Below, piece by piece: positions 1-64,000 of a stretch of DNA of 64,000 nucleotides. The stretch spans positions 1 to 64,000 of the forward strand of contig CADASF010000001.1 of NCBI GenBank assembly GCA_902790465.1, written 5' to 3'. A program made the translations under genes and the position numbers. The notes beneath the pieces are model-generated. The model was given only the letters and a program-made list of their open reading frames with translations. It was not told where the DNA came from and did not search any database. Position 1 is the first letter of the stretch. Every line of letters starts with the position of its first letter. The stretch comes from an uncultured bacterium (GTDB lineage Bacteria; Vulcanimicrobiota; CADAWZ01).

Positions 1-213
1 CATTTAGTTCAAGTAGATAGATTTTATGCAAGTAGTCAACTATGCAATAATTGTGGTTATAAAAATCCCTTGTTAAAAGATGTACGAATACGAGAATGGA
101 CTTGTCCTGTTTGTGGTGTTAATCATGATCGTGATATAAACGCAGGAATAAACATAGACAGGGAAGGCAATCGTCTATTCTCTAAACTTAAATTAAAACA
201 AGAAATAGAATGA
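1..213 (+). CDS. tnpB: TnpB (IS200/IS605 OrfB) C-terminal fragment, cut by window edge
   Basis: The open frame runs from base 1 to TGA at 211-213 and gives the last 70 residues of a protein whose start lies outside the window. It shows the TnpB-type zinc ribbon (C15-x2-C18 and C35-x2-C38) followed by the HDRDINAGIN segment, which holds the last RuvC acidic residue of this family. TnpB is an RNA-guided DNA nuclease that travels with IS200/IS605 transposons and helps keep them in place. What is seen is only the tail, so whether the protein is intact cannot be judged, but no stop or frameshift interrupts it. Family assignment is firm; activity is unknown. Confidence 0.85.
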   Translation, partial: HLVQVDRFYASSQLCNNCGYKNPLLKDVRIREWTCPVCGVNHDRDINAGINIDREGNRLFSKLKLKQEIE

Positions 214-336
214 TAAATAAACAATATGGTTGGGGCATCAACCATTGTGGAGAGAACTCGTAAGACCTCTAATTTAAAATAGAGGCAAGGTTCGTAAATA
301 CCCCAGAATCCCCTAAATTTATGGGGAGTATGTCAA
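214..336 (+). ncRNA. Putative omega RNA (TnpB guide RNA), 3' scaffold
   Basis: In TnpB systems the guide RNA scaffold overlaps the 3' part of tnpB and runs to the transposon right end; its guide is the flanking DNA. This stretch has three stacked hairpins: TGGTTG/CAACCA (227-232 with 239-244), CCTCTA/TAGAGG (266-271 with 280-285) and the end hairpin at 309-327. The guide would begin at 337, inside the 19-base gap before the rfbA stop codon. The hairpins are seen; the RNA function is inferred from position, and the 5' end is not determined (it probably lies inside tnpB). Confidence 0.5.
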
Positions 337-355
337 AAGCTATTTTAATACAAAA

Positions 356-1246
356 TTAATATAAAATTTTACCTAAAGCCACATTCTTTAAATGAAGTCC
401 ATATTCAGATGAACCATATTTTTCTGCAATTTTTATAAGCTCATCCTTACTTATCCAACCTTCAGTATATGCAATTTCTTCAGGAGCTCCAATCTTTAGA
501 GAAAGTCTTTTTTCAATAACTCTTATATATTCTCCAGCTTCGCTCAAAGCCGTTATAGTACCAGTATCAAGCCAAGCATAGCCTCTTCCAAGAGTTACAA
601 CTTCTACATTGTCATTTTCAAGATAAATCCTGTTTAAATCGGTTATTTCAAGTTCCCCTCTTTTACTTGGTTTTAATTGTTTTGCATATTCACAAACATG
701 TTCATCATAAAAATAAAGACCAGTAACAGCATAATTTGATTTTGGATTTTGTGGCTTTTCTTCAAGTGAAATAGCTTTGCCTTTTGAATCAAATTCAACT
801 ACTCCAAATCTCTGAGGATCATTTACATGATAACCAAATAAAGTAGCTCCTTTCTCCGATTTACAAGCATTTCTCAATTTCCTTTTTAAACCATCACCAT
901 AAAAAATATTGTCACCCAAAATCATTGCAGATTTATGCCCATCAATGAATTCTTCTCCAATTGTAAAAGCCTGTGCCAATCCACCTGGCGTTGGCTGTTC
1001 TTTATATTGAATACTTATACCAAAATTTTTGCCATCTCCCAAAAGTCTTTCAAAATTAGGAAGATCATGAGGAGTAGAAATAATTAAAATATCCTTTATC
1101 CCTGCCAACATCAAAACAGAAAGTGGATAATATATCATTGGCTTGTCATATACTGGCAAAAGTTGCTTGCTTGTAACAAGTGTCAATGGATAAAGTCTTG
1201 TTCCACTTCCACCTGCTAAAATAATACCTTTTCTATCTTTTTTCAT
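356..1246 (-). CDS. rfbA: Glucose-1-phosphate thymidylyltransferase (RmlA)
   Basis: The enzyme makes dTDP-glucose from dTTP and glucose 1-phosphate, the first step toward dTDP-L-rhamnose and related deoxysugars for surface glycans. The 296 residues match the usual RmlA length. The N-terminal nucleotide-binding motif [11 protein letters not shown] is intact, and the segments [55 protein letters not shown] and [11 protein letters not shown] are all characteristic. The ATG at 1246 is preceded by AGAGG. It is the last gene of a minus-strand run, 15 bases after the M23 gene. The partner genes rfbB, rfbC and rfbD are absent from the window. An IS200/IS605-type element ends 20 bases beyond the stop codon. 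Confidence 0.95.
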
Positions 1247-1261
1247 ATTTTTTTCCTCTCT

Positions 1262-2824
1262 TTATTCTTCTGTTTTCAACATAATTTCAAGTTTTAAGCG
1301 TTTATATTCTCTCTCTTTAGATTCAGCTAATTTTTTTGACACAGCCCCTTCTTCAAATAACTTTTGATATTTCTCTGCTTCTTCCTTAGCTTTCTCTAAT
1401 CGTTCCCTATCCTCATCTTTTATTTTTTTCTCTTTTTTAACATATTTTGGCTCTTTACCACCATGTTTTAATATAAATTCCTTCAAATTTTCAGCTTTTT
1501 TCTGCTGTTCTGACAGCCTACTTTGCAAATCTTTTACCTTATTACTTTGAATTTCTTCCTCATTAAGCTGATTTTGAAGGTCTGTCTTGCTTATCAAACC
1601 TCTATCAAAAATACTTTTACATTTTTCTGTATCAGCTTTTACAAAAGTCAAAATATCATTTTCAGTATCAAAATATTCCTGTAAAATTGAAATACTTTCA
1701 TTTAATCGCAAAAGCTCTCCTTGTTTTGCTTCAACTATCTTTTTATAATCAACTTCAATAGGAGAAGAATAACTACTAAATGTAGATAATGAAGGATAAA
1801 ACCTCACATCAGGTGATATGGCAAGAAGCCCTCTTGTATTGCCAATATCAACAAAATTTCCCTGAGGATCTCTTACCTTTATATCAACATGATTAACTGC
1901 AACTTCACCTACGACCATTCCAGGTTCTATTATTGTTCCTACTTTTACAAGAGGAGTTAAATGCCCATAAGTAACAGAATAGCCATTTTTCATTGTTACC
2001 ATTATCCCCCACTCATAATCACTCCAAGGAATAATTGCGGTAACTGTTCCTGCCCAACCTGCAGGAACTCGAAATCCTCTCAAAAGACCAATATCATAAC
2101 CATAATGATAACCTGCATTTCTTCTATATATAGAAACATCACGCCAGTCACTAAACCAACCTGTGATGACAGCATAGGGATCGAGTTGTTTTATTCTTTT
2201 TACATAAGCCTCTAAATCAGTTTCTTTACCTGACAATTTTAAAGGCTCTTGCTTTTTGGTTGTTGTCTGTTTCTTGGTTGTTATATCTTGTTTTTTAGTT
2301 GTTATATCTTGTTTTTTAGTTGTTGTATTTTGTTTTTTAGTTGTTGTATTTTGTTTTTTGGTTGTTGTATTTTGTTTTTTGGTTGTTGTCTGTTTCTTGG
2401 TTGTTATATCTTGTTTTTTAGTTGTTATATCTTGTTTTTTAGTTGTTATATTTTGTTTTTTAGTTGTTGTATTTTGTTTTTTAGTTGTTGTATTTTGTTT
2501 TTTAGTTGTTGTATCTTGTTTTTTAGTTGTTGTATCTTGTTTTTTAGTTGTTGTATCTTGTTTTTTAGTTGTTGTATCTTGTTTTTTAGTTGTTGTATCT
2601 TGTTTTTTAGTTATTGTATCTTGTTTTTTAGTTATTGTATTTTGTTTTTTAGTTGTTGTATCTTGTTTTTTAGTTGTTGTATCTTGTTTTTTAGTTGTTG
2701 TATTTTGTTTTTTGGTTGTTGTCTGTATTGTTGTTTGAGCTAAAATATTTTCACTATTTACAGAAAAAAAGAAAAAACAAATAAACAAGTAAAATATCAA
2801 CAAAAATAATTTATTTCTGCTCAT
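1262..2824 (-). CDS. Exported M23 (LytM-like) peptidase-domain protein with a Thr/Lys/Gln repeat spacer
   Basis: I start at ATG 2824 (MSRNKLFLLIF), with AAGGGA 5 bases upstream, rather than an in-frame ATG 45 bases earlier that lies deep inside the preceding gene. The 520-residue product has a hydrophobic signal segment (about 5-28), about 23 copies of a 7-residue repeat of the type TTTKKQD (about 30-191), an M23/LytM-like domain (about 235-335) and a charged coiled coil to the end. M23 enzymes cut peptidoglycan peptides outside the membrane. The first zinc motif HYGYD is present, but the usual HxH is HVD, so one zinc ligand is changed; it may be weakened, altered or only a binding module. 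It overlaps the upstream coiled-coil gene by 14 bases, suggesting coupling. Confidence 0.8.
   Translation of the reverse strand: MSRNKLFLLIFYLFICFFFFSVNSENILAQTTIQTTTKKQNTTTKKQDTTTKKQDTTTKKQNTITKKQDTITKKQDTTTKKQDTTTKKQDTTTKKQDTTTKKQDTTTKKQNTTTKKQNTTTKKQNITTKKQDITTKKQDITTKKQTTTKKQNTTTKKQNTTTKKQNTTTKKQDITTKKQDITTKKQTTTKKQEPLKLSGKETDLEAYVKRIKQLDPYAVITGWFSDWRDVSIYRRNAGYHYGYDIGLLRGFRVPAGWAGTVTAIIPWSDYEWGIMVTMKNGYSVTYGHLTPLVKVGTIIEPGMVVGEVAVNHVDIKVRDPQGNFVDIGNTRGLLAISPDVRFYPSLSTFSSYSSPIEVDYKKIVEAKQGELLRLNESISILQEYFDTENDILTFVKADTEKCKSIFDRGLISKTDLQNQLNEEEIQSNKVKDLQSRLSEQQKKAENLKEFILKHGGKEPKYVKKEKKIKDEDRERLEKAKEEAEKYQKLFEEGAVSKKLAESKEREYKRLKLEIMLKTEE
2250..2735 (-). repeat. In-frame 21-bp tandem repeat encoding TTTKKQ(D/N)
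   Basis: About 23 units of 21 bp (a few are 18 bp, lacking the D/N codon) lie inside the M23 gene. Units vary mainly at two codons: T or I at position 1 or 2, and D or N at position 7. A block of several units, ending ITTKKQD-ITTKKQ-TTTKKQ, occurs twice, which points to a segmental duplication. Because units are multiples of 3, gain or loss of copies keeps the frame, so the spacer length may vary between strains. The plus-strand open frames across this block are shadows of the repeat. Confidence 0.95.
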
Positions 2825-3392
2825 TATTTCCCTTATATTCTTGTGCCATTTTAATAATTTTTTGTGCATCGACTTCTATTTTTCCAAAAAGTTGACCAAC
2901 ATAAGAATCAACATTATTTTTTAATTCTTCAGCTTCTTTTTTAGCATCTTCAACTATTTTATTTGCTTCTTCCTTTGATTTTGCCAAAAGTTCATTTCTA
3001 TTTTTTTCAGCATCTTCTTTTATTTTACTTGCTTCATTTTTGGCTTTTTCAATTATATCATTAGCTCTCTCTCTTGAACTTTTTACAATTTCACTTTCAG
3101 AAACCATCTTCAAAGCCTTTTCTTGTGCCTGTTTAATTATATCATCTGCATTAGCTTGAGATTGTTCAATTTTTTTCTTAGCTATTAGCTTCGATTCTTT
3201 AATAACCTTATCAGCCTGATCTGAAATAAGTTTAGCATTATAAAGGTCTTCTGGAACTTTACTTCTGATCTTTTCAACACATGAAATAAGTCTTTCTCTA
3301 TTAAAAAAACATCTACTTTGAAAAGGCCAAATTAATGAAGGGGCTGACACTATAGCCTGTTCCATTTGATCTAACATTTTATATATACTCAT
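2811..3392 (-). CDS. Coiled-coil protein, ATP-synthase-subunit-B/H-like or DivIVA-like
   Basis: This 193-residue protein is predicted to be almost entirely helical from about residue 45, with Ala/Glu/Lys heptads (for example IIEKAKNEASKIKEDAEKN) like those of V-type ATPase subunit H, F-type subunit b, and DivIVA-type scaffold proteins. The N-terminal 30 residues (MSIYKMLDQMEQAIVSAPS) resemble the short family encoded beside coaD in clostridia, often annotated ATPase. No ATP-synthase genes are nearby, so a role in ATP synthesis is unlikely; a structural role at the cell envelope is a guess. ATG 3392 follows GGGAG by 9 bases. It lies 15 bases after coaD and overlaps the M23 gene by 14 bases. 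Confidence 0.7.
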   Translation of the reverse strand: MSIYKMLDQMEQAIVSAPSLIWPFQSRCFFNRERLISCVEKIRSKVPEDLYNAKLISDQADKVIKESKLIAKKKIEQSQANADDIIKQAQEKALKMVSESEIVKSSRERANDIIEKAKNEASKIKEDAEKNRNELLAKSKEEANKIVEDAKKEAEELKNNVDSYVGQLFGKIEVDAQKIIKMAQEYKGNNEQK

Positions 3393-3406
3393 CTGTCAAA
3401 CTCCCT

Positions 3407-3901
3407 TTAATAATTATTTTTTATAGATTTTATTTTGTTAATAAGTATCTCTTCTGTATTAGGAGGCAATAAATCAGATGCTCTTGCTCCTAATTTATAG
3501 ATTTCTTTTATTTTACTTGAACTTAAAAAAGCATATTTATCTTCAGTTATCATAAAAACTGTCTCAATTTCATGATTTAACTTTTTATTCATAAGAGCCA
3601 TAGAATATTCATATTCAAAGTCTGTTACAGCTCTCAAACCTTTTACAATTATATTTATATTTTTTTTCTTCATATAGTCAACTAAAAGACCTGAAAAACT
3701 GTCTATTGTAACAGAAGGAAGGTGTGCTGTAGCAATTTTCAAAAGATCAACTCTTTCTTCAAGAGAAAAAAGTGGCTGTTTTCCTGAATTTACTAAAACA
3801 GCTATAACAACCTCGTCAAAAAGTTTTGAGGCTCTTTCTATTATATTCATATGTCCCATTGTAACAGGATCAAAACTACCTGGATAAACTGCAATTTTCA
3901 T
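3407..3901 (-). CDS. coaD: Pantetheine-phosphate adenylyltransferase
   Basis: CoaD transfers AMP from ATP to 4'-phosphopantetheine, the penultimate step of coenzyme A synthesis in the cytoplasm. The 164 residues are the standard length. The nucleotidyltransferase motif is GSFDPVTMGHMNII (HxGH represented by the TMGH segment), and the second ATP-binding signature appears as LSSSKIKEI near residue 130. The conserved KGLRAVTDFEYEYSMALMN segment is complete. The gene follows rsmD in the same direction, as in many Firmicutes, although 477 bases with a repeat element separate them here. Confidence 0.97.
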   Translation of the reverse strand: MKIAVYPGSFDPVTMGHMNIIERASKLFDEVVIAVLVNSGKQPLFSLEERVDLLKIATAHLPSVTIDSFSGLLVDYMKKKNINIIVKGLRAVTDFEYEYSMALMNKKLNHEIETVFMITEDKYAFLSSSKIKEIYKLGARASDLLPPNTEEILINKIKSIKNNY

Positions 3902-3997
3902 TTTTTAAACCTTTCAATTTCCCTCGTTTTTACTATTTTTAATATTTTTACTCTTTGTCTTCACTCACTTTGATAATAAAAAATAATGCAAAATAAC

Positions 3998-4344
3998 TAG
4001 GGCGTGTTGGTAAATTATCCAATAGCCAATTTTGTGATGGTATAATATGTAAATTAAGCTCCTTCTAACGAAGGAGAAAAAATACTGAAACGGCTTCAGT
4101 TTTCTCATAGTAGCTAAATAAAAAGAAACTCCTACCTTTGCGAGAAAACTGTCAGAGTGAGGATATTATACCTCAAAAATTGGCGTAAGCAGAATAATTA
4201 TAACAATTTTCAAAATTAGTGTAAATTTAGTTTTGTGTATAAGTCATTCACTTCAGGTTCCGCTTAGCTCTATTTCTGTTCATTAACTTATACACAAAAC
4301 TAAAATATTATTATTTTTATTAGGGATTTTACCAACACTCCCTA
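3998..4344. repeat. R1a: MITE-like structured repeat between rsmD and coaD
   Basis: Outer inverted ends are TAGGGCGTGTTGGTAAA (3998-4014) and TTTACCAACACTCCCTA (4328-4344), starting and ending in TA, consistent with TA target duplication. A second inverted pair lies inside (4026-4048 with 4163-4183, built on GGTATAATAT/ATATTATACC). Its core has the hairpin CTCCTTC-TAAC-GAAGGAG (4059-4076), then GAGAAAA (4074-4080) facing TTTTCTC (4100-4106) with ACTGAA/TTCAGT nested inside. Related copies occur at 5046-5235 and 43484-43850, and end-only relics at 18108-18163 and 36690-36722. It fills most of the 477-base gene-free stretch 3902-4378. No transposase is encoded. Confidence 0.75.
4226..4304. repeat. 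79-bp palindrome with 19-bp perfect arms inside R1a
   Basis: TTTAGTTTTGTGTATAAGT (4226-4244) is the exact reverse complement of 4286-4304. The 41 bases between them hold no obvious gene. It sits in the right third of R1a, outside the part shared with the other R1 copies, so it may be a separate small insertion. It could also act as a hairpin in RNA read through from rsmD. I see no direct repeat long enough to prove insertion. Confidence 0.6.
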
Positions 4345-4378
4345 AAATATTAAACTTGTTTCACATATAGCAAATTAT

Positions 4379-4924
4379 TTAATCATCAAGTTTATTAACA
4401 AAAAAAGTAAGTGCCGTCTGTCCATATTTTTTAACTCTCGAAATAACAAATCCATTATCTGATAATTCTGTCTTATGGTATCTCTCAACAATAAAAACAC
4501 CATCTTTTTTTAACAAATTCAACTCTTTTACTTTCGACACCAACAGATTATAATCCTTAAAATCATAAGGTGGGTCTGCAAATATTATATCAAACTGTCC
4601 TTCGATCTTTAGAAGAGCTTTAAATATATCTGCAGATATTATTTTCAATTTATCAACAAAACCTAAAACTTCAGCATTATTTTTTATTATCCCTATCGCA
4701 TATCTACTTCTATCAACAAAAGAAACAGATTCAGATCCACGGCTCAATGCCTCAAGACCAATAGTTCCAAAACCTGCAAATAAATCGAGAAAATCAGAAC
4801 CTTTTATCTTTTCTCCCAATATGTCAAAAATAGCTTCTTTAACCATTTGCGAAGTAGGGCGTATATCCTTTGCTGAAGGAGCTTTTATATTTCGACCTTT
4901 TGCACTTCCACCCTGAACTTTCAT
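4379..4924 (-). CDS. rsmD: 16S rRNA (guanine(966)-N2)-methyltransferase
   Basis: RsmD methylates G966 of 16S rRNA in the small subunit using S-adenosylmethionine. The 181 residues fit the family. The SAM-binding motif is FLDLFAGFGTIGLEALSRG, and the catalytic motif IV is DPPY within IIFADPPYDF; the N-terminal KVQGGSAKGRNIKAP and the helix RPTSQMVKEAIFDIL are typical. The ATG at 4924 follows an AGAGG-type site (AAGAGAGGAAT). Downstream is R1a and then coaD, its usual neighbour; upstream is R1b and then recG. Confidence 0.95.
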   Translation of the reverse strand: MKVQGGSAKGRNIKAPSAKDIRPTSQMVKEAIFDILGEKIKGSDFLDLFAGFGTIGLEALSRGSESVSFVDRSRYAIGIIKNNAEVLGFVDKLKIISADIFKALLKIEGQFDIIFADPPYDFKDYNLLVSKVKELNLLKKDGVFIVERYHKTELSDNGFVISRVKKYGQTALTFFVNKLDD

Positions 4925-5045
4925 TTTTATTCCTCTCTTCTGTCCTCTTACCTATAATTTTGGAAACAAATACTTTCCTCAGTCCTATAATTATATTAAA
5001 AAAACTAATCTATATATGTATTAAAAATATTTTGCCAATTAAGTA

Positions 5046-5235
5046 AAGTTTTGCGGTGCAATGCGGGCAAATTAGCTCCTTGCAAGCAAGGAGAAAAAAT
5101 ACTGGAACTGCATCACTTTTTCTCGTAGTAGTATCGAAAAAGAAAACTCTTACTTAAAATATTCTCTATTTTAAATAAAATTAGATAAATGAAAAGAGAA
5201 AAATGTTAAAGTGAGTGTATTGCACCGCAAAACTT
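5046..5235. repeat. R1b: structured repeat between recG and rsmD
   Basis: The ends AAGTTTTGCGGTGCAAT (5046-5062) and its exact reverse complement (5219-5235) enclose the same core as R1a: hairpin CTCCTTG-CAAG-CAAGGAG (5076-5093), then GAGAAAAA (5091-5098) facing TTTTTCTC (5117-5124), then GTAGTAG. Its closing stem aligns with the inner inverted pair of R1a, yet the sequence differs while both arms still pair. The outer GTGTTGGTAAA ends of R1a are missing here. It fills most of the 427-base gene-free stretch 4925-5351; the rest is A+T-rich with nothing else recognisable. Confidence 0.75.
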
Positions 5236-5351
5236 AAAACTAACTATTAAAGGCAATTATAATAAAATTGATATTTTTGCAAAACATTTTTATTTTATAT
5301 ATAATACAAGTTAAATATTTTTAAAAATTGCTGTAACTAACTCAATATCAC

Positions 5352-7748
5352 CTAATTTATAATCTCATTGAAATTTTCTGTCAACATATTCATTTTAGAT
5401 TTAACATCACTACGCTCTACATATTCTGGATTTGTTTCCAAAATATAACCCGCATCTTCTCTTGCCATTTGCATCAACACAAGATCATTTGTCAAATCTG
5501 CAATTCTGAACATCGGCAACCCATGTTGTTTAGTTCCACAAAAATCACCAGGTCCTCTCATCTCTAAATCTTTCTCAGCTATCTTAAATCCGTCTCTTTC
5601 TCTTACCATTGTTTTCATTCTCTCAAGACCTTCTTGAGATTTTACATTTCCAATGAAAAAACAAATAGACTCAAAACTACCTCTGCCAATTCTACCTCTT
5701 AATTGATGAAGTTGAGCAAGACCAAATCTCTCTGAATTCATTATAACCATAATAGTAGCATTTGGAACATCAACCCCAACTTCTATAACAGTTGTTGATA
5801 TTAGGACATCTGTATTATTTTTTCTGAATTCATCCATTATGCTTTCTTTTTCAGAAGGCTTCATCTTTCCATGAAGAAGTGAAACTCTCAAATCAGAAAA
5901 CACACCATTTTTTAATTCCTCAGCCGTTTCTATTGCTGATTTTGCCTCTATTTTATCTGATTCATCAATAAGAGGACAGACAATATATGCCTGACGCCCT
6001 TTTTTTATTTCTTCTTTTATATATTTACAGACTTCTGGCAATTTATCAATCTGCCTAAAATAAGATTTAATAACTTTTCTATTTGGAGGCAATTCATCTA
6101 TTATGGAAATATTAAGATCTCCATATAAAGTCATAGATAATGTTCTTGGAATTGGAGTCGCAGTCATAACTAAGTTATCTGCGTTAATTCCCTTTTGTTG
6201 TAAAGCTGTTCGTTGCATAACACCAAAACGATGTTGTTCATCAACAACAGTAAAAGCTAAATTTTTAAATTCAACATCTTCTTGAATAAGTGCATGAGTT
6301 CCAACAACGACTTTAATTGAGCCATCTTTTAATCCAGAAAGTATGTAATCCCTATCTTTCTTTTTTGTACTTCCTGTCAAAAGTTCAGTATTTATGCCAT
6401 AATAACCCAAATACTGAGAAAACTTTTTGAAATGTTGCATAGCCAATATCTCAGTCGGAGCCATTATTGCTGTCTGAAATCCATTTTCAACAGCAAAAAA
6501 TATCCCTGCAACAGCAACTACAGTTTTTCCTGAACCAACATCTCCCTGAATCAACCTATTCATAGCATAAGGAGATGACAAATCAAACATTATTTCTTTT
6601 ATAGTTCTCAACTGAGCTTTTGTCAACTTAAAAGGAATACACTCTTGAAACTTTTCCAACAATTCAAGATTAACAGAATACTTTCTATTTTTGGCTATTT
6701 TCCTTCTGTTATTTCTAAAAAGGAGAAGTTTTAACTGAAACAAAAATAACTCATCATAAGCCAATCGCTTTTTAGCTTTTGCAATATCTTCCCAAGTTTG
6801 TGGCAAATGTATTAAATTTATAGCCTCTTTATATCCAAGTAAATTTCTTTTCTCAATAATTTCACTTGGCAAAAATTCAACAAACAAATCAGAATAAAGT
6901 TCTAAATTGGTTTTAATGATTCGCTTTATTGTTTTTTGACTAAGATTTTCTGACAGTGGATATATTGCATTTACTTTTAATAAATGTTCCTCTTCTTCTT
7001 CCAATTCAATATCTGGATTTTGAATTGTCCAACCTTCTGTTTTAAATTCAACTTTTCCAAATATACTTAACTTAGTTCCATTCGAAAATGTTCTAATCTT
7101 ATAAGGCTGATTAAAAAATACGAGTAAAAGAGGACATCTACTTGAATCAGTAACAGTAACTTTAGAAATTGTCAAATTTCTTCGTATTTTCTGTTCTTTT
7201 TTAGATAAAACCCAAGCAGATATTGAAACAAATTCACCATCTACCAACTCATTTATCTTTTTTTTAGAAGTTCTGTCTTCATATCTTCGAGGATATAATG
7301 CAAACAAATCGGCAACCGTAAAATATCCCATATATTTTAGACGACTACCAAGTGAGGGTCCAACTCCTTTTGCATATTGAATATCACTATTCAAAGCAAG
7401 ATGAGGATTAATTTTAATATTGATTTTTTCACAAATTTTTTGTTTGGATATCGCTTTTTTTTGTAATGTCTCAGGTACTTTCTTTCTATTTTTAGTTGAT
7501 AGATTGAATATTTTTTTCAATTCCTCAACTATTATCTTTCTCTCAACAGTAGAACTACCATTGTAAGGAGTAATATTTTTTACTGCCTCATCATATAATT
7601 CTTTATTTAATTCACCTGTTTCTAAAGCCTTTTCTAAAAAAGACAAAACAAATTTATCAAATCCACCAAAAACCGATAAATTTTTATATCCTGTTTTTTC
7701 TTCAAGACTTAAAGGTTTTAATATTGTCGATATAATTTCACTATCCAT
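5352..7748 (-). CDS. recG: ATP-dependent DNA helicase RecG
   Basis: RecG remodels stalled forks and Holliday junctions. I start at ATG 7748 (MDSEIIS), which overlaps the plsX stop by 8 bases, rather than an in-frame start 30 bases earlier inside plsX. The product has 798 residues: an N-terminal extension of about 110 residues, the wedge/OB domain (about 115-320, with GVGPSLGSRLKYMGYFTVADLF and YPRRYEDR), then helicase motifs Walker A QGDVGSGKT, DEQH box, TATPIPRTL, and the C-terminal RIGRG and GPGDFCGTKQHGLP (TRG/wedge-linking) segments. The extension is longer than in E. coli RecG but similar ones occur in other bacteria. The plsX-recG arrangement is common in Firmicutes. Confidence 0.96.
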   Translation of the reverse strand: MDSEIISTILKPLSLEEKTGYKNLSVFGGFDKFVLSFLEKALETGELNKELYDEAVKNITPYNGSSTVERKIIVEELKKIFNLSTKNRKKVPETLQKKAISKQKICEKINIKINPHLALNSDIQYAKGVGPSLGSRLKYMGYFTVADLFALYPRRYEDRTSKKKINELVDGEFVSISAWVLSKKEQKIRRNLTISKVTVTDSSRCPLLLVFFNQPYKIRTFSNGTKLSIFGKVEFKTEGWTIQNPDIELEEEEEHLLKVNAIYPLSENLSQKTIKRIIKTNLELYSDLFVEFLPSEIIEKRNLLGYKEAINLIHLPQTWEDIAKAKKRLAYDELFLFQLKLLLFRNNRRKIAKNRKYSVNLELLEKFQECIPFKLTKAQLRTIKEIMFDLSSPYAMNRLIQGDVGSGKTVVAVAGIFFAVENGFQTAIMAPTEILAMQHFKKFSQYLGYYGINTELLTGSTKKKDRDYILSGLKDGSIKVVVGTHALIQEDVEFKNLAFTVVDEQHRFGVMQRTALQQKGINADNLVMTATPIPRTLSMTLYGDLNISIIDELPPNRKVIKSYFRQIDKLPEVCKYIKEEIKKGRQAYIVCPLIDESDKIEAKSAIETAEELKNGVFSDLRVSLLHGKMKPSEKESIMDEFRKNNTDVLISTTVIEVGVDVPNATIMVIMNSERFGLAQLHQLRGRIGRGSFESICFFIGNVKSQEGLERMKTMVRERDGFKIAEKDLEMRGPGDFCGTKQHGLPMFRIADLTNDLVLMQMAREDAGYILETNPEYVERSDVKSKMNMLTENFNEIIN

Positions 7749-8739
7749 TTTCTTCTGTTTCAGCCATATCTTCAGCAAAAAGTCTTATAATATCTTTTTT
7801 TATCATTCTTTCAGCTAATTTTATCGCATTCTCAACAGCATCATATTTTGCTCGTCCATGTGCCTTAATTGAAATTCCATCAATACCAAATAACAAAGCT
7901 CCACCATATTCAGAATGATCCATTTCCTTTTTCAATTTCTTAAAAACGCTTTTCATAAGCATAGCTCCAAGAATAGAGATAGGATTTTTTCCTATGTGTT
8001 GCTTTATTAATTTAGTAACTAATCCACCTGTTCCCTCTGCTGTCTTTAAAATGATATTTCCAACAAAACCATCTGCAACAGCAACATCTACAACACCTTC
8101 CATGAGTGTATTTGGTTCAACATTTCCCTTAAAATTGACATTTGATTTTTCCAAAAGTTCATAAGTAGATTGAATGAAACTACTTCCCTTATATTCTTCT
8201 GAACCAATATTAATAAGACCAACTGTTGGATTTTCAACATTTAATATATGTTTTGCATAAGTAGAACCCATTTTAGCAAATTGAACAAGATATTCAGGTT
8301 TACATTCAGGATTTGCCCCTGCATCGAGTAAAATTGTTGGCTTATTAAAAGAAGGAAGTACCACAGAAATAGCTGGTCGCTTAATTTTTGCACTTTTCAA
8401 TCTTCCAATGTGAAGTACAGATGCTTCTAAAAAAGCTCCAGTATTTCCTGCTGTAATAACAGCATCTGCTTTTTTCTCTTTTACCAAATTTGCGGCAAGT
8501 ATTATAGAAGCCCTTCTTTTCTTTCTAAGAGCAACAGAAGGACTTTCTGCCATTTCTATGAATTCATCCGTGTGTAATATTGTTATCTTTTTTGTATTGG
8601 CTGGAATCAAAGGCTTTATTTTATTTTCATCACCAACAAGAATTATATCTGATTCTAAATAAGAAGATGCTTTAACAGCTCCCTTAACTATTTCAATAGG
8701 AGCATTATCTCCACCCATTGCATCTATTGCAATTTTCAT
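7741..8739 (-). CDS. plsX: Phosphate acyltransferase PlsX
   Basis: PlsX converts acyl-ACP to acyl-phosphate, the donor for PlsY in phospholipid synthesis; it is a peripheral membrane enzyme. The 332 residues match the family, with the N-terminal MKIAIDAMGGDNAP signature, GNTGAFLEASVLHIGRLK, LLDAGANPECKPEYLVQFA, NIGSEEYKGS, and VADGFVGNIILKTAEGT. Usually fapR or fab genes lie next to it; here only recG follows, translationally coupled by an 8-base overlap. The gene faces away from the TPR gene at 8849, so the 109-base gap must hold two promoters. Confidence 0.97.
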   Translation of the reverse strand: MKIAIDAMGGDNAPIEIVKGAVKASSYLESDIILVGDENKIKPLIPANTKKITILHTDEFIEMAESPSVALRKKRRASIILAANLVKEKKADAVITAGNTGAFLEASVLHIGRLKSAKIKRPAISVVLPSFNKPTILLDAGANPECKPEYLVQFAKMGSTYAKHILNVENPTVGLINIGSEEYKGSSFIQSTYELLEKSNVNFKGNVEPNTLMEGVVDVAVADGFVGNIILKTAEGTGGLVTKLIKQHIGKNPISILGAMLMKSVFKKLKKEMDHSEYGGALLFGIDGISIKAHGRAKYDAVENAIKLAERMIKKDIIRLFAEDMAETEENG

Positions 8740-8848
8740 TTAATAAATATTCTCCCAAAATAATTCAAAAAGGTTTTTTTGTTATAATGTAAAAAATATT
8801 ATTTCTATTATATTTTTCTAAATCCCTTCATAAAAGGAGCTTATCATT

Positions 8849-10456
8849 TTGTTTAAAAGAATCATAATATTTATTTTATCTATTTTAGTTTTTGTAATAC
8901 CATTCTCTGAAGGAGTATATGCCAAAAAGTCTAAAAATTATACCCCAGCAAAACAAACAGCAACAAAAAAAATAAAACAAACACCTGCTATGAAAAATTA
9001 TGAAGAAGGCTGTTCTTATGAAAAAGCTGGACTTGTTGATAAAGCTATAGAATTTTTCGAACAGGCAGTAAAAGAAGATCCTAAAATGAATGCTGCCCTA
9101 TTTAGATTAGCTTCTCTGTACGATATAAAAGGAAGATTACAGGACTCAAAAAAAATATATATAAAAATATTGGAACAAGATAAAACATTCTATCTCGCAT
9201 ATAACAATTTGGGAATAGTAGAATATAGATTGGGTAATCATCAAGCAGCTTTAAAAAATTGGGTAGAAAGTTTAAAATATAATCCAAATCAAGAGCAAGT
9301 ATATAACAACATAGGAATGTCCTTGATTATGGATGAAAAATATGAATCTTCTATTAAATATTTTGATCAGGCACTAAAAATAAAACCACTTTTCCAAGAC
9401 GCAGCAAAAAATCGAGCATTCGCCTTACTTAAAGCAGGAAGATATTCAGAAGCAGACGCTCAACTATCAAAAAATTCGAAAGTATTTTCGTATAATCCAT
9501 ATTCATATTACAACTATGCATGTTTTTGCAGAGAATATCACAACTATCCTGCAGGAATCAGAAATATGGACAATGCACTAAAAAAGAAAAGTAATGTACC
9601 TGCTTTTTATTGGGAATATGCACTAAATTTAGCCTATAATGGTGAATTTGATAAAGCATTGGAAAAAATGGAAGAATCAAACTCAAATTCTGAAAGTTTT
9701 GGCTATAATAAAACAATGGGGAGAATTTATCAATTAAAAGGTGATTATGACAAAGCTCTTCCATTTTATTTAAAAGCACAGGCAAACAATAATTTAGATT
9801 CAAGTTTATATGCTTGGTTAGGCACTTTATATTCACAGATGAAATTTGAAAGCAAAGCACAAGAAACTTGGACAACTGGGCTATCAAAAATTAAAAACTC
9901 ATCTGAAATATATTTAGCAAGAGCTGAATATAAATATATAAAAGGCGATTATTCAGGAGTTATTTCAGATACAAATACTGTTTTAGCAACAAATCCAAAT
10001 TCTTTTGAAGCATTTGGAATAAAAGCAAGAGCATTGTACAAACAAAAACAAACACAGCAGGCAATAGAATTATTCAACAAATCAATAGAAGCCTGTCCAT
10101 ATTACTATGAATCATTTGATTCACTTGCACAAATTTATTTGGATGAAAAAGACTTAAAAAAAGCAAGTGAGATAATATCTAATGCCATTGAAAGCAATCC
10201 AAAACAACCTGCATTATACTGTACACTTGGAAGAATATATTTTGAAATGGGTAATCAGCCACAGGCAGTAAGAGCTTGGATGGATGGACTTGCACTAAAT
10301 GGTTCTTATGCTCCAATATATTACAATTTAGGAAGAGCTGCTGAGTTATCAAATGACATGGATGAAGCAAAGAGATATTATAACATATATCTAAAACATG
10401 CCCCTGAAGGCGAATATGCAGACCAAGCAAGAAAAAAAATAATGAAAAATAAGTAA
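8849..10456 (+). CDS. Exported TPR-repeat protein
   Basis: The 535-residue product starts at TTG 8849, with AAGGAG about 10 bases upstream. A TATAAT at 8783-8788 is a likely -10 box. Residues 1-25 form a signal peptide (FKRIIIFILSILVFVIPFSEG, cleaved near VYA-KK). From about residue 48 to the end there are roughly 13 TPR units, recognisable by G/A-Y-L and P-x-x spacing (for example AYNNLGIVEYRLGNHQAALKNW). TPRs are protein-binding scaffolds; nothing identifies the partner. It is a single-gene transcript, followed by a strong terminator. The organism encodes at least two further large TPR proteins in this window. Confidence 0.85.
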   Translation: MFKRIIIFILSILVFVIPFSEGVYAKKSKNYTPAKQTATKKIKQTPAMKNYEEGCSYEKAGLVDKAIEFFEQAVKEDPKMNAALFRLASLYDIKGRLQDSKKIYIKILEQDKTFYLAYNNLGIVEYRLGNHQAALKNWVESLKYNPNQEQVYNNIGMSLIMDEKYESSIKYFDQALKIKPLFQDAAKNRAFALLKAGRYSEADAQLSKNSKVFSYNPYSYYNYACFCREYHNYPAGIRNMDNALKKKSNVPAFYWEYALNLAYNGEFDKALEKMEESNSNSESFGYNKTMGRIYQLKGDYDKALPFYLKAQANNNLDSSLYAWLGTLYSQMKFESKAQETWTTGLSKIKNSSEIYLARAEYKYIKGDYSGVISDTNTVLATNPNSFEAFGIKARALYKQKQTQQAIELFNKSIEACPYYYESFDSLAQIYLDEKDLKKASEIISNAIESNPKQPALYCTLGRIYFEMGNQPQAVRAWMDGLALNGSYAPIYYNLGRAAELSNDMDEAKRYYNIYLKHAPEGEYADQARKKIMKNK

Positions 10457-10480
10457 AACTGTAAAATAAGTAAAACTGTA

Positions 10481-10520
10481 AAATTGAGCTATGAAAAATT
10501 TTTATAGCTCAATTTTTTTT
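10481..10520 (+). terminator. Rho-independent terminator after TPR gene
   Basis: AAATTGAGCTAT (10481-10492) pairs with ATAGCTCAATTT (10504-10515) and is followed by a run of T. It ends the TPR transcript ahead of the radical SAM cluster. Confidence 0.9.
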
Positions 10521-10604
10521 ATTATTTTTTTAAAAAATGACAGAATCTGTCTATATAAATGATCTATAATAAAAATGTCTATAAAAAATGGAGTAAAAAC
10601 AGAA

Positions 10605-11957
10605 ATGAAAGTTTTATTTATAAGTGCCTCAAAACGCTGGGAAGGAAGAACATATAGAGAATATCCATATGGTGTTGGTATCTTGGCTACAATAACACAT
10701 TTAGCAGGTCATGAAGTTCATATACTCGATATGGCTTCTGACTTGCGTGATTACATGGATGTTGTCAAAGATTTTCAACCAGACATTGTTGCAATTTCAT
10801 TTATGTCACCTTCTGTCAAAATAGCTTCAACAGTAATAAAAGACATAAGTAAAAATTCATACTGTAAAATAGTAGCAGGCGGTATTCACAGTACACTATA
10901 TCCTAAATCAATATTAGAATATGGTGCAAATGTCGTAATGATTGGCGAAGGTGAACCAACTATTTTAGATGTACTAAAAGCATTAGATTCTTCAAATAAT
11001 AATATAGAAAAAGAACTTGAAAAAATTCCAAATTTAGTTTTTAAATCAAAATCAAATGAAATTAAATATACTAAAAAAGTTGCTCAACTTGTCAATTTAG
11101 ATGAATTACCTATAATGAATAGAGACCTTTTTGATTTAAATTTATATGCTCATCATACAATTTTGACAAGCAGATGTTGTCCTTATGGTTGCAATTTTTG
11201 CTGTTCATGGGCTCCTGGTGGAAAAGTAGGAAGAGTTATGTCTTCAGATAGGATTTTACAAGAACTTGAATGGCTTGTAAATAAATACGGAAAATTAACT
11301 CTTTACTGGGGAGATGAAATATTCTTTTGGACTCGTGAAGCAAGAATGAATTTCTGTAAAATACTAAAAGAAAAAAAATTACCAATTGAATTTATAGCAC
11401 AATTAAGAGCTGATTTAATAGACAAAGAATTAATAGAAGCATTGTTAAATGTAGGTTGTGTAAAAATTTGTATAGGGGCTGAATCAGGTTCTGATAAACT
11501 TCTAAAAACAGCAAACAAAAAAATCACAGCTTCTCAAATTGAAAAAGCAATATCAACTTGTGTTTCAGTAGGTGTTTCTTGTAAAACTTGGTGGATGGTA
11601 GGTCTACCTGGTGGAGACAAAAAAGAGCAACTAAAAGCACTCGATATCATCGAAAATTCAATGCCAAACGAAGTTGCTGTTCATCAATTTGTACCATTAC
11701 CAGGTTCAAAATTTTGGAACAATGCTAAAGAATATGGAATCAATTTGCCAAGTGAATCTGAATTTGAAAACTTGACTTACTATAGTGATCCCAAAAATGT
11801 AAAATATGACTATCTATCTGGAGAAGAATTACTGGAAATATTGAAAACTTATGAAAACAAACTGTCTTCACTTGGATATGTCTCTACGGACAAAGCGACC
11901 AAAGATTCAAAACATGTATTTACAACACCTTTCCAAAAAACTACATTTAATGTTTAA
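10605..11957 (+). CDS. B12-binding-domain radical SAM protein
   Basis: I choose ATG 10605 (MKVLFIS), the normal N-terminus of the B12-binding fold, with GGAG upstream; an in-frame ATG at 10575 lies at or before the likely start point of a TATAAT at 10565-10570 and has no ribosome site. The 450-residue product has a cobalamin-binding-like Rossmann domain (about 1-140, with PDIVAISFMSP, GGIHSTLYP and MIGEGEPT) and a radical SAM core with CPYGCNFC (C-x3-C-x2-C) near residue 200, GAESGSD and a C-terminal region with LPGSKFW. Such enzymes make methyl transfers or rearrangements on diverse substrates, or act on tRNA or lipids; the substrate cannot be read here. It heads a five-gene plus-strand cluster to 14686. 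Confidence 0.85.
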   Translation: MKVLFISASKRWEGRTYREYPYGVGILATITHLAGHEVHILDMASDLRDYMDVVKDFQPDIVAISFMSPSVKIASTVIKDISKNSYCKIVAGGIHSTLYPKSILEYGANVVMIGEGEPTILDVLKALDSSNNNIEKELEKIPNLVFKSKSNEIKYTKKVAQLVNLDELPIMNRDLFDLNLYAHHTILTSRCCPYGCNFCCSWAPGGKVGRVMSSDRILQELEWLVNKYGKLTLYWGDEIFFWTREARMNFCKILKEKKLPIEFIAQLRADLIDKELIEALLNVGCVKICIGAESGSDKLLKTANKKITASQIEKAISTCVSVGVSCKTWWMVGLPGGDKKEQLKALDIIENSMPNEVAVHQFVPLPGSKFWNNAKEYGINLPSESEFENLTYYSDPKNVKYDYLSGEELLEILKTYENKLSSLGYVSTDKATKDSKHVFTTPFQKTTFNV

Positions 11958-11974
11958 ATGAGGTAAAAATATAA

Positions 11975-12937
11975 ATGTTAAATATAAGCAAATACCTTAG
12001 GATTTCAATTACAAACAAGTGTAACTATACTTGTTATTATTGCCATCGTGAAGGTAATTACTCAGAATCAAATTTTATGCTTACTCCCCAGGATTTACAC
12101 TTTGTTTGTCAAATTGCATTGGAAAATGGTTTCACTAAATTCAAAATAACAGGGGGAGAACCAACTGTACGTCCTGACATCTGCGAGGTAATAAAAGAAA
12201 TTTCTTCTTTAAATCTTCCCGATTTGTCAATGATAACAAATGGGACAAGATTAGCTGAAATGTCAAAATCTCTTTGGGATGCAGGATTGCATAGATTAAA
12301 TATTACATTAAATACAATAAATCCAAATAGACTTGCAAAAATTCAACTTGGCGACAAATTTAAACAAGGTGAAACAGATATCACAAGATACGAATCCATC
12401 ATAAAAAAGGTATTTAGTGGAATAGAAGAAGCACAACGTGTAGGATTTAAAAACATAAAGTTGAATTTTGTATATTTTGATGATAATAGTAAATATGATT
12501 TAGAAGAAGTAGTAGAATTTTCAAAATCATACAGCTGTATTGTTGTACTTCTTCCAATTTTAGATGAAAAATCATATAGTTTAGAATATCTTTACAAATT
12601 TATACAGAAATTTGATATTATAAAAGAAGAGCTTGTAATTGACGATGAAGGAATTCAAAAGAAATTACTTTATTTAAAAAATGGAGCTCGTATATTGTTG
12701 AGATTAGATGAAGTCAATTATTACAAACCTTATGTTTTTTGTAATGAATGTTCGAACACCAAACAATGTCGTGAAGGAATATTTCCAATAAGACTTAGTT
12801 CAGATGGAAAACTAATTCCCTGTATGGCAAATCAAAGCAATAGAATAGATATTGTTAAATTTACAAAAAATAGAGATACAAAATCATTAAACGAGGCATT
12901 CAAAAGGATAAAAGGATGGCATAAAGTAGATGAATAA
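11975..12937 (+). CDS. Radical SAM protein, MoaA-like fold
   Basis: The 320 residues carry CNYTCYYC (C-x3-C-x2-C) for the SAM cluster near residue 17, then KITGGEPTVRPDI and SMITNGTRLA, as in MoaA-type enzymes. A C-terminal Cys set, CNECSNTKQC followed by PIRLSSDGKLIPC, resembles the second 4Fe-4S site of MoaA or SPASM-like proteins. It lacks the C-terminal Gly-Gly of MoaA and no molybdopterin genes are near, so molybdenum-cofactor synthesis is unlikely. GAGGT lies 12 bases before ATG 11975, and the stop overlaps the next gene by 8 bases, so both are probably co-translated. Substrate unknown. Confidence 0.82.
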   Translation: MLNISKYLRISITNKCNYTCYYCHREGNYSESNFMLTPQDLHFVCQIALENGFTKFKITGGEPTVRPDICEVIKEISSLNLPDLSMITNGTRLAEMSKSLWDAGLHRLNITLNTINPNRLAKIQLGDKFKQGETDITRYESIIKKVFSGIEEAQRVGFKNIKLNFVYFDDNSKYDLEEVVEFSKSYSCIVVLLPILDEKSYSLEYLYKFIQKFDIIKEELVIDDEGIQKKLLYLKNGARILLRLDEVNYYKPYVFCNECSNTKQCREGIFPIRLSSDGKLIPCMANQSNRIDIVKFTKNRDTKSLNEAFKRIKGWHKVDE

Positions 12938-13574
12938 AAGACCAATATATATATGTTTTGAAGGTCTTGATGGTTCAGGAAAAACAACTCTATTTAAAAA
13001 AATAGTAAAAAAGCTAAAAGAAGAAGGATTTACCCTTTGCGAAGTATCTCCTACTCAAAAATGTGGTGAGCATGATTTATGGGAAAATATATATGATAAA
13101 TTTAAATTTTTAAAAGATATTATATTTTTCCGTAACTTTTTATATGCACATCGATCAAATATTGTAGCCAAAAATATTGATTGGAATGTCGATCTTCTAA
13201 TAGGAGATAGAAGCATAATAACAAGTTTTATGTGTCGTTGGTCTAAATATGAGTTAAAAAATAAAAAAATAATCGCAAGAGTAAATTTCCTTGAATCAAA
13301 AATACCAACTCCTGATTATGCCATATATTTAGATGTAACTCCTGAAAATCTACAAAAACGCCTAAAATCTCGAGGCAATACTGATATTGACGAAACTGAA
13401 AAACGTTCACAAGAAATGCGTTATGCCTACGATTTTCTAAGGAATAATCCTAAAGCTGTTTCAAGGATTGAAAAAGTGAAATGGCTTGTCATAGATGGTA
13501 ATCCTCCAGAAGAAGAAGTATTTCAAAATGCTTGGGAGGAAATTATATCTTTACTTCAAAATGTAAAAAAATAA
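12930..13574 (+). CDS. Thymidylate-kinase-like P-loop kinase
   Basis: The 214-residue protein has the Walker A motif FEGLDGSGKTT at residues 9-19, a GDRSIITSF segment in the place of the DRY/DRS substrate-binding motif of thymidylate kinases, and a lid-like segment with RLKSRGNTDIDETE. Length and layout match dTMP kinase, but sequence around the thymidylate pocket looks divergent and its location between a radical SAM enzyme and a Gre-like factor is unusual for a housekeeping tmk. It could phosphorylate a modified nucleotide or another small substrate. It starts 8 bases inside the upstream gene. Confidence 0.75.
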   Translation: MNKRPIYICFEGLDGSGKTTLFKKIVKKLKEEGFTLCEVSPTQKCGEHDLWENIYDKFKFLKDIIFFRNFLYAHRSNIVAKNIDWNVDLLIGDRSIITSFMCRWSKYELKNKKIIARVNFLESKIPTPDYAIYLDVTPENLQKRLKSRGNTDIDETEKRSQEMRYAYDFLRNNPKAVSRIEKVKWLVIDGNPPEEEVFQNAWEEIISLLQNVKK

Positions 13575-13598
13575 TTTAATTGAAAGGATATTATTTTT

Positions 13599-14117
13599 AT
13601 GGATAAAACACCCAAAAAACTAACCGAAGAAGGAAGAGAAAAACTGAAATTAGAAATTCAGAAAATGCAGGAAGACCTAAAAAAACTTCGTGAAATCAAA
13701 GCAAATGCTTATACAGCGACTGGAGATACTTGGCATGATAACCCATATTTCAATGAATTGGAAAGAGATGAACAGCAACTCGTTGTAAAAATAGCTTTAG
13801 CAGAAAAAACAATGCATGAAGCAGAAATAGTTGATACTTCAAAACACGATGCAAATACAGTAGAAATAGGTTCAATTTTCAAATGTCATTGCTGTTACAA
13901 TAATGACAAAGATGACATTGAAGAAGAAGTATTTGAAATTGTTGGTCATGGTGAATCAAGTATTGAAGAGGGAAAACTTGATTATGAATCACCAGTAGCT
14001 AAAAATCTCCTTGGACATAAATTAAATGATGTAATAGTTTTTAAGATTCCAGCAGGTGAAGTTGCATATACAATAGTAAAATTTTATAAAAACTGGAAAG
14101 AAGTAGAGGCTGAGTGA
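13599..14117 (+). CDS. GreA/GreB-family transcript cleavage factor homologue
   Basis: The 172-residue protein has the Gre layout: N-terminal antiparallel coiled coil (about 1-80) and C-terminal FKBP-like domain ending SPVAKNLLGHKLNDVIVFKIPAGEVAYTI (about 132-160), the hallmark SPxAxAL-G-xxGD region. Gre factors insert the coiled coil into the RNA polymerase secondary channel and trigger RNA cleavage through two tip acids. The tip reads GDTWHDNPYF instead of GDLSENAEY, so two acids remain but with changed spacing. The middle has an extra segment with CHCCYNN. It may be a specialised Gre paralogue or an inhibitor such as Gfh1. AAAGGA precedes ATG 13599. Confidence 0.75.
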   Translation: MDKTPKKLTEEGREKLKLEIQKMQEDLKKLREIKANAYTATGDTWHDNPYFNELERDEQQLVVKIALAEKTMHEAEIVDTSKHDANTVEIGSIFKCHCCYNNDKDDIEEEVFEIVGHGESSIEEGKLDYESPVAKNLLGHKLNDVIVFKIPAGEVAYTIVKFYKNWKEVEAE

Positions 14118-14119
14118 TA

Positions 14120-14686
14120 ATGCCCAATAAAACAGTTTTTTTTTGTGGACCACATACCTGTGGAAAAACCACAATATTGAAAACTTTAAAAAATGAAGGT
14201 TTTTTCCAAGAAATTGGTTCCGAAATAGGAAAAGATATCTATTATATAAGAAAATTAGTAACGGGTGAACAAAGTGAAGATTTCGAATGGGAAGTAACAA
14301 ATCTTGAACTTGAACGAGACAAAAAATTTTTAAACATTTCTGGACTTGTAGGAATTGAAACTTGGCACCCTGGAAACTTAGCTTATGTTGCTGTTAGAAA
14401 TCCCAAAATACTAGATAAAATTGCAGAAGCTATGAAAAAATCACCATTAATAAATTCTGCTTTTGGAATCTATCTTGATATTCCTCCAAATATCATATTT
14501 CAACGCACAAAAACATTTAAAAACAATAAAGAATGGGCAAAAAATTTCTATTCTGAAATAAATAAACATCTGCCAATGTGTTTTGAAAAATTGGGATTAA
14601 CCGAAAGAATTATAAAAATAGATGCAAGTGGAGATTTTGACTATGTATTGTCAGAAGTAAAATCTCAAATTTTAAAGTTTTTGTAA
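14120..14686 (+). CDS. P-loop nucleoside/nucleotide-kinase-like protein
   Basis: The 188-residue product carries the Walker A motif FFCGPHTCGKTT near its N-terminus and a C-terminal segment IYLDIPPNIIFQRTKTF that resembles the lid region of nucleoside and thymidylate kinases. A Cys sits inside the P-loop, which is uncommon. I start at ATG 14120; GTG 14114 is possible but only 4 bases from the AGAGG site and overlaps the stop of the Gre-like gene. It is the second kinase-like gene in this cluster, not a copy of the one at 12930. No function is assigned. The cluster ends here at a strong terminator. Confidence 0.65.
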   Translation: MPNKTVFFCGPHTCGKTTILKTLKNEGFFQEIGSEIGKDIYYIRKLVTGEQSEDFEWEVTNLELERDKKFLNISGLVGIETWHPGNLAYVAVRNPKILDKIAEAMKKSPLINSAFGIYLDIPPNIIFQRTKTFKNNKEWAKNFYSEINKHLPMCFEKLGLTERIIKIDASGDFDYVLSEVKSQILKFL

Positions 14687-14692
14687 AAAAAT

Positions 14693-14728
14693 AAAAAAGC
14701 CTGCGGATTTGAACTGCAGGCTTTTTTT
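14693..14728. terminator. Bidirectional terminator between convergent genes
   Basis: AAAAAAGCCTGC (14693-14704) pairs with GCAGGCTTTTTT (14716-14727). The A-run on one side and T-run on the other allow it to end both the plus-strand kinase cluster and the minus-strand protease gene. Confidence 0.92.
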
Positions 14729-14743
14729 CATTAACAATTATCT

Positions 14744-16129
14744 TTAAACAAGTTCTGCTTCTGGTATTTTATCTTTAATTTTTTTGAAAACATTAATCAT
14801 ATCCATTGATTCAACTGCTTCATCCCAATGTGTATCTTTTGCAAATTGCAAATCGACATAATCTTTTCCAAGATTGTATTTAGGAATTTCCATTTGAAGT
14901 CCATGGGCATTACCGTAATATTCTTTTTCACTTTGGTGAGCAATAACAGCTTCATCAATAGCAGACATAACTTTTTTAGCTTCAGATTTTAGAGTTTCAT
15001 CTTGTAATTCATCAGAATTTGCAACTAATTCACAGAAGTGATATATATCTTTTGAAGAATTTTCAAAACTCTTTGTACCATCTTTAATTTTATTTAAAAT
15101 TCCAACATTGTCCAAATCTTTTGTTGCTTCTAAAATTGCTTTTGCAAACTCATCAACTGCACCTGCAACCTTACCAATTTTACTTGTGTCTATAGCAGAC
15201 ATAGTTTGTAAATCTTTTTGATGTTTAGAAGCCGTTTTTACAATATGTTTTGCAAATTCTTCAGGAGTAACTTCTGTTTTTCCATTTAAAAGTTTATCAA
15301 AAAATGAAGGTTCTAATCCTCTTAAAACTTGTGCATAAGGCCAAAGTCCTGCAATTTTTATTTCTTTACCCTTCAAACCTGGAAGCTCCAAGCCATACCT
15401 TCTGCCTGCAATTTCTGTTTCTTCGGAAGCAACAATATAATTTGCAGCATCTTTTAATTCATATACAGATTCCATATTTGCCATAAGGCAGGCATCAAAT
15501 CCAAGGACATCAACTTTCTTTCCTGTTATTTCTTCAGCTTTAGAAAAAGCCTGTTTTAGTTCTTGTGGAGTCATCATATCGCCAAAACCATGACCATATT
15601 CTTCAACAATAGCTCCTTTTGAGCCACCACCATGGCTATTTAAAATGACAGCAACATGATCAGAAGGATATTTTTTGATTCCCCAAGCTATAAATTGTGC
15701 AAGAGTATCAGGATCAGCCATATTTACATGAGAGCCATTTTCTTTTACAACAGGCGAATTGATTCCAAAATGGTGATTTTTAGTTACATAATATGTAACG
15801 CAGTTTTGTTTTGGAAGATCGAGCATTGAAACGACATGAGCTGAATCACTTGAGCCTACTCGCTCCATTCTTTGAACTCCCTGTTTTATATAGTCACCAA
15901 CATCATTATCACCTGCTCCATAGTGAAGAACAGTCCAATTTTTATGAGCTTCAGGCTTTGCTTCTTCACATTCTTGTTGAGCAAATAAATCATCAAGAGC
16001 CAATAACTCTTCTTCTGTTACAATTTCTTCTTCAACAGGTATAGAAGTTGCTTTAACTTCTTGTTGAGGATTATTCTGTAAATTTTGAATATTATTTAAA
16101 TTTTGAGATGTTATATTACTTATATTCAT
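14744..16129 (-). CDS. Clostripain-type cysteine peptidase (family C11)
   Basis: The 461-residue protein has the C11 catalytic pair: His in ILNSHGGGSKG (about residue 166) and Cys in VLGFDACLMANMES (about 212), plus SEETEIAGRRYG. Clostripain-like enzymes cleave after Arg or Lys; some are secreted, others self-activating. There is no N-terminal signal peptide: the first 60 residues are polar and Asn/Gln/Glu-rich (MNISNITSQNLNNIQNLQNN), so it is either cytoplasmic or exported by a route other than Sec. The ribosome site is weak. It is a single-gene unit read toward the bidirectional terminator at 14693. Confidence 0.88.
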   Translation of the reverse strand: MNISNITSQNLNNIQNLQNNPQQEVKATSIPVEEEIVTEEELLALDDLFAQQECEEAKPEAHKNWTVLHYGAGDNDVGDYIKQGVQRMERVGSSDSAHVVSMLDLPKQNCVTYYVTKNHHFGINSPVVKENGSHVNMADPDTLAQFIAWGIKKYPSDHVAVILNSHGGGSKGAIVEEYGHGFGDMMTPQELKQAFSKAEEITGKKVDVLGFDACLMANMESVYELKDAANYIVASEETEIAGRRYGLELPGLKGKEIKIAGLWPYAQVLRGLEPSFFDKLLNGKTEVTPEEFAKHIVKTASKHQKDLQTMSAIDTSKIGKVAGAVDEFAKAILEATKDLDNVGILNKIKDGTKSFENSSKDIYHFCELVANSDELQDETLKSEAKKVMSAIDEAVIAHQSEKEYYGNAHGLQMEIPKYNLGKDYVDLQFAKDTHWDEAVESMDMINVFKKIKDKIPEAELV

Positions 16130-16236
16130 AATTTAGTCTCTTTTGTTTCTTTTGTCTTTATATAAATATATCACAAAATAAACATAAATGTTAATAAAAA
16201 TTTTGTTAAAATTCAGCAATTTTTTTGTAGATATAT

Positions 16237-18066
16237 TCACTCCACCGTTACGCTTTTTGCCAAATTTCTCGGCTGATCTATATCACAGCCTCTAACATCT
16301 GCAATATAATATGACAACAACTGAAGAGGAATGACAGAAAGAATAGCTGAAACATAAGGAGAAGCATCAGGAATTTTTATCAAATTCTTTACAACTGTTT
16401 TTGCTGTATCATCCCCTTCTGAAGCTATTCCAATTACAAGTCCTTTTCTTGCTGCAACTTCTTTGACATTGCTTATAACCTTTTCATATAATTTCGATTT
16501 AGTCATAATAACTACAACAGGACAATTTTCATCAATAAGTGCAATAGGACCATGTTTCATCTCACCTGCAGCATATCCTTCAGCATGGATATATGAAATC
16601 TCTTTCAACTTCAACGCACCTTCAAGTGCCAATGGATAATTTACATTCCTTCCCAAAAACAGAAAATCTCTGCAATTTTGATACATACGAGCTATCATTT
16701 TTATATTTTCAATATTTTTATGTTGCAAAATAATTTCTATTTTTTGAGAAATAGAAGAAAGTTCCGATATATATTCCAAAAGTGTTTCTTCACTTATCAT
16801 TTCCCTAATCTTTGCTAAATAAAGGGCAATAACATACATTACCAAAACTTGAGTTGTAAAACTCTTTGTAGCAGCAACACCTTTCTCAAATCCAGCATTT
16901 GTATAAATTACGCCATCAACTTCTCTTGTTATTGAACTTCCAACAACATTTGTTACAGCAACAGTTTTTACTCCAAATTTTCTGGCTTTTACTACTGCTT
17001 CTTTAGTATCTGCAGTTTCCCCAGACTGACTGATGGCTATAAAGAGGGTATCATCTGAAATTATTGGTTCCCTATAAATAAATTCAGAAGCAACATCTAT
17101 GTCAACAGGCAATTTTGCAAGTTCTTCAATAAAATATTTTCCAAGAAAACCTGCATGATATGCAGTTCCACATGCCACTATAGAAATACGCCTAATCTTT
17201 TTTAAATGCTCTACAGGGATATTAAAATTAGGTAAATAAAAATCATTATTTCTGATTGTTCCATTTATTGTTTTTGCAAGACACTCTGGCTGTTCGTATA
17301 TTTCTTTTAACATAAAATATTTATAGCCATTTTTTTTAGCCATTTCGGCATCCCACAAAACCATAGATGTTTTGTATTTTATAGGATTTCCATCAAAATC
17401 AAACATTGAGATTTTGCCTTTTTTAATAAAACCAAGCTGTCCATTATCTATATAAACAACTTCTCTTGCATAATCCAAAAAAGCAACTACATCTGAAGCA
17501 AGGAAAGTTTCCCCTCTTCCAATTCCTATCACAAGTGGAGATTTCATTCGGGCAAAAAATATGGTATCAGGACAATCTGCACATATAACAGCAATGGCAA
17601 AGGCCCCTCTTAATAGAGGAACAGATTTTTTAAATGCCTCCTCAAAATTATCTGTATAATTATCTTCTATCAGATGTACAATTACTTCTGTATCTGTATC
17701 TGAAACAAATTTATGACCTTTTGCAATAAGCTCATTTTTTAACTCCATAAAATTTTCTATTATTCCATTGTGAACAACAGCAATTTTATTTTTGCAATCA
17801 ATATGAGGATGTGCATTTACTTCAGATGGAACTCCATGGGTAGCCCATCTACTGTGCCCTATACCAACAGTTCCATTAATAGGATTATTTTTGAATTTTT
17901 CTTCTAATTCTTTTATTTTTCCAACACTTTTTATGATAGAAAGACCATTTTTCCCAGCAAAAGCCATTCCTGAAGAATCATATCCTCTGTATTCAAGTGT
18001 TTTTAGTCCATTAAGAACAACTTCTGGAACATTTCTTTTTCCATAATATCCTACAATACCGCACAT
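16237..18066 (-). CDS. glmS: Glutamine-fructose-6-phosphate aminotransferase (isomerizing)
   Basis: GlmS makes glucosamine 6-phosphate for peptidoglycan and other amino sugars. All 609 residues are present: N-terminal glutaminase with Cys2 nucleophile (MCGIVGYYG, RGYDSSG, GHSRWATHG), then two SIS sugar-isomerase domains (SQSGETADT, ATKSFTTQVL, LGRNVNYPLALEGALKLKE, HGPIALI) and the C-terminal DQPRNLAKSVTVE. ATG 18066 is preceded by TGGAG. It faces clpC; the 272-base gap between their true starts contains repeat relic R1d. I see no glmS ribozyme in the upstream leader, which is short and A+T-rich. Confidence 0.98.
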   Translation of the reverse strand: MCGIVGYYGKRNVPEVVLNGLKTLEYRGYDSSGMAFAGKNGLSIIKSVGKIKELEEKFKNNPINGTVGIGHSRWATHGVPSEVNAHPHIDCKNKIAVVHNGIIENFMELKNELIAKGHKFVSDTDTEVIVHLIEDNYTDNFEEAFKKSVPLLRGAFAIAVICADCPDTIFFARMKSPLVIGIGRGETFLASDVVAFLDYAREVVYIDNGQLGFIKKGKISMFDFDGNPIKYKTSMVLWDAEMAKKNGYKYFMLKEIYEQPECLAKTINGTIRNNDFYLPNFNIPVEHLKKIRRISIVACGTAYHAGFLGKYFIEELAKLPVDIDVASEFIYREPIISDDTLFIAISQSGETADTKEAVVKARKFGVKTVAVTNVVGSSITREVDGVIYTNAGFEKGVAATKSFTTQVLVMYVIALYLAKIREMISEETLLEYISELSSISQKIEIILQHKNIENIKMIARMYQNCRDFLFLGRNVNYPLALEGALKLKEISYIHAEGYAAGEMKHGPIALIDENCPVVVIMTKSKLYEKVISNVKEVAARKGLVIGIASEGDDTAKTVVKNLIKIPDASPYVSAILSVIPLQLLSYYIADVRGCDIDQPRNLAKSVTVE

Positions 18067-18107
18067 ATTAAAAACTCCAAAATATGAAGATTAAAATCAA
18101 AAAATAA

Positions 18108-18163
18108 TTAAGGCGTGTTGTTAAATTCTATTTTCACAAAATTTATTTACCAACACAACTTAA
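18108..18163. repeat. R1d: 56-bp relic of R1 ends, upstream of glmS and clpC
   Basis: TTAAGGCGTGTTGTTAAAT at 18108-18126 faces TTTACCAACACAACTTAA ending at 18163. These are the outer ends of R1a with almost no interior, so this is an internally deleted or minimal copy. It lies in the divergent promoter region of glmS and clpC. Confidence 0.65.
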
Positions 18164-18338
18164 TTAAAAAATTCAACATAATAAATATTTTACCTTTATA
18201 GCGTTTTTTTTTATTTCACATAGTCAATTTTTTATAAGACATTTGAAAGGATATAAAGGCATATTGTCGAAAAAACAAAGTAGAATCCATAGAATTTACA
18301 AGTATAAAGGCAATGGAAAACAAGGAGGAAAACTTATT

Positions 18339-20798
18339 ATGTGGGAACCTTTTACAGAACGAGCCAGAAGGTCTATTGTACTTGCTCAGGAAGAAGCTCA
18401 AAGAATTGGAACAAACTATATAGGAACAGAGCATTTGCTCCTTGGAATAATGAGCGAAGGAGAGAGTGTTGCCGCTAAAGTCCTTGAAAGGCTTGGTTTA
18501 ACACTTTCAAAACTCAGAAAAGAAGTTGAGGCAAATACTGCAAATTCACCAAAATCCAAAAGTCCAGAAGTAGTATTTACCCCAAGAGCCAAAAAAGTTA
18601 TTGAAATAGCCTATGAAGAAGCGAGAAGTTTATCTAACAACTACATAGGCACAGAACACCTTCTTTTAGGGCTTATAAAAGAAAGTGAAGGTGTTGCTTC
18701 AAGAGTTTTAAACAACTTAGGCATAGATATTAATAGAATAAAATCAGAAATAACAAATATATTGGGAATAGATACTCCAACCCCACAGCAAGTAAAAGAG
18801 AAAACCAAGACCCCTACCCTCGATCAGTATAGTAGAGACTTGACAAAACTTGCTAGAGAGAAAAAATTAGACCCTGTAATCGGAAGACAGACAGAGATTG
18901 ACAGAATAATACAAATCTTGTCGAGAAGACAAAAAAATAATCCTGCACTATTGGGTGAACCAGGTGTTGGTAAAACAGCTATTGTCGAGGGACTTGCTCA
19001 AAGAATATGTGAAAATGATGTTCCAGAGACAATAAGAGACAAAAGAGTTGTTAATATAGATATGGCTTCTATTGTAGCAGGTACTAAATACAGAGGCGAA
19101 TTTGAAGAACGACTCAAAAAAATAATGGAAGAAATCCGTTCAGCTTCTGGTGAAATAATACTATTCATAGACGAATTACATGTAATAGTTGGTGCTGGTT
19201 CAGCAGAAGGCTCATTAGATGCAGCAAATATCCTAAAGCCACCATTAGCAAGAGGAGAATTGCAGTGTATAGGTTCAACAACTCCTGATGAATACAGAAA
19301 ACATGTCGAAAAAGACGCAGCACTTGAGAGAAGATTCCAACCTGTAAGAATCGAAGAGCCAACACAAGAACAGACAATAGAAATTTTGAAAGGATTAAGA
19401 GACAGATACGAAGCACATCACAAAATCAGAATTACTGATGAAGCGATCGTTATGGCTGTAAAACTTGCAGACAGATATATAAGTGATAGATTTTTGCCAG
19501 ATAAAGCCATTGATGTAATAGATGAATCATCTTCAAGAGTTCGTCTAAAAGCAACACTTCCACCTGCAGAACTCAGAAAAGCGGAAGCAGATTTAAGAAG
19601 AATCAAAGAAGAAAAAGAGACTGTAATAAAAGCCCAAGAATACGAAAAAGCTGCAAAATGCAGAGAAAAAGAAGATGAATTGAGAGAAAAAATTGTTGAG
19701 CTTCGTGCAGAATGGGAAGAAAAGAAAAACAATAGAGGTTCTAACCTCAATGTTTTGACAGAAGATGATGTTGCTTATGTAGTATCTCAGCAAACAAAGA
19801 TTCCTGTTACAAAACTTGCAAAAGAAGAATCTAAAAAACTTCTTGCTATGGAAGATGAATTAAAGAAGAGAATCATCGGACAGGATGAAGCAATACATAT
19901 AATTTCAAAATCAATAAGAAGAGCAAGAGCTGGACTTCAAGATCCAAAGCGTCCAGTAGGTTCATTTATATTCTTAGGTCCAACAGGTATAGGAAAAACA
20001 GAACTTGCAAAAGCTCTCACCGAATTTTTATTCGATGATGAAGATGCACTCGTAAGAATAGATATGTCTGAATATATGGAAAAATTTGCTGTATCTCGTC
20101 TCATCGGAGCTCCTCCAGGATATGTTGGATTTGAAGAAGGCGGACAGCTCACTGAAGTTGTCAGAAGAAAGCCATATTCTGTTGTTCTCTTAGATGAAAT
20201 AGAAAAAGCTCATCCAGATGTATTTAATATCCTATTGCAAATTCTTGAAGACGGAAGATTGACAGATTCACAGGGAAGAAATGTGAACTTCAAAAATACT
20301 GTCATAATAATGACTTCAAATATCGGTACATCTTCAACAATAGAAGGCGGAGAAATCGGTATTAGATCGGTAAAAGATACAGGTTCTCCAGAAGCAAAAC
20401 ATGAGAGAACAAAAAGAAAAATAATGGACGAAGTCAAAAAGCTGTTTAAACCAGAGCTTTTAAACAGAATTGATGAAACAATAGTTTTCCATCACCTTGG
20501 CGAAAATGAAATCAAGCAAATTGTCGATCTTATGATGAATAGAGTAAGAAAAGAGATTGAAGATCGCAAACGCAAGATGAAAATAACAGAAGAGGCAAGA
20601 ACTAGACTTGCAAAAGAAGGATATGATCCTGCTTATGGTGCAAGACCACTCAGAAGAGCAATTCAAAGAATGGTTGAAGACCCTCTTGCTGAAGAATTCA
20701 TCAGAGGTGGTTATGAAGAAGGAGATACAGTCTTAATCGACATAGACCCAGATGATGAGAAAAAATTAAAATTTTCAAAAGTTGAAGAAGATAAATAA
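18339..20798 (+). CDS. clpC: ClpC AAA+ unfoldase
   Basis: ClpC unfolds proteins and feeds them to ClpP. I start at ATG 18339 ([12 protein letters not shown]), 11 bases after AAGGAGG; a longer frame from 18243 lacks a site and is not conserved. The 819 residues hold two Clp_N repeats (about 3-145), AAA1 with GEPGVGKT (about 209), a middle UVR-like coiled segment (about 420-460, [17 protein letters not shown]), AAA2 with GPTGIGKTE (about 546), MSEYMEK and the C-terminal D2-small domain. The order clpC-radA-yacL-ispD matches B. subtilis, but ctsR, mcsA, mcsB and disA are missing, so the partner for adaptor-dependent activation is not evident. Confidence 0.96.
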
Positions 20799-20811
20799 AA
20801 AATAGATATAT

Positions 20812-20855
20812 TTCCCTTTCACATTTGAAATTAATTATTCAAATGTGAAAGGGAA
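20812..20855 (+). other. 18-bp perfect hairpin between clpC and radA
   Basis: TTCCCTTTCACATTTGAA (20812-20829) is exactly complementary to 20838-20855, with an 8-base loop ATTAATTA. No T-run follows on the plus strand, so it is not a standard terminator. The 3' arm contains GAAAGGG, the only ribosome-site-like sequence before the radA ATG at 20868 (about 14 bases away). It may stabilise the clpC mRNA 3' end, reduce read-through or limit radA translation. Confidence 0.75.
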
Positions 20856-20867
20856 AAAATAAAAAAT

Positions 20868-22247
20868 ATGAAACCAAAAACACAATATGTATGTTCGAAT
20901 TGTGGTTCTGTATCACTAAAATGGATAGGTAGATGTCCAGATTGCGACAAATGGAACACATTTCAAGAAGAGACAATAATCCCAAAATCATCTTCTATAA
21001 ATAACTCTCTTCTCGTCCAAGGTTCAAAACCTGAAAAAATACAAGAAATAGACACAGCCGAACATCAACGAATAAAAACAGGGTCAGAAGAACTTGATAG
21101 AGTTTTAGGAGGCGGAATAGTACCTGGTTCCGTAATTTTGGTAGGTGGACCTCCTGGAATTGGAAAATCGACATTACTTTTACAGGTTTCAAACGGAATT
21201 TCAAAATATGGCAAAGTTCTCTATGTAAGTGGAGAAGAATCTTCAAAACAAATAAAAATGAGAGCAGACAGATTACATATAAATCCTGAAAATTTATATG
21301 TTATGTCTGAAGTAAATTTAGATGAAATTTTAAATCAATGTAGTCTTGATAGATATTCTCTTATAATACTTGATTCAATACAGACTGTTTTTAGACCTAA
21401 TACAGAATCAGCTCCAGGTAGTGTAAGCCAAGTTAGAGAATGTACTTCTGCCCTTGTCAGAATGGCAAAAACAGCAGAATCTGCATTGATAATAGTGGGA
21501 CATGTTACAAAAGAAGGAAATATTGCTGGACCAAGAGTCTTAGAACATTTAGTTGATTCTGTGATATATTTTGAAGGTGAACATATTCAAAACTTTAGAA
21601 TTATTAAACCTGTTAAAAATAGGTTTGGTTCAACAGATGAAGCTGGAATATTTGAAATGACTTCAACAGGATTAAAAAGCATACAAAATCCTTCAGGGTA
21701 TTTTCTCACAGGTAGAACAGGTGATGCTTCAGGTTCTGCAATAATCCCTGTAATAGAAGGCTCAAGAGCTATATTAGTTGAACTTCAAGCATTGGTTACA
21801 AAATCATGGTTTGGCATTCCAAACAGAAAAACAAATGGTTTTGATATAAACAGGTTATCACTAATTTTAGCAGTAATAGAAAAAAGAGCAGGATTACAAA
21901 TATCCTCAAATGATGTTTATGTAAATGCAGTTGCTGGTATGGAAATAACAGAACCTGCTGCAGATTTAACAGCTGCAACTGCAATAATTTCAAGTTATAC
22001 AGACAAAACATTAGGTGTTGAAAGTGCTATTTTTGGAGAAATAGGTTTAGGAGGAGAGATAAGAGGAGTTTCATTTGCTGAAAAAAGAATAGCAGAAGCC
22101 GAGAGACTTGGTTTTAAAAAAATATTCATACCAAAACAAAATGAGTCAGCAATATCTTCTTATAGAAATTCTTCGAGAAATAATCCGATAAAAATAGTAA
22201 CTTTATCAACAGTAAAAGATTTAGTTTATAGTTTAGGGAAGGGCTAA
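20868..22247 (+). CDS. radA: DNA repair protein RadA
   Basis: RadA is a RecA-related helicase that helps branch migration in recombination. The 459 residues show an N-terminal zinc finger (C9, C12, C23, C26), Walker A GGPPGIGKST near residue 92, the RadA-specific KNRFG motif near residue 251, and the C-terminal Lon-like domain (GAIIS-type region AATAIISSYTD and GEIGLGGEIRGV). The gene lies 69 bases after clpC behind a perfect hairpin, and 22 bases before yacL, in the conserved Firmicutes order minus disA. Confidence 0.97.
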   Translation: MKPKTQYVCSNCGSVSLKWIGRCPDCDKWNTFQEETIIPKSSSINNSLLVQGSKPEKIQEIDTAEHQRIKTGSEELDRVLGGGIVPGSVILVGGPPGIGKSTLLLQVSNGISKYGKVLYVSGEESSKQIKMRADRLHINPENLYVMSEVNLDEILNQCSLDRYSLIILDSIQTVFRPNTESAPGSVSQVRECTSALVRMAKTAESALIIVGHVTKEGNIAGPRVLEHLVDSVIYFEGEHIQNFRIIKPVKNRFGSTDEAGIFEMTSTGLKSIQNPSGYFLTGRTGDASGSAIIPVIEGSRAILVELQALVTKSWFGIPNRKTNGFDINRLSLILAVIEKRAGLQISSNDVYVNAVAGMEITEPAADLTAATAIISSYTDKTLGVESAIFGEIGLGGEIRGVSFAEKRIAEAERLGFKKIFIPKQNESAISSYRNSSRNNPIKIVTLSTVKDLVYSLGKG

Positions 22248-22269
22248 ATAATATAGTTCGGATATATCA

Positions 22270-23361
22270 ATGAAAAAATTAATCAAAGGATTATTTTTTA
22301 TATTTTTCTCTCTATGTGGGGGAATTGCAGGATGGTCTATTTATAAATATTTAAATCCAATCCTCCAAAATGTCTCTCCTGAGTTATCTTTTATAAATTC
22401 AGTTGTTTTTACAATAATAGGAATTATTTTTGGCATTTCTTTTAGTTCAGCACTTTCCGATTCCATTTTAAAACTGATAGAGCAAATAGCAAAACAACTC
22501 TTGACAATGTCAACAAAAAAATTGACTGGTGGAGCTGTTGGTTTAATTGCAGGGTTAATTACATCTGCCCTATCAGTTTATATAATTTCAACAATTCCTT
22601 TTGATTTAATTCCATTCGGAAGATATATCCACTCCCTTTTTTCAATATCAATAACAATACTCATCTGTTACATAAGTGTTTATTTAGGGGCCATAATAAT
22701 TGGAAAAGTATCAGTTTCATCCCAAATGTTGAAATCAAAAAATGGACTTGATCTATTTTGGGGTGAAAAACAAAAAATAATTGATACTAGTGTGATCATT
22801 GATGGCAGAATTTATGATATATTAAAAACTGGATTTATAGATAGTACAATTATAGTTCCACGCTTTATTTTGACAGAACTTCAAACATTGGCAGATTCAG
22901 CAGATGATTTAAAGAGAACAAAAGGCAGAAAAGGGCTTGATCTTCTCGAAGTAATGAAAAAAGAATTTGAACTTGAAATTGTAGATCAAGACTACGAAGG
23001 AATACCTGTTGATGACAAATTATTAAATTTAGCCACAGAATTACATGCAAGCCTATTGACAAATGATTATAATTTAAATAAAGTTGCAACTGTAAAAGGC
23101 ATTGAAGTATTAAATATAAATGATCTATCAAATGCCGTAAAACCAGCAATTCATGCAGGTGAAATTTTAAAAGTAAATGTAATAAAAGAAGGTAAAGAAG
23201 CAAATCAAGGAATTGCATATCTTGAAAATGGAACAATGATTGTAATTGAAAATGGAAAGAAATACATCGGAGAAGATGTAATTATAGAAGTAACAAGCTA
23301 TCTTCAGACATCTGCAGGAAAAATGGTATTTTCAAAAATTTATCAAAATAAGAAAAAGTAA
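22270..23361 (+). CDS. PIN/TRAM-domain membrane protein (YacL-like)
   Basis: The 363 residues start with four hydrophobic segments (about 5-25, 42-62, 82-104, 117-140), followed by a PIN nuclease-like domain (about 166-290) whose acids appear in IIDTSVIIDGRI, ELQTLADSADD and LLTNDYN, and a C-terminal TRAM domain (about 292-360, GEILKVNVIKEGKEANQGIAYLENG). It matches B. subtilis YacL in layout and position between radA and ispD. The family is membrane-anchored and presumed to bind or cut RNA; its physiological target is not known. Confidence 0.92.
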   Translation: MKKLIKGLFFIFFSLCGGIAGWSIYKYLNPILQNVSPELSFINSVVFTIIGIIFGISFSSALSDSILKLIEQIAKQLLTMSTKKLTGGAVGLIAGLITSALSVYIISTIPFDLIPFGRYIHSLFSISITILICYISVYLGAIIIGKVSVSSQMLKSKNGLDLFWGEKQKIIDTSVIIDGRIYDILKTGFIDSTIIVPRFILTELQTLADSADDLKRTKGRKGLDLLEVMKKEFELEIVDQDYEGIPVDDKLLNLATELHASLLTNDYNLNKVATVKGIEVLNINDLSNAVKPAIHAGEILKVNVIKEGKEANQGIAYLENGTMIVIENGKKYIGEDVIIEVTSYLQTSAGKMVFSKIYQNKKK

Positions 23362-23396
23362 AACTTGTTACAGACGGAAAACAGGACGAGAAAAAA

Positions 23397-24116
23397 ATGA
23401 AAGAAAAAAAGATTGCAGGACTTATCACAGCAGGTGGCTCTTCGTCTCGAATGAAAGATGGAATTAACAAACTTTTTATTCCAATAAATGGGATTCCAAT
23501 TTTAATTTATTCTGTAATTGCTTTTTCAAATAGTGAAAAAATAGACAGCATTTTCATATCTGTAAAAGAAAATTTGATTCCACTTGTGAAAAGTCTTTGT
23601 ATATCTTTTAAGATAGCAAAAAAAATTGTAGTTGTAAAAGGTGGAGAAACAAGACAAGAATCAGTAAAAAATCTGCTTTTATCCGTACCAAATGAAATAG
23701 ATATTATATGTGTTCACGATGGGGCAAGACCTATGATTACATCAAAATCAATAGATTTTCTGCTTTCAAATTTCACAGAAGATATCGACGGCATAATCCC
23801 TTGTACCTCAATAACAGACACAGTAAAAAAGATTGACAAAAATAATATAATAATTTCAACAGAACCAAGAGACGAACTTGTAAGAGTACAAACTCCTCAG
23901 ATATTTAAAAGAGATATACTAATTGAAGCATACAAAAAAGCAGAAGAAGATAAATTTACAGGAACAGATGAGGCTTCATTAGTTGAAAGATTATCTAAAA
24001 AAATAAAAGTGATAAAATTACAAGGGAAAAATTTAAAAATCACATATAAAGAAGATATAGAAACATTCAAACAATTTTTACTCCCGAAGGACATTATAAA
24101 ATATGCCAATGGATGA
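23397..24116 (+). CDS. ispD: 2-C-methyl-D-erythritol 4-phosphate cytidylyltransferase
   Basis: IspD is the third enzyme of the MEP route to isoprenoids, joining CTP and methylerythritol phosphate. The 239 residues match the usual size. Key parts are the glycine-rich loop GLITAGGSSSRMKDGINKLF, VKGGETRQESVKN, CVHDGARPMI and VRVQTPQIFK, then GTDEASLVE. The gene follows yacL at 35 bases. The next gene starts inside its last codons, so the two are likely coupled. ispF is not adjacent. Confidence 0.96.
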   Translation: MKEKKIAGLITAGGSSSRMKDGINKLFIPINGIPILIYSVIAFSNSEKIDSIFISVKENLIPLVKSLCISFKIAKKIVVVKGGETRQESVKNLLLSVPNEIDIICVHDGARPMITSKSIDFLLSNFTEDIDGIIPCTSITDTVKKIDKNNIIISTEPRDELVRVQTPQIFKRDILIEAYKKAEEDKFTGTDEASLVERLSKKIKVIKLQGKNLKITYKEDIETFKQFLLPKDIIKYANG

Positions 24117-24486
24117 CAATGATATAAGAGAAGAAATGGAATATCTAGATGAAGTAATGCTAGATTATTCCACTATGGTAAAAAATATAGGAAAAAATGG
24201 ATTGGCTGCAAGTCTATTGATGAATTATAGAGATGAAATTCAAGACATAATGACAGAACTTGCAATGAACAACAGAGATGTAAAAGAATATAGAAAAAAT
24301 TTGATAATGCTTGACAATGAGCTGAGACAAAAGGCTCAGCTGTATGTAAATGAAGTTGGACATGCAAATTTTAAGCAATATCAAATAATAAATAATCCCC
24401 CTCCTGAAAGATGGTGGTGGTATTTAAATAGAGTAACCATGGGGAGAGAGGAAGACAAAAAGAAACCGTGGGAATTTTGGAAATAA
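24109..24486 (+). CDS. Small uncharacterised protein, helical with aromatic C-terminus
   Basis: I do not recognise this 125-residue protein. From ATG 24109 (24103 is also possible, two codons earlier) it is mostly polar and likely helical to about residue 95, then has the unusual tail NNPPPERWWWYLNRVTMG and ends KKPWEFWK, rich in Trp. No signal peptide or membrane helix is seen. It overlaps ispD by 8 bases and overlaps the following lipoprotein gene by 19 bases, so it is part of the same operon. The C-terminal Trp-rich end may be an interaction motif or may touch the membrane. Confidence 0.6.
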   Translation: MDDNDIREEMEYLDEVMLDYSTMVKNIGKNGLAASLLMNYRDEIQDIMTELAMNNRDVKEYRKNLIMLDNELRQKAQLYVNEVGHANFKQYQIINNPPPERWWWYLNRVTMGREEDKKKPWEFWK

Positions 24487-25892
24487 ATAAATTTTTATCA
24501 TTTATATTTATTTTGTCTATTTTTCTATTTGTAACAGGTTGTTATAATGCAAAATTGGCAGAAAAAATAGACCTAGCTCAAAAACAGCTTGAAATTGGTG
24601 CAACTGCTGATTCAGAAAAGACGATTCAAAACATTATTTTAAAGATAAAAGATAAAAAACAACTTGCAAAAATTCTCTCAATAAAAGCTGAAATATCTGC
24701 AGGTAAGGGTATGTTCAAACACTCAATAGAAGAAATAAGAACAGCTGTTGCTTTAGATTCCCAAAATGGAGAAATAAGAAAGCAATCTGCAAAAGTATAT
24801 TTGAGAATGGGAGATTTAAATAGATCATTATCTGAAATAGAAAGAGCTACAGAAATATCACCTGATGATTTGAGTATATCCGCATTAAAAATATATATAT
24901 TGTCAAAATTATATGATAAATATACAGCTCTATCTTATGCAAGAAATCTTCTGAGAGAACATTCTGAATGTCAACACACAAAAAAAGAACTAAACTTAAT
25001 ATATTTAAAAATTGCAGACTTGCTTGTAGAAGAAAAAGAATATAGCAAAGCAAAAAGTATATATGAAGATATATTAAAAGATGAACAACAAAAAGATAAT
25101 GCCTTATTAGGAATTGCAAATATTTATTATCTTCAAAAAAATACAAAAAAAGCTGAAAAATTTGTTTTACAATCAATAGAAGCAAATGAATTTAATCCAG
25201 AATCACATATACTTGCAGCAAGAATATACCATCTACAAAATCAACCACAAAAAATAAAGAGAGAATTGGAATCTGCACTAAATCACAACTGTACGACTCC
25301 AGCCCTTGCCATTGAATATGGATTTCTATGTCTCAGAAGTAAAGATCTCGAAACTGCTGAAAAATTTGCTAAATTGGCATTGAATTCAGCTCCAAATGAT
25401 CCTGATGTACTTGGATTTGTAGCAACTGTTGCAATAGATAAAAATCACTTTCAGCAGGCAAAAGAATATTCACAAAAATCACTTGACTTAGATTCAAAAA
25501 ATATGATTGCCCATGTTGCAAGAACAGAAATGGCACTTAAAAATAAAGATTTTAAAGAAGCTGAAAAACATCTAAAGATATGTCTTGAAAATGATGACAC
25601 ATTTCTAATTGCAAATACATATATGGCAAAAATAAAACTTATCCAAAACAATATAAAAGAATCTGAAAAATATATAGATAAAGCCATTGCAAAAGCTCCG
25701 ACAGATCATTTTGCACTATATTTTAAATCATGTATTTGTGCTACAAAATCAGATAAAGCAAATGCTTTTAAATATCTTAAAAAAGCTATTAAACACGGAG
25801 CTAAAGGAAAGAGAGAAATCATAAGAGACAACTGTTGGCAAAAATATTTAAACGATCAAGAATTTAAAAAAATCATAAATGAAATATCTTAA
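24468..25892 (+). CDS. TPR-repeat lipoprotein
   Basis: The 474-residue protein has a short N-region, a hydrophobic segment (FLSFIFILSIFLFVTGC) and a lipobox VTGC with Cys at about residue 25, indicating an outer-surface or periplasmic lipoprotein. From about 30 onward it is a chain of roughly 12 TPR-like units. GTG 24468 is the likely start; TTG 24477 would also keep the signal. It overlaps the upstream small gene and is followed 15 bases later by a membrane-protein gene. TPR lipoproteins serve in envelope assembly or protein traffic; the partner is unknown. Confidence 0.8.
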   Translation: MGILEINKFLSFIFILSIFLFVTGCYNAKLAEKIDLAQKQLEIGATADSEKTIQNIILKIKDKKQLAKILSIKAEISAGKGMFKHSIEEIRTAVALDSQNGEIRKQSAKVYLRMGDLNRSLSEIERATEISPDDLSISALKIYILSKLYDKYTALSYARNLLREHSECQHTKKELNLIYLKIADLLVEEKEYSKAKSIYEDILKDEQQKDNALLGIANIYYLQKNTKKAEKFVLQSIEANEFNPESHILAARIYHLQNQPQKIKRELESALNHNCTTPALAIEYGFLCLRSKDLETAEKFAKLALNSAPNDPDVLGFVATVAIDKNHFQQAKEYSQKSLDLDSKNMIAHVARTEMALKNKDFKEAEKHLKICLENDDTFLIANTYMAKIKLIQNNIKESEKYIDKAIAKAPTDHFALYFKSCICATKSDKANAFKYLKKAIKHGAKGKREIIRDNCWQKYLNDQEFKKIINEIS

Positions 25893-25906
25893 AAGAGGGT
25901 AAACAA

Positions 25907-27277
25907 ATGACGGCAGAAACAAGAAAAAATAAATTACCAACAGGAGATATTGTCTTAGGTGGTGTTCTCTCTGCTTGTGTACTTGTTTTAGCCCTTATAT
26001 CACAATTGACAGGATTTTCAGACATTCTAACATATACGGCAGTTACTCCAATAGTCATTGCAATATTAAAAAAAGATTTTAAATTTGGAATAATAGTAAG
26101 TTTTGTTTCAACCATTCTTATAAGTGCTAGTTTAGGTTTATTTCCTTCAGGAATATACTTTTTTATAATGATAATTCCCCCAGCCCTTACACTCGGTTAT
26201 CTTATGAAGAAAAAAGAAAAAATTACTGGAATTATCTTGATATTGTCCATAATTTTATTTATCACAACAACACTATCAATCATTATGACATCATTTATAA
26301 CTGGAATATCTCTTACAGATGATGTAAATAGTGCTGTTAAATCAATCTATCTCTTTTCTAAAAACACACTTGAAGCATTTCCAGAAATTGTATATGCAAT
26401 ATTTTCACTTATTCCCTCTGCAATAATAATAGGTCTTATGATCAAATATAAAAAATTGTCATCTTCATCAGTTATTCCTGTTTCAATAGCAATAGCTATT
26501 ATCTCTGCACTTTTAGTTAATTTGATATCAAAATATATTGGAATCGCTCCAGAAGAAATATTTAACAAAATGGGACAAGAAGGATTTAAATCACTATTTT
26601 TATCATCAATTCCATTTATAATTGGAGTTATTTCAATATCATATTCTTTCTATCTTTGGTTTTTCAATGAATGGATTTCAGCAAGATTAAAAATAACAGA
26701 AAAAAAGCCATTGGGAAATGGAATAATAGAATTAATAGAATATCCAAAATATTTCGCTTATATATTTATAATTTCTCTTTCGATATTTATTATAACATCA
26801 ATAACCAAAATAAGCCTCACAATAACTATTTTTAATAATACAAAAATAAATTTGCTCTCAGGTCTAATGTTGAATATATTCCTATTTTTAGGATTTTTGC
26901 TATTTATAAAGGGAATGTTCATTTTAAGAGATTTTGTATTTACAAAAATAAAAAGTTTTCCAATGAGATTATTAACAGTATTGATGTTGATGACGATATT
27001 AGCACCATTCCCAATAGCGATAGGTTGGTATGTATGTTTTAAAGGAGCTAAAATCATAATTGAAACAGCTCATGCTATAAATCCAGAGGTATCAAATGAC
27101 AATGTAAAATTTAAAATTGTTGAATATGAAAAAACAGAAGAAGAATCAAAAGAAGAATCTATAAACCAACCCCAAAAAGAAGATGTGAAAAAAGAAAAAT
27201 CGAAAAAAAAATTAAAAAACATCACAAGAACAGTAAACAATTCTGAAAAAAAATCGAAAAAATCAAAAAAAAGATGA
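25907..27277 (+). CDS. Multi-pass membrane protein, DUF2232 (YybS)-like
   Basis: This 456-residue protein has about 8 to 9 membrane segments between residues 15 and 385, with the layout of DUF2232/YybS family proteins (early segment LGGVLSACVLVLALISQ, FKFGIIVSFVSTILISASLGLFPSG, IIPPALTLGYLM). From about 410 the tail is hydrophilic and Lys-rich (SKKKLKNITRTVNN and repeats of KKSKK), probably cytoplasmic and able to bind nucleic acid or phospholipid. Function of the family is unknown. Ribosome site GAGGGT precedes ATG 25907. The C-terminal basic tail is an oddity compared with YybS. Confidence 0.65.
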   Translation: MTAETRKNKLPTGDIVLGGVLSACVLVLALISQLTGFSDILTYTAVTPIVIAILKKDFKFGIIVSFVSTILISASLGLFPSGIYFFIMIIPPALTLGYLMKKKEKITGIILILSIILFITTTLSIIMTSFITGISLTDDVNSAVKSIYLFSKNTLEAFPEIVYAIFSLIPSAIIIGLMIKYKKLSSSSVIPVSIAIAIISALLVNLISKYIGIAPEEIFNKMGQEGFKSLFLSSIPFIIGVISISYSFYLWFFNEWISARLKITEKKPLGNGIIELIEYPKYFAYIFIISLSIFIITSITKISLTITIFNNTKINLLSGLMLNIFLFLGFLLFIKGMFILRDFVFTKIKSFPMRLLTVLMLMTILAPFPIAIGWYVCFKGAKIIIETAHAINPEVSNDNVKFKIVEYEKTEEESKEESINQPQKEDVKKEKSKKKLKNITRTVNNSEKKSKKSKKR

Positions 27278-27284
27278 AATTTTT

Positions 27285-27314
27285 TTTACATTTTTGGGAC
27301 AATTATGGTATAAT
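27285..27314 (+). promoter_or_regulatory. Sigma-70-type promoter before secreted protein gene
   Basis: TTTACA (27285-27290) and TATAAT (27309-27314) are 18 bases apart, with a TG one base before the -10 (extended -10). It lies 38 bases upstream of ATG 27352, so the next gene has its own start of transcription. Confidence 0.75.
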
Positions 27315-27351
27315 ATAATTGTTAAATCCTCAAAAAATACGGAGGGGCAAA

Positions 27352-28521
27352 ATGAAAATTTACAGAGCTATAATTTTTATATTTTTATTTATTGGTCTAT
27401 TTGCACTGCAAGCACAAGCTGCCGCACGACTTTCTGGTAAAATATTATCTGTAAAAAATGGAGTTTATACTGTTGAACTAGGAGACGGCTCAAAAGTTGA
27501 GATAAAACTGCAAAGTGGTGGAAAATCAATGAGAGGACAAGGAATAGGTGCTTTCAGAACAGGAGAAACAGCTGTATTTAATGTCATAAGTGCATTAAAT
27601 GACTCCCCTCTTTTAGCAGATGCAGTAATGGATGTCGCTTACGCAAACCAAAATTCAACAAGTTCATATACAATGTTGAGAAACACAAAAATTGGTGGAT
27701 TTGCAACAGCAGCAGGTCCAGCTCCTATGGGTGGTCAAAGACCTGATGCAGTAGGAAGAATAGGTACAGGTGGAAGCAAAAATTTAAGCCCTGCTCCAAA
27801 GGTAAATGTTCCATTTACAGCAGCACCTGCTCCAATGGGTTCTCCTGTAATAGGTCAAGCATTGACAAATGGCGGAAACAATCCAATGCCACAATCAAAC
27901 TTTTTCAATCAACAGAACCAAAATGGACTTAACCAAAACAGTATGAATTCTCCATTGAATCCAATGAATCCAGAGGCTCCTTCTGGTATGTTCCAACAGC
28001 CAAATGGAATGGGAATGCCAAACGGAATGGGAATGCCCCAGACAAATGATCCAATGATGAATTTGACAATGGGAACAGCAGATCCAAGCTCACTCATACT
28101 TGGAGGCAAAAAAAATACTGCAGAAGGAATGATATATGGCACTGGAGTACAGGGGCAAAACAATATGGATCCTACAAGAATGTTTATGGGTAAAAATGAC
28201 GATGATGATGAAGACGAAAGTGATGGACTCGAAGCATTAAATCCTGCAAACATAAATGGAATGGCTGGTCAACAAATAAACACATCTGGAAAAATAATGA
28301 ATGTTGATATGTCAAAAGGAATTATATTCTATATGTCTGCAAATGCCCCAGGAATGCAAGAATTAGGTAGTGTTATGATAAGTCCAGCAACAATATTACT
28401 CGATGGCAGAACAGGTCAGGCAATCTCAATTCAAGACATAAAACCTGGTATGAATATGCAGGTAAGTGGAATGCAACAAAACGGCACAATAAAAGCTACA
28501 AAAATAACAGTAATACCATAG
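27352..28521 (+). CDS. Exported low-complexity protein with two OB/DUF5666-like ends
   Basis: I start at ATG 27352 (MKIYRAIIFIF) because GGAGGGG lies 6 bases upstream; an in-frame start 33 bases earlier has no site. The 389-residue product has a signal peptide cleaved near QAQA-AA (about residue 24). The folded parts are residues about 25-100 (ARLSGKILSVKNGVYTVEL) and about 310-389 (INTSGKIMNVDMSKGIIFY, IKATKITVIP), each like small beta-barrel DUF5666-type modules. Between them is a Met/Asn/Gly/Pro-rich linker with NGMGMP repeats. Function unknown; a surface or matrix protein is a guess. Confidence 0.7.
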   Translation: MKIYRAIIFIFLFIGLFALQAQAAARLSGKILSVKNGVYTVELGDGSKVEIKLQSGGKSMRGQGIGAFRTGETAVFNVISALNDSPLLADAVMDVAYANQNSTSSYTMLRNTKIGGFATAAGPAPMGGQRPDAVGRIGTGGSKNLSPAPKVNVPFTAAPAPMGSPVIGQALTNGGNNPMPQSNFFNQQNQNGLNQNSMNSPLNPMNPEAPSGMFQQPNGMGMPNGMGMPQTNDPMMNLTMGTADPSSLILGGKKNTAEGMIYGTGVQGQNNMDPTRMFMGKNDDDDEDESDGLEALNPANINGMAGQQINTSGKIMNVDMSKGIIFYMSANAPGMQELGSVMISPATILLDGRTGQAISIQDIKPGMNMQVSGMQQNGTIKATKITVIP

Positions 28522-28552
28522 AAAATCAAATTATTTTTTGGGTAAGAAACAG

Positions 28553-28779
28553 CACGGAAATCAATTTTTTGTAGTTTTTAGTTTTTCGGTATAAGATGTT
28601 CACTAGTTCTCTGTTTTTCCGCATAGTGAAGTATAATTTGCAAATAACAACCATTTGTTTTCTAATTACAAATTGCAAAAACCTACTATAGAAAACAGAC
28701 ATATCGTTCACTATCTTATACTGCAAAAACTTTCCTAATTTGCTTAAATAATACAATTTTACAAAAATTGATTTCCGTG
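28553..28779. mobile_element. R2a: 227-bp MITE with 9-bp target duplication
   Basis: CACGGAAATCAATTTTTT (28553-28570) begins the element, and the reverse-complementary CAAAAATTGATTTCCGTG (28762-28779) ends it. AAGAAACAG is repeated exactly on both flanks (28544-28552 and 28780-28788), as left by transposition. The interior is a long imperfect palindrome and codes for nothing. It ends 18 bases before the TTG start of the permease gene, so it may alter or supply that promoter. A 54-bp relic is at 30106-30159 and a single end at 52624-52641. Transposase of origin unknown. Confidence 0.88.
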
Positions 28780-28797
28780 AAGAAACAGGGGTTAGAA

Positions 28798-29967
28798 TTG
28801 GATAATCAAGATATAAAAACAAAAGCGGCAAAAGTTTGGTATGCAATAGGTGTATTAATTTTAACATTTATCATATTGATGATAATGTTCAACTTCAAGA
28901 ATATAATATCATTGATAATAATCTGTATTTTATTATCGTATGTGATGATGCCTTTTATATCTTTTTTTTCAAATCCAATAGATATAAAAATACCAGAAAA
29001 CATATCAATAGGTAAATTCAATATAAAATTGCCTTTAATTGGTGGCAAAAATATAAAAACCAAAAAAGGTCTTTCTCGAGTTACATCAATAAGTTTAACA
29101 TTTATTTTGTTTATAACAACAATAGTTCTTGTTTTTACTATTATAACTCCAATAATAAAACATGAAATAAAAAATCTCTATGACAACAGAGAACATTACA
29201 AACATATAATAGATAGAGAATATAAAAAAGCAGATGAATACCTTGATAAGCATATTCCAAAATCACTTATAAAATATAAAGAAGAAGCAAAGAACAATCT
29301 AAACATAAAAAATATAGCTACATATCTAAAAAATGCTGTAGAATCCATAATGCCAGCAGTAACAAATTTTATGGGTTCTATTTCACATCTTCTTTTAATA
29401 CCATTTGCAACTTTTTATATATTGATGGATTATGATACATATCAAGTAGCACTGATGTCGCTTATTCCTAAAAATAGAAAAAAAGAAGTTACAAGTCTTT
29501 TAACAGAAATAGATGTTATGCTAAAACAATATATAAAAGGTCAACTTCTTGTCTGTTTTATCATAGGAGCTTCTATCACAATCGCAATGTGGTTATTACA
29601 AATTCCTTATGCCCTAATAATCGGCACATTTGCAGGATGTATAGATGTTATTCCCTACATAGGTGTTATAGTAAGTCTTATACCAGCCGTTCTCTTGGCT
29701 CTTATGAAAAGTCCAATACATGCAATCTTAACTCTCGGCATATTGTATTTTATTCATTGGCTTGAAGGACATGTGATTATTCCAAACATAATGGGACAAA
29801 GCGTAAAATTACCTCCATTGACAATAATTATAGCATTGATCATCGGAGCTGAAGTTATGGGAATTATAGGAATGTTCCTCGCTGTTCCAATAGCTGCCAT
29901 TTTGAGAGTTGTCATTGAATTTTATATCAAAAAGAGAATAGAAAAGGAAGAAGCTTCAATTATATAA
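28798..29967 (+). CDS. AI-2E-family permease
   Basis: The family (PF01594) comprises multi-pass membrane proteins; some export quorum signals or ions, most are uncharacterised. I start at TTG 28798, 6 bases after AGGGG; the longer open frame begins inside the R2a element and is not credible. The 389-residue product has N-terminal helices (about 10-30, 35-55, 90-115), a soluble stretch, then five to six helices with the family motif MLKQYIKGQLLVCFIIG, GTFAGCIDVIPYIGVIVSLIPA, EGHVIIPNIMGQSVKLPPL and GMFLAVPIAAI. It is complete. Confidence 0.88.
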   Translation: MDNQDIKTKAAKVWYAIGVLILTFIILMIMFNFKNIISLIIICILLSYVMMPFISFFSNPIDIKIPENISIGKFNIKLPLIGGKNIKTKKGLSRVTSISLTFILFITTIVLVFTIITPIIKHEIKNLYDNREHYKHIIDREYKKADEYLDKHIPKSLIKYKEEAKNNLNIKNIATYLKNAVESIMPAVTNFMGSISHLLLIPFATFYILMDYDTYQVALMSLIPKNRKKEVTSLLTEIDVMLKQYIKGQLLVCFIIGASITIAMWLLQIPYALIIGTFAGCIDVIPYIGVIVSLIPAVLLALMKSPIHAILTLGILYFIHWLEGHVIIPNIMGQSVKLPPLTIIIALIIGAEVMGIIGMFLAVPIAAILRVVIEFYIKKRIEKEEASII

Positions 29968-30047
29968 AATCTTGTTTTCTGCTTTTATTTTTTCTACTAC
30001 TTTATTTTCTGCTTAATGTTACTTTGTTATGATCAGCTCATTCTAAA

Positions 30048-30088
30048 CACAATTATTTTTTATAAAATTTTATTAAAAAATAATTGTG
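30048..30088. terminator. Perfect A/T-rich hairpin after permease gene
   Basis: CACAATTATTTTTTA (30048-30062) pairs exactly with TAAAAAATAATTGTG (30074-30088). It lies 80 bases after the permease stop. The stem is A/T-rich and no T-run follows, so termination is uncertain; it may be an mRNA 3' end hairpin or remnant of a palindromic insertion. Confidence 0.45.
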
Positions 30089-30105
30089 ATGTCATTCCAA
30101 ATCCC

Positions 30106-30159
30106 CCAAAACTTTATTAAATTTGCTAAATAGTGCGTTTTTCAAAAATTGATTTCCGT
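30106..30159. repeat. R2b: relic of the R2 right end
   Basis: About 54 bases ending CAAAAATTGATTTCCGT match the last part of R2a, including the AATTTGCT-AAATA block upstream of the end. No matching left end is visible, so it is a truncated copy. It is in the 399-base gene-free stretch 29968-30366, which otherwise holds the hairpin at 30048 and the phoH leader; nothing else recognisable. Confidence 0.65.
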
Positions 30160-30310
30160 TAATTCCTCTTTGCACCAAAAAAGTTGCGAAAGCAGATAAA
30201 ACAAACTATTTTATTTTTTCACAATCCCCAATTTGAAATAATATTATAAAAAAGAAAAGGTCTAGAAAGGATTAAATTAGCCTTAAATAGAATAAAGAAA
30301 AGAGAAAAAA

Positions 30311-30351
30311 GCCATTAAAATTATGGCAATTTAAAGAATCGACTGAAGTCG
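30311..30351 (+). promoter_or_regulatory. phoH leader with two hairpins
   Basis: GCCAT/ATGGC (30311-30315 with 30323-30327) and CGACT/AGTCG (30340-30344 with 30347-30351) are small hairpins in the leader; the second ends just before the ribosome site AGGGGG at 30354-30359, and ATG is at 30367. This could affect ribosome access. The stems are short and the role is conjecture. Confidence 0.35.
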
Positions 30352-30366
30352 TTAGGGGGTATTGAT

Positions 30367-31740
30367 ATGGCGAGAAAAACATTTGTTTTGGATACCAATG
30401 TATTGCTTCACTCAGCTGATGCACTCAATTCATTTGAAGACAATGAAATCGTAATCCCAATAGTTGTACTTGATGAAATAGATAAGTTCAAAAAAGGCTC
30501 TTCTGAAATAAATAGAAATGCACGACTTTTCATAAAAAAATTAGATGAACTAAGACTTCAAGGTTCTTTGACAGACGGCATAGAACTTCCAAATGGAGGT
30601 CTATTAAAAGTTGTCATTGACTTAGGAAAAACAGCAATGTCAAAACTTCTTCCAGATGGTTTTGAAAATTCAAATGACAACAGAATTTTAGCACATGTAC
30701 TGGAACTAAAAAAACACAATAAAACAAGAAAGACAATACTCGTCAGTAAAGATATAAATATGAGAGTAAAAGCTGATGCTATGGGCATAACAGCAGAAGA
30801 TTATGAAGCAGATAAAGTTGAAATAAACGAGTTATATACAGGACAAACAGAAATCTATATAACCCCTGAAGAAATGTCTGATTTCTACAAAACTGGAAAG
30901 ATGACAAATCACATAGAAGATCTAAAGCCAAATGAATATGTTACAATGATCAACTCAAATAACCCAAATGGTACTGCTTTGGGAAGATATGACAGCATTA
31001 TGCGTGAAATAGTACCTCTAAAAATAGAGGATTCCATATTTGGAATAACTCCTCGCAACAGAGAACAGAGATTTGCTGCCGATATGCTTTTAAATGACAG
31101 AATAAAACTTGTAACAATTATGGGAAAAGCAGGAACAGGAAAAACACTCCTTGCATTAGCTGCAGGACTTAGCAAGGTAATAGGTTCAAGTGATATTTAC
31201 GACGGAGATGACGAAGTTACAAGATTTAGAAAACTCAATGTCTATAGACCAATAATTCCAATGGGTAAAGACATAGGATATCTACCAGGAAGAGAAGAAG
31301 ACAAAATCCATCCATACATGTATCCAATTTATGACAATCTCGAATATTTGTTGCATGATGATTCATTTAGAAAAGATGATGAAAAATTCTCAGGAACAAA
31401 TATAACAGCAAAATATCTTCAAGATGCAGAAAAACTTGAAGTAAAAGCTCTCACATACATAAGAGGAAGAAGTTTGCCATATCAAATTATCCTTGTTGAC
31501 GAAGCTCAAAACTTGACCCCACATGAGGCAAAGACAATAATAACAAGAGCAGGCGAAGGCACAAAGATAATACTTACTGGTGATATCAACCAAATAGATA
31601 ATCCATATATAGATTCAACAAGTAATGGTCTTGCATATATAGTAGAGCGTTTCAAATATCAAAATTTGGCTGCACATGTAACATTGACAAAAGGAGAGAG
31701 ATCAGATCTCGCTGAATTAGCTGCAACTCTACTTGATTAA
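30367..31740 (+). CDS. PIN-PhoH protein (PhoH-like ATPase with N-terminal PIN domain)
   Basis: The 457 residues combine an N-terminal PIN domain (about 1-150; FVLDTNVLLHSADA, PIVVLDEIDKFK, VSKDINMRVKADAMG) with a C-terminal PhoH ATPase (about 235-457; Walker A MGKAGTGKT, Walker B ILVDEAQNLTPHEAK, ILTGDINQID). The pairing is that of PhoH2/YlaK-type proteins, which are thought to act as RNA helicase-RNases. The protein is complete. The start ATG 30367 has a strong AGGGGG site. Confidence 0.93.
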   Translation: MARKTFVLDTNVLLHSADALNSFEDNEIVIPIVVLDEIDKFKKGSSEINRNARLFIKKLDELRLQGSLTDGIELPNGGLLKVVIDLGKTAMSKLLPDGFENSNDNRILAHVLELKKHNKTRKTILVSKDINMRVKADAMGITAEDYEADKVEINELYTGQTEIYITPEEMSDFYKTGKMTNHIEDLKPNEYVTMINSNNPNGTALGRYDSIMREIVPLKIEDSIFGITPRNREQRFAADMLLNDRIKLVTIMGKAGTGKTLLALAAGLSKVIGSSDIYDGDDEVTRFRKLNVYRPIIPMGKDIGYLPGREEDKIHPYMYPIYDNLEYLLHDDSFRKDDEKFSGTNITAKYLQDAEKLEVKALTYIRGRSLPYQIILVDEAQNLTPHEAKTIITRAGEGTKIILTGDINQIDNPYIDSTSNGLAYIVERFKYQNLAAHVTLTKGERSDLAELAATLLD

Positions 31741-31770
31741 TATTTCAAATTGAAAGAATTTTATAAAACC

Positions 31771-33063
31771 ATGAAGAAAATCTTGCTACCTATTTTTTTA
31801 ATAACCTTGACTTTATTTCCTTTTGAAGCTAACGCCAACAACAAATTTAATTTTGTTAAATCAACAACAAAAGGAATAAGTGTCAAACTTCCAAATGAAA
31901 AAAATATACAACAATATAGAATTAAATATTTGGAAAAAGCACAAAAACAAATTGATAGTGGAGATAATCTTCAAGCCTGTTTAACTGTCAGAAAACTTAT
32001 AGATTTACTTCTAAAAAAGACAAGTGAAATGACAGTAGATGAATGGATTGCTTCCTATGGTAGATTTTATAAAGAAGTAACAGAAATTCAAAATCAATAC
32101 AAAAAAAAGTTTATTGAATCAAGAAATATTTCAATAAAAAAAGATTATGAACAGATAAAGAGAGATAGACTATCGGTGAAAAATTTTCCGAAAATAAAAG
32201 AAATTAAAGACATAAATTCTTTTATATCTATCGATGGTCTTCTCTCTATAAAATCAATTAATGACTTATATTCAGATAATTCACATATAGGAATAACAAT
32301 ATTTGATAACAATGAAAAAATATTTGAAGAACTTCCTATTCCTGATGATGGAAAAAATCCACAAATAAAAAGATGGAGTAAAAGATATATAATAAAATCT
32401 CCAAAGTGGTCTCCTACTGGTGAAACTTATGCCTATTTATTAAACGGAGCATTGTGTATATCCTCACAGATAAATAAGCCTATTTTAATATCTGAAATAA
32501 AAGATATAGATAATTCAAATGATATATCATTTGAATGGTCAAATGACGGAAAAAATTTATGTTATCTAAGAAAAACAAATAATGAAACAACTGCATTTAT
32601 AAATAATATATCTGAAAAGAAAGAGAAAAAGATAGGAAAAGCTGAAAACATATCGATATCTTCAAATGGAAAATTTGCAGTTATTGAAAATAATGGAAAA
32701 ATATCACTTTATAATTCAGAAACAAATAAATTAACAGATTTTGCAAATGGCAAAAATCCAACATTTTCAACAGATGACAAAAATATTATTTATGTATCAA
32801 ATAATAACTCTATAAATTCAAAACAAATAACTGATAAAAAAGAAAAAATATTATTTAAAGGAAAAAAAGATAAAAATATAATATCGATAGCAGGAATTTC
32901 AAAAAATATCACCGCTGTTGTATTTGCAGATGGAAATCTAATATTATTGATTAATGATGAAAAAATATTGCCCTTGACAAATAAAACTGGAAAAATAGAA
33001 AAATCATTTCCAAATTCAATAAATGGAATTTTATGCGAAAATAAATTTGTAAAATTTAACTGA
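31771..33063 (+). CDS. Exported beta-propeller (PD40/TolB-like) protein
   Basis: I choose ATG 31771 (MKKILLPIFL) as start because a signal peptide follows directly (cleavage near ANA-NN, about residue 23); an in-frame TTG 21 bases earlier has no advantage. The 430-residue product has an N-terminal helical part (about 25-150), then repeats of the type SPKWSPTGETYAYLLNG, SFEWSNDGKNLCYLR and PTFSTDDKNIIYVSNN characteristic of TolB/PD40 blades. It is likely periplasmic or surface-exposed. Function unknown. It overlaps neither neighbour and begins 31 bases after phoH. Confidence 0.72.
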   Translation: MKKILLPIFLITLTLFPFEANANNKFNFVKSTTKGISVKLPNEKNIQQYRIKYLEKAQKQIDSGDNLQACLTVRKLIDLLLKKTSEMTVDEWIASYGRFYKEVTEIQNQYKKKFIESRNISIKKDYEQIKRDRLSVKNFPKIKEIKDINSFISIDGLLSIKSINDLYSDNSHIGITIFDNNEKIFEELPIPDDGKNPQIKRWSKRYIIKSPKWSPTGETYAYLLNGALCISSQINKPILISEIKDIDNSNDISFEWSNDGKNLCYLRKTNNETTAFINNISEKKEKKIGKAENISISSNGKFAVIENNGKISLYNSETNKLTDFANGKNPTFSTDDKNIIYVSNNNSINSKQITDKKEKILFKGKKDKNIISIAGISKNITAVVFADGNLILLINDEKILPLTNKTGKIEKSFPNSINGILCENKFVKFN

Positions 33064-33071
33064 GTTCTCAG

Positions 33072-33572
33072 ATGTCAAAAGAAACTATTAATAAAGATAC
33101 AACATATTTTAAACATAAAAAAGAAAGAACATTGACCAAATTCAAAAGATTTTTACTCTTTTTAATTTTAGGTACAATAGTATCATTTCTCATAAGTTTC
33201 TTTTTTATAAAAAGCTATATGGTAAAATCTGCAGAATACAATGCCAAACTTGCAGAAATAAAAATTCTACAACAAGAAAAAGAAAAATTAGAAGAAGAAA
33301 ATGAAATTCTTCAAAGTAAGATAGAATATCTAAAGACAGAAAAAGGCGTAGAATCAGTAGCAAGAGAAAAATTGGGACTTGTAAAACCTTCTGAAATAGC
33401 TTTTGTTGTTGTAAATGATAAAAACTCCACTAATTCATCTACAAAAATAAAAAAAGATAAAACAATAAAAAAAGATACTCCTAAAAAAGAAATAAAAGAA
33501 GAAAAAAAAATAAATTGGTTTGATTTACTTTGGAGAGATTTATTTAGCGGAGGAGAAGATAAAAAAAAATAA
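33072..33572 (+). CDS. Septum formation initiator, DivIC/FtsB family
   Basis: The 166-residue protein has a cytoplasmic Lys-rich N-terminus, one membrane helix (about 25-48, FLLFLILGTIVSFLISFFFI), an extracytoplasmic coiled coil (about 55-95, EIKILQQEKEKLEEENEIL) and the family end GVESVAREKLGLVKPSEIAFV. DivIC/FtsB forms a complex with FtsL and DivIB/FtsQ at the division site. The Lys-rich tail after residue 120 is longer than usual. ftsL and divIB are not in the window. It lies 8 bases after the propeller gene and directly before the reductase gene. Confidence 0.82.
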   Translation: MSKETINKDTTYFKHKKERTLTKFKRFLLFLILGTIVSFLISFFFIKSYMVKSAEYNAKLAEIKILQQEKEKLEEENEILQSKIEYLKTEKGVESVAREKLGLVKPSEIAFVVVNDKNSTNSSTKIKKDKTIKKDTPKKEIKEEKKINWFDLLWRDLFSGGEDKKK

Positions 33573-34517
33573 GTGGAATATAGAGAAATTGGCAAAACAG
33601 GAATAAAAATATCTCTTCTTTCATTTGGAACATTGACAATGTCTCATGTCCAAAAAAATATGTCTCCCAAAGAAGGTTCTGAATTAATTGAAAAAGCTAT
33701 AGATTCAGGAATTAACTATTTTGATTCAGCTGAAATATATGACACATATAGACATATAGGATATAAAAAACTCCCAGATGAAATAATGATTGGTGCAAAA
33801 TCTTATGCCTATGAATATGATCAAATGCAACATTCCATAGAAAAAGCTCTCAAAGAGACAAAGAGAGATAGAATAGATATATTTATGTTGCACCAACAAG
33901 AAAGCGAACTAACTCTACAAGGACATAAACCAGCAATAGATTGCATGTTAAAGGCAAAAGAAAAAGGGCTTATACGACTTACTGGAGTCTCTACACATCA
34001 CATCGAATGCGTAAAAGCACTTGCAGAACATGATGAAATAGATATAATTTTTGCAATATTCAACTATAGAGGTCTCGGAATAATAGATGGTACAGCTCTT
34101 GAAATGCAAAGAGCTCTTGAAACAGCTTATAAAAAAGGTAAAGGCATTTTTATAATGAAAGGGCTGGGAGGTGGTCATTGCTTTAGAGAACCACAAAAAG
34201 CATTTAATTTTTTAAGACAATTTCCATTTATTTCATCTGTTGTGATAGGAATGCAAAACGAAGATGAAATAAAATATAATATATCAATGATGCATGGATT
34301 AGAGATTCCCAAAGAACTATCGGAAAGATTATCAAACAGAAAAAGATATCTAAATATAGAGCATGAAGGTTGCCAAAAATGTGGAAATTGTGTTAGAAGA
34401 TGTGATCAACAAGCTCTTTCTCTAACAGAAAATGGAATAGTTGTAAATAGAGAAAAATGTATATTATGTGGATATTGTGCTTCAGTATGTCCAGATTTTT
34501 GTCTAGAAGTAATTTAA
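33573..34517 (+). CDS. Aldo/keto reductase with C-terminal two-cluster ferredoxin domain
   Basis: The 314-residue protein begins at GTG 33573, immediately after the divIC stop. Residues about 1-260 form the AKR barrel (GKTGIKISLLSFGTLTMS, FDSAEIYD with Asp and Tyr, GAKSY with Lys, MLHQQES with His). The C-terminus carries two 4Fe-4S motifs, CQKCGNCVRRC and CILCGYCASVCP. Such fused reductases are common in anaerobes; the substrate is unknown and electrons may come from ferredoxin. The ribosome site (GGAGGAG) is about 17 bases upstream, so translation may depend on coupling with divIC. Confidence 0.87.
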   Translation: MEYREIGKTGIKISLLSFGTLTMSHVQKNMSPKEGSELIEKAIDSGINYFDSAEIYDTYRHIGYKKLPDEIMIGAKSYAYEYDQMQHSIEKALKETKRDRIDIFMLHQQESELTLQGHKPAIDCMLKAKEKGLIRLTGVSTHHIECVKALAEHDEIDIIFAIFNYRGLGIIDGTALEMQRALETAYKKGKGIFIMKGLGGGHCFREPQKAFNFLRQFPFISSVVIGMQNEDEIKYNISMMHGLEIPKELSERLSNRKRYLNIEHEGCQKCGNCVRRCDQQALSLTENGIVVNREKCILCGYCASVCPDFCLEVI

Positions 34518-34592
34518 TTTATTTTTTTAAAGGATAATAAATATATATTTTTGAATATATTTTTAAGAATATTTTTATAAGGAAATAAAAAC

Positions 34593-36590
34593 ATGATTAA
34601 ATTTAGTCCTCCAATGGTTGCTTTAGCAAATATTGCTGAAATGTGGATGAATGATAAATCATTCACACAACAATTACAATTAGTTCTCAATGATGCAATA
34701 GCATTAAATGCTTCAGAACAACAGATGTTGAAATTTGATTTACAAGGTATGAAAAAAATCAATGTCATACTCAATGCTGAAGCTGAAGCCGAAGAACAAT
34801 ATAGAAAGATAGATGAACTTTTAGGGGAATTAAAAAATATAATCGACAGTGGCAAATCATCTCCTGTTGTAGATGATTTATTAAATGGCATAGAAGAAGC
34901 TCTTATCTTAAAAGAAAGAGCAATATCTGCAATGAAACAAGAAGATATTAAACTAAGACTTTCAAGATATCCTGTTGTAAATGACTATCTACAAGCATGT
35001 TTAAATGTATATGGGGAAAGTGAAACAGATGATATTCTTCCATACAGACAACAACTTATGATTGGATTTGTAGAAGATACTGAAGAAGAATTCAATGATT
35101 ATCTTGAGATAAGACCTCAAGCCTCTCAATGGCAACCCCATTTTATAAATTATATGGCAAATATAAAAGAAGGTATTGGCGGAATTCAAGTATTTTTGGA
35201 AGAACATAACAGCCAAAATTTGATAGCTGGTGCTGCTATGGTTCAAGAAAATGCTAAAACTCTACATGATTACCTAAAAGATATGCATGAAAAAATCGAT
35301 TCTCTTTTTTCATTTTCTAAAATAGATGAACTCGAAAGACTTTGGATAAGAAGATACAGAGTTAAAAATGGTGATGTAAAAATAGAATCTCCAGAAATCG
35401 AAATAGATGAAAATGCAAATCTAAGTGAAGAAGAGATAGAAAAATTAGCATTAGAAATAGAAAATAGCGATAATGACAATGAATATTACTTAGATGATGT
35501 CTTAAACGAAGTCAATAACCTCATTCAAAGGCATGAATCAACAGTAGTAAATTTTGATAAAACATTTCTTCCTGAAAATGTAAAAGAATATTACAGAGAT
35601 TCATTAAAACAACTTGTGGAATATGAAAGACAGTGTTTCACCAATTTAGATGATAGTGATGAAAGTTTAATTGCATTAAAAGATGCTATTGAAAATTTTG
35701 AAAATACAATGGCAACAATTTTAGAATATGCAAGAACTCAATCTTTTGACATATCAAAGGCTGCAAATATAAATGAATACTGTGATATTATAGCAGGAGT
35801 TTATTTTGGAACAGCACCTATCAGAATTTTAAGAAGAGTAAACAACTTCATGATTGAAAAATTCTCAGAAGTACAAGAACCAGCTCCTGAAACAGTAGAA
35901 TTTATAAATCTTCAAGGTGAAGCATTGAGAATGGTAAATGATGCTCTGACATCAAATAATTTTTCTGCTCTTCCATTGGCAATGGAAAAAATGAAACAAG
36001 GTGTTTCTGGAATATTAAATATATGTAAAGAAAGAGAAGAAGCAGAAAAAGCTAATGAAGCTAAAGAAGCAGGTAATACAATACTATGTATAAAATGCGG
36101 AACAGCAAACCCTGCAACAGCCTCACATTGCTCAAAATGTAATGCCTCTCTAGCATTTGCAAAAACAATGATGGCTCAAGAAACACCTTCAGAAGGTAGC
36201 TTATTAAATATAAGTCAAGATGGCAGTGGCGACGCAATGCCAAGTGAAAACATAAAAAGAATTGAAGAATTAATAAGCCAACTCATATTTGTTTCAAAAA
36301 ATCCAAGTTCTCCTGCATTCCAAGAATTTACAGTTGGCGAAGTTGTAAATCCAATATTAGAAGAAGCCAAAAAAGTCTTGTCATTTATGAATTCAAGACC
36401 TAAAGATACAGAAGATGAAATAGACCCTGCTCCATTTATTGAAGCAACTAAAAAATTCATAAAAGGACTTCAAAGTATAGCTGATTTTGACAATGATAGA
36501 GATACTGGAAGAGCTATTATGGGAAATGATTTAGTCCATGAGGCTTTTGAAGAATTTAAACAAATTAAAATGATGGCACAACCAATGTAA
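34593..36590 (+). CDS. Large acidic helical protein with a zinc ribbon
   Basis: I do not recognise this 665-residue protein. It is rich in Glu, Asp and Asn and mostly helical, with no signal peptide or membrane helix. A double-zinc-ribbon-type motif CIKCGTANPATASHCSKC lies near residue 500, flanked by low-complexity linkers. Nothing links it to a known activity. The gene stands alone after the reductase and ends at a bidirectional terminator. It could be a regulator, scaffold or cytoskeletal element; that is speculation. Confidence 0.65.
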   Translation: MIKFSPPMVALANIAEMWMNDKSFTQQLQLVLNDAIALNASEQQMLKFDLQGMKKINVILNAEAEAEEQYRKIDELLGELKNIIDSGKSSPVVDDLLNGIEEALILKERAISAMKQEDIKLRLSRYPVVNDYLQACLNVYGESETDDILPYRQQLMIGFVEDTEEEFNDYLEIRPQASQWQPHFINYMANIKEGIGGIQVFLEEHNSQNLIAGAAMVQENAKTLHDYLKDMHEKIDSLFSFSKIDELERLWIRRYRVKNGDVKIESPEIEIDENANLSEEEIEKLALEIENSDNDNEYYLDDVLNEVNNLIQRHESTVVNFDKTFLPENVKEYYRDSLKQLVEYERQCFTNLDDSDESLIALKDAIENFENTMATILEYARTQSFDISKAANINEYCDIIAGVYFGTAPIRILRRVNNFMIEKFSEVQEPAPETVEFINLQGEALRMVNDALTSNNFSALPLAMEKMKQGVSGILNICKEREEAEKANEAKEAGNTILCIKCGTANPATASHCSKCNASLAFAKTMMAQETPSEGSLLNISQDGSGDAMPSENIKRIEELISQLIFVSKNPSSPAFQEFTVGEVVNPILEEAKKVLSFMNSRPKDTEDEIDPAPFIEATKKFIKGLQSIADFDNDRDTGRAIMGNDLVHEAFEEFKQIKMMAQPM

Positions 36591-36651
36591 ATATTTTCTT
36601 TAAACCTATCCCCTATTTTTACAATCCTAATTTAGTATTGTAAAAATTTTT

Positions 36652-36683
36652 CCCCTTTCCTTGATTGCAAACAAGGAAAGGGG
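36652..36683. terminator. Bidirectional terminator between convergent genes
   Basis: CCCCTTTCCTTG (36652-36663) pairs exactly with CAAGGAAAGGGG (36672-36683), bounded by T-rich sequence on both strands. It ends the plus-strand zinc-ribbon gene and can end minus-strand topB. Confidence 0.92.
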
Positions 36684-36689
36684 ATTTTT

Positions 36690-36722
36690 ATTGGCTAATT
36701 GGTAGTTTACAAACACGACTTA
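36690..36722. repeat. R1e: single R1 end abutting topB stop
   Basis: The run TATTGGCTAATTGGTAGT followed by TTACAAACACGACTTA resembles the reverse complement of the R1a end (ATTGGCTATTGG, then TTTACCAACACGCCCTA). It reaches the topB stop codon (36720-36722). Its partner end is not seen; this is a decayed copy. Confidence 0.5.
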
Positions 36723-38861
36723 GGGATTTTTTACAAATCTAATTCCTTCAGAAGTTTTATATGTTATGGTACCTTCTTCAATTTTTACAAGTCCACTATT
36801 TAAAAGTTCTTTTACAATATCTGCAGTCAACTCAGAAACCCCTACTTTTGACAAGGAATTTTTCCATAATGTAAATTTACATCCCTGTTGCCATTTAGAA
36901 CAGTAAAAAGCCTTTGAATTTTCAAAAATATAGCCTTTTTTACAGACAGGACAAATCCCAAGTGCTTTTTCAGGTACATTTTTCTTCACATTCTCAAAAA
37001 CAAAATCTTGATTATTTTTATCCTTATTTGCGAGAATTTCTGATTCCTTTACAAGAAAATTTACAAATTTAACAATGCTTTGCATAAATCTCTCAGGTTG
37101 CATATTTCCCTTGTATATGGATTCAAGACCTTTCTCCCATTTGCCAGTAGTCTCAGGTGATCTCAATTCAGGAGGAATTATTGACATCAATTTCTTGCCT
37201 TTATCTGTAGGAACAAGAGATTTTCCAACTCTTTTCATATAGCCTACAGAAATAAGTCTTTCTATTATTCCTGCCCTTGTTGCAGGTGTTCCAAGTCCAC
37301 CTTCTTTTAATTTTTCCTTTAACTCTTCATTTTCTACAAATCTCCCAGCATGTTCCATTGCAGATAAAAGAGTAGCTTCTGTATATTGACTTGGTGGTTT
37401 TGTCTTTTTATCAACAGCCTTAGCCTCTTTTATTTTAACAACATCGCCTTTAGACAAATCAGGCAAAATTTGATCTTCATCATCTGCTTGATTTTTTTTG
37501 CCTTTTTTAGTTTTTGGTTTTGAATTGTTATTTTCCTGTCCTTCATAAAGGGCTGTCCAACCAGCTTGCTTTATTGTCTTTCCCTTTGATATAAAATTCT
37601 CATTTTCACAAGTTACAATAATCCTCGTTATTGTATAAATATTATATGGATAAAAAACACTTATGAATCTACGAGCAATCAAATCAAACACTTCTTTTTC
37701 TTCTTTTGAAAAATTAGTTGTATTTATATTTGAATTCGTCGGAATTATGGCATGGTGGTCTGTAATTTTTGAATTGTCAACAATTCGTTTTGTTATAGGC
37801 AATTTCTCCAATGAAAAAACATAATTAAGAAATTTACTATAAGGCTCAAAATTTATTCTCTTTAAAATAATTGGAATGACTTTTACCATGTCATCACTCA
37901 AATAGCGACTATCTGTTCTTGGATATGTAACAGCTTTTCTCTTTTCATATAAATCTTGAACAATATTCAATGTCTTTTCAGCAGAAAATCCATATTTTTT
38001 ATTTGCGTCCCTCTGTAATTCTGTCAAATCATATAAAAGAGGAGGTGGAATCTGTTTTTCTTCACTTTCAACGAGCGAAACGATACCATCTTTTTTTGAG
38101 ACAGTAGCAACTATCTTATCAGCCTCATCTTTCAAAATTATCTTTGTATCTCTCACTCCATTTACTTCCCTGAACCAAACACCTAAAAAATTGTCATAAA
38201 TAGCTTGCACTTCATAATATGTTTTTACATCAAAAGAATCTATTTCTTTTTGCCTGTCAACAATAATTCCAAGAGTAGGAGATTGAACACGCCCTATGCT
38301 CAAATTTGTATTATACATGACAGAAAAAGCCCTGCTTGCATTTATCCCAACAAGCCAATCAGCCTCTGATCTACATTTTGCAGATTCATACAATTTGTCA
38401 TAATCTTTACCGTCTTTTAAATTGGCAAATCCATTTTTTATGGCTTCATCTGTCATACTCGAAATCCAAAGCCTTTTAAAAGGTTTAGTACATTTAGCTA
38501 GTTCATATATATATCTAAAAATCAATTCCCCTTCCCTACCAGAATCTGTAGCACATATAAGTAAATCTGTTTTAGGAGAATTGATAATATTTTTTATTAT
38601 ATTAAATTGTTCTTCTGTAGCCTTAGCAGGCTTTATATTCATTTTACTTGGAATTATAGGAAGATCTCTAAAATACCATTTCTTGAATTTTTGATCATAA
38701 TCTTCAGGTTCATATAAAACTGCCAAATGACCAACTGCCCAAGTAACAATATAATTATTATCTCCTGCAATGAATCCATTTCCATTTTTTTTACAACCAA
38801 GTACACGAGCTATATCTCGTGCAACAGAAGGCTTTTCTGCTATAACAACTGTATTTCCCAT
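36720..38861 (-). CDS. topB: DNA topoisomerase III (type IA)
   Basis: TopB decatenates and relaxes DNA by a single-strand break. The 713 residues include the TOPRIM domain (VVIAEKPSVARDIARVLG, ATDSGREGELIFRYI), the active-site Tyr in VTYPRTDSRYL (about residue 316), and a C-terminal zinc-finger-like segment CPVCKKGYIFEN with CSKWQQGC. Signature AKCRSEADWLVGINASRAFS and IGRVQSPTL are present. Like most TopB proteins, it lacks further C-terminal zinc modules. The gene has no same-strand neighbour within 90 bases and ends against the terminator at 36652. Confidence 0.96.
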   Translation of the reverse strand: MGNTVVIAEKPSVARDIARVLGCKKNGNGFIAGDNNYIVTWAVGHLAVLYEPEDYDQKFKKWYFRDLPIIPSKMNIKPAKATEEQFNIIKNIINSPKTDLLICATDSGREGELIFRYIYELAKCTKPFKRLWISSMTDEAIKNGFANLKDGKDYDKLYESAKCRSEADWLVGINASRAFSVMYNTNLSIGRVQSPTLGIIVDRQKEIDSFDVKTYYEVQAIYDNFLGVWFREVNGVRDTKIILKDEADKIVATVSKKDGIVSLVESEEKQIPPPLLYDLTELQRDANKKYGFSAEKTLNIVQDLYEKRKAVTYPRTDSRYLSDDMVKVIPIILKRINFEPYSKFLNYVFSLEKLPITKRIVDNSKITDHHAIIPTNSNINTTNFSKEEKEVFDLIARRFISVFYPYNIYTITRIIVTCENENFISKGKTIKQAGWTALYEGQENNNSKPKTKKGKKNQADDEDQILPDLSKGDVVKIKEAKAVDKKTKPPSQYTEATLLSAMEHAGRFVENEELKEKLKEGGLGTPATRAGIIERLISVGYMKRVGKSLVPTDKGKKLMSIIPPELRSPETTGKWEKGLESIYKGNMQPERFMQSIVKFVNFLVKESEILANKDKNNQDFVFENVKKNVPEKALGICPVCKKGYIFENSKAFYCSKWQQGCKFTLWKNSLSKVGVSELTADIVKELLNSGLVKIEEGTITYKTSEGIRFVKNP

Positions 38862-38889
38862 AAAAACTTATCCTAAAATAAACAAAAAT

Positions 38890-38921
38890 TGGAGGTGTGA
38901 AAAATACATTCCACACCTCCA
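38890..38921 (-). terminator. Terminator after Gln/Asn-rich gene
   Basis: TGGAGGTGTG (38890-38899) pairs with CACACCTCCA (38912-38921); on the minus strand the hairpin is followed by AATTTTTGTTT. It separates the 38959 gene from topB. Confidence 0.85.
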
Positions 38922-38958
38922 TTAAAAACATCTATTTACGACCTATTGCAACACTCTA

Positions 38959-41607
38959 TTATTGAGCATTACCTCCGCCTGCCATTCCCATTGTTGAAGA
39001 AACTGCTGTAACAGCACTGCTCATTAGATTGTTGGCCATTCCCATTACTCCATTTGCTAAATTGCCGAGCATGTTATTGCCATTTCCCTGCTGTCCTAAA
39101 CCATTCAACAAATTATTTTGCTGTTTGTTCTGGAGAGGATTTACTAAATTGTTGTTATTTCCAATTCCTGACATGCCTTCCATATCCATACCATTATTTG
39201 AACCGCTACCCATTGAAGAAGCAGCACCTGCTGAAGAATATGCAGCACCATCATCAGAAATAAATTCGCCTAAGTTGACAGTTACTGAATCGCCATTATC
39301 CTGAACAGAAGCTCTTCCAATTTGTTGTACATCTGCATCATCGCCAACACCAGAGCCTGAACCGCCAACACCGTTAACACCATTCATTCCTTGGTTCTGC
39401 TGTGCCTGCTGATTTTGCTGAGCTTGCTTGTTCTGCATAAGATTATTCATCTTCTTTAGAGCATTCTTTGTATTGTTGTTTGCAGCTTGTTTATTCTGCT
39501 GTACATTGTTATTTTGTTGCTGTCCTGGCTGTTGAGCTTGACCTGGTTGTTGTGCTTGTCCTGCACCACCAACTTGTCCGCCACCTTTTCCGCCTGCTTG
39601 TGGAGCTCCACCAGCTTTTCCTGCTCCGCCACCTTGTGATGCTGGAGCTACTGACTGACTTGCAGGAGCTGAACTTGTAGGAGCTGATGATTGAGCTGGA
39701 GATACACTATTTACTTGTGATGGTTGGCTTACAGATTGTGGCTGACTTACATTATTATTGTTGTTCTGCTGAACAGGCTGTGGCTGATTTGCTGCACCAG
39801 CTGCATTTTCCTGATTCTTGTTATTTTGGACTTGATCATTGTTATTGCCCTGCTGTGCCTGCTGATTTTGCTGATTCTTCTGATTCTGCTGAGCCTGCTG
39901 ATTTTTCTTTGCTTGCTGTGCCTGCTGAGCTTTATTCATTTGATTTTGTTTATTAAATGGGTTCTGCTGCTGTGCTTTTCCAGCTTGTCCAATTCCTGGC
40001 AATCCTTGTCCTTTACCTTTGCCTTGGCCCATGCCACCTTGTCCATTCATACCTTGGTCGCCACCCATTCCATTGGCTTGACCATTGCCACCTTGCAACA
40101 TTCCTAAACCTTGACCTAAAGCTTGGCTATTTTCGCCTGCTATCTGAGCATTTGTATTTGCAATCTTGGCTTGTTTTGCAAGTTTATTTTCTGTTTCTTT
40201 GAGCTGATTTAACTGTTCTTCTTCTTTTTGAATCTTATCTTGAAGTTTTTGCATTTCTTGAAGATCATTTTGAAGTTGTTCTTGATCTTTCTGTAACTGC
40301 TCTTGGTCTTTTTGGAGCTGTTGCTGATCTTTTTGTAACTTCTGCTGATCTTGCTGAAGTGTCTTTTGATCTTGCTGTAATTTCTTCTGCCACTGTTGAA
40401 GTTGCTGTTGTTTTTGAGCTTTTTGCTGTTGAAGCTGAGCTTTCCTTGCCTGAAGTTGCTGTACCTGCATATCAAGCTGACATGCCTGTGCTTCCATTTG
40501 AGCTCCTATTGCAGCTGTATATGGATTTGACATCAAAGCTGCTGCTGTTGCGTGCATCTGTGAAGCAGCTGCCTGAGTTGTGGCTATTTGAGTTTGTGTC
40601 TGTGTAATCTGAGTTGTCAAGTTTTGAATTTGAGTATTCAAAGACTGTATATTCTGCTGATCTTTCTTAATAGCCTGTTCGTCTTTCTTGATATTCTCTT
40701 GGTCTTTCTTTATAGCCTTTTGATCTTCTTCAATAGCCTGTTTGTCTTTTTCAATATTCTGCATATCTTCCATTATAGACTGCTGAACATCTTGTAAATC
40801 CTGCTCATCTTGTGCTTTTTCTTCTTCAATAGGCTTTTCTTGTTCTTGAACAGCTTCTTTCATCTGATTTGCTTGATCGGCTTTATTTTTAAATGTCTTC
40901 TGAGCCATATCTTGATTTACTTTCTCTGTTGACATTTTGCTTTCGCCGTCTTTGTCACCCTGTTTGCGAGCTGTAATAGAACCACCACTCTGTGGAGCTC
41001 CTAAGTTATTAAGATTTACATTACCTGTACTTCCTGTTGAGTTTGCAGAATTTGCTTTATTTGCACGACCTGTTTTATTTAAACCATTTTGAGCTTTTAA
41101 CTCTTCTGCACCTGTCAAATTTTGAGTTCTCTTAGTTGTAAGTTTTGCTTTTTCTTGTCCTTTGGCATTAAAAACATTGTCTTTAGCTTTTATTGTCTTA
41201 TTTAAAACTTCATCTTTCTTCTGGAAATTTTGGTCTGTCTTGGCAAGTCCAGCACCACTAGAGATTATTCCGCCCCAATTACTTCCACCAAAATCACCTG
41301 AACCGAAAGCACCTAATAAATTACTGACATCCCAACCGCTTCTATCAGCAAAAGAAATATCCTCTTCTGACTCATTTATTGCACCACTTACTGCATCTGA
41401 TGCTTCGTCTGAGAAATCAGAACCATCAGAAATAGAAGAAACAATAGAACTTGCTTCAGAATCTGATGAATTTTGCAACTTATTTACAAGTTGAGTAGCT
41501 TTGGACATATCCATATTTTTCAATGAATCCATATTGCCACCAAACTTTTGCATGTATTGTTGCAAAATTTCCATTGAATTATTTGAACCAAAACCTTTTA
41601 TATCCAT
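38959..41607 (-). CDS. Gln/Asn-rich coiled-coil low-complexity protein
   Basis: The 882-residue protein has no match I can recall. Seen: a polar N-terminus without signal peptide (MDIKGFGSNNSMEILQQYMQ), a Ser/Asp-rich part (about 45-90), a coiled coil with KKDQENIKKDEQAIKKDQQ-type repeats (about 225-480), then Gly-, Gln- and Asn-rich sequence with QAQQNQ runs (about 500-780) and a Gly/Asn/Met-rich end. Such composition is prion-like or adhesive, and can be a surface, biofilm or scaffold protein. Codon use in the rich part is biased to Gln/Asn codons, so base composition differs locally. The Sec-independent N-terminus resembles that of the 63149 protein. Confidence 0.65.
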   Translation of the reverse strand: MDIKGFGSNNSMEILQQYMQKFGGNMDSLKNMDMSKATQLVNKLQNSSDSEASSIVSSISDGSDFSDEASDAVSGAINESEEDISFADRSGWDVSNLLGAFGSGDFGGSNWGGIISSGAGLAKTDQNFQKKDEVLNKTIKAKDNVFNAKGQEKAKLTTKRTQNLTGAEELKAQNGLNKTGRANKANSANSTGSTGNVNLNNLGAPQSGGSITARKQGDKDGESKMSTEKVNQDMAQKTFKNKADQANQMKEAVQEQEKPIEEEKAQDEQDLQDVQQSIMEDMQNIEKDKQAIEEDQKAIKKDQENIKKDEQAIKKDQQNIQSLNTQIQNLTTQITQTQTQIATTQAAASQMHATAAALMSNPYTAAIGAQMEAQACQLDMQVQQLQARKAQLQQQKAQKQQQLQQWQKKLQQDQKTLQQDQQKLQKDQQQLQKDQEQLQKDQEQLQNDLQEMQKLQDKIQKEEEQLNQLKETENKLAKQAKIANTNAQIAGENSQALGQGLGMLQGGNGQANGMGGDQGMNGQGGMGQGKGKGQGLPGIGQAGKAQQQNPFNKQNQMNKAQQAQQAKKNQQAQQNQKNQQNQQAQQGNNNDQVQNNKNQENAAGAANQPQPVQQNNNNNVSQPQSVSQPSQVNSVSPAQSSAPTSSAPASQSVAPASQGGGAGKAGGAPQAGGKGGGQVGGAGQAQQPGQAQQPGQQQNNNVQQNKQAANNNTKNALKKMNNLMQNKQAQQNQQAQQNQGMNGVNGVGGSGSGVGDDADVQQIGRASVQDNGDSVTVNLGEFISDDGAAYSSAGAASSMGSGSNNGMDMEGMSGIGNNNNLVNPLQNKQQNNLLNGLGQQGNGNNMLGNLANGVMGMANNLMSSAVTAVSSTMGMAGGGNAQ

Positions 41608-41797
41608 ATTTTTACCCCTTTTAATATTTATTCTAACATAGATTATATAACAAACATTAAAAAATTAAAATATATAATAAGTTACAAATTTGTAAACTAA
41701 GAAAATAATTTGTTAACATTTTTAAAAAATAAAAACAAAGGAAAAACATATATATAATTGAAAATCTAATATAAAAAAAATAAAAGGTAAATATAAC

Positions 41798-43426
41798 ATG
41801 AAAATAAATAAATCATCTATCTTTTTTATAATTTATTCCCTATTGTTTATAGTTCTTTTTACAAATTCAATTTTTGCAGAAAACAAAAAAACAAGTATGG
41901 AGCAGAATATGGATTGGAAAAATAAATGGTATGTAAATACAATATGGTATCAAATATTTCCTGACAGATTTTATAATGGAGACAAAGAGAGTGATCCAAC
42001 TGAGACAGAAACATACACAAAAGAGGGAGAATTAGAAAAAATTATATTGAGTAACTGGTTTGATGACCAGCCAAATTGGAAATCAAAATACGGTGGAGAT
42101 TTGATAGGAATAGATCAAAAATTGGACTATATTTCAGATTTAGGAATTTCTGGAATATGGCTAAATCCTATATTTAAAGCCACATCAAATCACAAATATA
42201 ATACGGCAGATTATGCAAAAGTCGATCCTGCATTTGGAGACAGAAAAATACTTGCTAAACTAGTTAAAGACCTTCATGAAAAAAATATTAAAATAATTTT
42301 GGACGGAGTATTCAATCACACGGGATATGAATTTTGGGCTTTTCAAGATATAGTTCAAAAAGGCGAAAAATCCAATTATAAAGATTGGTATTATATAAAA
42401 AGCTATCCTATATTTAAACTTTGGGAACAAGACAAAGACCATCCTGCAAATTATGAATGTTGGTGGGGAGTTAACACACTTCCACAGCTAAACATGGACA
42501 ATGAAGCAACAAGAAAATATATAATAGAAGTATGTAAAGGCTGGATGAGACTTGGAATTGACGGTTGGAGACTTGATGTTCCAAATGAAGTCAAAAATAA
42601 AAATTTTTGGAAAGAATGGTCGCAAGCTATAGCAGAATCAAATCCTGAAGCATATACAACAGGTGAAATATGGGATAATCCAAAGGATTGGATCGGTGAA
42701 AATGGCGTATTTACAGCTGTAATGAACTATCATGGTTTTAGAGTTCCAGTGATGTTATATTTCACAGGTGAAAAAATTAAACTCAGTGAATTTGATAAAA
42801 TGTTAAAAGAAAGAAGAGATGAATTTCCACACAGTGTAAATTGTGGATTACAAAATTTATTGTCAAGTCATGATACCGCAAGGATTTTATCAGCTATAAA
42901 AAATAAAGATAAAGATGACCATGACAAAGAAAAAGCAAACTATGACAAAGGTCCAGCTTCAAGTGAAGATATAGCAAAATACAAAACAATAATAGCTTTT
43001 CAAATGACTTATGTTGGTTCTCCAATGATATATTATGGTGATGAAATAGGAATGACTGGTGGCAAAGACCCAGACTGCAGAAGACCTATGAAATGGGACG
43101 AAAAAGACCAAAATCTCGATATATTGAATCACTACAAAAAACTTATAAAAATAAGAAATGAAAACAAAGAATTTAGGACAGGAGAATTTAATACATTATA
43201 TATTTCTGACAAAAATAATGTATATGCTTATGAGAGAACAGAAGGCGAAGAATCTTCTATTGTTGTGTTAAATTACTCTCCCAAAAGTCATTCGGCAACG
43301 ATTAAAAATGTAGATGGAAAATACACAGATTTAATGAATGGATCAAAAGTAGAATCAAAAGGGAATAAGTTAAATGTAAAAATTGAGCCTTATGGACAGT
43401 TAGTGCTTAAAAAAGAAAAAAATTGA
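41798..43426 (+). CDS. Exported alpha-amylase-family (GH13) glycosidase
   Basis: The 542-residue protein starts with a signal peptide (about 1-26, cleaved near IFA-EN) and has the GH13 catalytic barrel: DGVFNHTG (region I), GWRLDVPNE with the nucleophile Asp (about 260), TTGEIWDN with the acid/base Glu (about 289) and LLSSHDTAR (region IV, about 357). Layout resembles neopullulanase/cyclomaltodextrinase-like members, but no N-terminal starch-binding domain is present. It acts on alpha-glucans outside the membrane and implies use of starch or glycogen. It is a single-gene unit. Confidence 0.92.
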   Translation: MKINKSSIFFIIYSLLFIVLFTNSIFAENKKTSMEQNMDWKNKWYVNTIWYQIFPDRFYNGDKESDPTETETYTKEGELEKIILSNWFDDQPNWKSKYGGDLIGIDQKLDYISDLGISGIWLNPIFKATSNHKYNTADYAKVDPAFGDRKILAKLVKDLHEKNIKIILDGVFNHTGYEFWAFQDIVQKGEKSNYKDWYYIKSYPIFKLWEQDKDHPANYECWWGVNTLPQLNMDNEATRKYIIEVCKGWMRLGIDGWRLDVPNEVKNKNFWKEWSQAIAESNPEAYTTGEIWDNPKDWIGENGVFTAVMNYHGFRVPVMLYFTGEKIKLSEFDKMLKERRDEFPHSVNCGLQNLLSSHDTARILSAIKNKDKDDHDKEKANYDKGPASSEDIAKYKTIIAFQMTYVGSPMIYYGDEIGMTGGKDPDCRRPMKWDEKDQNLDILNHYKKLIKIRNENKEFRTGEFNTLYISDKNNVYAYERTEGEESSIVVLNYSPKSHSATIKNVDGKYTDLMNGSKVESKGNKLNVKIEPYGQLVLKKEKN

Positions 43427-43483
43427 TAGTTAATTTAACTCGTTGTGCTAATTAATTTTTAAAAAATAAGTAAATAAAAATTT

Positions 43484-43850
43484 GCTATAAACTATCCAAT
43501 ATATGCCTGTATACTACCACTTTGTCATTGCGAGGCTTTAGCCGTGGCAATCTAAGCCTTTATGATCTATTTAATAAATTGCTAAATTAAAATTAAGTGG
43601 TTGAGATTGCCACGGTCGCACAGCTTCCTCGCAATGACATCGCTTCTAATTTCCGTTAAGAATAATAAGACTACGAGAAAAAGTGATGTCGTTTCAATTT
43701 TTATTCTCATTTGCTTACAAAGGAGCGAAATTGTCATTTTACCCACAAAAACTTTGTTTACTTGTTTATTTTATAAAAAGAGTTTAAATGGGATATAGAG
43801 AAATTATACCATACCAAATTGGCTATTGAATAGTTTACCAACACACCATA
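43484..43850 (-). repeat. R1c: R1 copy in reverse orientation, interrupted by another repeat
   Basis: Read on the minus strand, 43850 downward begins TATGGTGTGTTGGTAAAC and continues with the same CAATAGCCAAT and GGTATAAT blocks as R1a. About 75 bases of extra sequence then precede the R1 core (CTCCTTTG arm at 43718-43725, GAGAAAAAG at 43675-43683), and a separate repeat occupies 43523-43639. The far side, around 43484-43520, still shows the GTATAC and CCAAT remnants. It fills most of the gene-free stretch 43427-43910. Confidence 0.65.
43523..43639. repeat. GTCATTGCGAGG-type palindromic repeat, inserted in R1c
   Basis: TGTCATTGCGAGG (43523-43535) and CCGTGGCAATCT (43542-43553) pair with AGATTGCCACGG (43604-43615) and CCTCGCAATGACA (43627-43639). 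This sequence type is a widespread small palindromic repeat of many bacteria, known from general knowledge and not checked here. It is G+C-richer than the surroundings and lies between the core and one end of R1c, so it inserted into R1c or replaced part of it. Confidence 0.8.
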
Positions 43851-43910
43851 GAAAGAAGTTTTACATTTAACAAAAAGAAAAGTCAGACTCGGACAAAGAA
43901 TGGAGGAAAT

Positions 43911-44291
43911 ATGGAAGATAAAAGAACAACAGAAAGACACAATATAAGTGATGTTTTATATATTTCATGTGAAAATGGCATATTTAAAGGAAATTTAATG
44001 AATATAAGCTCTTCTGGAATGAGATTTTCTCTTGACAAAAAATTAAATCAAAGAGAAGTTATAGACATAAATATAAATTATGACCCTGTAAATTTCATTC
44101 AAAAAGCATTTATCATCTGGAGTACAGAAAATGAAGAAAGCAAAAAATATGAATATGGTGCAGAATTTATAAATATGACTCCAACTCACAAAATGCTGAT
44201 GGAAGACTATCTAAAGCAAATAATCATGACAAAAGAAAATAATGCAGAGTATAAAAACAGTGATGAAAAAGGTGATATAAATGTCAGGTAA
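43911..44291 (+). CDS. PilZ-domain protein
   Basis: The 126-residue protein is a single PilZ domain, the c-di-GMP receptor module: the RxxxR motif appears as RTTER near residue 5 and the NxSxxG motif as NISSSGMRF at about 36. The rest of the beta-barrel is seen to residue 105, followed by a polar tail. It overlaps the next gene queD by 11 bases, so the two may be co-translated although their functions appear unrelated. The presence of PilZ implies that the organism uses c-di-GMP. No diguanylate cyclase is in the window. Ribosome site GGAGG lies before ATG 43911. Confidence 0.85.
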   Translation: MEDKRTTERHNISDVLYISCENGIFKGNLMNISSSGMRFSLDKKLNQREVIDININYDPVNFIQKAFIIWSTENEESKKYEYGAEFINMTPTHKMLMEDYLKQIIMTKENNAEYKNSDEKGDINVR

Positions 44292-44664
44292 ATACACACT
44301 TGGAATATCTGGTCATTTCGATTCAGCCCACTTTCTAAAAAATTACAATGGAGCTTGTGCAAATTTGCATGGTCATACTTGGAAAGTAGATATACTTGTC
44401 TCATCAGAAAAACTCGATGAAATAGGAATGGCGATAGATTTTAAAATACTAAAAAAAATGCTGAATACTATTCTCGATAAATATGATCATCATTTAATAA
44501 ATGATATTAAACCTTTTGACAATATAAATCCAACAGCTGAAAATCTTTCAAGAGAAATATATATAGAATTAAAATCTAAAATATCAAAAGAATATAAAAA
44601 TGCAAAATTAGAATCAGTAACAGTTTGGGAATCTCCAAACGCATTTGTGAAATTCGAAGAATAA
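44281..44664 (+). CDS. queD: 6-carboxy-5,6,7,8-tetrahydropterin synthase (QueD family)
   Basis: The 127 residues have the family's zinc ligands H17 (FDSAHFL) and H30/H32 (LHGHTW), the catalytic Cys C26, the DHHLIND segment and the terminal SVTVWESPNAF with its Glu. QueD makes the first pteridine of the queuosine/preQ0 route; the fold is shared with PTPS, so a tetrahydrobiopterin role cannot be excluded by sequence alone. queC, queE and queF are not in the window. The start lies inside the pilZ gene. A strong bidirectional terminator follows. Confidence 0.9.
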   Translation: MSGKYTLGISGHFDSAHFLKNYNGACANLHGHTWKVDILVSSEKLDEIGMAIDFKILKKMLNTILDKYDHHLINDIKPFDNINPTAENLSREIYIELKSKISKEYKNAKLESVTVWESPNAFVKFEE

Positions 44665-44668
44665 AAAA

Positions 44669-44747
44669 AGCCTCTAATCTAACATTTAACTGCACCTACT
44701 TTTAGTTATTTACTAAAAAATGGGTGCAGTTCAAATTTTTAGAGGCT
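44669..44747. terminator. Bidirectional terminator with nested stems
   Basis: AGCCTCTAA (44669-44677) pairs with TTAGAGGCT (44739-44747), and inside AACTGCACC (44688-44696) pairs with GGTGCAGTT (44723-44731). A-runs precede and T-runs follow, so it serves queD on the plus strand and mutL on the minus strand. Confidence 0.9.
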
Positions 44748-44761
44748 ATTTTTTATCCATT

Positions 44762-46675
44762 TCACTTTTTTCTCTTAAATAACTTTTCAAGCTCATATTT
44801 TGTGAATTTATGAATGACAGGTCTTCCATGTGGGCAGAAAAATGGCTCTTTTAATGTCATCAATTTTGCAAAAAGACTTTTCATCTCATCAAAACTCAAT
44901 TTTTTATTTGCCTTTATTGCACTTTTACAAGCTACCATGTGCCTCAAATTTTCCAACGGAATTATTTGGGAATTTTGAGTTTCCTCAATTATAGAAGTAA
45001 TAATGTCATCAATAAAAGATTTTATTTCTCTTTGTTCTATGAAAAATGGAACAGCTGTTATTTTGAAAGTGTTATTTCCAAAGTCTGCTATGTCAAAGCC
45101 AATTTCTTTAAAATAATCCAAATATTTTTTTGTTATTTCTGTTTTATCAGACGAAAGTTCAAGAATTTCTGGGATCAATAAAAATTGGATATTACCTTTA
45201 TTTCCTGTTGAATTTAATGATTCATATATAATTTTTTCATGTGCAGCATGCTGGTCAATCAATATAAATTCACCATTAAACTCACCTGCAATATATGTAT
45301 CAAATATTTGTGTAAGAGGTATGAAATTATAATTATTTTCGAAAATAAATTCGTTTTTATTTTCTATTTTCTTTTCTGTTTTTTGTTCTATATATTCTAT
45401 ATTATCAGTATTATTTTTATTTTCTTCAACAATTTCTACTTTTTCTTGTTGTTCTTTAGAAAATCTCTTTTCTTCATCATCAATAAAATCTTGAATATTT
45501 ACAGTTTCAGCAGGTTTTAACATACTATTCAAATATGTTGTAACCTTATTTTTTGTAACTTTCTGTATTGGTTGATAATATATTTTTTTCTCATTTTCAA
45601 AATCATCTATAGATTTTTCTTTTATCTCCCCTGTAATTGTGTCATATATTTCGCCATTTTCTGTCTCTGCTGTATAGCTAAATTCTGGATCACGAAAAGA
45701 TTTTACAGTTTCATTTATTACATGTTTGACAAAACCAAATATTTTTTGTTGTTCCTCAAAATGAATTTCTGTTTTTGCAGGGTGAACATTTACATCTATT
45801 GTATTTGGATCGATGTCCATTGAAAGAAAAACAAGAGGATATTTTTTTGTAGCTAAAAATGGAGAATATCCCTCAATTACGGCTTGAATAAGTTGCGTAT
45901 TTTTTATGATTCGTCCATTTACACAAAACATAATTTCATTTCTTGAAGACCTATCAACATCAGGAGAACAAATTATCCCCGTCAATTTTGCTGAAGGACA
46001 AGAACTTGATAGACTTTTCATCACATCTGTTGAAGGGATTCCCCATATCTTTTTTAAACAATCTTTTTTATTCATCGCAACAGGATAATCAAATATTATT
46101 CTGCCATTATTTTTTAGTCTAAAATGAATATCTCTCCTCAAAACAGCCATTGCAGACAGATATTTCACAATATGTGAAATCTCATTAGAAGGTGTTTTTT
46201 GAAATTTTTTTCTTGCAGGTGTATTATAAAAAAGGTTTGTAACTTTTACTGTTGTACCATCAGAACCAGATGCTTCCCTTGTATCAATAACCTGTCCACC
46301 TTCAACTATAATCATATAAGCAAAATCTTCATCTCTTTTTTTTGATACGATTTCAAGTCTCGATATTGCCCCTATGCTTGGGAGAGCTTCTCCCCTAAAA
46401 CCAAGTGTATTTATCGAAAATAAATCTTCAAATTTCGTTATTTTGCTAGTGGCAAATCTTTGAATAGCTATTGGAAGTTCATCTTTTGAAATTCCACAGC
46501 CATTATCTGTAATTTTTATAAGTGAATGTCCCCCATTTTCAAGGTCAACAAAAATTTCATCAGCTCCTGAATCAATAGCATTTTCTGTAAGTTCTTTGAT
46601 TACTGAAGCTGGTCTCTCGACAACTTCTCCAGCAGCTATCTTTTCAGATGTTTCATTACTCAATATCTGTATCAT
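44762..46675 (-). CDS. mutL: DNA mismatch repair protein MutL
   Basis: MutL couples mismatch recognition by MutS to strand removal. The 637 residues show the GHKL ATPase (NEXXA-like ELTENAIDSGA, DNGCGI, GFRGEALPSI) and a C-terminal domain with the endonuclease motif DQHAAHEKIIYE (about 485), ACKSAIKA and CPHGRP. This marks the nicking, MutH-independent type. The linker is Glu/Lys/Asn-rich. It starts 5 bases after the stop of the membrane-protein gene at 46681 and is the end of that operon. mutS is not in the window. Confidence 0.96.
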   Translation of the reverse strand: MIQILSNETSEKIAAGEVVERPASVIKELTENAIDSGADEIFVDLENGGHSLIKITDNGCGISKDELPIAIQRFATSKITKFEDLFSINTLGFRGEALPSIGAISRLEIVSKKRDEDFAYMIIVEGGQVIDTREASGSDGTTVKVTNLFYNTPARKKFQKTPSNEISHIVKYLSAMAVLRRDIHFRLKNNGRIIFDYPVAMNKKDCLKKIWGIPSTDVMKSLSSSCPSAKLTGIICSPDVDRSSRNEIMFCVNGRIIKNTQLIQAVIEGYSPFLATKKYPLVFLSMDIDPNTIDVNVHPAKTEIHFEEQQKIFGFVKHVINETVKSFRDPEFSYTAETENGEIYDTITGEIKEKSIDDFENEKKIYYQPIQKVTKNKVTTYLNSMLKPAETVNIQDFIDDEEKRFSKEQQEKVEIVEENKNNTDNIEYIEQKTEKKIENKNEFIFENNYNFIPLTQIFDTYIAGEFNGEFILIDQHAAHEKIIYESLNSTGNKGNIQFLLIPEILELSSDKTEITKKYLDYFKEIGFDIADFGNNTFKITAVPFFIEQREIKSFIDDIITSIIEETQNSQIIPLENLRHMVACKSAIKANKKLSFDEMKSLFAKLMTLKEPFFCPHGRPVIHKFTKYELEKLFKRKK

Positions 46676-46680
46676 ATATT

Positions 46681-47289
46681 TTAACCTTTTAATTTTTTAT
46701 TCTGCTCTAAATATTTATTTATTCTTTCAAGAACTAATTCCGCCCCTTCATAATTCGAAAAATTAAACAAACTAATATCTTTAACAGAATCATCACGCAA
46801 ATAACTAACCTTTAACCTGTATAAAACTGTTCTTGAATAGAATTTTTCAAGACTAAATTTTACATCATCTGATAAAACTATTTCCTGCTCACTATTTCCA
46901 TTAATTATTTTCAACTTATCACCAATAAATCTAAGTTCAAAAAATAAAAAATTTATTTTTTTCAAAAATAGATAAATAAAATATGCAATAATAAGAACTT
47001 GTACAAACATAAAAGCCATAATAAAAAAAGGAAAATACTTTTTAAATACTTCTGGGTTATTGGTAAAAATACTCATAAATATACCCTTATATAATGACAA
47101 TAGAGGCAAAAAAGCCCCCAACAACGCAGAAATAAAACAAGAAATAAAACAAGAAATAAAAAATAAAGTAAAAGTACGCCCTGTAAATTTAAAAATCAAA
47201 CAGTCATTTCCTTGTTCAACAACTCTTACAGGTGTCCAAGTTGCCTTTAATCTTTCGTTCAAAGAATCTTTTTGTAAATTAACTTTCAT
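46681..47289 (-). CDS. Two-helix membrane protein, paralogue of 48286-48927
   Basis: The 202-residue protein begins MKVNLQKDSLNERLK and is clearly related to the protein at 48286-48927 (MKVNLQKDDLNDKLK, then VRVVEQGNDCLIFKF versus VRVIEERNDYLVFKF, FFFELRFIGDKLKI versus FFFELRFIGDKLII, and a common end ELVLERINKYLEQNKKLKG). Two hydrophobic segments (about 42-70 and 92-115) flank a short loop, and the C-terminal part is soluble. No family is recognised. Its own ribosome site GGGGG precedes ATG 47289. Paralogy is seen; function is unknown. Confidence 0.75.
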   Translation of the reverse strand: MKVNLQKDSLNERLKATWTPVRVVEQGNDCLIFKFTGRTFTLFFISCFISCFISALLGAFLPLLSLYKGIFMSIFTNNPEVFKKYFPFFIMAFMFVQVLIIAYFIYLFLKKINFLFFELRFIGDKLKIINGNSEQEIVLSDDVKFSLEKFYSRTVLYRLKVSYLRDDSVKDISLFNFSNYEGAELVLERINKYLEQNKKLKG

Positions 47290-47345
47290 TTTTGCCCCCT
47301 AAAAAGTATTCATCAAAATTAATAATTATTAACTCGTTGTATTAG

Positions 47346-48293
47346 TTATTTTTTATCAATTATGTAAATACTGCTCTCATTATTTGGATTTGGATCGCTT
47401 ATTTTTTCAGCTCCCCATGGCGAACCTTTTGCACTCCCCTTATAAAAAACATTCTTTACACTATAAAAAGCATTTTTTCCTATCTCTGTAACAGAATCTG
47501 GAATAGTCAAAATTATTAAGTTAGTGCAACCATAAAAAGCATTATCTCCAATTTTCGTTATCGAATCAGGAACTAATACAGTTTTTAAGTTTTTGCAGTT
47601 TTTAAATAAATCTTTTCCAATACTTGTTATTTGATATTCTTTTTTATTAATCAATTTATATTTTGGGGGAATTCTTATTGATGTAATATTTCTCTTACTC
47701 ATGTAATTATTTGAAAATTTAAGTATCAGCATACAAATTAATATTGAACAAAAAAAATAAACTGAATACGGGTTTAAACTATGCCTACTATTAAGATTAT
47801 ATTTAAAAAAATAAAAGATACTTGCTATAAAACAGCAGAATGCAATAAAATAAATAAATACTGATAATGAACACCCCAAATTATGAATATTTTCATTTTC
47901 ACATTTTATATATGTTTTTCTTATTTTCTTTAAAACATAATCATTTAATTCATTCTTACTTTTTTTATTCCATATTGCCTTTAATAACATAAATAATGCA
48001 ATTACAAAAATTGTATCTATAATATACCAAATAGCAGGATGACATGCTAAGATTTTATTCAAAGAATATACATTTTCTAAAATGTTCTTCTCATAATATC
48101 CTTTTATTCCCAATATACTTAAATAAATTATTCCAAAAGTATAAGCAATACAAAATACTGAAACAACTAATTTAAAAATTATGTTATCAGATTCTATGAT
48201 AGAATCCAATATATATCCTTTTTCATTATTATCATATTTATATATTGTTTTCTCTATATTGACTTTTTTTTGTTGTTTATCAAGATCAATCAT
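47346..48293 (-). CDS. Membrane-anchored BspA-type leucine-rich-repeat protein
   Basis: The 315 residues hold about four membrane helices (about 38-62, 88-108, 145-166, 178-196) and a C-terminal domain (about 200-300) with two to three LRR_5/BspA repeats of the form LKTVLVPDSITKIGDNAFYGC and LTIPDSVTEIGKNAFYSV, then YKGSAKGSPWGAE, typical of BspA ends. BspA-like repeats mediate binding to proteins or surfaces; here they are short and attached to a membrane part. The start overlaps the upstream gene by 8 bases (ATGATTGA), so the two are coupled. The two paralogues flank it. Confidence 0.75.
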   Translation of the reverse strand: MIDLDKQQKKVNIEKTIYKYDNNEKGYILDSIIESDNIIFKLVVSVFCIAYTFGIIYLSILGIKGYYEKNILENVYSLNKILACHPAIWYIIDTIFVIALFMLLKAIWNKKSKNELNDYVLKKIRKTYIKCENENIHNLGCSLSVFIYFIAFCCFIASIFYFFKYNLNSRHSLNPYSVYFFCSILICMLILKFSNNYMSKRNITSIRIPPKYKLINKKEYQITSIGKDLFKNCKNLKTVLVPDSITKIGDNAFYGCTNLIILTIPDSVTEIGKNAFYSVKNVFYKGSAKGSPWGAEKISDPNPNNESSIYIIDKK

Positions 48294-48927
48294 AGCTATT
48301 ATCTAAACCTTTGTATTTTTTGTTCTGCTCTAAATATTCATTTATTCTCTCAAGAAGTAATTTCGCCACATCACGATTCGCAAAAGTAAATAAAACAATT
48401 TTTTTATAATCATAATCACAAGAATAACTGACATTTAATTTATATATAGGGCGTCTATACTCACCTCCTTCTTTTTCAATACTGAATTTCACATCATCAT
48501 CTAAAACTATTTCTTTTTTGCCTTCTTTCTTAGCTATTATCAATTTATCACCAATAAACCTAAGCTCAAAAAAGAAATGAAAAACTTTTGCTAAAAATAG
48601 ATAAATAAAAAATGAGACAACTAAAATCGCAAGCCCCATAAAAAAGATCATGGTAATACAACTATCTTGTTTAGGAAGTGAAAAAATATTAATAAATATG
48701 TCAAATATTCCCAACATTCTATCCTGCAATGAACGAGAAAGTTTAGAAAACAATGTAGGAGTTACAACAACAGAAAGAAAGAGAGACAGCATAAATACAA
48801 AAGCGTCTCGAGCTTCATCTGAAAATTTAAAAACTAAATAGTCATTCCTTTCTTCAATAACTCTTACATGTGCATGATGTGCCTTTAATTTATCGTTCAA
48901 ATCATCTTTTTGTAAATTAACTTTCAT
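48286..48927 (-). CDS. Two-helix membrane protein, paralogue of 46681-47289
   Basis: The 213-residue protein begins MKVNLQKDDLNDKLKAHHAHVRVI and has two hydrophobic segments (about 45-65 and 97-122), then a soluble C-terminal part ending EYLEQNKKYKGLDNSYD. It lies directly after a transcription terminator for the carboxyltransferase operon and likely heads the operon toward mutL. Its stop overlaps the start of the leucine-rich-repeat gene by 8 bases. See the entry at 46681 for the shared segments. Function unknown. Confidence 0.75.
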   Translation of the reverse strand: MKVNLQKDDLNDKLKAHHAHVRVIEERNDYLVFKFSDEARDAFVFMLSLFLSVVVTPTLFSKLSRSLQDRMLGIFDIFINIFSLPKQDSCITMIFFMGLAILVVSFFIYLFLAKVFHFFFELRFIGDKLIIAKKEGKKEIVLDDDVKFSIEKEGGEYRRPIYKLNVSYSCDYDYKKIVLFTFANRDVAKLLLERINEYLEQNKKYKGLDNSYD

Positions 48928-48944
48928 TTTTACCCTCTAAAAAA

Positions 48945-48982
48945 AATCCTCTACTTCAACATAGAAGATAAAGTAGAGGATT
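48945..48982 (-). terminator. Terminator after carboxyltransferase gene
   Basis: AATCCTCTACTT (48945-48956) pairs exactly with AAGTAGAGGATT (48971-48982). On the minus strand a run of T follows, ending just before the ribosome site of 48927. It separates the two operons. Confidence 0.92.
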
Positions 48983-49000
48983 AATTAATAGTAATGTTAA

Positions 49001-50536
49001 TTATAGAGGAATATTGCCATGTTTCTTTGGTGGCAAACTCTCTCTTTTGCTTCTCAAGCTGTCGAGTGCAATTATCAATTTTGGTCTTGTATATAATGGG
49101 TCTATGACCTCATCTATATAACCAAGCTCTGCAGCTCTATATGGATTTGCAAATTTATCTTTGTATTCTGCCACAAGTTCTGCCTGTGTCTCTTTTGGAG
49201 TTGCACTTTCTTTTATCTGTTTTCTAAAGATGATTTTTACAGCTCCATCTGCTCCCATTACAGCTACTTCTGCTGAAGGGAATGCAAAATTGATGTCTGC
49301 TCTGATATGTTTGCTTGCCATAACATCATAAGCACCGCCATAGGCTTTTCTGACGATTACAGTGATTTTTGGAACTGTTGCTTCAGTGAAAGCATATAGC
49401 AATTTTGCACCATGTGTGATGATTCCGCCATATTCTTGTTCAGTACCAGGCATAAATCCAGGAACATCTACAAATGTAATAAGTGGAATGTTGAAAGCAT
49501 CACAGAATCTTACAAATCTTGCTGCTTTTGTAGATGCTTTGATATCGAGACAACCTGCAAGATACATTGGATTATTTGCAACTATTCCAACAGAAAAGCC
49601 TGCAAGTCTTCCAAATCCAACAATTATATTTTTTGCATAATTTTCATGAACTTCGAGAAGATAATTGTCATCGAGAACTAGCTTCAAAAGTTCCTTCATA
49701 TCATAAGGTTTACCTGAATCTTCAGGAACTATTGTACGAAGTCTTTCTTCAAGTCTATTTGGATCGTCATTACATACAACAACAGGTGGATCCTGTAAGT
49801 TATTCTGTGGAATATACTTTAAAAGCTCTCTTATCAAATTGAGAGCATCTTCATCTGTACCTACAGCAAAATGTGATACACCACTTACTGATCCATGTGT
49901 TGAAGCTCCGCCAAGTCTATCTTGTGTAACATCTTCACCTGTTACGGCTTTTATGACTTCTGGTCCAGTTATAAACATGTGGCTTGTCTTGTCAACCATT
50001 ACGATAAAATCTGTGATTGAAGGTGAATATACAGCACCACCTGCACAGGGACCCATTATGACTGAAAGTTGAGGAACAACACCAGAAGCAAGTACATTTC
50101 TATTGAAGATCTCGCCATATCCTGCAAGACTTACAACACCTTCTTGAATTCTTGCACCACCTGAATCGTTTAAGCCGATAACAGGAGCCCCATTTTTCAT
50201 AGCCAAATCCATTATTTTGCAAATTTTACGACCATAGGCACCGCTCAAAGCACCGCCAAAAACAGTAAAATCCTGTGCAAAAACATATACAAGACGACCA
50301 TTTATTTTTCCATATCCAGTTATAACCCCATCGCCCAAAATCTTCTCAACTCCAAAATCTTGGCATTGATGTGTTACAAACTTATCAAGCTCCATAAATG
50401 TATCGTCATCGAGTAATTTTACGATTCTCTCTCTTGCAGTTAGTTTACCTTTTGCATGCTGTTTTTCTATCTTATCAATACCGCCAGCCAATTCGGCATC
50501 GGCATTCATCTGTTCTAACTTGGTCAATCTATCCAT
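49001..50536 (-). CDS. Carboxyltransferase subunit (PccB/MmdA family)
   Basis: I start at ATG 50536 ([10 protein letters not shown]), with AGGAG 8 bases upstream; a longer frame begins at TTG 50554 directly after the previous stop. The 511 residues are the 12S/MmdA-type carboxyltransferase: [79 protein letters not shown] and [15 protein letters not shown]. The family moves carboxyl between biotin and an acyl-CoA (methylmalonyl- or propionyl-CoA). Position after the fused alpha-biotin gene supports a methylmalonyl-CoA decarboxylase or transcarboxylase role. Acyl specificity is inferred. Confidence 0.92.
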
Positions 50537-50554
50537 TAAGATAACTCCTATCAA

Positions 50555-52498
50555 TTATTTTGCAGTTATAATAGCAAGAACTGCATCTTTTTCAACAGAA
50601 GAACCTGCAGAGAAATTGAGTGCTTTTACAACTCCACTTTCTGTTGCATTTACAGCCATTTGCATTTTCATTGCCTCAATAGTTGCAACTGGTTCATCTT
50701 TCTTGACTTCATCTCCAACTTTCTTTTCATAGCGAACAAGAAGTCCTGGCATTGGAGCTTTTATTTCGATATCGCCTGCTTCAGCTTTTGCTTGAACAAC
50801 AGGTGCAGGAGCTACTTTTTTCTCTTCAACCTTAGGAGCTGGTTTTGCAACAGGTTTTGGAGTTTCTTTTTTGACTTCAGGCTTTGGCTCTTGTCTTACT
50901 GGAGGAACTGCTCTCCTTACAGATGTAATAACAGGAGTTCCGCCAACTTCTTCAACGAGAACTTTATATGGAGATTCATTTACAAATACATTGAATTCTC
51001 TCATAAATTCTGTTTTTTCGACTTTTGGCTTATCTGAAAGTTCACCAGAAAGTGCTTTCTTTACTATTTCGTCTTCTTTTTTGACATCTTCAAGTGTTGT
51101 TGGCTTTACTTCCTCTGGAGGTGTTTCAAGTCCATATTTCCATTTTAAGAATCTGAGACCTGTCATTGGGAATAAGACATATGTCAAAACATCTTTTATA
51201 TCACTTGAAATAGGAGCAACTGTCTTTATTGCTTCTGGCATTTCTGGTTTAAGCATATCTGCTGCTCTGCAAGTAATAGGTTTAGAACCCTTTGGATAAT
51301 CTCTCAAAGCGAGTTTCTGAAGTTCTTCTTTTACAGGAACTGGTGGCTTGCCATAGAGACCATAAATATAATCTTTTACCTGTGCAGGGATTATTTTATA
51401 TCTGCCAAAAAGTACATTTTGAACAGCCTGTGTTCCAACCATTTGGCTTGTAGGTGTAACAAGTGGTGGATAACCCAAATCAGCTCTTGTCTGTGGAAGC
51501 TCTTTATATACATCTTGAAGTTTGTCAAGAGCCTGCATCTCTCTGAGTTGGTTTACCAAATTTGTAGCCATTCCGCCTGGTATTTGATGTTTCAAAACAC
51601 CTGGGTCAATGACAGACATCTTTGTTGTATCTCTGTATTTTCTATATTTTGGGCTGATTTCTTCGAGTTTCTTTGCAACATCGAGGAGAATATCCATATT
51701 TAATTTAGGATCTCTTTCTGTGTCTTTAAGGGCAGCAACTATTGGTTCAACTGCTGGCTGTGAAGTTCTGAGTCCAAATGTTGAAATACAAGTATCAACA
51801 ATATCAACTCCTGCTTCTATAGCTTTTAATAAAGTCATAGAAGCCATACCGCTTGTATAGTGTGTATGTAATTGAAGTGGAACATCTACAGCTTTTTTGA
51901 GAGCAGTAAATAAATCGAAAGCATCGTAAGGGCTCATAAGTCCTGCCATATCTTTAATACAAATGCTATCTGCTCCCATTTCAACAAATTTCTTTGCCTT
52001 GTTTACATAATAATCAATATTATATATTTCTCCGCCCAAACGAGGTTGAGTCAAAGAATATGACATAGCAGCTTGAATATGTTTTCCTGCTTTTTTGATT
52101 GCTTTAAATGATGTCTCATAATTTCTCTCATCATTCAATGCGTCAAATACTCTAAAAATATCTATTCCGACATCTGCAGCATTTTCAACAAATGCTTCTA
52201 CTACATCATCTGCATAATTACGATAGCCGAGAAGGTTTTGACCTCTCAAAAGCATTGTCAATTTTACATCTGGCAAAAGTTTTCTCAATATTCTGGCTCT
52301 TTCCCATGGGTCTTCGTTTAGGAATCTTGTACAGACATCAAATGTTGCACCGCCCCAAACTTCCATAGAGTAAAAACCTGCACGATTCATCTGATCTGCA
52401 ACAGCTTCCATATCTTCGATTCTAAGTCTTGTTGCAAAAGAAGATTGATGACTATCTCTAAAAGTTGTATCGGAAATTAAAACTGGTTTCCTTTCCAT
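50555..52498 (-). CDS. Pyruvate/oxaloacetate carboxyltransferase fused to a biotin-carrier domain
   Basis: The 647 residues hold the carboxyltransferase barrel (about 5-300; DTTFRDSHQS, metal-site HTHYTSG, the carbamylated-Lys region SICIKDMAG), the conserved C-terminal PycB part and a Pro/Ala/Lys linker leading to a biotinyl domain (about 578-647; APMPGLLVRYEKKVG and the biotin site AMKM). The same architecture occurs in oxaloacetate decarboxylase alpha, the pyruvate carboxylase B subunit and transcarboxylase 5S plus 1.3S. AGGAGG lies before ATG 52498. It lies 18 bases before the carboxyltransferase start and 170 bases after the small subunit gene. Confidence 0.93.
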   Translation of the reverse strand: MERKPVLISDTTFRDSHQSSFATRLRIEDMEAVADQMNRAGFYSMEVWGGATFDVCTRFLNEDPWERARILRKLLPDVKLTMLLRGQNLLGYRNYADDVVEAFVENAADVGIDIFRVFDALNDERNYETSFKAIKKAGKHIQAAMSYSLTQPRLGGEIYNIDYYVNKAKKFVEMGADSICIKDMAGLMSPYDAFDLFTALKKAVDVPLQLHTHYTSGMASMTLLKAIEAGVDIVDTCISTFGLRTSQPAVEPIVAALKDTERDPKLNMDILLDVAKKLEEISPKYRKYRDTTKMSVIDPGVLKHQIPGGMATNLVNQLREMQALDKLQDVYKELPQTRADLGYPPLVTPTSQMVGTQAVQNVLFGRYKIIPAQVKDYIYGLYGKPPVPVKEELQKLALRDYPKGSKPITCRAADMLKPEMPEAIKTVAPISSDIKDVLTYVLFPMTGLRFLKWKYGLETPPEEVKPTTLEDVKKEDEIVKKALSGELSDKPKVEKTEFMREFNVFVNESPYKVLVEEVGGTPVITSVRRAVPPVRQEPKPEVKKETPKPVAKPAPKVEEKKVAPAPVVQAKAEAGDIEIKAPMPGLLVRYEKKVGDEVKKDEPVATIEAMKMQMAVNATESGVVKALNFSAGSSVEKDAVLAIITAK

Positions 52499-52623
52499 TA
52501 ATACCTCCTAAAAGGATTATCTTTTGACATACTCATAAAGAGTTTCCCCATTTTTTTAGGGCATTAACCGCTGTCATACGGCTTAGGCGATCATTAGTCT
52601 TATCGATCGTAATTGGTCAATGT

Positions 52624-52641
52624 CACGGAAATCAATTTTTG
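52624..52641. repeat. R2c: single R2 end between small subunit and biotin gene
   Basis: CACGGAAATCAATTTTTG is identical to the first end of R2a apart from one T. No partner end is seen within 200 bases. It is in the 170-base leader between the two carboxyltransferase genes, where nothing else is recognisable. Confidence 0.55.
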
Positions 52642-52668
52642 TTATTAATTTCCATGGATTAATATGGG

Positions 52669-52890
52669 TTACCATCTAAGACCTTTCATACCGACAAGTC
52701 TGCGATTTTCCATATTTTCAGATCTTCCAACAAATCTCCAAGGACTTGCCTGTGGAGCTATTGTCTGTGGAAGAATTATAAAAGGAGGCGGTTGAATTAT
52801 CTCTCTTGGCCCACCCTGTTCAAGGCATAATCCAACAGCCGTTGTTATTGCACTTACAACTTCTTCATCTATAGATTTATCTATGTCCAA
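52669..52890 (-). CDS. Small subunit resembling decarboxylase epsilon (MmdE/OadG C-terminus)
   Basis: The 73-residue protein starts at TTG 52890, 5 bases after GGAGG; a TTG 12 bases earlier would overlap that site. Visible motifs are EEVVSAITTAVGLCLEQ near the start and the end SPWRFVGRSENMENRR, the SPW-x-x-GR-x-x-x-M-x-x-R signature of the C-terminal half of delta/gamma subunits of Na+-pumping decarboxylases and of the small MmdE. It lacks the N-terminal membrane helix that OadG and MmdD have. Its usual partner, membrane subunit OadB/MmdB, is not in the window. It may link the biotin protein to the transferase. Confidence 0.7.
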   Translation of the reverse strand: MDIDKSIDEEVVSAITTAVGLCLEQGGPREIIQPPPFIILPQTIAPQASPWRFVGRSENMENRRLVGMKGLRW

Positions 52891-53002
52891 ATCGTCCTCC
52901 AAGTCTGTCTCTTCTCATAAATGTATTCTTTAGTCTCTGTTTCTTTGTTATTTTATCTTAACTTTGTTTAATTCTTTTTTCTTATATGTCTTTCCTTTTT
53001 AT

Positions 53003-53566
53003 CTATTCTATATTGTCAATATCAATATCATCATCGTCATCTTTTGTTTTTTTATCTGTTGAAGAGCCCCCCTGTAAAAGAGTATTTATCATACCTGCAG
53101 GATCATTTGCTGTTTCTTTCTTTTTTTCAGGCTTTACATTTGAAAATAATTTGACAAAATTTTTCTTTGGGTTATATGAACTCAAAATTCCAAAATAATT
53201 TTCAAAAAGACTGACAGGAACATAAATTCTCGAATCAACCATTACTGGAGCCAATGGAACAAATCTTTTACCACCATTTACATTTATCTGCTTTTGACCT
53301 ACAAAACAAATTACAGTATTTTTTTTGGAAATAAATTTAATCCTCGATTTTCCATTTTCTTTAGAAACAAATGATTTAATTTTCAATTTATCTGCAGTTA
53401 TTTTGGCAGGAACAAAAATCATGCCATTTATCACTGTTGCAGAATTTGAACCTGTATAACTTTTACTGTCAATTATCATTTTGACATGTGGCAAACCACC
53501 TGCTATTGCTATACTAAATAAAAAAACAAAAAATACAAAACTTAAAAAAATAGATTTCTTATACAT
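53003..53566 (-). CDS. Exported copper-amine-oxidase N-domain-like protein
   Basis: I start at ATG 53566 (MYKKSIFLSF), with GGAGGG 9 bases upstream. The 187-residue product has a signal peptide (cleaved near IAIAG-GL) and one copper-amine-oxidase N-terminal-like domain (about 30-140), marked by GMIFVPAKITADKLKIK and APVMVDSRIYVPVSLFENY, a fold common in Firmicutes secreted or cell-wall proteins that lack oxidase activity. The end is Asp-rich (KTKDDDDDIDIDNIE). Role unknown. It lies upstream of the small carboxyltransferase subunit with a gap of 112 bases. Confidence 0.75.
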   Translation of the reverse strand: MYKKSIFLSFVFFVFLFSIAIAGGLPHVKMIIDSKSYTGSNSATVINGMIFVPAKITADKLKIKSFVSKENGKSRIKFISKKNTVICFVGQKQINVNGGKRFVPLAPVMVDSRIYVPVSLFENYFGILSSYNPKKNFVKLFSNVKPEKKKETANDPAGMINTLLQGGSSTDKKTKDDDDDIDIDNIE

Positions 53567-53683
53567 ATCTAATACCCTCCACGAAAACATAAAAATTACA
53601 CATGCTTAGTCGCATTATATTTTTTGATTATAGCATGTTGAGAAAAATTTTGCAAAAATTATATATTTTCAAATTTATATTAT

Positions 53684-53718
53684 AAAAAAAAGCTATCCAA
53701 AAATTAAAATTGGATAGC
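53684..53718 (-). terminator. Terminator after zinc-ribbon gene
   Basis: GCTATCCAA (53692-53700) pairs with TTGGATAGC (53710-53718). On the minus strand it is followed by a run of eight T. Confidence 0.9.
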
Positions 53719-53743
53719 CCCAAAAATGTCTATTTCATCGAAA

Positions 53744-54043
53744 CTAATTTCCTGAATTTCTCATTTTTTCATAGCAATCTCTGCAGTAAACTGGCTTGCC
53801 TTGAGTTGGTTTAAAAGGAACTTTTGTAATAGCATTGCATGAATCACATGTAACTTCGACCAAAGGCTCAAAAGATTTTTTGCCCTTACCTCTTGCATGT
53901 TTTCTTGCGGCTCTACACTCTGGACATCTCAAAGGTTCATTTTCAAAACCTTTTTCTTTATAAAATTCCTGTTCACCAACAGAAAAGACAAATTCTTTTC
54001 CACAATCACGGCAAACTAATTTTTTATCACTGAATTCTGTCAA
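53744..54043 (-). CDS. Zinc-ribbon protein (zf-trcl type)
   Basis: The 99-residue protein has three or four CxxC pairs: C11/C14 (LVCRDCGKEF), LRCPECRAARK, VTCDSCNAITKV and VYCRDCYEK. The layout, with FSVGEQEFYKEKGFENEP and VPFKPTQGKPVYC, is that of small DUF-type zinc-ribbon proteins of anaerobic bacteria annotated as zinc-ribbon domain containing. They are thought to bind nucleic acid or ribosomes; no function is shown. It starts at TTG 54043, 9 bases after AGGAGG. Single-gene unit. Confidence 0.85.
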   Translation of the reverse strand: MTEFSDKKLVCRDCGKEFVFSVGEQEFYKEKGFENEPLRCPECRAARKHARGKGKKSFEPLVEVTCDSCNAITKVPFKPTQGKPVYCRDCYEKMRNSGN

Positions 54044-54274
54044 TTTATAAATCCTCCTTGAAAGACAGAATTGTTTTTGTATTTTTAAAAGACTAATTCA
54101 AAAAGTCAATAAAATACAAAAATCTTATAATATTCTATCATTTTTTATAAAAAAAAGCAATAAAATTTTATAACTTTTTTAAAACATTTTCTATTTTTTT
54201 ATGAGTAAAGGCAAAAAATAACTTATATAGAATAAAGAGAAAATATTAAAATAAAATAGCGAAAGGACAAAGAT

Positions 54275-56239
54275 ATGAATTTAAGAGTTAAAGTTAAATT
54301 TTTTTTATCTCTTGTATTAACTTTATTTCTTACTTGTTCGATCTCGATATATGCAAAAGATTCGAATGACTACTTAAATACAAGTGAATACAACATAAAA
54401 GAAAAAATAAAAGCAATAAATCCTAAAGATTATCCAGATGCTTCTTATATAGTATTGGAAGATATAGGAAAAATAGACCTTGACAAAGAAGGCAATTACA
54501 CAGATATTTCCTATAATCTATCCATGATCCTGACAGATATTGGCAAAAAAATTTTTGGTACAAAATCATTTTCTTACGACAGTAAGTATCAAGATATAGA
54601 AACAATAAAAATAAAAATCTATCTGCCAGATGGAACAGTAAAAGAAATTCCAAATGAAGAAATAAAAGATGGAACTTCAGCTGGTCTCCAAAGAATGAAT
54701 ATATACGAGACATCTATGAGAGTTAAAACAGCTGTAATAGGTGATCTTCCAATAGGTTCAGCTATAGAAACAGTTACTGTAACAAAGACCAAAAGATTAA
54801 TAAAAGACAACTATTTGACAGATTGGTATTTCCAATTAAAAGTCCCTGTATTACATTCATATTTTGAGATAACAGCTCCTTCAGATATGCCACTATATAC
54901 GACAGTAAGCAATGGAGAAGTTAAATTCAACAAAGAAGGAAATAAAGAAAAAACAATCTATTCTTGGGAAAAAGAAAATATTCCTCAAATAAAAGATGAA
55001 GCAATTATGCCCAATGCTACAGATGTTGCATTGTCTCTGTCTGTTACAACATTTAAAACTTGGAAAGATGCTTCTAAATATTATTATGGACTAAACCATG
55101 ATAAATATATCGCAAATAAAGCAATAAGAGAAAAAGTTGCAGAATTGATAGCCAATTGTAAGACAGAAGATGAAAAAATACTTGCTATCCACAGATTTAT
55201 ATCTCAAAAAATAAGATATATGGGATCGGCCATGGACGAAAATGCCTATATTGAAGCTCACCCTGCACCATATACATTTGAAAAAGGTTATGGTGTATGT
55301 AGAGACAAAGCACTTTTAATGACAACTATGATGAGAGAAGCAAAAATCAAATGTTGTGATGTATTAATAAATCCTTCAACAGAGACATCTCCCAAAACAC
55401 CAACAGTTTTATTTGCCCATGTCGTATGTTTAATAACAACAAAAGATAAAAGACAGATAATCATGGATCCAACAACAGAATTGTCATCAGGTCTCGGAAC
55501 AAATTATGCAGGTGGACGCTATGTTCTTCCTATAACTGAAAACGGTTCTGATATAATGAAAGTTCCAGAATGTAATCCATCCAACAATGCAGGAAAAATC
55601 ACAACAAAAGGGATTCTAAACGACGATCTAACCCTTGATTATGAATACAGCATTGAATCATGCGGTGATTATGAAATGAATTTAAGGCATGTCAGACAGA
55701 GATTTAATAATGATCAATTCAAAAGAGTTTTAACATCTGTTTTTACATCAGTTTCTCCAGCAATAGAAATAACAAATGTTGAATCAACAAATCCTTCAGA
55801 TTTAAATACACCTTTTAAATTGTCAGTAAAATCAACAGCTCCAAACTATGGAACAAAAACAGGAAAATTCGTACTTGTTCCACTTCCAGAAAGAAATCTT
55901 CCTTTTGATTCAAGTCTAAAAAGAGGATTAAAATCTTTAACTGATTCAGATGAGAGACAATATGACATAAATTTTGGAACTCCAGAGGAATGTATAATTG
56001 AGGGAACACTCGAAATTCCAAGCAACTATAGAATTTTATCACTTCCTCCAAATATTGATGAAAAAGGAGAAGTAGATATAAAATGCTCACTTTCAGAAGA
56101 TGGAAAAACAATAAAATTCTATGGAAGAAAAGCAATAAATACAAGATATGTTTCAAAAGATAAATATGCAAAAATGAAACAACTTGGAATCGAATTAAAA
56201 GAATATCAAAGATATATGATAATTCTTGAAAAAATATAG
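54275..56239 (+). CDS. Exported DUF3857/transglutaminase-like protein (intact triad)
   Basis: The 654-residue protein has a signal peptide (about 1-27), an N-terminal DUF3857 domain (about 60-240, WYFQLKVPVLHSYFEI), a transglutaminase-like core (about 265-430) and a C-terminal beta-domain. The triad is visible: Cys in KGYGVCRDKALL, His in LFAHVVCLI and Asp in IIMDPTTEL. Such proteins are periplasmic or surface enzymes, thought to cross-link or hydrolyse peptide or amide bonds. AAGGA precedes ATG 54275. Its downstream neighbour is a related protein with altered catalytic residues. Confidence 0.86.
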   Translation: MNLRVKVKFFLSLVLTLFLTCSISIYAKDSNDYLNTSEYNIKEKIKAINPKDYPDASYIVLEDIGKIDLDKEGNYTDISYNLSMILTDIGKKIFGTKSFSYDSKYQDIETIKIKIYLPDGTVKEIPNEEIKDGTSAGLQRMNIYETSMRVKTAVIGDLPIGSAIETVTVTKTKRLIKDNYLTDWYFQLKVPVLHSYFEITAPSDMPLYTTVSNGEVKFNKEGNKEKTIYSWEKENIPQIKDEAIMPNATDVALSLSVTTFKTWKDASKYYYGLNHDKYIANKAIREKVAELIANCKTEDEKILAIHRFISQKIRYMGSAMDENAYIEAHPAPYTFEKGYGVCRDKALLMTTMMREAKIKCCDVLINPSTETSPKTPTVLFAHVVCLITTKDKRQIIMDPTTELSSGLGTNYAGGRYVLPITENGSDIMKVPECNPSNNAGKITTKGILNDDLTLDYEYSIESCGDYEMNLRHVRQRFNNDQFKRVLTSVFTSVSPAIEITNVESTNPSDLNTPFKLSVKSTAPNYGTKTGKFVLVPLPERNLPFDSSLKRGLKSLTDSDERQYDINFGTPEECIIEGTLEIPSNYRILSLPPNIDEKGEVDIKCSLSEDGKTIKFYGRKAINTRYVSKDKYAKMKQLGIELKEYQRYMIILEKI

Positions 56240-56256
56240 GAAGGAGGAAGTAAATA

Positions 56257-58134
56257 ATGAAAAAATTACTATATCTTTTTCTCTTTTCAATAATATTATC
56301 TGCAACATGTTTTGCAGATAATATATCTGATCTTGTAAACATAAAAATAAAAAATAAAGATGCTGATGCAGTAATTTTATATAATGGATATGATATAAGA
56401 ATAAATGAAGATGGAAGTAGGCATTCTTCTTCTGAGAGACTTACAAGGATTTTAACTCAAAATGGAAGAGAATCACATGCAGATTATTCTATATTTATGG
56501 ACAAAGGAAAAACAGATATACATTTTATAAAAGGCGGAACATATAAGGCAGATGGTACATTTGAACCAATAGAAAAAGCTGGAATCAATGATGTTACTCC
56601 TATGTTTATGTCAAATGCTCTTATGTATGGCGATTTTATAAACAGAGTATATTCCTTTTCATCTGTTGAACCAAACAGCACATTATATCTTCACTACACA
56701 ATGGACAGAAAAAATGAAGAAGGTTATGACAGTGGTCTTATACTATTCCAAGCCTCAGATAATATATTGAGAAAAAAAGTTACAATAACAGAACCTGCAA
56801 ATGCAAAACTCATTTATGAAACAAATACAAAAGTAACAAAGAGTGGAAGAACAATAACAATAGATGAAAAAGATATTCCAAAATTAAAATCTGAGGGAAA
56901 AAGACCTCCTGCAGAGACAACAGGGAAATATATCATATATACAACTGCCAAAGATTGGTACCAAGCAACACATTTCTTCAAAAACAATGTAATAGAAGCA
57001 ACAGATTATAAAAATAAAATAATACAAAAAGCTGCCATAGAAATAACATCAAAATGTACAACAAAAGATGAAAAAATTAAAAGTTGCCTTGAATTTATAA
57101 ATCAAGATATTAAATATACACCTGTATCACTTGGAGTTGGTTCTTATAAACCAAGATATGCTTCTGAAACTCTTTCTTCCAAATATGGAGATGAAAAAGA
57201 TAAAGTTACATTGCTAAAAGCACTTTTAAAGGCACTCAATATAGATTCTGAAATTGCATTGATAAGAGCTTCAAACGCTCCTATTCACAAAGATGTACCA
57301 ACTATCAAACAATTTGATATTGTAATGCTTGCAGTAAAAAAAGAAAGTGGGCGTTGGGGACTTCTCGATACAACAAATTTAGCAAGTCAGACAGGATATG
57401 TAAATATAGAGTCTGGTTCTGAAGCATTGATTCTTCTTGGTGATAAATGCAGACTTGTAAAACAAGAACCATATTTTGAAATTCCAAGTTCATCTTATAG
57501 TTCCATTATTGCAAAATTAAATAATGACGGTTCAGCAGATGTTGAAATGGAATTTCGTGAAGAGGGTTCTTTTGATTCGCCTTCAAGATTACCTTTATTA
57601 GTAAACTTAGGACAAAATTTAAAGAAATATATAAATTCTGCAGGCGAAGCATTCTCCCCATCAACAGAAATAAAAGATTTCTCATATTCAAAACCAGATG
57701 ATTACTCAATTCCTGTTTCTATGAAAATCAAAATGCAGTGTAACAAATTCGCATTAAAGCAAAATGAATATTTCTTATTAAATCTCAATCCCCCACCATT
57801 TAAATTTTCAAGAATTAGTTTTGATACAACTGTATCCGAAAGAGAATATCCATATGTTTTGGGAAATAACAAAATATGTGAATATAAATATATCATAGAA
57901 TTACCAAAAGATATAGAAGCAATTTTTGTTCCTGAATCAAAAGTATATAGTGGTAAATTTGGAAAATTTACAGTTACATCAAATTATGATAAAATAGAAA
58001 ATAAAATAGAATATTCTGCAAAAACGGAGATAATGACAAATCAAATTTCTCCTGAAGAATACAAAAAATTAAAAACTGATTATGAACAATTTACAAATGA
58101 TGAAAATAGCATTCTAATATTGAAAAAGAAATAA
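56257..58134 (+). CDS. Exported DUF3857/transglutaminase-like paralogue without Cys and His
   Basis: The 625-residue protein has a signal peptide (cleaved near CFA-DN), DUF3857 (about 35-210) and a transglutaminase-like part (about 240-380). At the Cys position it reads KYGDEKDKVTLLKALLKAL where the family has YGDCKDKATLL, and at the His position FDIVMLAV replaces FNHVI; Asp in LLDTTN remains. It is therefore probably not a catalyst. It follows the intact paralogue by 17 bases with its own GGAGG site, in one operon, and ends at a terminator. A regulatory or scaffold role for its neighbour is plausible but inferred. Confidence 0.82.
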   Translation: MKKLLYLFLFSIILSATCFADNISDLVNIKIKNKDADAVILYNGYDIRINEDGSRHSSSERLTRILTQNGRESHADYSIFMDKGKTDIHFIKGGTYKADGTFEPIEKAGINDVTPMFMSNALMYGDFINRVYSFSSVEPNSTLYLHYTMDRKNEEGYDSGLILFQASDNILRKKVTITEPANAKLIYETNTKVTKSGRTITIDEKDIPKLKSEGKRPPAETTGKYIIYTTAKDWYQATHFFKNNVIEATDYKNKIIQKAAIEITSKCTTKDEKIKSCLEFINQDIKYTPVSLGVGSYKPRYASETLSSKYGDEKDKVTLLKALLKALNIDSEIALIRASNAPIHKDVPTIKQFDIVMLAVKKESGRWGLLDTTNLASQTGYVNIESGSEALILLGDKCRLVKQEPYFEIPSSSYSSIIAKLNNDGSADVEMEFREEGSFDSPSRLPLLVNLGQNLKKYINSAGEAFSPSTEIKDFSYSKPDDYSIPVSMKIKMQCNKFALKQNEYFLLNLNPPPFKFSRISFDTTVSEREYPYVLGNNKICEYKYIIELPKDIEAIFVPESKVYSGKFGKFTVTSNYDKIENKIEYSAKTEIMTNQISPEEYKKLKTDYEQFTNDENSILILKKK

Positions 58135-58140
58135 AAACAT

Positions 58141-58176
58141 AAAAAGGGGCTGATAAAAATTTCAGTCCCTTTTTTT
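58141..58176 (+). terminator. Rho-independent terminator after DUF3857 pair
   Basis: AAAAAGGGGCTGA (58141-58153) pairs with TCAGTCCCTTTTTTT (58162-58176), one G-T wobble, ending in a T-run. It closes the two-gene operon. Confidence 0.9.
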
Positions 58177-58286
58177 ATGCTTTTTTTATTTATGATTATA
58201 AATTTTAAGATAAAAAAAGGGATATAAAAAATATTAAAGAAAAGAAAAAGGGATAAAATAGATATAGTAAAAAATGGGGATTTTAT

Positions 58287-61200
58287 ATGAGTCTAAATAC
58301 CTCAAATAAAATATTTGAAATAAAAGCATTAAATATTACACCAGAAAAATTTGCAGTAAAAACATCTGGGGGAGCTTTAAATTTACCTTGGAATTCGATA
58401 ACAAATGCCTATATATTTGATTTAAAAGGTTATAAAAGTGTACTAAAACCTATATTTATAATCAAATTTAAAACTGATAAAAATAATTCAAATTTTCTAT
58501 CTCTGCCTGCAGAACGAATAGGTACAATAAAAATGGTAGCAGATGGAAAGATTATGATGAGAATGCGACTGTCAAAAATAACTGTTGATGGAAGCATAGA
58601 TCCTATTTTTACGGATGTAGTAAAAAAGATATGCTCAAATTTTACTTGGACTTACATAGATGAGCCATTAAAGAATTTTATACAGAATAATTCCATTGAT
58701 TTTCCACATCTAAATGAAGAAAGCGAAATAATTGAATATTGTTCAAAAGTTGAAGAAGACTTAGAAGGTGCAACTGAAGAGATATTCAATGATTCCGTAA
58801 AAGAATTACATGCAACTACATCTCCTATGACATCGAGAGAAAAATGGGATGTAGGCTCTATAATAGATAATAGATATATTGTTAAAAAGATACTCTTTGG
58901 TGGAATGGGTATTGTCTATGTTGTTGAAGACACATCCGATATAACAGAAGAACAATCTGAAACAAAAAATAAAACTTATGCTCTGAAGACATTCAAAGAT
59001 GAGTTCATATTTGATAGTACTGTTTGTAACCAATTCATCAAAGAAGCTGAAATTTGGACAAAATTAGGTAAACATAAAAATATTGTTCAAGCAGAAAGAC
59101 TTTGGTTAAAGGAAGGTCAACCTTATCTTTTCCTTGAGTTTATTGATGGTGAAGAACTCGAAGCAATGATCAAAAGAAATAAATTGCCGATTTTAACCGC
59201 AATAGATTATTCATTACAATTATGTAATGGAATGATATATGCTTGGACATTAATGGGACTTATACACAGAGATTTAAAACCAGCAAACTGTTTTATAAAC
59301 AAAGAAAATGTTTTAAAAATTTCTGACTTTGGTTTGGGAACAGTTGCAATCACGAAAGAAGGCGGAAATGATGATCAACTTGAAAGTTCTGCCGTTGTAG
59401 GAACAATACCATACATGGCTCCAGAACTATTTATGGACAGTAATTCAGCCTCGACACAAAGTGATATATATGCTTTTGGCATAATACTCTGTGAAATGTT
59501 AACTGGAGTAAATCCATTTTTTGATGAGGACCCTTCAGAAATACTTGATAGACATTTAAATTTAACTCCTTCACTCTTTGACTATCCAAGTGAAGAAATA
59601 ACTCCTGAAATAGATTATATCTTTCAAAAATGTATAGCAAAAGACAGAGAAGAGAGATATAAAAATTTTGAAGAAGTATATCAAGACCTTTCAGTGTTAT
59701 ATGAAGATTTATCAGGAGCCGAATTTAAAAAGACTTCTAACGAAACTTTTTCAGAAGAAGAACTTATTAAAAGAGGTATATCTCTTTTAGGATTAAAACA
59801 CTATAAGGAAGCTATACTAGTATTTGACAAAGTCATTAAAATAAACCCAAGAAGTCCTGCTATTTTACACAAGGGCAAAACTCTTGCTTTAATTGGTAAT
59901 TATGATGAAGCAATAAAGGTTTTAGATGACTTCATATCAATACATGAAACTTATTGGAGAGTATGGCTTGAAAAGGGCAATGTTCTCAGAATGGCAAAAA
60001 GATATGATGAATCTCTTCAATGTCTTAATAAAGCAAATGATTTAAAGCAAGATCATGAAGAAATTCTATCTGCTATGGGAAATCTAATGGGAGATTTAGG
60101 TAAAATTCCAGAAGCAATTTCCCTTTGTGAACAAGCACTCGAAATAAATAACCAAATGTATGAAACTTGGAATCTACTCGGCAAGTATTATATGCAACAG
60201 AAAAAATACGAATTTGCCAAAGATTCATATTCTGAATCAGCAGAACTAAGTCCTAGAGATGTAGAAGCATGGATAGGAAAAGGGGCAAGTTTATATTATC
60301 TTGGTTTTTATAAAGAATCAATAACTGCATTTAAAAGGGTTTTATTATTAGAACCTTCTAATTTAGAGGCATTAAATGGATTAGCAAGGTCTTATATCTA
60401 TGCAGGAGATTTCAAAATAGCAAATGACTATTATAGTAAACTCTTTGAAAAAGGAAAAATAAGACTAAATGTTATATTAGGAAAATCTTATTTATTGAGT
60501 AAAAGTGGAAAGATTGAAGATGCTATTGAATTGCTATCACGATATATACCAAGATTTCCAGATGATATAAGACTCAAGCTATTTCTTTCATCTCTATATA
60601 TGAAAGTATCAAATCCAATACTCGTAAAAACACTATTTCCAAATGTAAGTGAAGAAAAGAACAATCTCGAAACAATGCTTGCTCTTTCTTCAAATTATGA
60701 ATTAAAATATATAGAAAATTTAGAATATGAAATAGAAAAATTTCCAACATTAGAAATAGAAACAATATTAAAAGATTTCAATACTTTTCTTAGTTATGTA
60801 TATGATATCAACTATGGAACAAGTATATTAAAGAAAATAATAAATATAGATGAAAAAAATAGACTAAAAGCAATGACTTATCTTTGTATTTTAGAAGAGT
60901 TAATTGGAAATAGAGAATATGCAGAAAAAATATTCAATGATATTTCATCTACAAACCCAAAAAATACATTTATAAGTGACATTGGTAAACGTTTTTTTAC
61001 AAACAAAAAAAATGCAGGTTTATTCCTTGGAATGGAATTGAAAAAATTTGCAAAAACACTTGACGGAATGTTAATAGATGGACTTGTTGAATATACAGAA
61101 GGAAATTATCCTCAAGCATGTACAACATTCCAAACTTGTTATGAAAAATATCCTGAAGCAAAATCTTGTATTTCATTATTGAGTCAAGCTCTTGAAAAAA

Positions 61201-62975
61201 TGCGTGACACAGTAAAATCAGAAGAATATGCCGATGAATTTATAAAGAATTGTCCAGAATCTTTTGGTTTCTATAGAAATAAAATATTAAAATCTAAAAA
61301 TAGACAAAATATTTCAAAAATAGAAGTATGGATTAAAAAAATTATAGGAACTGTTCCATATTTACATGAACCTTGGATATACTATATAAGCAAATTATTT
61401 GAATTTGGGCACATCCAAAAAGCTACTTTAACAGCCCTTCTATTTCTTGATAAATATGTAGATAAAATATTAATGCACAAAGATTCTCTCGAATTTTTCA
61501 ATATAAAAGGAGCATTAAATTTTATAATAGGAAGATACGAAGCAGCTAAAACATATTGTTCATCAGTATTATCATTGGATTCATCAAATCAATATTCTAT
61601 ATATGGTTCTGCAATATGTAATATAAGACTTGGAAAGAATCAAGAAGCAAAACAACTGTTAAATTCTGAAGAAGTTAAAGAAGAACCAATAGCAATATAC
61701 CTGTTGTCAAGATTACTTGCAAAAGAAAAAGACTATGATGAGGCAATAAAAATAACAGGAGCAGAAGATGCCCTTCCCACACATACAATATCAGACTTAC
61801 TTTTAATAGCACGAGCTGAAGCATTATATGACAAAGGAGATTTTGAAAATTCCGAAGTATATGTCAATTCCCTAAGAGGATTATATGAAAATTTGCCATT
61901 TTTAATTCAATATAAAAAGAAAATATCAAATGATATACCATTGGATACATATCTGCCACAATATTCAGAAAAAGATACAAATTCTTATATGATGAATATA
62001 ATTGCAGATGATAAATATAATAAAAATGAGTTAAATGAAGCTGAAAAAGATTTTATCAAAATATCTTCTTATGATATTTTTGATAAAAACTCAAAAATAA
62101 AATTAGGTCTCATATCATACAAAAACAAAAATTATCAACAAGCAGTAAAGTATTTCAAACAAGCTCTTATATTAGATTGCATAAATCCTATTGTATGGAC
62201 TTTTTACGGTGCTTCACTGTTTAATATAAATGACAAAGAATCTGCTGAAGAGGCATTTGAAAGTTCAATGATAATACCAAAAGATTCAGTGCTGGCAATA
62301 GTAAATTATAGCATGTATCTTTTTGTACAAGGCAAAATTATAGAAGCTCAACAATATGCAGAAAAAGCTCTTAGACTTGATAATTCAGCCCACAGTGCTT
62401 GGATCGCAAGAGGTAGGATTTGTAGAAAATACGGCAATTTCGAAGATGCTTTGTCAAGTGCAGAAAGTGCTATAGCAAAAAGACAAGACGATATAATAGG
62501 TTGGATTTTAAAAGGAGCCATTCAAATTGAAATGGGAGAACTTCAAGATGCAACCTATACTCTTAGAAAAAGTGCAGAATTGAATAGAAATAGTGCCGAA
62601 GTATGGTATAACTTAGGTGTTCTTGCTCTTAAAGAGGGTAAATTAGAGTTGGCAAAATCTAACGCAGAAAGAGCAATACGAGAAAAAAGAGAACTATTTG
62701 AAGCAATATATCTATATTCTGTATGTTTAAATTTTGCAAAAAAACATGAAGAAGCTAAAAAATTTTTAAGCGAAGCTGAGAGATTATCACCTGAAAAATT
62801 TGCTAAATACAATAAAATAGCAAAAATCAAAAATGATATTACTGCTCCAATAAAAGGTTTAGATATAATAGATGACAATCTATTTTTCATGGAATACAAT
62901 ATACCAATTGATTTTCAAAAATTAATTAGGATACTTGATTTTTCGCCAATCATTTGTGAAGATAATATTTTATAA
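58287..62975 (+). CDS. Ser/Thr protein kinase fused to a long TPR array
   Basis: The 1562-residue protein has an N-terminal part of about 185 residues of unknown fold, a Hanks-type kinase (about 190-480) and about 1000 residues of TPR units to the end. The kinase is complete: GGMGIVYVV loop, ALKTF Lys, EAEIW Glu, HRDLKPANC (about 326), DFG in ISDFGLG (about 346) and APE in YMAPELF (about 377). No membrane helix is seen, unlike PknB-type receptors, so it is likely cytosolic. The TPRs would recruit targets. It is a single-gene unit after a terminator and is not disrupted. Confidence 0.9.
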   Translation: MSLNTSNKIFEIKALNITPEKFAVKTSGGALNLPWNSITNAYIFDLKGYKSVLKPIFIIKFKTDKNNSNFLSLPAERIGTIKMVADGKIMMRMRLSKITVDGSIDPIFTDVVKKICSNFTWTYIDEPLKNFIQNNSIDFPHLNEESEIIEYCSKVEEDLEGATEEIFNDSVKELHATTSPMTSREKWDVGSIIDNRYIVKKILFGGMGIVYVVEDTSDITEEQSETKNKTYALKTFKDEFIFDSTVCNQFIKEAEIWTKLGKHKNIVQAERLWLKEGQPYLFLEFIDGEELEAMIKRNKLPILTAIDYSLQLCNGMIYAWTLMGLIHRDLKPANCFINKENVLKISDFGLGTVAITKEGGNDDQLESSAVVGTIPYMAPELFMDSNSASTQSDIYAFGIILCEMLTGVNPFFDEDPSEILDRHLNLTPSLFDYPSEEITPEIDYIFQKCIAKDREERYKNFEEVYQDLSVLYEDLSGAEFKKTSNETFSEEELIKRGISLLGLKHYKEAILVFDKVIKINPRSPAILHKGKTLALIGNYDEAIKVLDDFISIHETYWRVWLEKGNVLRMAKRYDESLQCLNKANDLKQDHEEILSAMGNLMGDLGKIPEAISLCEQALEINNQMYETWNLLGKYYMQQKKYEFAKDSYSESAELSPRDVEAWIGKGASLYYLGFYKESITAFKRVLLLEPSNLEALNGLARSYIYAGDFKIANDYYSKLFEKGKIRLNVILGKSYLLSKSGKIEDAIELLSRYIPRFPDDIRLKLFLSSLYMKVSNPILVKTLFPNVSEEKNNLETMLALSSNYELKYIENLEYEIEKFPTLEIETILKDFNTFLSYVYDINYGTSILKKIINIDEKNRLKAMTYLCILEELIGNREYAEKIFNDISSTNPKNTFISDIGKRFFTNKKNAGLFLGMELKKFAKTLDGMLIDGLVEYTEGNYPQACTTFQTCYEKYPEAKSCISLLSQALEKMRDTVKSEEYADEFIKNCPESFGFYRNKILKSKNRQNISKIEVWIKKIIGTVPYLHEPWIYYISKLFEFGHIQKATLTALLFLDKYVDKILMHKDSLEFFNIKGALNFIIGRYEAAKTYCSSVLSLDSSNQYSIYGSAICNIRLGKNQEAKQLLNSEEVKEEPIAIYLLSRLLAKEKDYDEAIKITGAEDALPTHTISDLLLIARAEALYDKGDFENSEVYVNSLRGLYENLPFLIQYKKKISNDIPLDTYLPQYSEKDTNSYMMNIIADDKYNKNELNEAEKDFIKISSYDIFDKNSKIKLGLISYKNKNYQQAVKYFKQALILDCINPIVWTFYGASLFNINDKESAEEAFESSMIIPKDSVLAIVNYSMYLFVQGKIIEAQQYAEKALRLDNSAHSAWIARGRICRKYGNFEDALSSAESAIAKRQDDIIGWILKGAIQIEMGELQDATYTLRKSAELNRNSAEVWYNLGVLALKEGKLELAKSNAERAIREKRELFEAIYLYSVCLNFAKKHEEAKKFLSEAERLSPEKFAKYNKIAKIKNDITAPIKGLDIIDDNLFFMEYNIPIDFQKLIRILDFSPIICEDNIL

Positions 62976-63083
62976 TATTATTTTTGTAAATTTTTTTTAA
63001 AAAAATATAAAATTTTGCAAAAAGTTAAAAAAAGATCAACATTTAAATTTCAGTAATATGTTATAATGTTAACAAATTTGCTA

Positions 63084-63111
63084 TTGAATTTAAAAAATAA
63101 TTTGTTATAAT
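63084..63111 (+). promoter_or_regulatory. Likely promoter of the 63149 gene
   Basis: TTGAAT (63084-63089) and TATAAT (63106-63111) are 16 bases apart, 38 bases before ATG 63149. A second TATAAT lies at 63062-63067 without a clear -35. Confidence 0.55.
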
Positions 63112-63148
63112 ATATATAAATAGATAAAAAATTAAGGGAGGCAATTTT

Positions 63149-64000
63149 ATGGCAGGAATAGGAAATATCGGCTCATTTGGAATGACCGCTTCTCAATTCA
63201 AAACAGCAATGATAAGTACATCTGGTTTTGCAGCACAAGGAACAGGAACTGCAAAACAATTCAATAATAAAATGGAAGAACAACAACTTCAGCAAAAACA
63301 AGATGGAGTAAGTCTTTCTGAAAATGCACTTACATTAAGTCAAGATGCTGAAGAACTTCAAGAAAATCAAAAAGCAGACCAACAAAAAGAACTTCAAAAA
63401 AATAATCAAGAAGATCATAAAGTTGGAGAAGATATGAGCCAAGCAACTCAAATGTTTGGTGAAGAAGATGAAGGTTTTGAACAAAAACTCAAATCTATGA
63501 GAATGAAACACAATATGGGTCATGCAGCAATGGCAACTGGTGCAAAGCCAAAAGAGTCAGAAAAGGCTGAAAACAAAACCAGCATGGCTAATGTCGCTTT
63601 TGCAAATATGTTCAAATCCAATAAACAAGCTCCAGCTGAAGCAGCAAGTTCAAATTCTAATGATATTCAATCATTTATGTTTAACTTAAATCAAGCTTCA
63701 CAACTTGGAATTCTTGAATCAGAAGCTAAAAAACTAAAATCTCAAGCAGATGAAAAAGAATCTCTTAGAAAATTAGCACTATCAACAAATCACAATATAT
63801 ATCAAGGAAGTAATGCTTCTGGATTAAATGATGCACAAACAATAAACAAAGCAAGCGAAATAAAAGTTGAACCAGCAATAGACAAAGTACAAGCTGAAGA
63901 TATTGCAAGAATAATGAATCGTACACCAGAAGAGATTCTTGCTGATGTTCCTGTTCAATTCCAAGCAACAGCAAAAATCATGGTAACAGGTCAAGTTAAT
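63149..64000 (+). CDS. Gln/Asn-rich polar protein, cut by window end
   Basis: The frame is open to the last base, so the 284 visible residues are only the N-terminal part. It starts at ATG 63149 after GGGAGG, 7 bases away. The sequence has no signal peptide (MAGIGNIGSFGMTASQFKTA), a Gln/Glu/Lys-rich helical section (about 40-90, EENQKADQQKELQK-like) and Ser/Asn-rich linkers; a folded end may start near residue 250 (EDIARIMNRTPEEILADVP). The style of N-terminus and composition recall the 882-residue protein at 38959, but I see no clear alignable block. Function unknown. Confidence 0.6.
   Translation, partial: MAGIGNIGSFGMTASQFKTAMISTSGFAAQGTGTAKQFNNKMEEQQLQQKQDGVSLSENALTLSQDAEELQENQKADQQKELQKNNQEDHKVGEDMSQATQMFGEEDEGFEQKLKSMRMKHNMGHAAMATGAKPKESEKAENKTSMANVAFANMFKSNKQAPAEAASSNSNDIQSFMFNLNQASQLGILESEAKKLKSQADEKESLRKLALSTNHNIYQGSNASGLNDAQTINKASEIKVEPAIDKVQAEDIARIMNRTPEEILADVPVQFQATAKIMVTGQVN

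Follow-up and report, generated by a model that had tools for sequence, protein, structure and literature searches.

The R1 locus

What kind of repeat changes the letters of its stems and yet keeps them paired? The question is raised by R1a and R1b, two copies of a repeat that lie beside rsmD in the window, the whole stretch of 64,000 nucleotides analysed here. A first-pass annotation had placed both in operon gaps, and both were found there on the plus strand, R1a in the coaD-rsmD gap and R1b in the rsmD-recG gap, within the series plsX-recG-rsmD-coaD, open reading frames (ORFs) of the window that run on the minus strand (Table 1). The name rsmD is taken from that annotation, and the other three ORFs are presumed from their sequences to be recG, coaD and plsX. 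The reading favoured here, to which we assign a probability of roughly 0.6, is that R1 consists of stacked non-autonomous mobile hairpins, which preserve their shape as the letters of their stems change, by a mechanism that we infer.

Table 1. Features of the R1 locus and of R1c, with positions counted from the first nucleotide of the window.
Feature	Position	Strand	Description
coaD	3407..3901	-	ORF
MITE carrying R1a	3998..4345	.	Ends TAGGGCGTGTTGGTAAA / TTTACCAACACTCCCTA
R1a, core B element with module A inside	about 4026-4183	+	P1 arms 4026-4048 / 4163-4183
Module A in R1a	4050..4087	+	Hairpin CTCCTTCTAACGAAGGAG at 4059-4076
P3 of R1a	4099..4149	+	GTTTTCTC 4099-4106 / GAGAAAAC 4142-4149; read from sequence, folded
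3′ half of core B in R1a	4150..4161	+	TGTCAGAGTGAG; sequence and model match
Second, reverse core-B-like palindrome in R1a MITE	4212..4318	-	Arms 4212-4244 / 4286-4318, 82% complementary
rsmD	4379..4924	-	ORF; relatives in 5/5 genomes searched
R1b, core B element with module A	5046..5235	+	P1 arms 5046-5062 / 5219-5235
Module A in R1b	5065..5104	+	Hairpin CTCCTTGCAAGCAAGGAG at 5076-5093
5′ half of core B in R1b	5105..5115	+	GAACTGCATCA; sequence, same columns as family alignment
P3 region of R1b	5117..5203	+	TTTTTCTC ... GAGAAAAA; GTAGTAG at 5125-5131
3′ half of core B in R1b	5204..5215	+	TGTTAAAGTGAG; sequence and model match
recG	5352..7778	-	ORF; protein 87% identical in sister contig CADAWZ010000077.1
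R1c, decayed module A and part of core B	about 43591-43739	-	Model matches (see text)

R1a and R1b each consist of a larger element, core B, that carries a short hairpin, module A. The reported exchange of a C-G for a G-C pair between the two hairpins is there (CTCCTTCTAACGAAGGAG against CTCCTTGCAAGCAAGGAG), and the closing stems differ yet pair, over 17 bp without a mismatch in R1b and as GGTATAATAT / ATATTATACC with an imperfect extension in R1a, as read from the sequence. The core motifs said to be common to both copies are not identical, R1a having GTTTTCTC with ATAGTAG where R1b has TTTTTCTC with GTAGTAG. R1a matches the core B model at C1:4070-4181 (E 7.9e-14), has its GAAC decayed to AAAC, and has its nearest copy in the same genome on contig 16 (95% by BLAST); R1b matches at C1:5087-5235 (E 6.1e-14), and in it the GA of 5105-5106 lies opposite the GA of 5213-5214. 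A third copy that had been announced for 43.6 kb, R1c, is also present but decayed, matching the module A model at E 0.0146 and the core B model at E 0.042, with a closing stem that now pairs poorly (arm score 15). R1c continues into another repeat, with GATGTCATTGCGAGG ... GTGGCAATCT, that is present at several loci (window 43591-43739, L055).

Two families within one repeat

BLAST searches of the same genome returned 44 matches with R1a as query and 52 with R1b, many of them covering the hairpin only, so module A is separable from core B. Core B occurs without module A at many places, and module A without core B at more. The consensus of module A, which measures ~36-40 nt, is AATTAAG-CTCCTnn..nnAGGAG-AAAAAAAAT, and that of core B is [closing stem]-GAACnnCATCA-[P3]-TGTTnAAAGTGAG-[closing stem]. 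With E up to 1, the module A model gave 113 matches in the genome of the window, 27 in the sister species (G001) and none in the relatives G002-G004; 102 of the 113 were examined, leaving out five overlapping duplicates and six with E > 0.2. With E up to 0.1, the core B model gave 57 matches in the same genome, 73 in the sister species and none in the three more distant relatives. Among the genomes searched, core B and module A are restricted to one genus of rumen bacteria.

The genome of the window contains 25 exact instances of the hairpin pattern and 0 of its reversed control, which rules out plain chance; the pattern matched one of 58 genomes, namely this one, and gave no match in a collection of genome contigs. 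Ten viral stretches matching the pattern held no perfect hairpin in the frame of module A and were taken as chance, and most of the 95 rows returned by a relaxed pattern were evident false matches. A known RNA family was set aside, with 0 Rfam matches in the window at gathering score and no credible one in 3900-5400 even when E was allowed to reach 5, and neither family was found in print in the open-access literature searched. The suggestion of an undescribed structured family stands as far as Rfam gathering scores go, but what had been taken for a single family reads as one mobile hairpin nested in another.

Covariation and fold

The paired changes first noticed between two copies extend far past them, in the hairpin of module A as well as in the closing stem of core B. 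In an alignment of 42 of the 44 listed module A hairpins (two overlapping ones were dropped), 99.4% of cells in the inner stem are paired, and the covariation score is 0.215, compared with 0.037 for shuffled and at most 0.051 for slid alignments. Because the hairpin finder required at least six pairs, only stem pairs 7-9 provide an unselected test; pair 7 is CG in 15 copies, AU in 12, GC in 12, UA in two and unpaired in one. The closing stem of core B scored 0.476 in 34 copies, compared with 0.199 when shuffled and at most 0.195 when slid, these 34 of 35 rows (L293 was dropped) having been picked for arm complementarity. RNAalifold, run on the alignment with the structure not given, found the same closing helix together with two covarying pairs beside the core, 29-147 (GC 16, AU 14) and 30-146 (CG 21, UA 8), beyond which G·A, A·G, A-U and C-G follow in nearly all copies.

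Since the 34 copies had been chosen for pairing, the closing-stem test was repeated on 115 hits of the sequence model (116 of the 130 core B matches were submitted and 115 of these scored). Mean arm complementarity was 27.5, compared with 14.9 ± 0.46 for shuffled partners and 16.9 for the largest of 2000 shuffles, which leave the relatedness among copies in place. The 95th percentile of foreign pairs was reached by 71 of 93 core B copies without module A and by 7 of 22 with it, the arm being harder to place in the latter. The conserved part of core B is small: where GAAC lies opposite GTGA, two G·A mismatches stack on each other. All 34 chosen rows keep these pairs, and 103 of the 115 unselected copies keep GAAC. 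P3 (TTTTTCTC/GAGAAAAA) showed no covariation in the register tested, which may not be the right one, given a one-base difference between subfamilies.

The paired changes could also have arisen in one step, through copying of one arm from the other (template switching or hairpin repair) or through recombination between copies, with no selection on structure. Such events would fit the symmetric copies with the same flank on both sides (contig 7:31760 and contig 3:415), the whole hairpins swapped at one site between species, and the hybrid core B copies on contigs 83 and 17, which join poorly matching arms of two subfamilies and whose existence means that pairing is not strictly enforced. Copying should erase a non-complementary core, yet the G·A pairs and GAAC persist at the frequencies given above, and the stems contain G·T and A·C intermediates, with a moderate excess of G·T (24, against 14 A·C) on the R1 strand, a count that includes several evident false matches among its 56 rows. 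This explanation appears improbable. The paired changes, which the first-pass annotation took to suggest selection on RNA or DNA structure, do not separate such selection from copy-back or from recombination among copies, and they do not prove selection at the RNA level, the transcribed strand being usually the less stable one.

Orientation against transcription

Orientation relative to neighbouring genes was scored for 99 of the 130 core B matches, those with enough flank, the genes in this count being ORFs of at least 100 codons picked by length rather than annotation. Where both neighbours agree in direction, core B is opposite to them in 68 of 70 cases and the same in two; over all neighbours of the 99 copies it is opposite 162 times and the same 25 times, and after merging of copies within 1.5 kb the figures are 56 and 2. 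Within single contigs, core B and the genes reverse direction in step, in one case over a distance of 6 kb, so the bias is not simply one of replication direction. We read it as removal or avoidance of the other orientation, although the core B strand of the messenger could conceivably be used as such.

These counts also bear on the possibility that core B acts as a regulatory RNA within operon messengers, or as an antisense small RNA, with RNA structure under selection and mobility incidental. A regulatory RNA would fit the strong covariation of the closing stem, the tight relation of core B to transcription direction, and the arrangement of variable helices around a conserved internal loop, which is the look of RNA families. 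As RNA, however, the R1 strand forms the more stable fold of the two strands in 29 of 34 copies (mean -36.5 versus -31.3 kcal/mol), and because core B opposes the genes, the better-folding strand is normally absent from the messenger. The paired changes behind the structured-RNA proposal are real, but a structured RNA is not the simplest reading of them, the better-folding strand being usually the untranscribed one. No Rfam family was matched by R1, the other genera of the family that were searched lack core B, and copies lie in MITEs and at unrelated genes; on balance we consider a regulatory RNA unlikely.

Terminal inverted repeats around R1a

R1a lies inside a MITE of 347 bases with inverted ends at 3998-4024 and 4318-4344 (81%). 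The TAGGGCGTGTTGGTAAA end, allowing up to three mismatches, occurs 134 times in the same genome and 17 times in the reversed control, and members of this MITE range from 56 to 347 bases, some without R1. At L211, the sole locus where the stretch enclosed by such ends was checked for a gene, no ORF reaches 100 codons. The terminal inverted repeats of the element around R1a are of fixed sequence, whereas the arms of core B covary. Presence and absence also differ between relatives, the sister lacking R1a and the module A of R1b; its rsmD-coaD gap is about 12 bases long and is without the R1a MITE.

An origin of R1 copies as MITEs in decay, mobilized by a single transposase acting on their terminal repeats, would suit R1a, with its 134 matching ends and its absence from the sister, but is very improbable, given that R1b lies outside that MITE, that the MITE occurs without R1 down to 56 bases, and that core B arms have no constant sequence and covary instead. 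The earlier judgement against plain MITE decay is borne out, since R1 cores lie both inside and outside the TAGGGCGTGTTGGTAAA MITE and are not explained by one transposase with ordinary ends.

The second palindrome in the R1a MITE shows GAAC and AGTGAA on the minus strand between GTATAAGT arms, as read by eye, and resembles one more copy of core B lying the other way round; it is not among the core B model matches. Core B copies on contigs 87 and 38 (L005, L006) lie within a second MITE-like frame with GGGGCTGTGAAAAAA-type ends. R1a contains one terminator-like match without a convincing T-run, and 16 promoter-like sites were counted where 7.4 were expected in an AT-rich stretch; readings as an intrinsic terminator or promoter were set aside. 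An integron attC site was considered and dropped.

Module A insertions and gene starts

Several comparisons show that module A is mobile. On contig CADAWZ010000077.1 of the sister species, the recG-rsmD gap holds the same core B with the same closing stem and without module A; the site of the R1b hairpin measures 40 bases in the window and three in the sister, a net gain of 37. In paralogs of an AAA-ATPase/PDDEXK_9 protein (Pfam), 15 of 16 sequences found being aligned, module A is inserted in frame at four sites, each of which is empty in other paralogs. These read YWYNSA[LFFPPSKKELN]VSSFL, from an antisense module A; IP[ENIFAPSIEGEKKQ]DDY; DF[KKDIFAPSIEGEKKC]EYWYR, with a further module A nested inside on contig 84; and YGD[ISSFINEGEKKLSN]KK. 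At C84:13653 (L175), module A within module A lies within an AAA-ATPase/PDDEXK gene with the reading frame kept throughout. A further module A occurs near the start of a type I restriction specificity gene (Methylase_S), a place where the usual specificity protein is presumably without such an insert; solved structures gave no alignment in the insert-bearing part of this protein.

Module A is also nested in its own loop, once in sense orientation between two CGAA flanks and once in antisense between two GCAA flanks, the copy on contig 37 being the uninserted counterpart. The CGAA and GCAA flanks look like 4-base target duplications, each from a single case, and the R1b insertion shows none. 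At a leader on contig 84, the genome of the window and the sister carry unrelated hairpins between the same flanks. Among eight alignments comparing the two species, two (C26 and C17) were badly placed; just the final part of C26 was used, and C17 was left out. Module A stands directly before what we take from its sequence to be a tRNA-Ser gene in both species (L127 / C16:32515), and the sister copy has decayed.

In 17 of the 102 examined copies of module A, an ORF of 40 codons or more has its ATG 6-11 bases after GGAG, and exactly nine bases after it in 15 of the 17. These gene starts share the leader GAGGAGCATT(T/G)AAGCTCCTT..AAGGAG, and in 14 of them AGGAGCATT stands upstream as a potential alternative partner for GCTCC, which could pair either way. 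The genes behind such leaders include AAA-ATPase/PDDEXK, restriction specificity, RtcB, glycosyltransferase, DUF6273 and leucine-rich proteins, in a family scan of eight proteins, of which one was the restriction gene with the internal insertion and one was without a family.

Relation to known repeat systems

Rickettsia palindromic elements (RPEs) are described as in-frame fusions to genes, with a length of about 150 bases (PMC10969869), and coding palindromes are mentioned from Wolbachia and Methanocaldococcus as well (PMC2996958). Module A resembles RPEs and the coding palindromes of Wolbachia and M. jannaschii in being palindromic, in having many copies and in inserting in frame, also in reverse, and a palindromic repeat in frame in protein genes is what the four AAA-ATPase/PDDEXK_9 sites contain. 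Compared by description with RPEs, module A differs in its length of about 40 nt rather than ~150, in nesting in itself, in free exchange of its stems, in its ribosome-site leaders and in its organism. It extends the set of bacteria with in-frame palindromic insertions to an apparently unrelated one.

REP families are characterized, in excerpts of PMC3733652, as high-copy hairpins of 20-40 nt with alternative complementary stem residues, and REP heads, in a portion of PMC2817692, as carrying GTAG or GTGG and lying beside RAYT genes. Module A is likewise a short high-copy hairpin with alternative complementary stem residues, but it has no GTAG or CGTC tag at its foot, and no transposase was found tied to it. 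No such conserved end was found in the 42 aligned module A copies, GTAG occurring only inside P3 of some core B copies. Y1_Tnp (PF01797) gave three partial matches in the genome of the window, two of them at contig starts, and beyond these no RAYT was found there.

For core B the closer likeness is to ERIC, YPAL and NEMIS/Correia repeats, intergenic hairpins of similar size that are proposed to act on neighbouring messengers; in the relevant section of PMC2229807, ERIC destabilizes messengers in an orientation-dependent manner and RNase III cleavage is proposed for NEMIS. Core B is an intergenic hairpin of similar size and is strongly oriented; it differs in its free helix sequences around a conserved G·A loop, in lying opposite to transcription in 68 of 70 cases where both neighbours agree, and in being genus-restricted among the genomes searched.

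The small dispersed repeats (SDR) of cyanobacteria are tiny mobile elements that can sit inside other repeats. Module A and core B, as small nesting mobile repeats, are likened to them by description rather than by sequence.

Proposed mechanism and significance

Core B and module A together are a real structured mobile repeat system, new in its combination and limited to one genus among the genomes searched. They are best read as structure-dependent mobile hairpins, module A being RPE- or REP-like and core B ERIC- or YPAL-like. Under the reading of R1 as a stack of mobile hairpins, a protein of the host or of a transposon would recognize the folded single strand during copying and insertion, its target being perhaps the G·A loop in core B and, in module A, the CTCC-GGAG base of the stem with its A-run. 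Recognition by shape would tolerate compensating changes in the stems. Against this stands the finding that no transposase could be tied to module A or core B in the genome of the window, where Y1_Tnp gave the three partial matches.

Insertions that place the more stable core B strand in the messenger may be lost or never made, which would leave nearly all copies antisense. Once inserted, a hairpin transcribed along with its operon probably makes the messenger more or less stable, by analogy with what is described for ERIC and NEMIS. Before a start codon, module A would supply GGAG as a ribosome site and could also hide it in the stem.

A more specific proposal is offered tentatively. In this proposal core B would be addressed by shape, one protein reading the two stacked G·A pairs and ignoring helix sequence, so that the arms can be rewritten and transcription decides which orientation survives; module A leaders would, in addition, form a translation switch, GCTCC pairing either with the upstream GGAGC or with the ribosome site, that has spread over AAA-ATPase/PDDEXK, restriction-specificity and RtcB-type genes.

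The system is of interest as a small, naturally occurring example of a mobile repeat that seems to preserve its shape and not its sequence. With more than 100 hairpins in two close genomes and helix sequence uncoupled from shape, recognition by shape becomes testable, and the near-absolute antisense orientation makes RNA filtering of intergenic mobile hairpins directly testable. Elsewhere in the window, positions 1262-2869 encode a Peptidase_M23 protein with a long TTKKQ(D/N) repeat array.

What the first reader, a model, noticed from the sequence alone, without database searches (positions are those of the whole stretch)
10605..14686. Compact cluster: B12-radical SAM, radical SAM, two kinase-like proteins and a Gre-like factor
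Five plus-strand genes with overlaps or short gaps lie between two terminators. Two iron-sulfur enzymes could build or modify a small molecule or nucleoside, and two different P-loop kinases of the thymidylate/nucleoside-kinase type suggest a phosphorylated nucleotide-like product. The presence of a divergent Gre protein, which normally acts on RNA polymerase, is unexpected. I know no described pathway with this set. It is the best candidate here for an undescribed system.
Basis: partly seen in the sequence, partly recalled or inferred. Interest (0 to 1): 0.65.

Follow-up and report, generated by a model that had tools for sequence, protein, structure and literature searches.

The report
Radical-SAM nucleotide cluster with Gre factor
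Five neighbouring bacterial genes that recur together in very distant bacteria probably make and activate an unusual RNA building block, and include a private version of a polymerase-rescue protein that may protect the cell from it; no described system has this exact set.

Summary
Five same-strand genes with gaps of 17, -8, 24 and -4 bp lie between two strong terminators: B12-radical SAM, MoaA-fold radical SAM, Tmk-like kinase, Gre-like protein and a second Tmk-fold kinase. It is a conserved unit. A search seeded only with the last gene found all five homologues together in a termite-gut spirochaete (35-55% identity, reordered) and four of five in a Brocadiaceae genome. Reduced relatives occur in a planctomycete and beside an integrase in an IMG/VR element. 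It is rare: 1/149 genomes of its own phylum, 1/393 Spirochaetota, 2/294 Planctomycetota. The genome has separate canonical Tmk and GreA genes, and no MoaA above the family cut-off, so the cluster copies are extra. The second radical SAM is not MoaA: it has a four-Cys C-terminal motif shared with AbmM (albomycin) and no Gly-Gly tail. The Gre subfamily carries an invariant WHDN at the catalytic tip. Most likely the two radical SAM enzymes make a modified nucleoside, the kinases activate it, and the Gre protein rescues the host RNA polymerase. Whether it serves phage defence or a nucleoside antibiotic is open; the relation to PADLOC's PDC-M51 and pVip/VakA families favours defence slightly. All function is inferred from sequence.

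The parts
10480..10516 (+). Terminator of the upstream TPR gene; left boundary
   Evidence: 17-bp stem, 3-nt loop, T-run, -17.4 kcal/mol, z -6.7
10605..11957 (+). P1: cobalamin-binding radical SAM enzyme (450 aa); CxxxCxxC
   Evidence: Pfam B12-binding 5e-18, Radical_SAM 2e-18; 55% identical to L045 homologue; profile matches AprD4 2e-19 and OxsB 1e-11; PADLOC PDC-M51A 1.5e-8
11975..12937 (+). P2: MoaA-fold radical SAM enzyme (320 aa) with CxxxCxxCHxEG and a four-Cys C-terminal motif; AbmM-like, not MoaA
   Evidence: Below both MoaA family cut-offs; 41-42% to L045/L046; PDB profile matches MoaA 3.6e-31 and 8wm2 4e-27, 8wm2 named AbmM; pVip 1.8e-18
12930..13574 (+). P3: thymidylate-kinase-like nucleotide kinase (214 aa), P-loop EGLDGSGKT, DRS, no TREPGG
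   Evidence: Pfam 3e-16, below the dTMP kinase cut-off (61.7 vs 83.25 bits); PADLOC VakA 3.5e-15, PDC-M51B 1e-11; alignment
13599..14117 (+). P4: Gre-like protein (172 aa) with tip GDTWHDNPxF
   Evidence: GreA_GreB C-term 4e-15; GreA 1grj 1.3e-19, Gfh1 6.7e-15; WHDN invariant in five homologues, absent from own canonical GreA
13722..13742 (+). GDTWHDN tip motif of P4, equivalent of GreA GDLxEN with a one-residue insertion
14114..14686 (+). P5: second Tmk/dNK-fold kinase (190 aa); P-loop GPHTCGKT, signature ETWHxGN
   Evidence: AF2 pLDDT 88, best PDB matches thymidylate/adenylate/nucleoside kinases, TM up to 0.75
14357..14377 (+). ETWHPGN signature of P5, invariant ETWHxGN in all five homologues
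14693..14727 (+). Terminator closing the operon
   Evidence: 14-bp stem, -19.5 kcal/mol, z -6.4

Best explanation
The five genes are one functional unit that makes, activates and tolerates a nucleotide analogue. (1) P1, a B12-radical SAM enzyme, and P2, an AbmM-like radical SAM enzyme, modify the sugar or base of a nucleoside or nucleotide (inferred). (2) P5 and P3, two kinases of the Tmk/dNK fold, carry it to the mono- and diphosphate, and the housekeeping Ndk to the triphosphate (inferred). (3) The triphosphate is used by RNA polymerase and stalls or terminates transcripts; the main victim is a phage or competitor (inferred). (4) P4, a dedicated Gre protein with an altered WHDN tip, enters the host polymerase's secondary channel and helps cleave off the analogue, so the host survives (inferred). 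Shown: the unit, its conservation across phyla, the enzyme superfamilies, and that P2, P3 and P4 are not the housekeeping MoaA, Tmk or GreA. Step confidence: functional unit about 0.93; nucleotide-like product about 0.7; Gre as antidote about 0.5.
For: Co-occurrence: all five in L045, four in L046, P5-Gre-kinase in L038/L044, P2-P5 pair in L053. Separate canonical Tmk and GreA, and no MoaA above cut-off. P2 shares four C-terminal Cys with AbmM, where MoaA lacks the insertion; its AF2 model matches MoaA (TM 0.67-0.72) and AbmM (0.65), then BlsE and viperins among others, many of them nucleotide or nucleoside enzymes. P1's profile matches OxsB, which contracts the sugar of dATP (PMC13331322). 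Precedents: AlsB (B12-radical SAM) works with AlsA (second radical SAM) to make the nucleoside albucidin (PMC13331322); thmABC = radical SAM + kinase + NTPase self-resistance (PMC12691670); GreA relieves RNA polymerase arrest by the nucleoside antibiotic oxazinomycin at some sites (PMC6821320). Kinase relatives VakA and PDC-M51B come from known or candidate defence loci.
Against: No activity has been measured and no substrate residues were mapped. P1 and P2 are too far from AbmM, OxsB or viperin to transfer a reaction. The Gre is missing in L053 and P1 in L046 (whose contig ends), so not every part is obligatory. A lone WHDN-Gre exists without kinases (L047). The tip also resembles Gfh1-type inhibitors in being altered, so P4 could inhibit rather than rescue. 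Few loci were found, so the co-occurrence sample is small.
Confidence: 0.5

Rival explanations
1. Anti-phage defence of the viperin type: the analogue is kept inside the cell and terminates phage transcription, with the Gre protein sparing the host polymerase. This is a purpose-level version of the best explanation.
For: P2 hits pVip models, P3 hits VakA and PDC-M51B, P1 hits PDC-M51A; L038 kinase hits PDC-M51B at 3.9e-32 next to an integrase; patchy distribution; no exporter in the clusters; L071 kinase-radical SAM pair on a plasmid beside a PDC-M37B/DolB-like ATPase.
Against: P2 scores far better with MoaA models than with viperin; the window locus is among housekeeping genes, not a defence island; PDC-M51 is only a computational candidate, and no paper was found.
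Confidence: 0.4
2. Small biosynthetic cluster for a secreted nucleoside antibiotic, with the Gre protein as self-resistance.
For: Closest solved relative of P2 after MoaA is AbmM of albomycin; two-radical-SAM logic as in albomycin and albucidin; thmABC shows three genes can suffice (PMC12691670).
Against: No exporter and no conjugating enzymes in the window, L045 or L046 clusters; two kinases inside the producer would activate the toxin.
Confidence: 0.3
3. A cofactor or tRNA/rRNA hypermodification pathway: the enzymes build a modified nucleotide for cell use, and P4 is a regulator of RNA polymerase that responds to it.
For: B12-radical SAM and MoaA-fold enzymes often build cofactors; the L053 version sits by an RtcR-like sigma-54 activator and further radical SAM genes.
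Against: Rare and patchy (1 of 149 genomes in the phylum), not expected of a cofactor; no RNA-binding or transfer domain in the set.
Confidence: 0.15
4. Chance neighbourhood of housekeeping paralogues.
For: The individual superfamilies are common.
Against: Five homologues adjacent in another phylum, found with a single-gene seed, with overlapping reading frames there too; separate canonical Tmk and GreA exist.
Confidence: 0.03

Closest known systems
Albomycin cluster enzymes AbmM (radical SAM) and AbmG (nucleoside kinase)
   Same: P2 shares the MoaA fold, CHxEG after the radical SAM cysteines, and the four-Cys C-terminal motif with AbmM (8wm2); a kinase and a second radical SAM are in the pathway (PMC12691670).
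   Different: Only about 22% identity by structure alignment; no conjugation or siderophore genes; Gre added; sulfur-for-oxygen swap not tested; AbmG itself not compared.
Albucidin/oxetanocin enzymes AlsB-AlsA and OxsB
   Same: B12-radical SAM plus (in albucidin) a second radical SAM acting on nucleotides (PMC13331322); P1 profile matches OxsB 1e-11.
   Different: P1 is 450 aa against 744 for OxsB and matches AprD4 better; AlsA was not compared.
Prokaryotic viperin (pVip) with VakA kinase
   Same: Radical SAM enzyme next to a Tmk-like kinase; P3 matches VakA 3.5e-15.
   Different: P2 is MoaA/AbmM-like with a C-terminal cysteine motif outside the viperin match; extra B12-radical SAM, second kinase and Gre.
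PADLOC candidate PDC-M51 (A + B)
   Same: PDC-M51A matches P1 (1.5e-8; L045 9e-14) and PDC-M51B matches P3 (1e-11; L038 3.9e-32).
   Different: P2, P4 and P5 have no counterpart among the two PDC-M51 models; no published mechanism found.
GreA/GreB transcript cleavage factors
   Same: Coiled coil plus C-terminal domain; acidic tip retained.
   Different: Extra residue and WHDN at the tip; encoded with nucleotide-type enzymes; second Gre in a genome that already has GreA.

Membership tests
MoaA (GTP 3',8-cyclase) | Curated family score cut-off | tested here: not met
   155.6 bits vs 284.05 and 197.3 vs 231; 150.5 vs 284.05 in the genome search
MoaA (GTP 3',8-cyclase) | Three-Cys CxxCx13C C-terminal cluster and C-terminal Gly-Gly | tested here: not met
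   CxxCx5Cx17C with an insertion absent from 1tv7; protein ends ...HKVDE
AbmM-like radical SAM | CxxxCxxCHxEG and CxxCx5C...C C-terminal motif on the MoaA fold | tested here: met
   Sequence and fold comparison with 8wm2
AbmM-like radical SAM | Sulfur-for-oxygen exchange on a nucleoside | not testable with these tools
   Needs biochemistry
Prokaryotic viperin | Curated viperin model score | tested here: not met
   NF038283 58 bits vs cut-off 180
dTMP kinase (Tmk) | Curated score and TREPGG motif | tested here: not met
   TIGR00041 61.7 vs 83.25; motif absent in P3, present in the genome's own Tmk
Gre transcript cleavage factor | GreA/GreB C-terminal domain | tested here: met
   PF01272 56 bits vs 26.9
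Gre transcript cleavage factor | Canonical GDLxENAEY tip | tested here: not met
   GDTWHDNPYF; acidic residues kept, one-residue insertion
Gre transcript cleavage factor | Stimulates RNA polymerase cleavage | not testable with these tools
   Needs in vitro transcription
PDC-M51 | PDC-M51A and PDC-M51B present together | tested here: inconclusive
   Both hit significantly but weakly in the window (1.5e-8, 1e-11); PADLOC system rules and cut-offs not available here

The most novel reading that the evidence does not exclude
A self-contained nucleotide-analogue weapon in which a dedicated transcript-cleavage factor is the antidote: two radical SAM enzymes and two kinases make an RNA-polymerase-poisoning NTP, and a WHDN-type Gre protein edits it out of host transcripts. 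To my knowledge this would be the first immunity by transcript proofreading.
Probability: 0.4. Interest if true: 0.85.

Novelty: new variant of a known kind. Interest (0 to 1): 0.64.

Why it matters
If true, it joins two known ideas, radical-SAM-made nucleotide analogues (viperin, albomycin, albucidin) and Gre-assisted rescue of polymerases arrested by an analogue, into one cassette. That would give a new route to antiviral or antibacterial nucleosides, a ready marker (WHDN-Gre plus ETWHxGN kinase) for genome mining, and a direct test of whether transcript proofreading can serve as immunity.

Tried and rejected
P2 as the genome's MoaA: rejected (below cut-off, four-Cys motif, no Gly-Gly). P3 as the only Tmk: rejected (canonical Tmk at C92). 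Early MoaA hits in relatives (L004/L033, L005/L034) are true MoaAs in molybdenum loci, not orthologues. Gre-like identity of the small gene after the radical SAM in the Acinetobacter plasmid locus L071: looked plausible by eye but not supported (hhalign E 0.2; PDB none). Insertion test in the sister genome G001: inconclusive because its contig ends inside clostripain. P1, P2 and P5 scans of viral contigs and P5 tblastn of phages and plasmids: nothing further. No Rfam element or tRNA in the window. GC gives no import signal. Papers on AbmM and AbmG themselves were not held; their chemistry is taken from PMC12691670.
Full report
What is there. The window holds five + strand genes at 10605-14686 with gaps of 17, -8, 24 and -4 bp, closed on both sides by strong intrinsic terminators. 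They encode P1 (B12-binding radical SAM), P2 (MoaA-fold radical SAM), P3 (Tmk-like kinase), P4 (GreA/GreB C-terminal domain) and P5 (weak AAA_18 match; AlphaFold2 model with pLDDT 88 and the thymidylate/nucleoside-kinase fold). The surroundings are ordinary: plsX, recG and a TPR protein on the left, clostripain and glmS on the right.

Is it a system? The unusual P5 motif ETWHxGN was used as bait. An exact-pattern scan of IMG/VR gave one element, L038 (also seen as L044), in which an integrase is followed by a P5-like kinase, a Gre-like protein, a Tmk-like kinase and a protein with a methyltransferase domain. A scan of 84,980 species genomes with the two-sequence P5 alignment gave two loci. L045 is a spirochaete bin (isolate name Th196P1bin3; the termite-gut origin is my reading of that name); it has Gre, B12-radical SAM, MoaA-like radical SAM, Tmk-like and P5-like genes, all five, mostly overlapping and in a different order. 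L046 is a Brocadiaceae bin with MoaA-like, Tmk-like, Gre and P5-like genes, up to the contig end. Identities to the window are 55, 42, 38, 35 and 47% for P1 to P5 in L045. Because only P5 was used as the query, the other four homologues are independent evidence. A planctomycete (L053) keeps only the P2-P5 pair, with further radical SAM genes. The family is rare: 1 of 149 genomes in the window's own phylum, 1 of 393 Spirochaetota sampled, 2 of 294 Planctomycetota sampled. This patchiness suggests horizontal transfer, although composition at the window locus is native.

Are these just housekeeping enzymes? No. The same genome has a canonical Tmk (TREPGG) at C92:3174-3845 and a canonical GreA (GDLSENAEYEDAKNE) at C4. 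No protein in it passes the MoaA cut-off, and P2 itself scores 150 against 284. P2 differs from MoaA in having four C-terminal cysteines (CxxCx5CxEG...C), one of them in an insertion that MoaA lacks, and no Gly-Gly tail. The same four-Cys motif and a CHxEG variant occur in 8wm2, which the structure search names as AbmM. AbmM, of albomycin biosynthesis, swaps sulfur for the ring oxygen of a nucleoside using its own cluster as sulfur donor (PMC12691670). P1's profile matches AprD4 and OxsB; OxsB and AlsB remodel the sugar of deoxyadenosine nucleotides, and AlsB works with a second radical SAM enzyme, AlsA (PMC13331322). P3 falls below the dTMP kinase cut-off, lacks TREPGG and matches VakA, the viperin-associated kinase, and PDC-M51B.

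The Gre protein. P4 aligns over its whole length with GreA and Gfh1. At the tip that reaches the polymerase active site, GreA has GDLxENAEY; P4 and its relatives have an invariant WHDN with one extra residue, keeping an acidic residue in each half in most members. The WHDN-Gre is next to the kinases in the window, L046 and L038, and starts the same gene run in L045. A lone WHDN-Gre in L047 lies by a NUDIX hydrolase gene, which would fit a nucleotide-cleaning role but is one case only.

How it most likely works. Two radical SAM enzymes modify a nucleoside or nucleotide; two kinases take it to the diphosphate; housekeeping Ndk completes the triphosphate; RNA polymerase incorporates it and stalls; P4 lets the host cleave it out. 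Precedent for the last step: GreA abolishes RNA polymerase arrest caused by a single incorporated oxazinomycin, a natural nucleoside antibiotic, at a pause site, though not at poly-T tracts (PMC6821320). Precedent for small clusters: thmABC makes 4'-thiothymidine with a radical SAM enzyme, a kinase and an NTPase that gives self-resistance (PMC12691670). Precedent for defence: prokaryotic viperins make NTP analogues and can inhibit T7 RNA polymerase activity in E. coli (PMC9642334). All catalytic steps here are inference. A more specific guess, that P2 makes a thio-nucleoside like AbmM, I put at about 0.2.

Defence or antibiotic? PADLOC models pVip, VakA, PDC-M51A and PDC-M51B all touch this set, and the L038 kinase matches PDC-M51B at 3.9e-32 beside an integrase. 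An Acinetobacter plasmid pairs a PDC-M51B/VakA-type kinase with a radical SAM protein that shares the four-Cys C-terminal motif. There is no exporter in the window, L045 or L046 clusters. This leans to intracellular defence, but thmABC, as described, also has no exporter, so I leave it open (0.4 against 0.3).

Novelty. The parts belong to known superfamilies and the logic resembles known nucleotide-analogue systems; the set of five and the Gre component have no description that I could find in the papers held. I rate it a new variant of a known kind, with a real chance that the proofreading-immunity idea is new in principle.

Noticed in passing
L071:5155-7989 (Acinetobacter sp. WCHA55 plasmid): NrdG-like 4Fe-4S protein, PDC-M51B/VakA-type kinase, a radical SAM protein that lacks the N-terminal CxxxCxxC but has a CNFNC motif near its C-terminus (looks permuted), and a small coiled-coil protein; flanked by a PDC-M37B/DolB-like ATPase and, further up, a PIN protein.
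   Followed up: partly
L053:5497-12743 (planctomycete G634): RtcR-like sigma-54 activator, AbmM-like radical SAM, ETWHxGN kinase, a protein with an RHAHR (histidine-phosphatase-like) motif, two more radical SAM proteins (SPASM-type C-termini) and a glycosyltransferase-like gene: a possible separate biosynthetic cluster.
   Followed up: partly
L047:7989-9466: Lone WHDN-Gre gene facing a NUDIX hydrolase gene, in a contig classed as viral but carrying bacterial genes such as a ligA-like gene.
   Followed up: no
L038:8188-12835 and L044: Integrase followed directly by the kinase-Gre-kinase trio and a 512-aa protein with a methyltransferase domain; looks like cargo of an integrated element.
   Followed up: partly
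Phage-collection records OR848382, OR846994, PQ520096: Short unverified contigs filed as Listeria or Enterococcus phages encode MoaA- or Tmk-like proteins and look like bacterial contamination.
   Followed up: no
G000 whole genome: Eleven weak MoaA-model matches, none above the cut-off: the organism has many radical SAM proteins and apparently no molybdenum cofactor MoaA.
   Followed up: partly
L060:316-4420 (G001:C118): In the sister genome glmS is preceded by a PD-(D/E)XK/transposase-like protein (by eye) and repeated lipoprotein-like genes; the contig ends inside clostripain.
   Followed up: no
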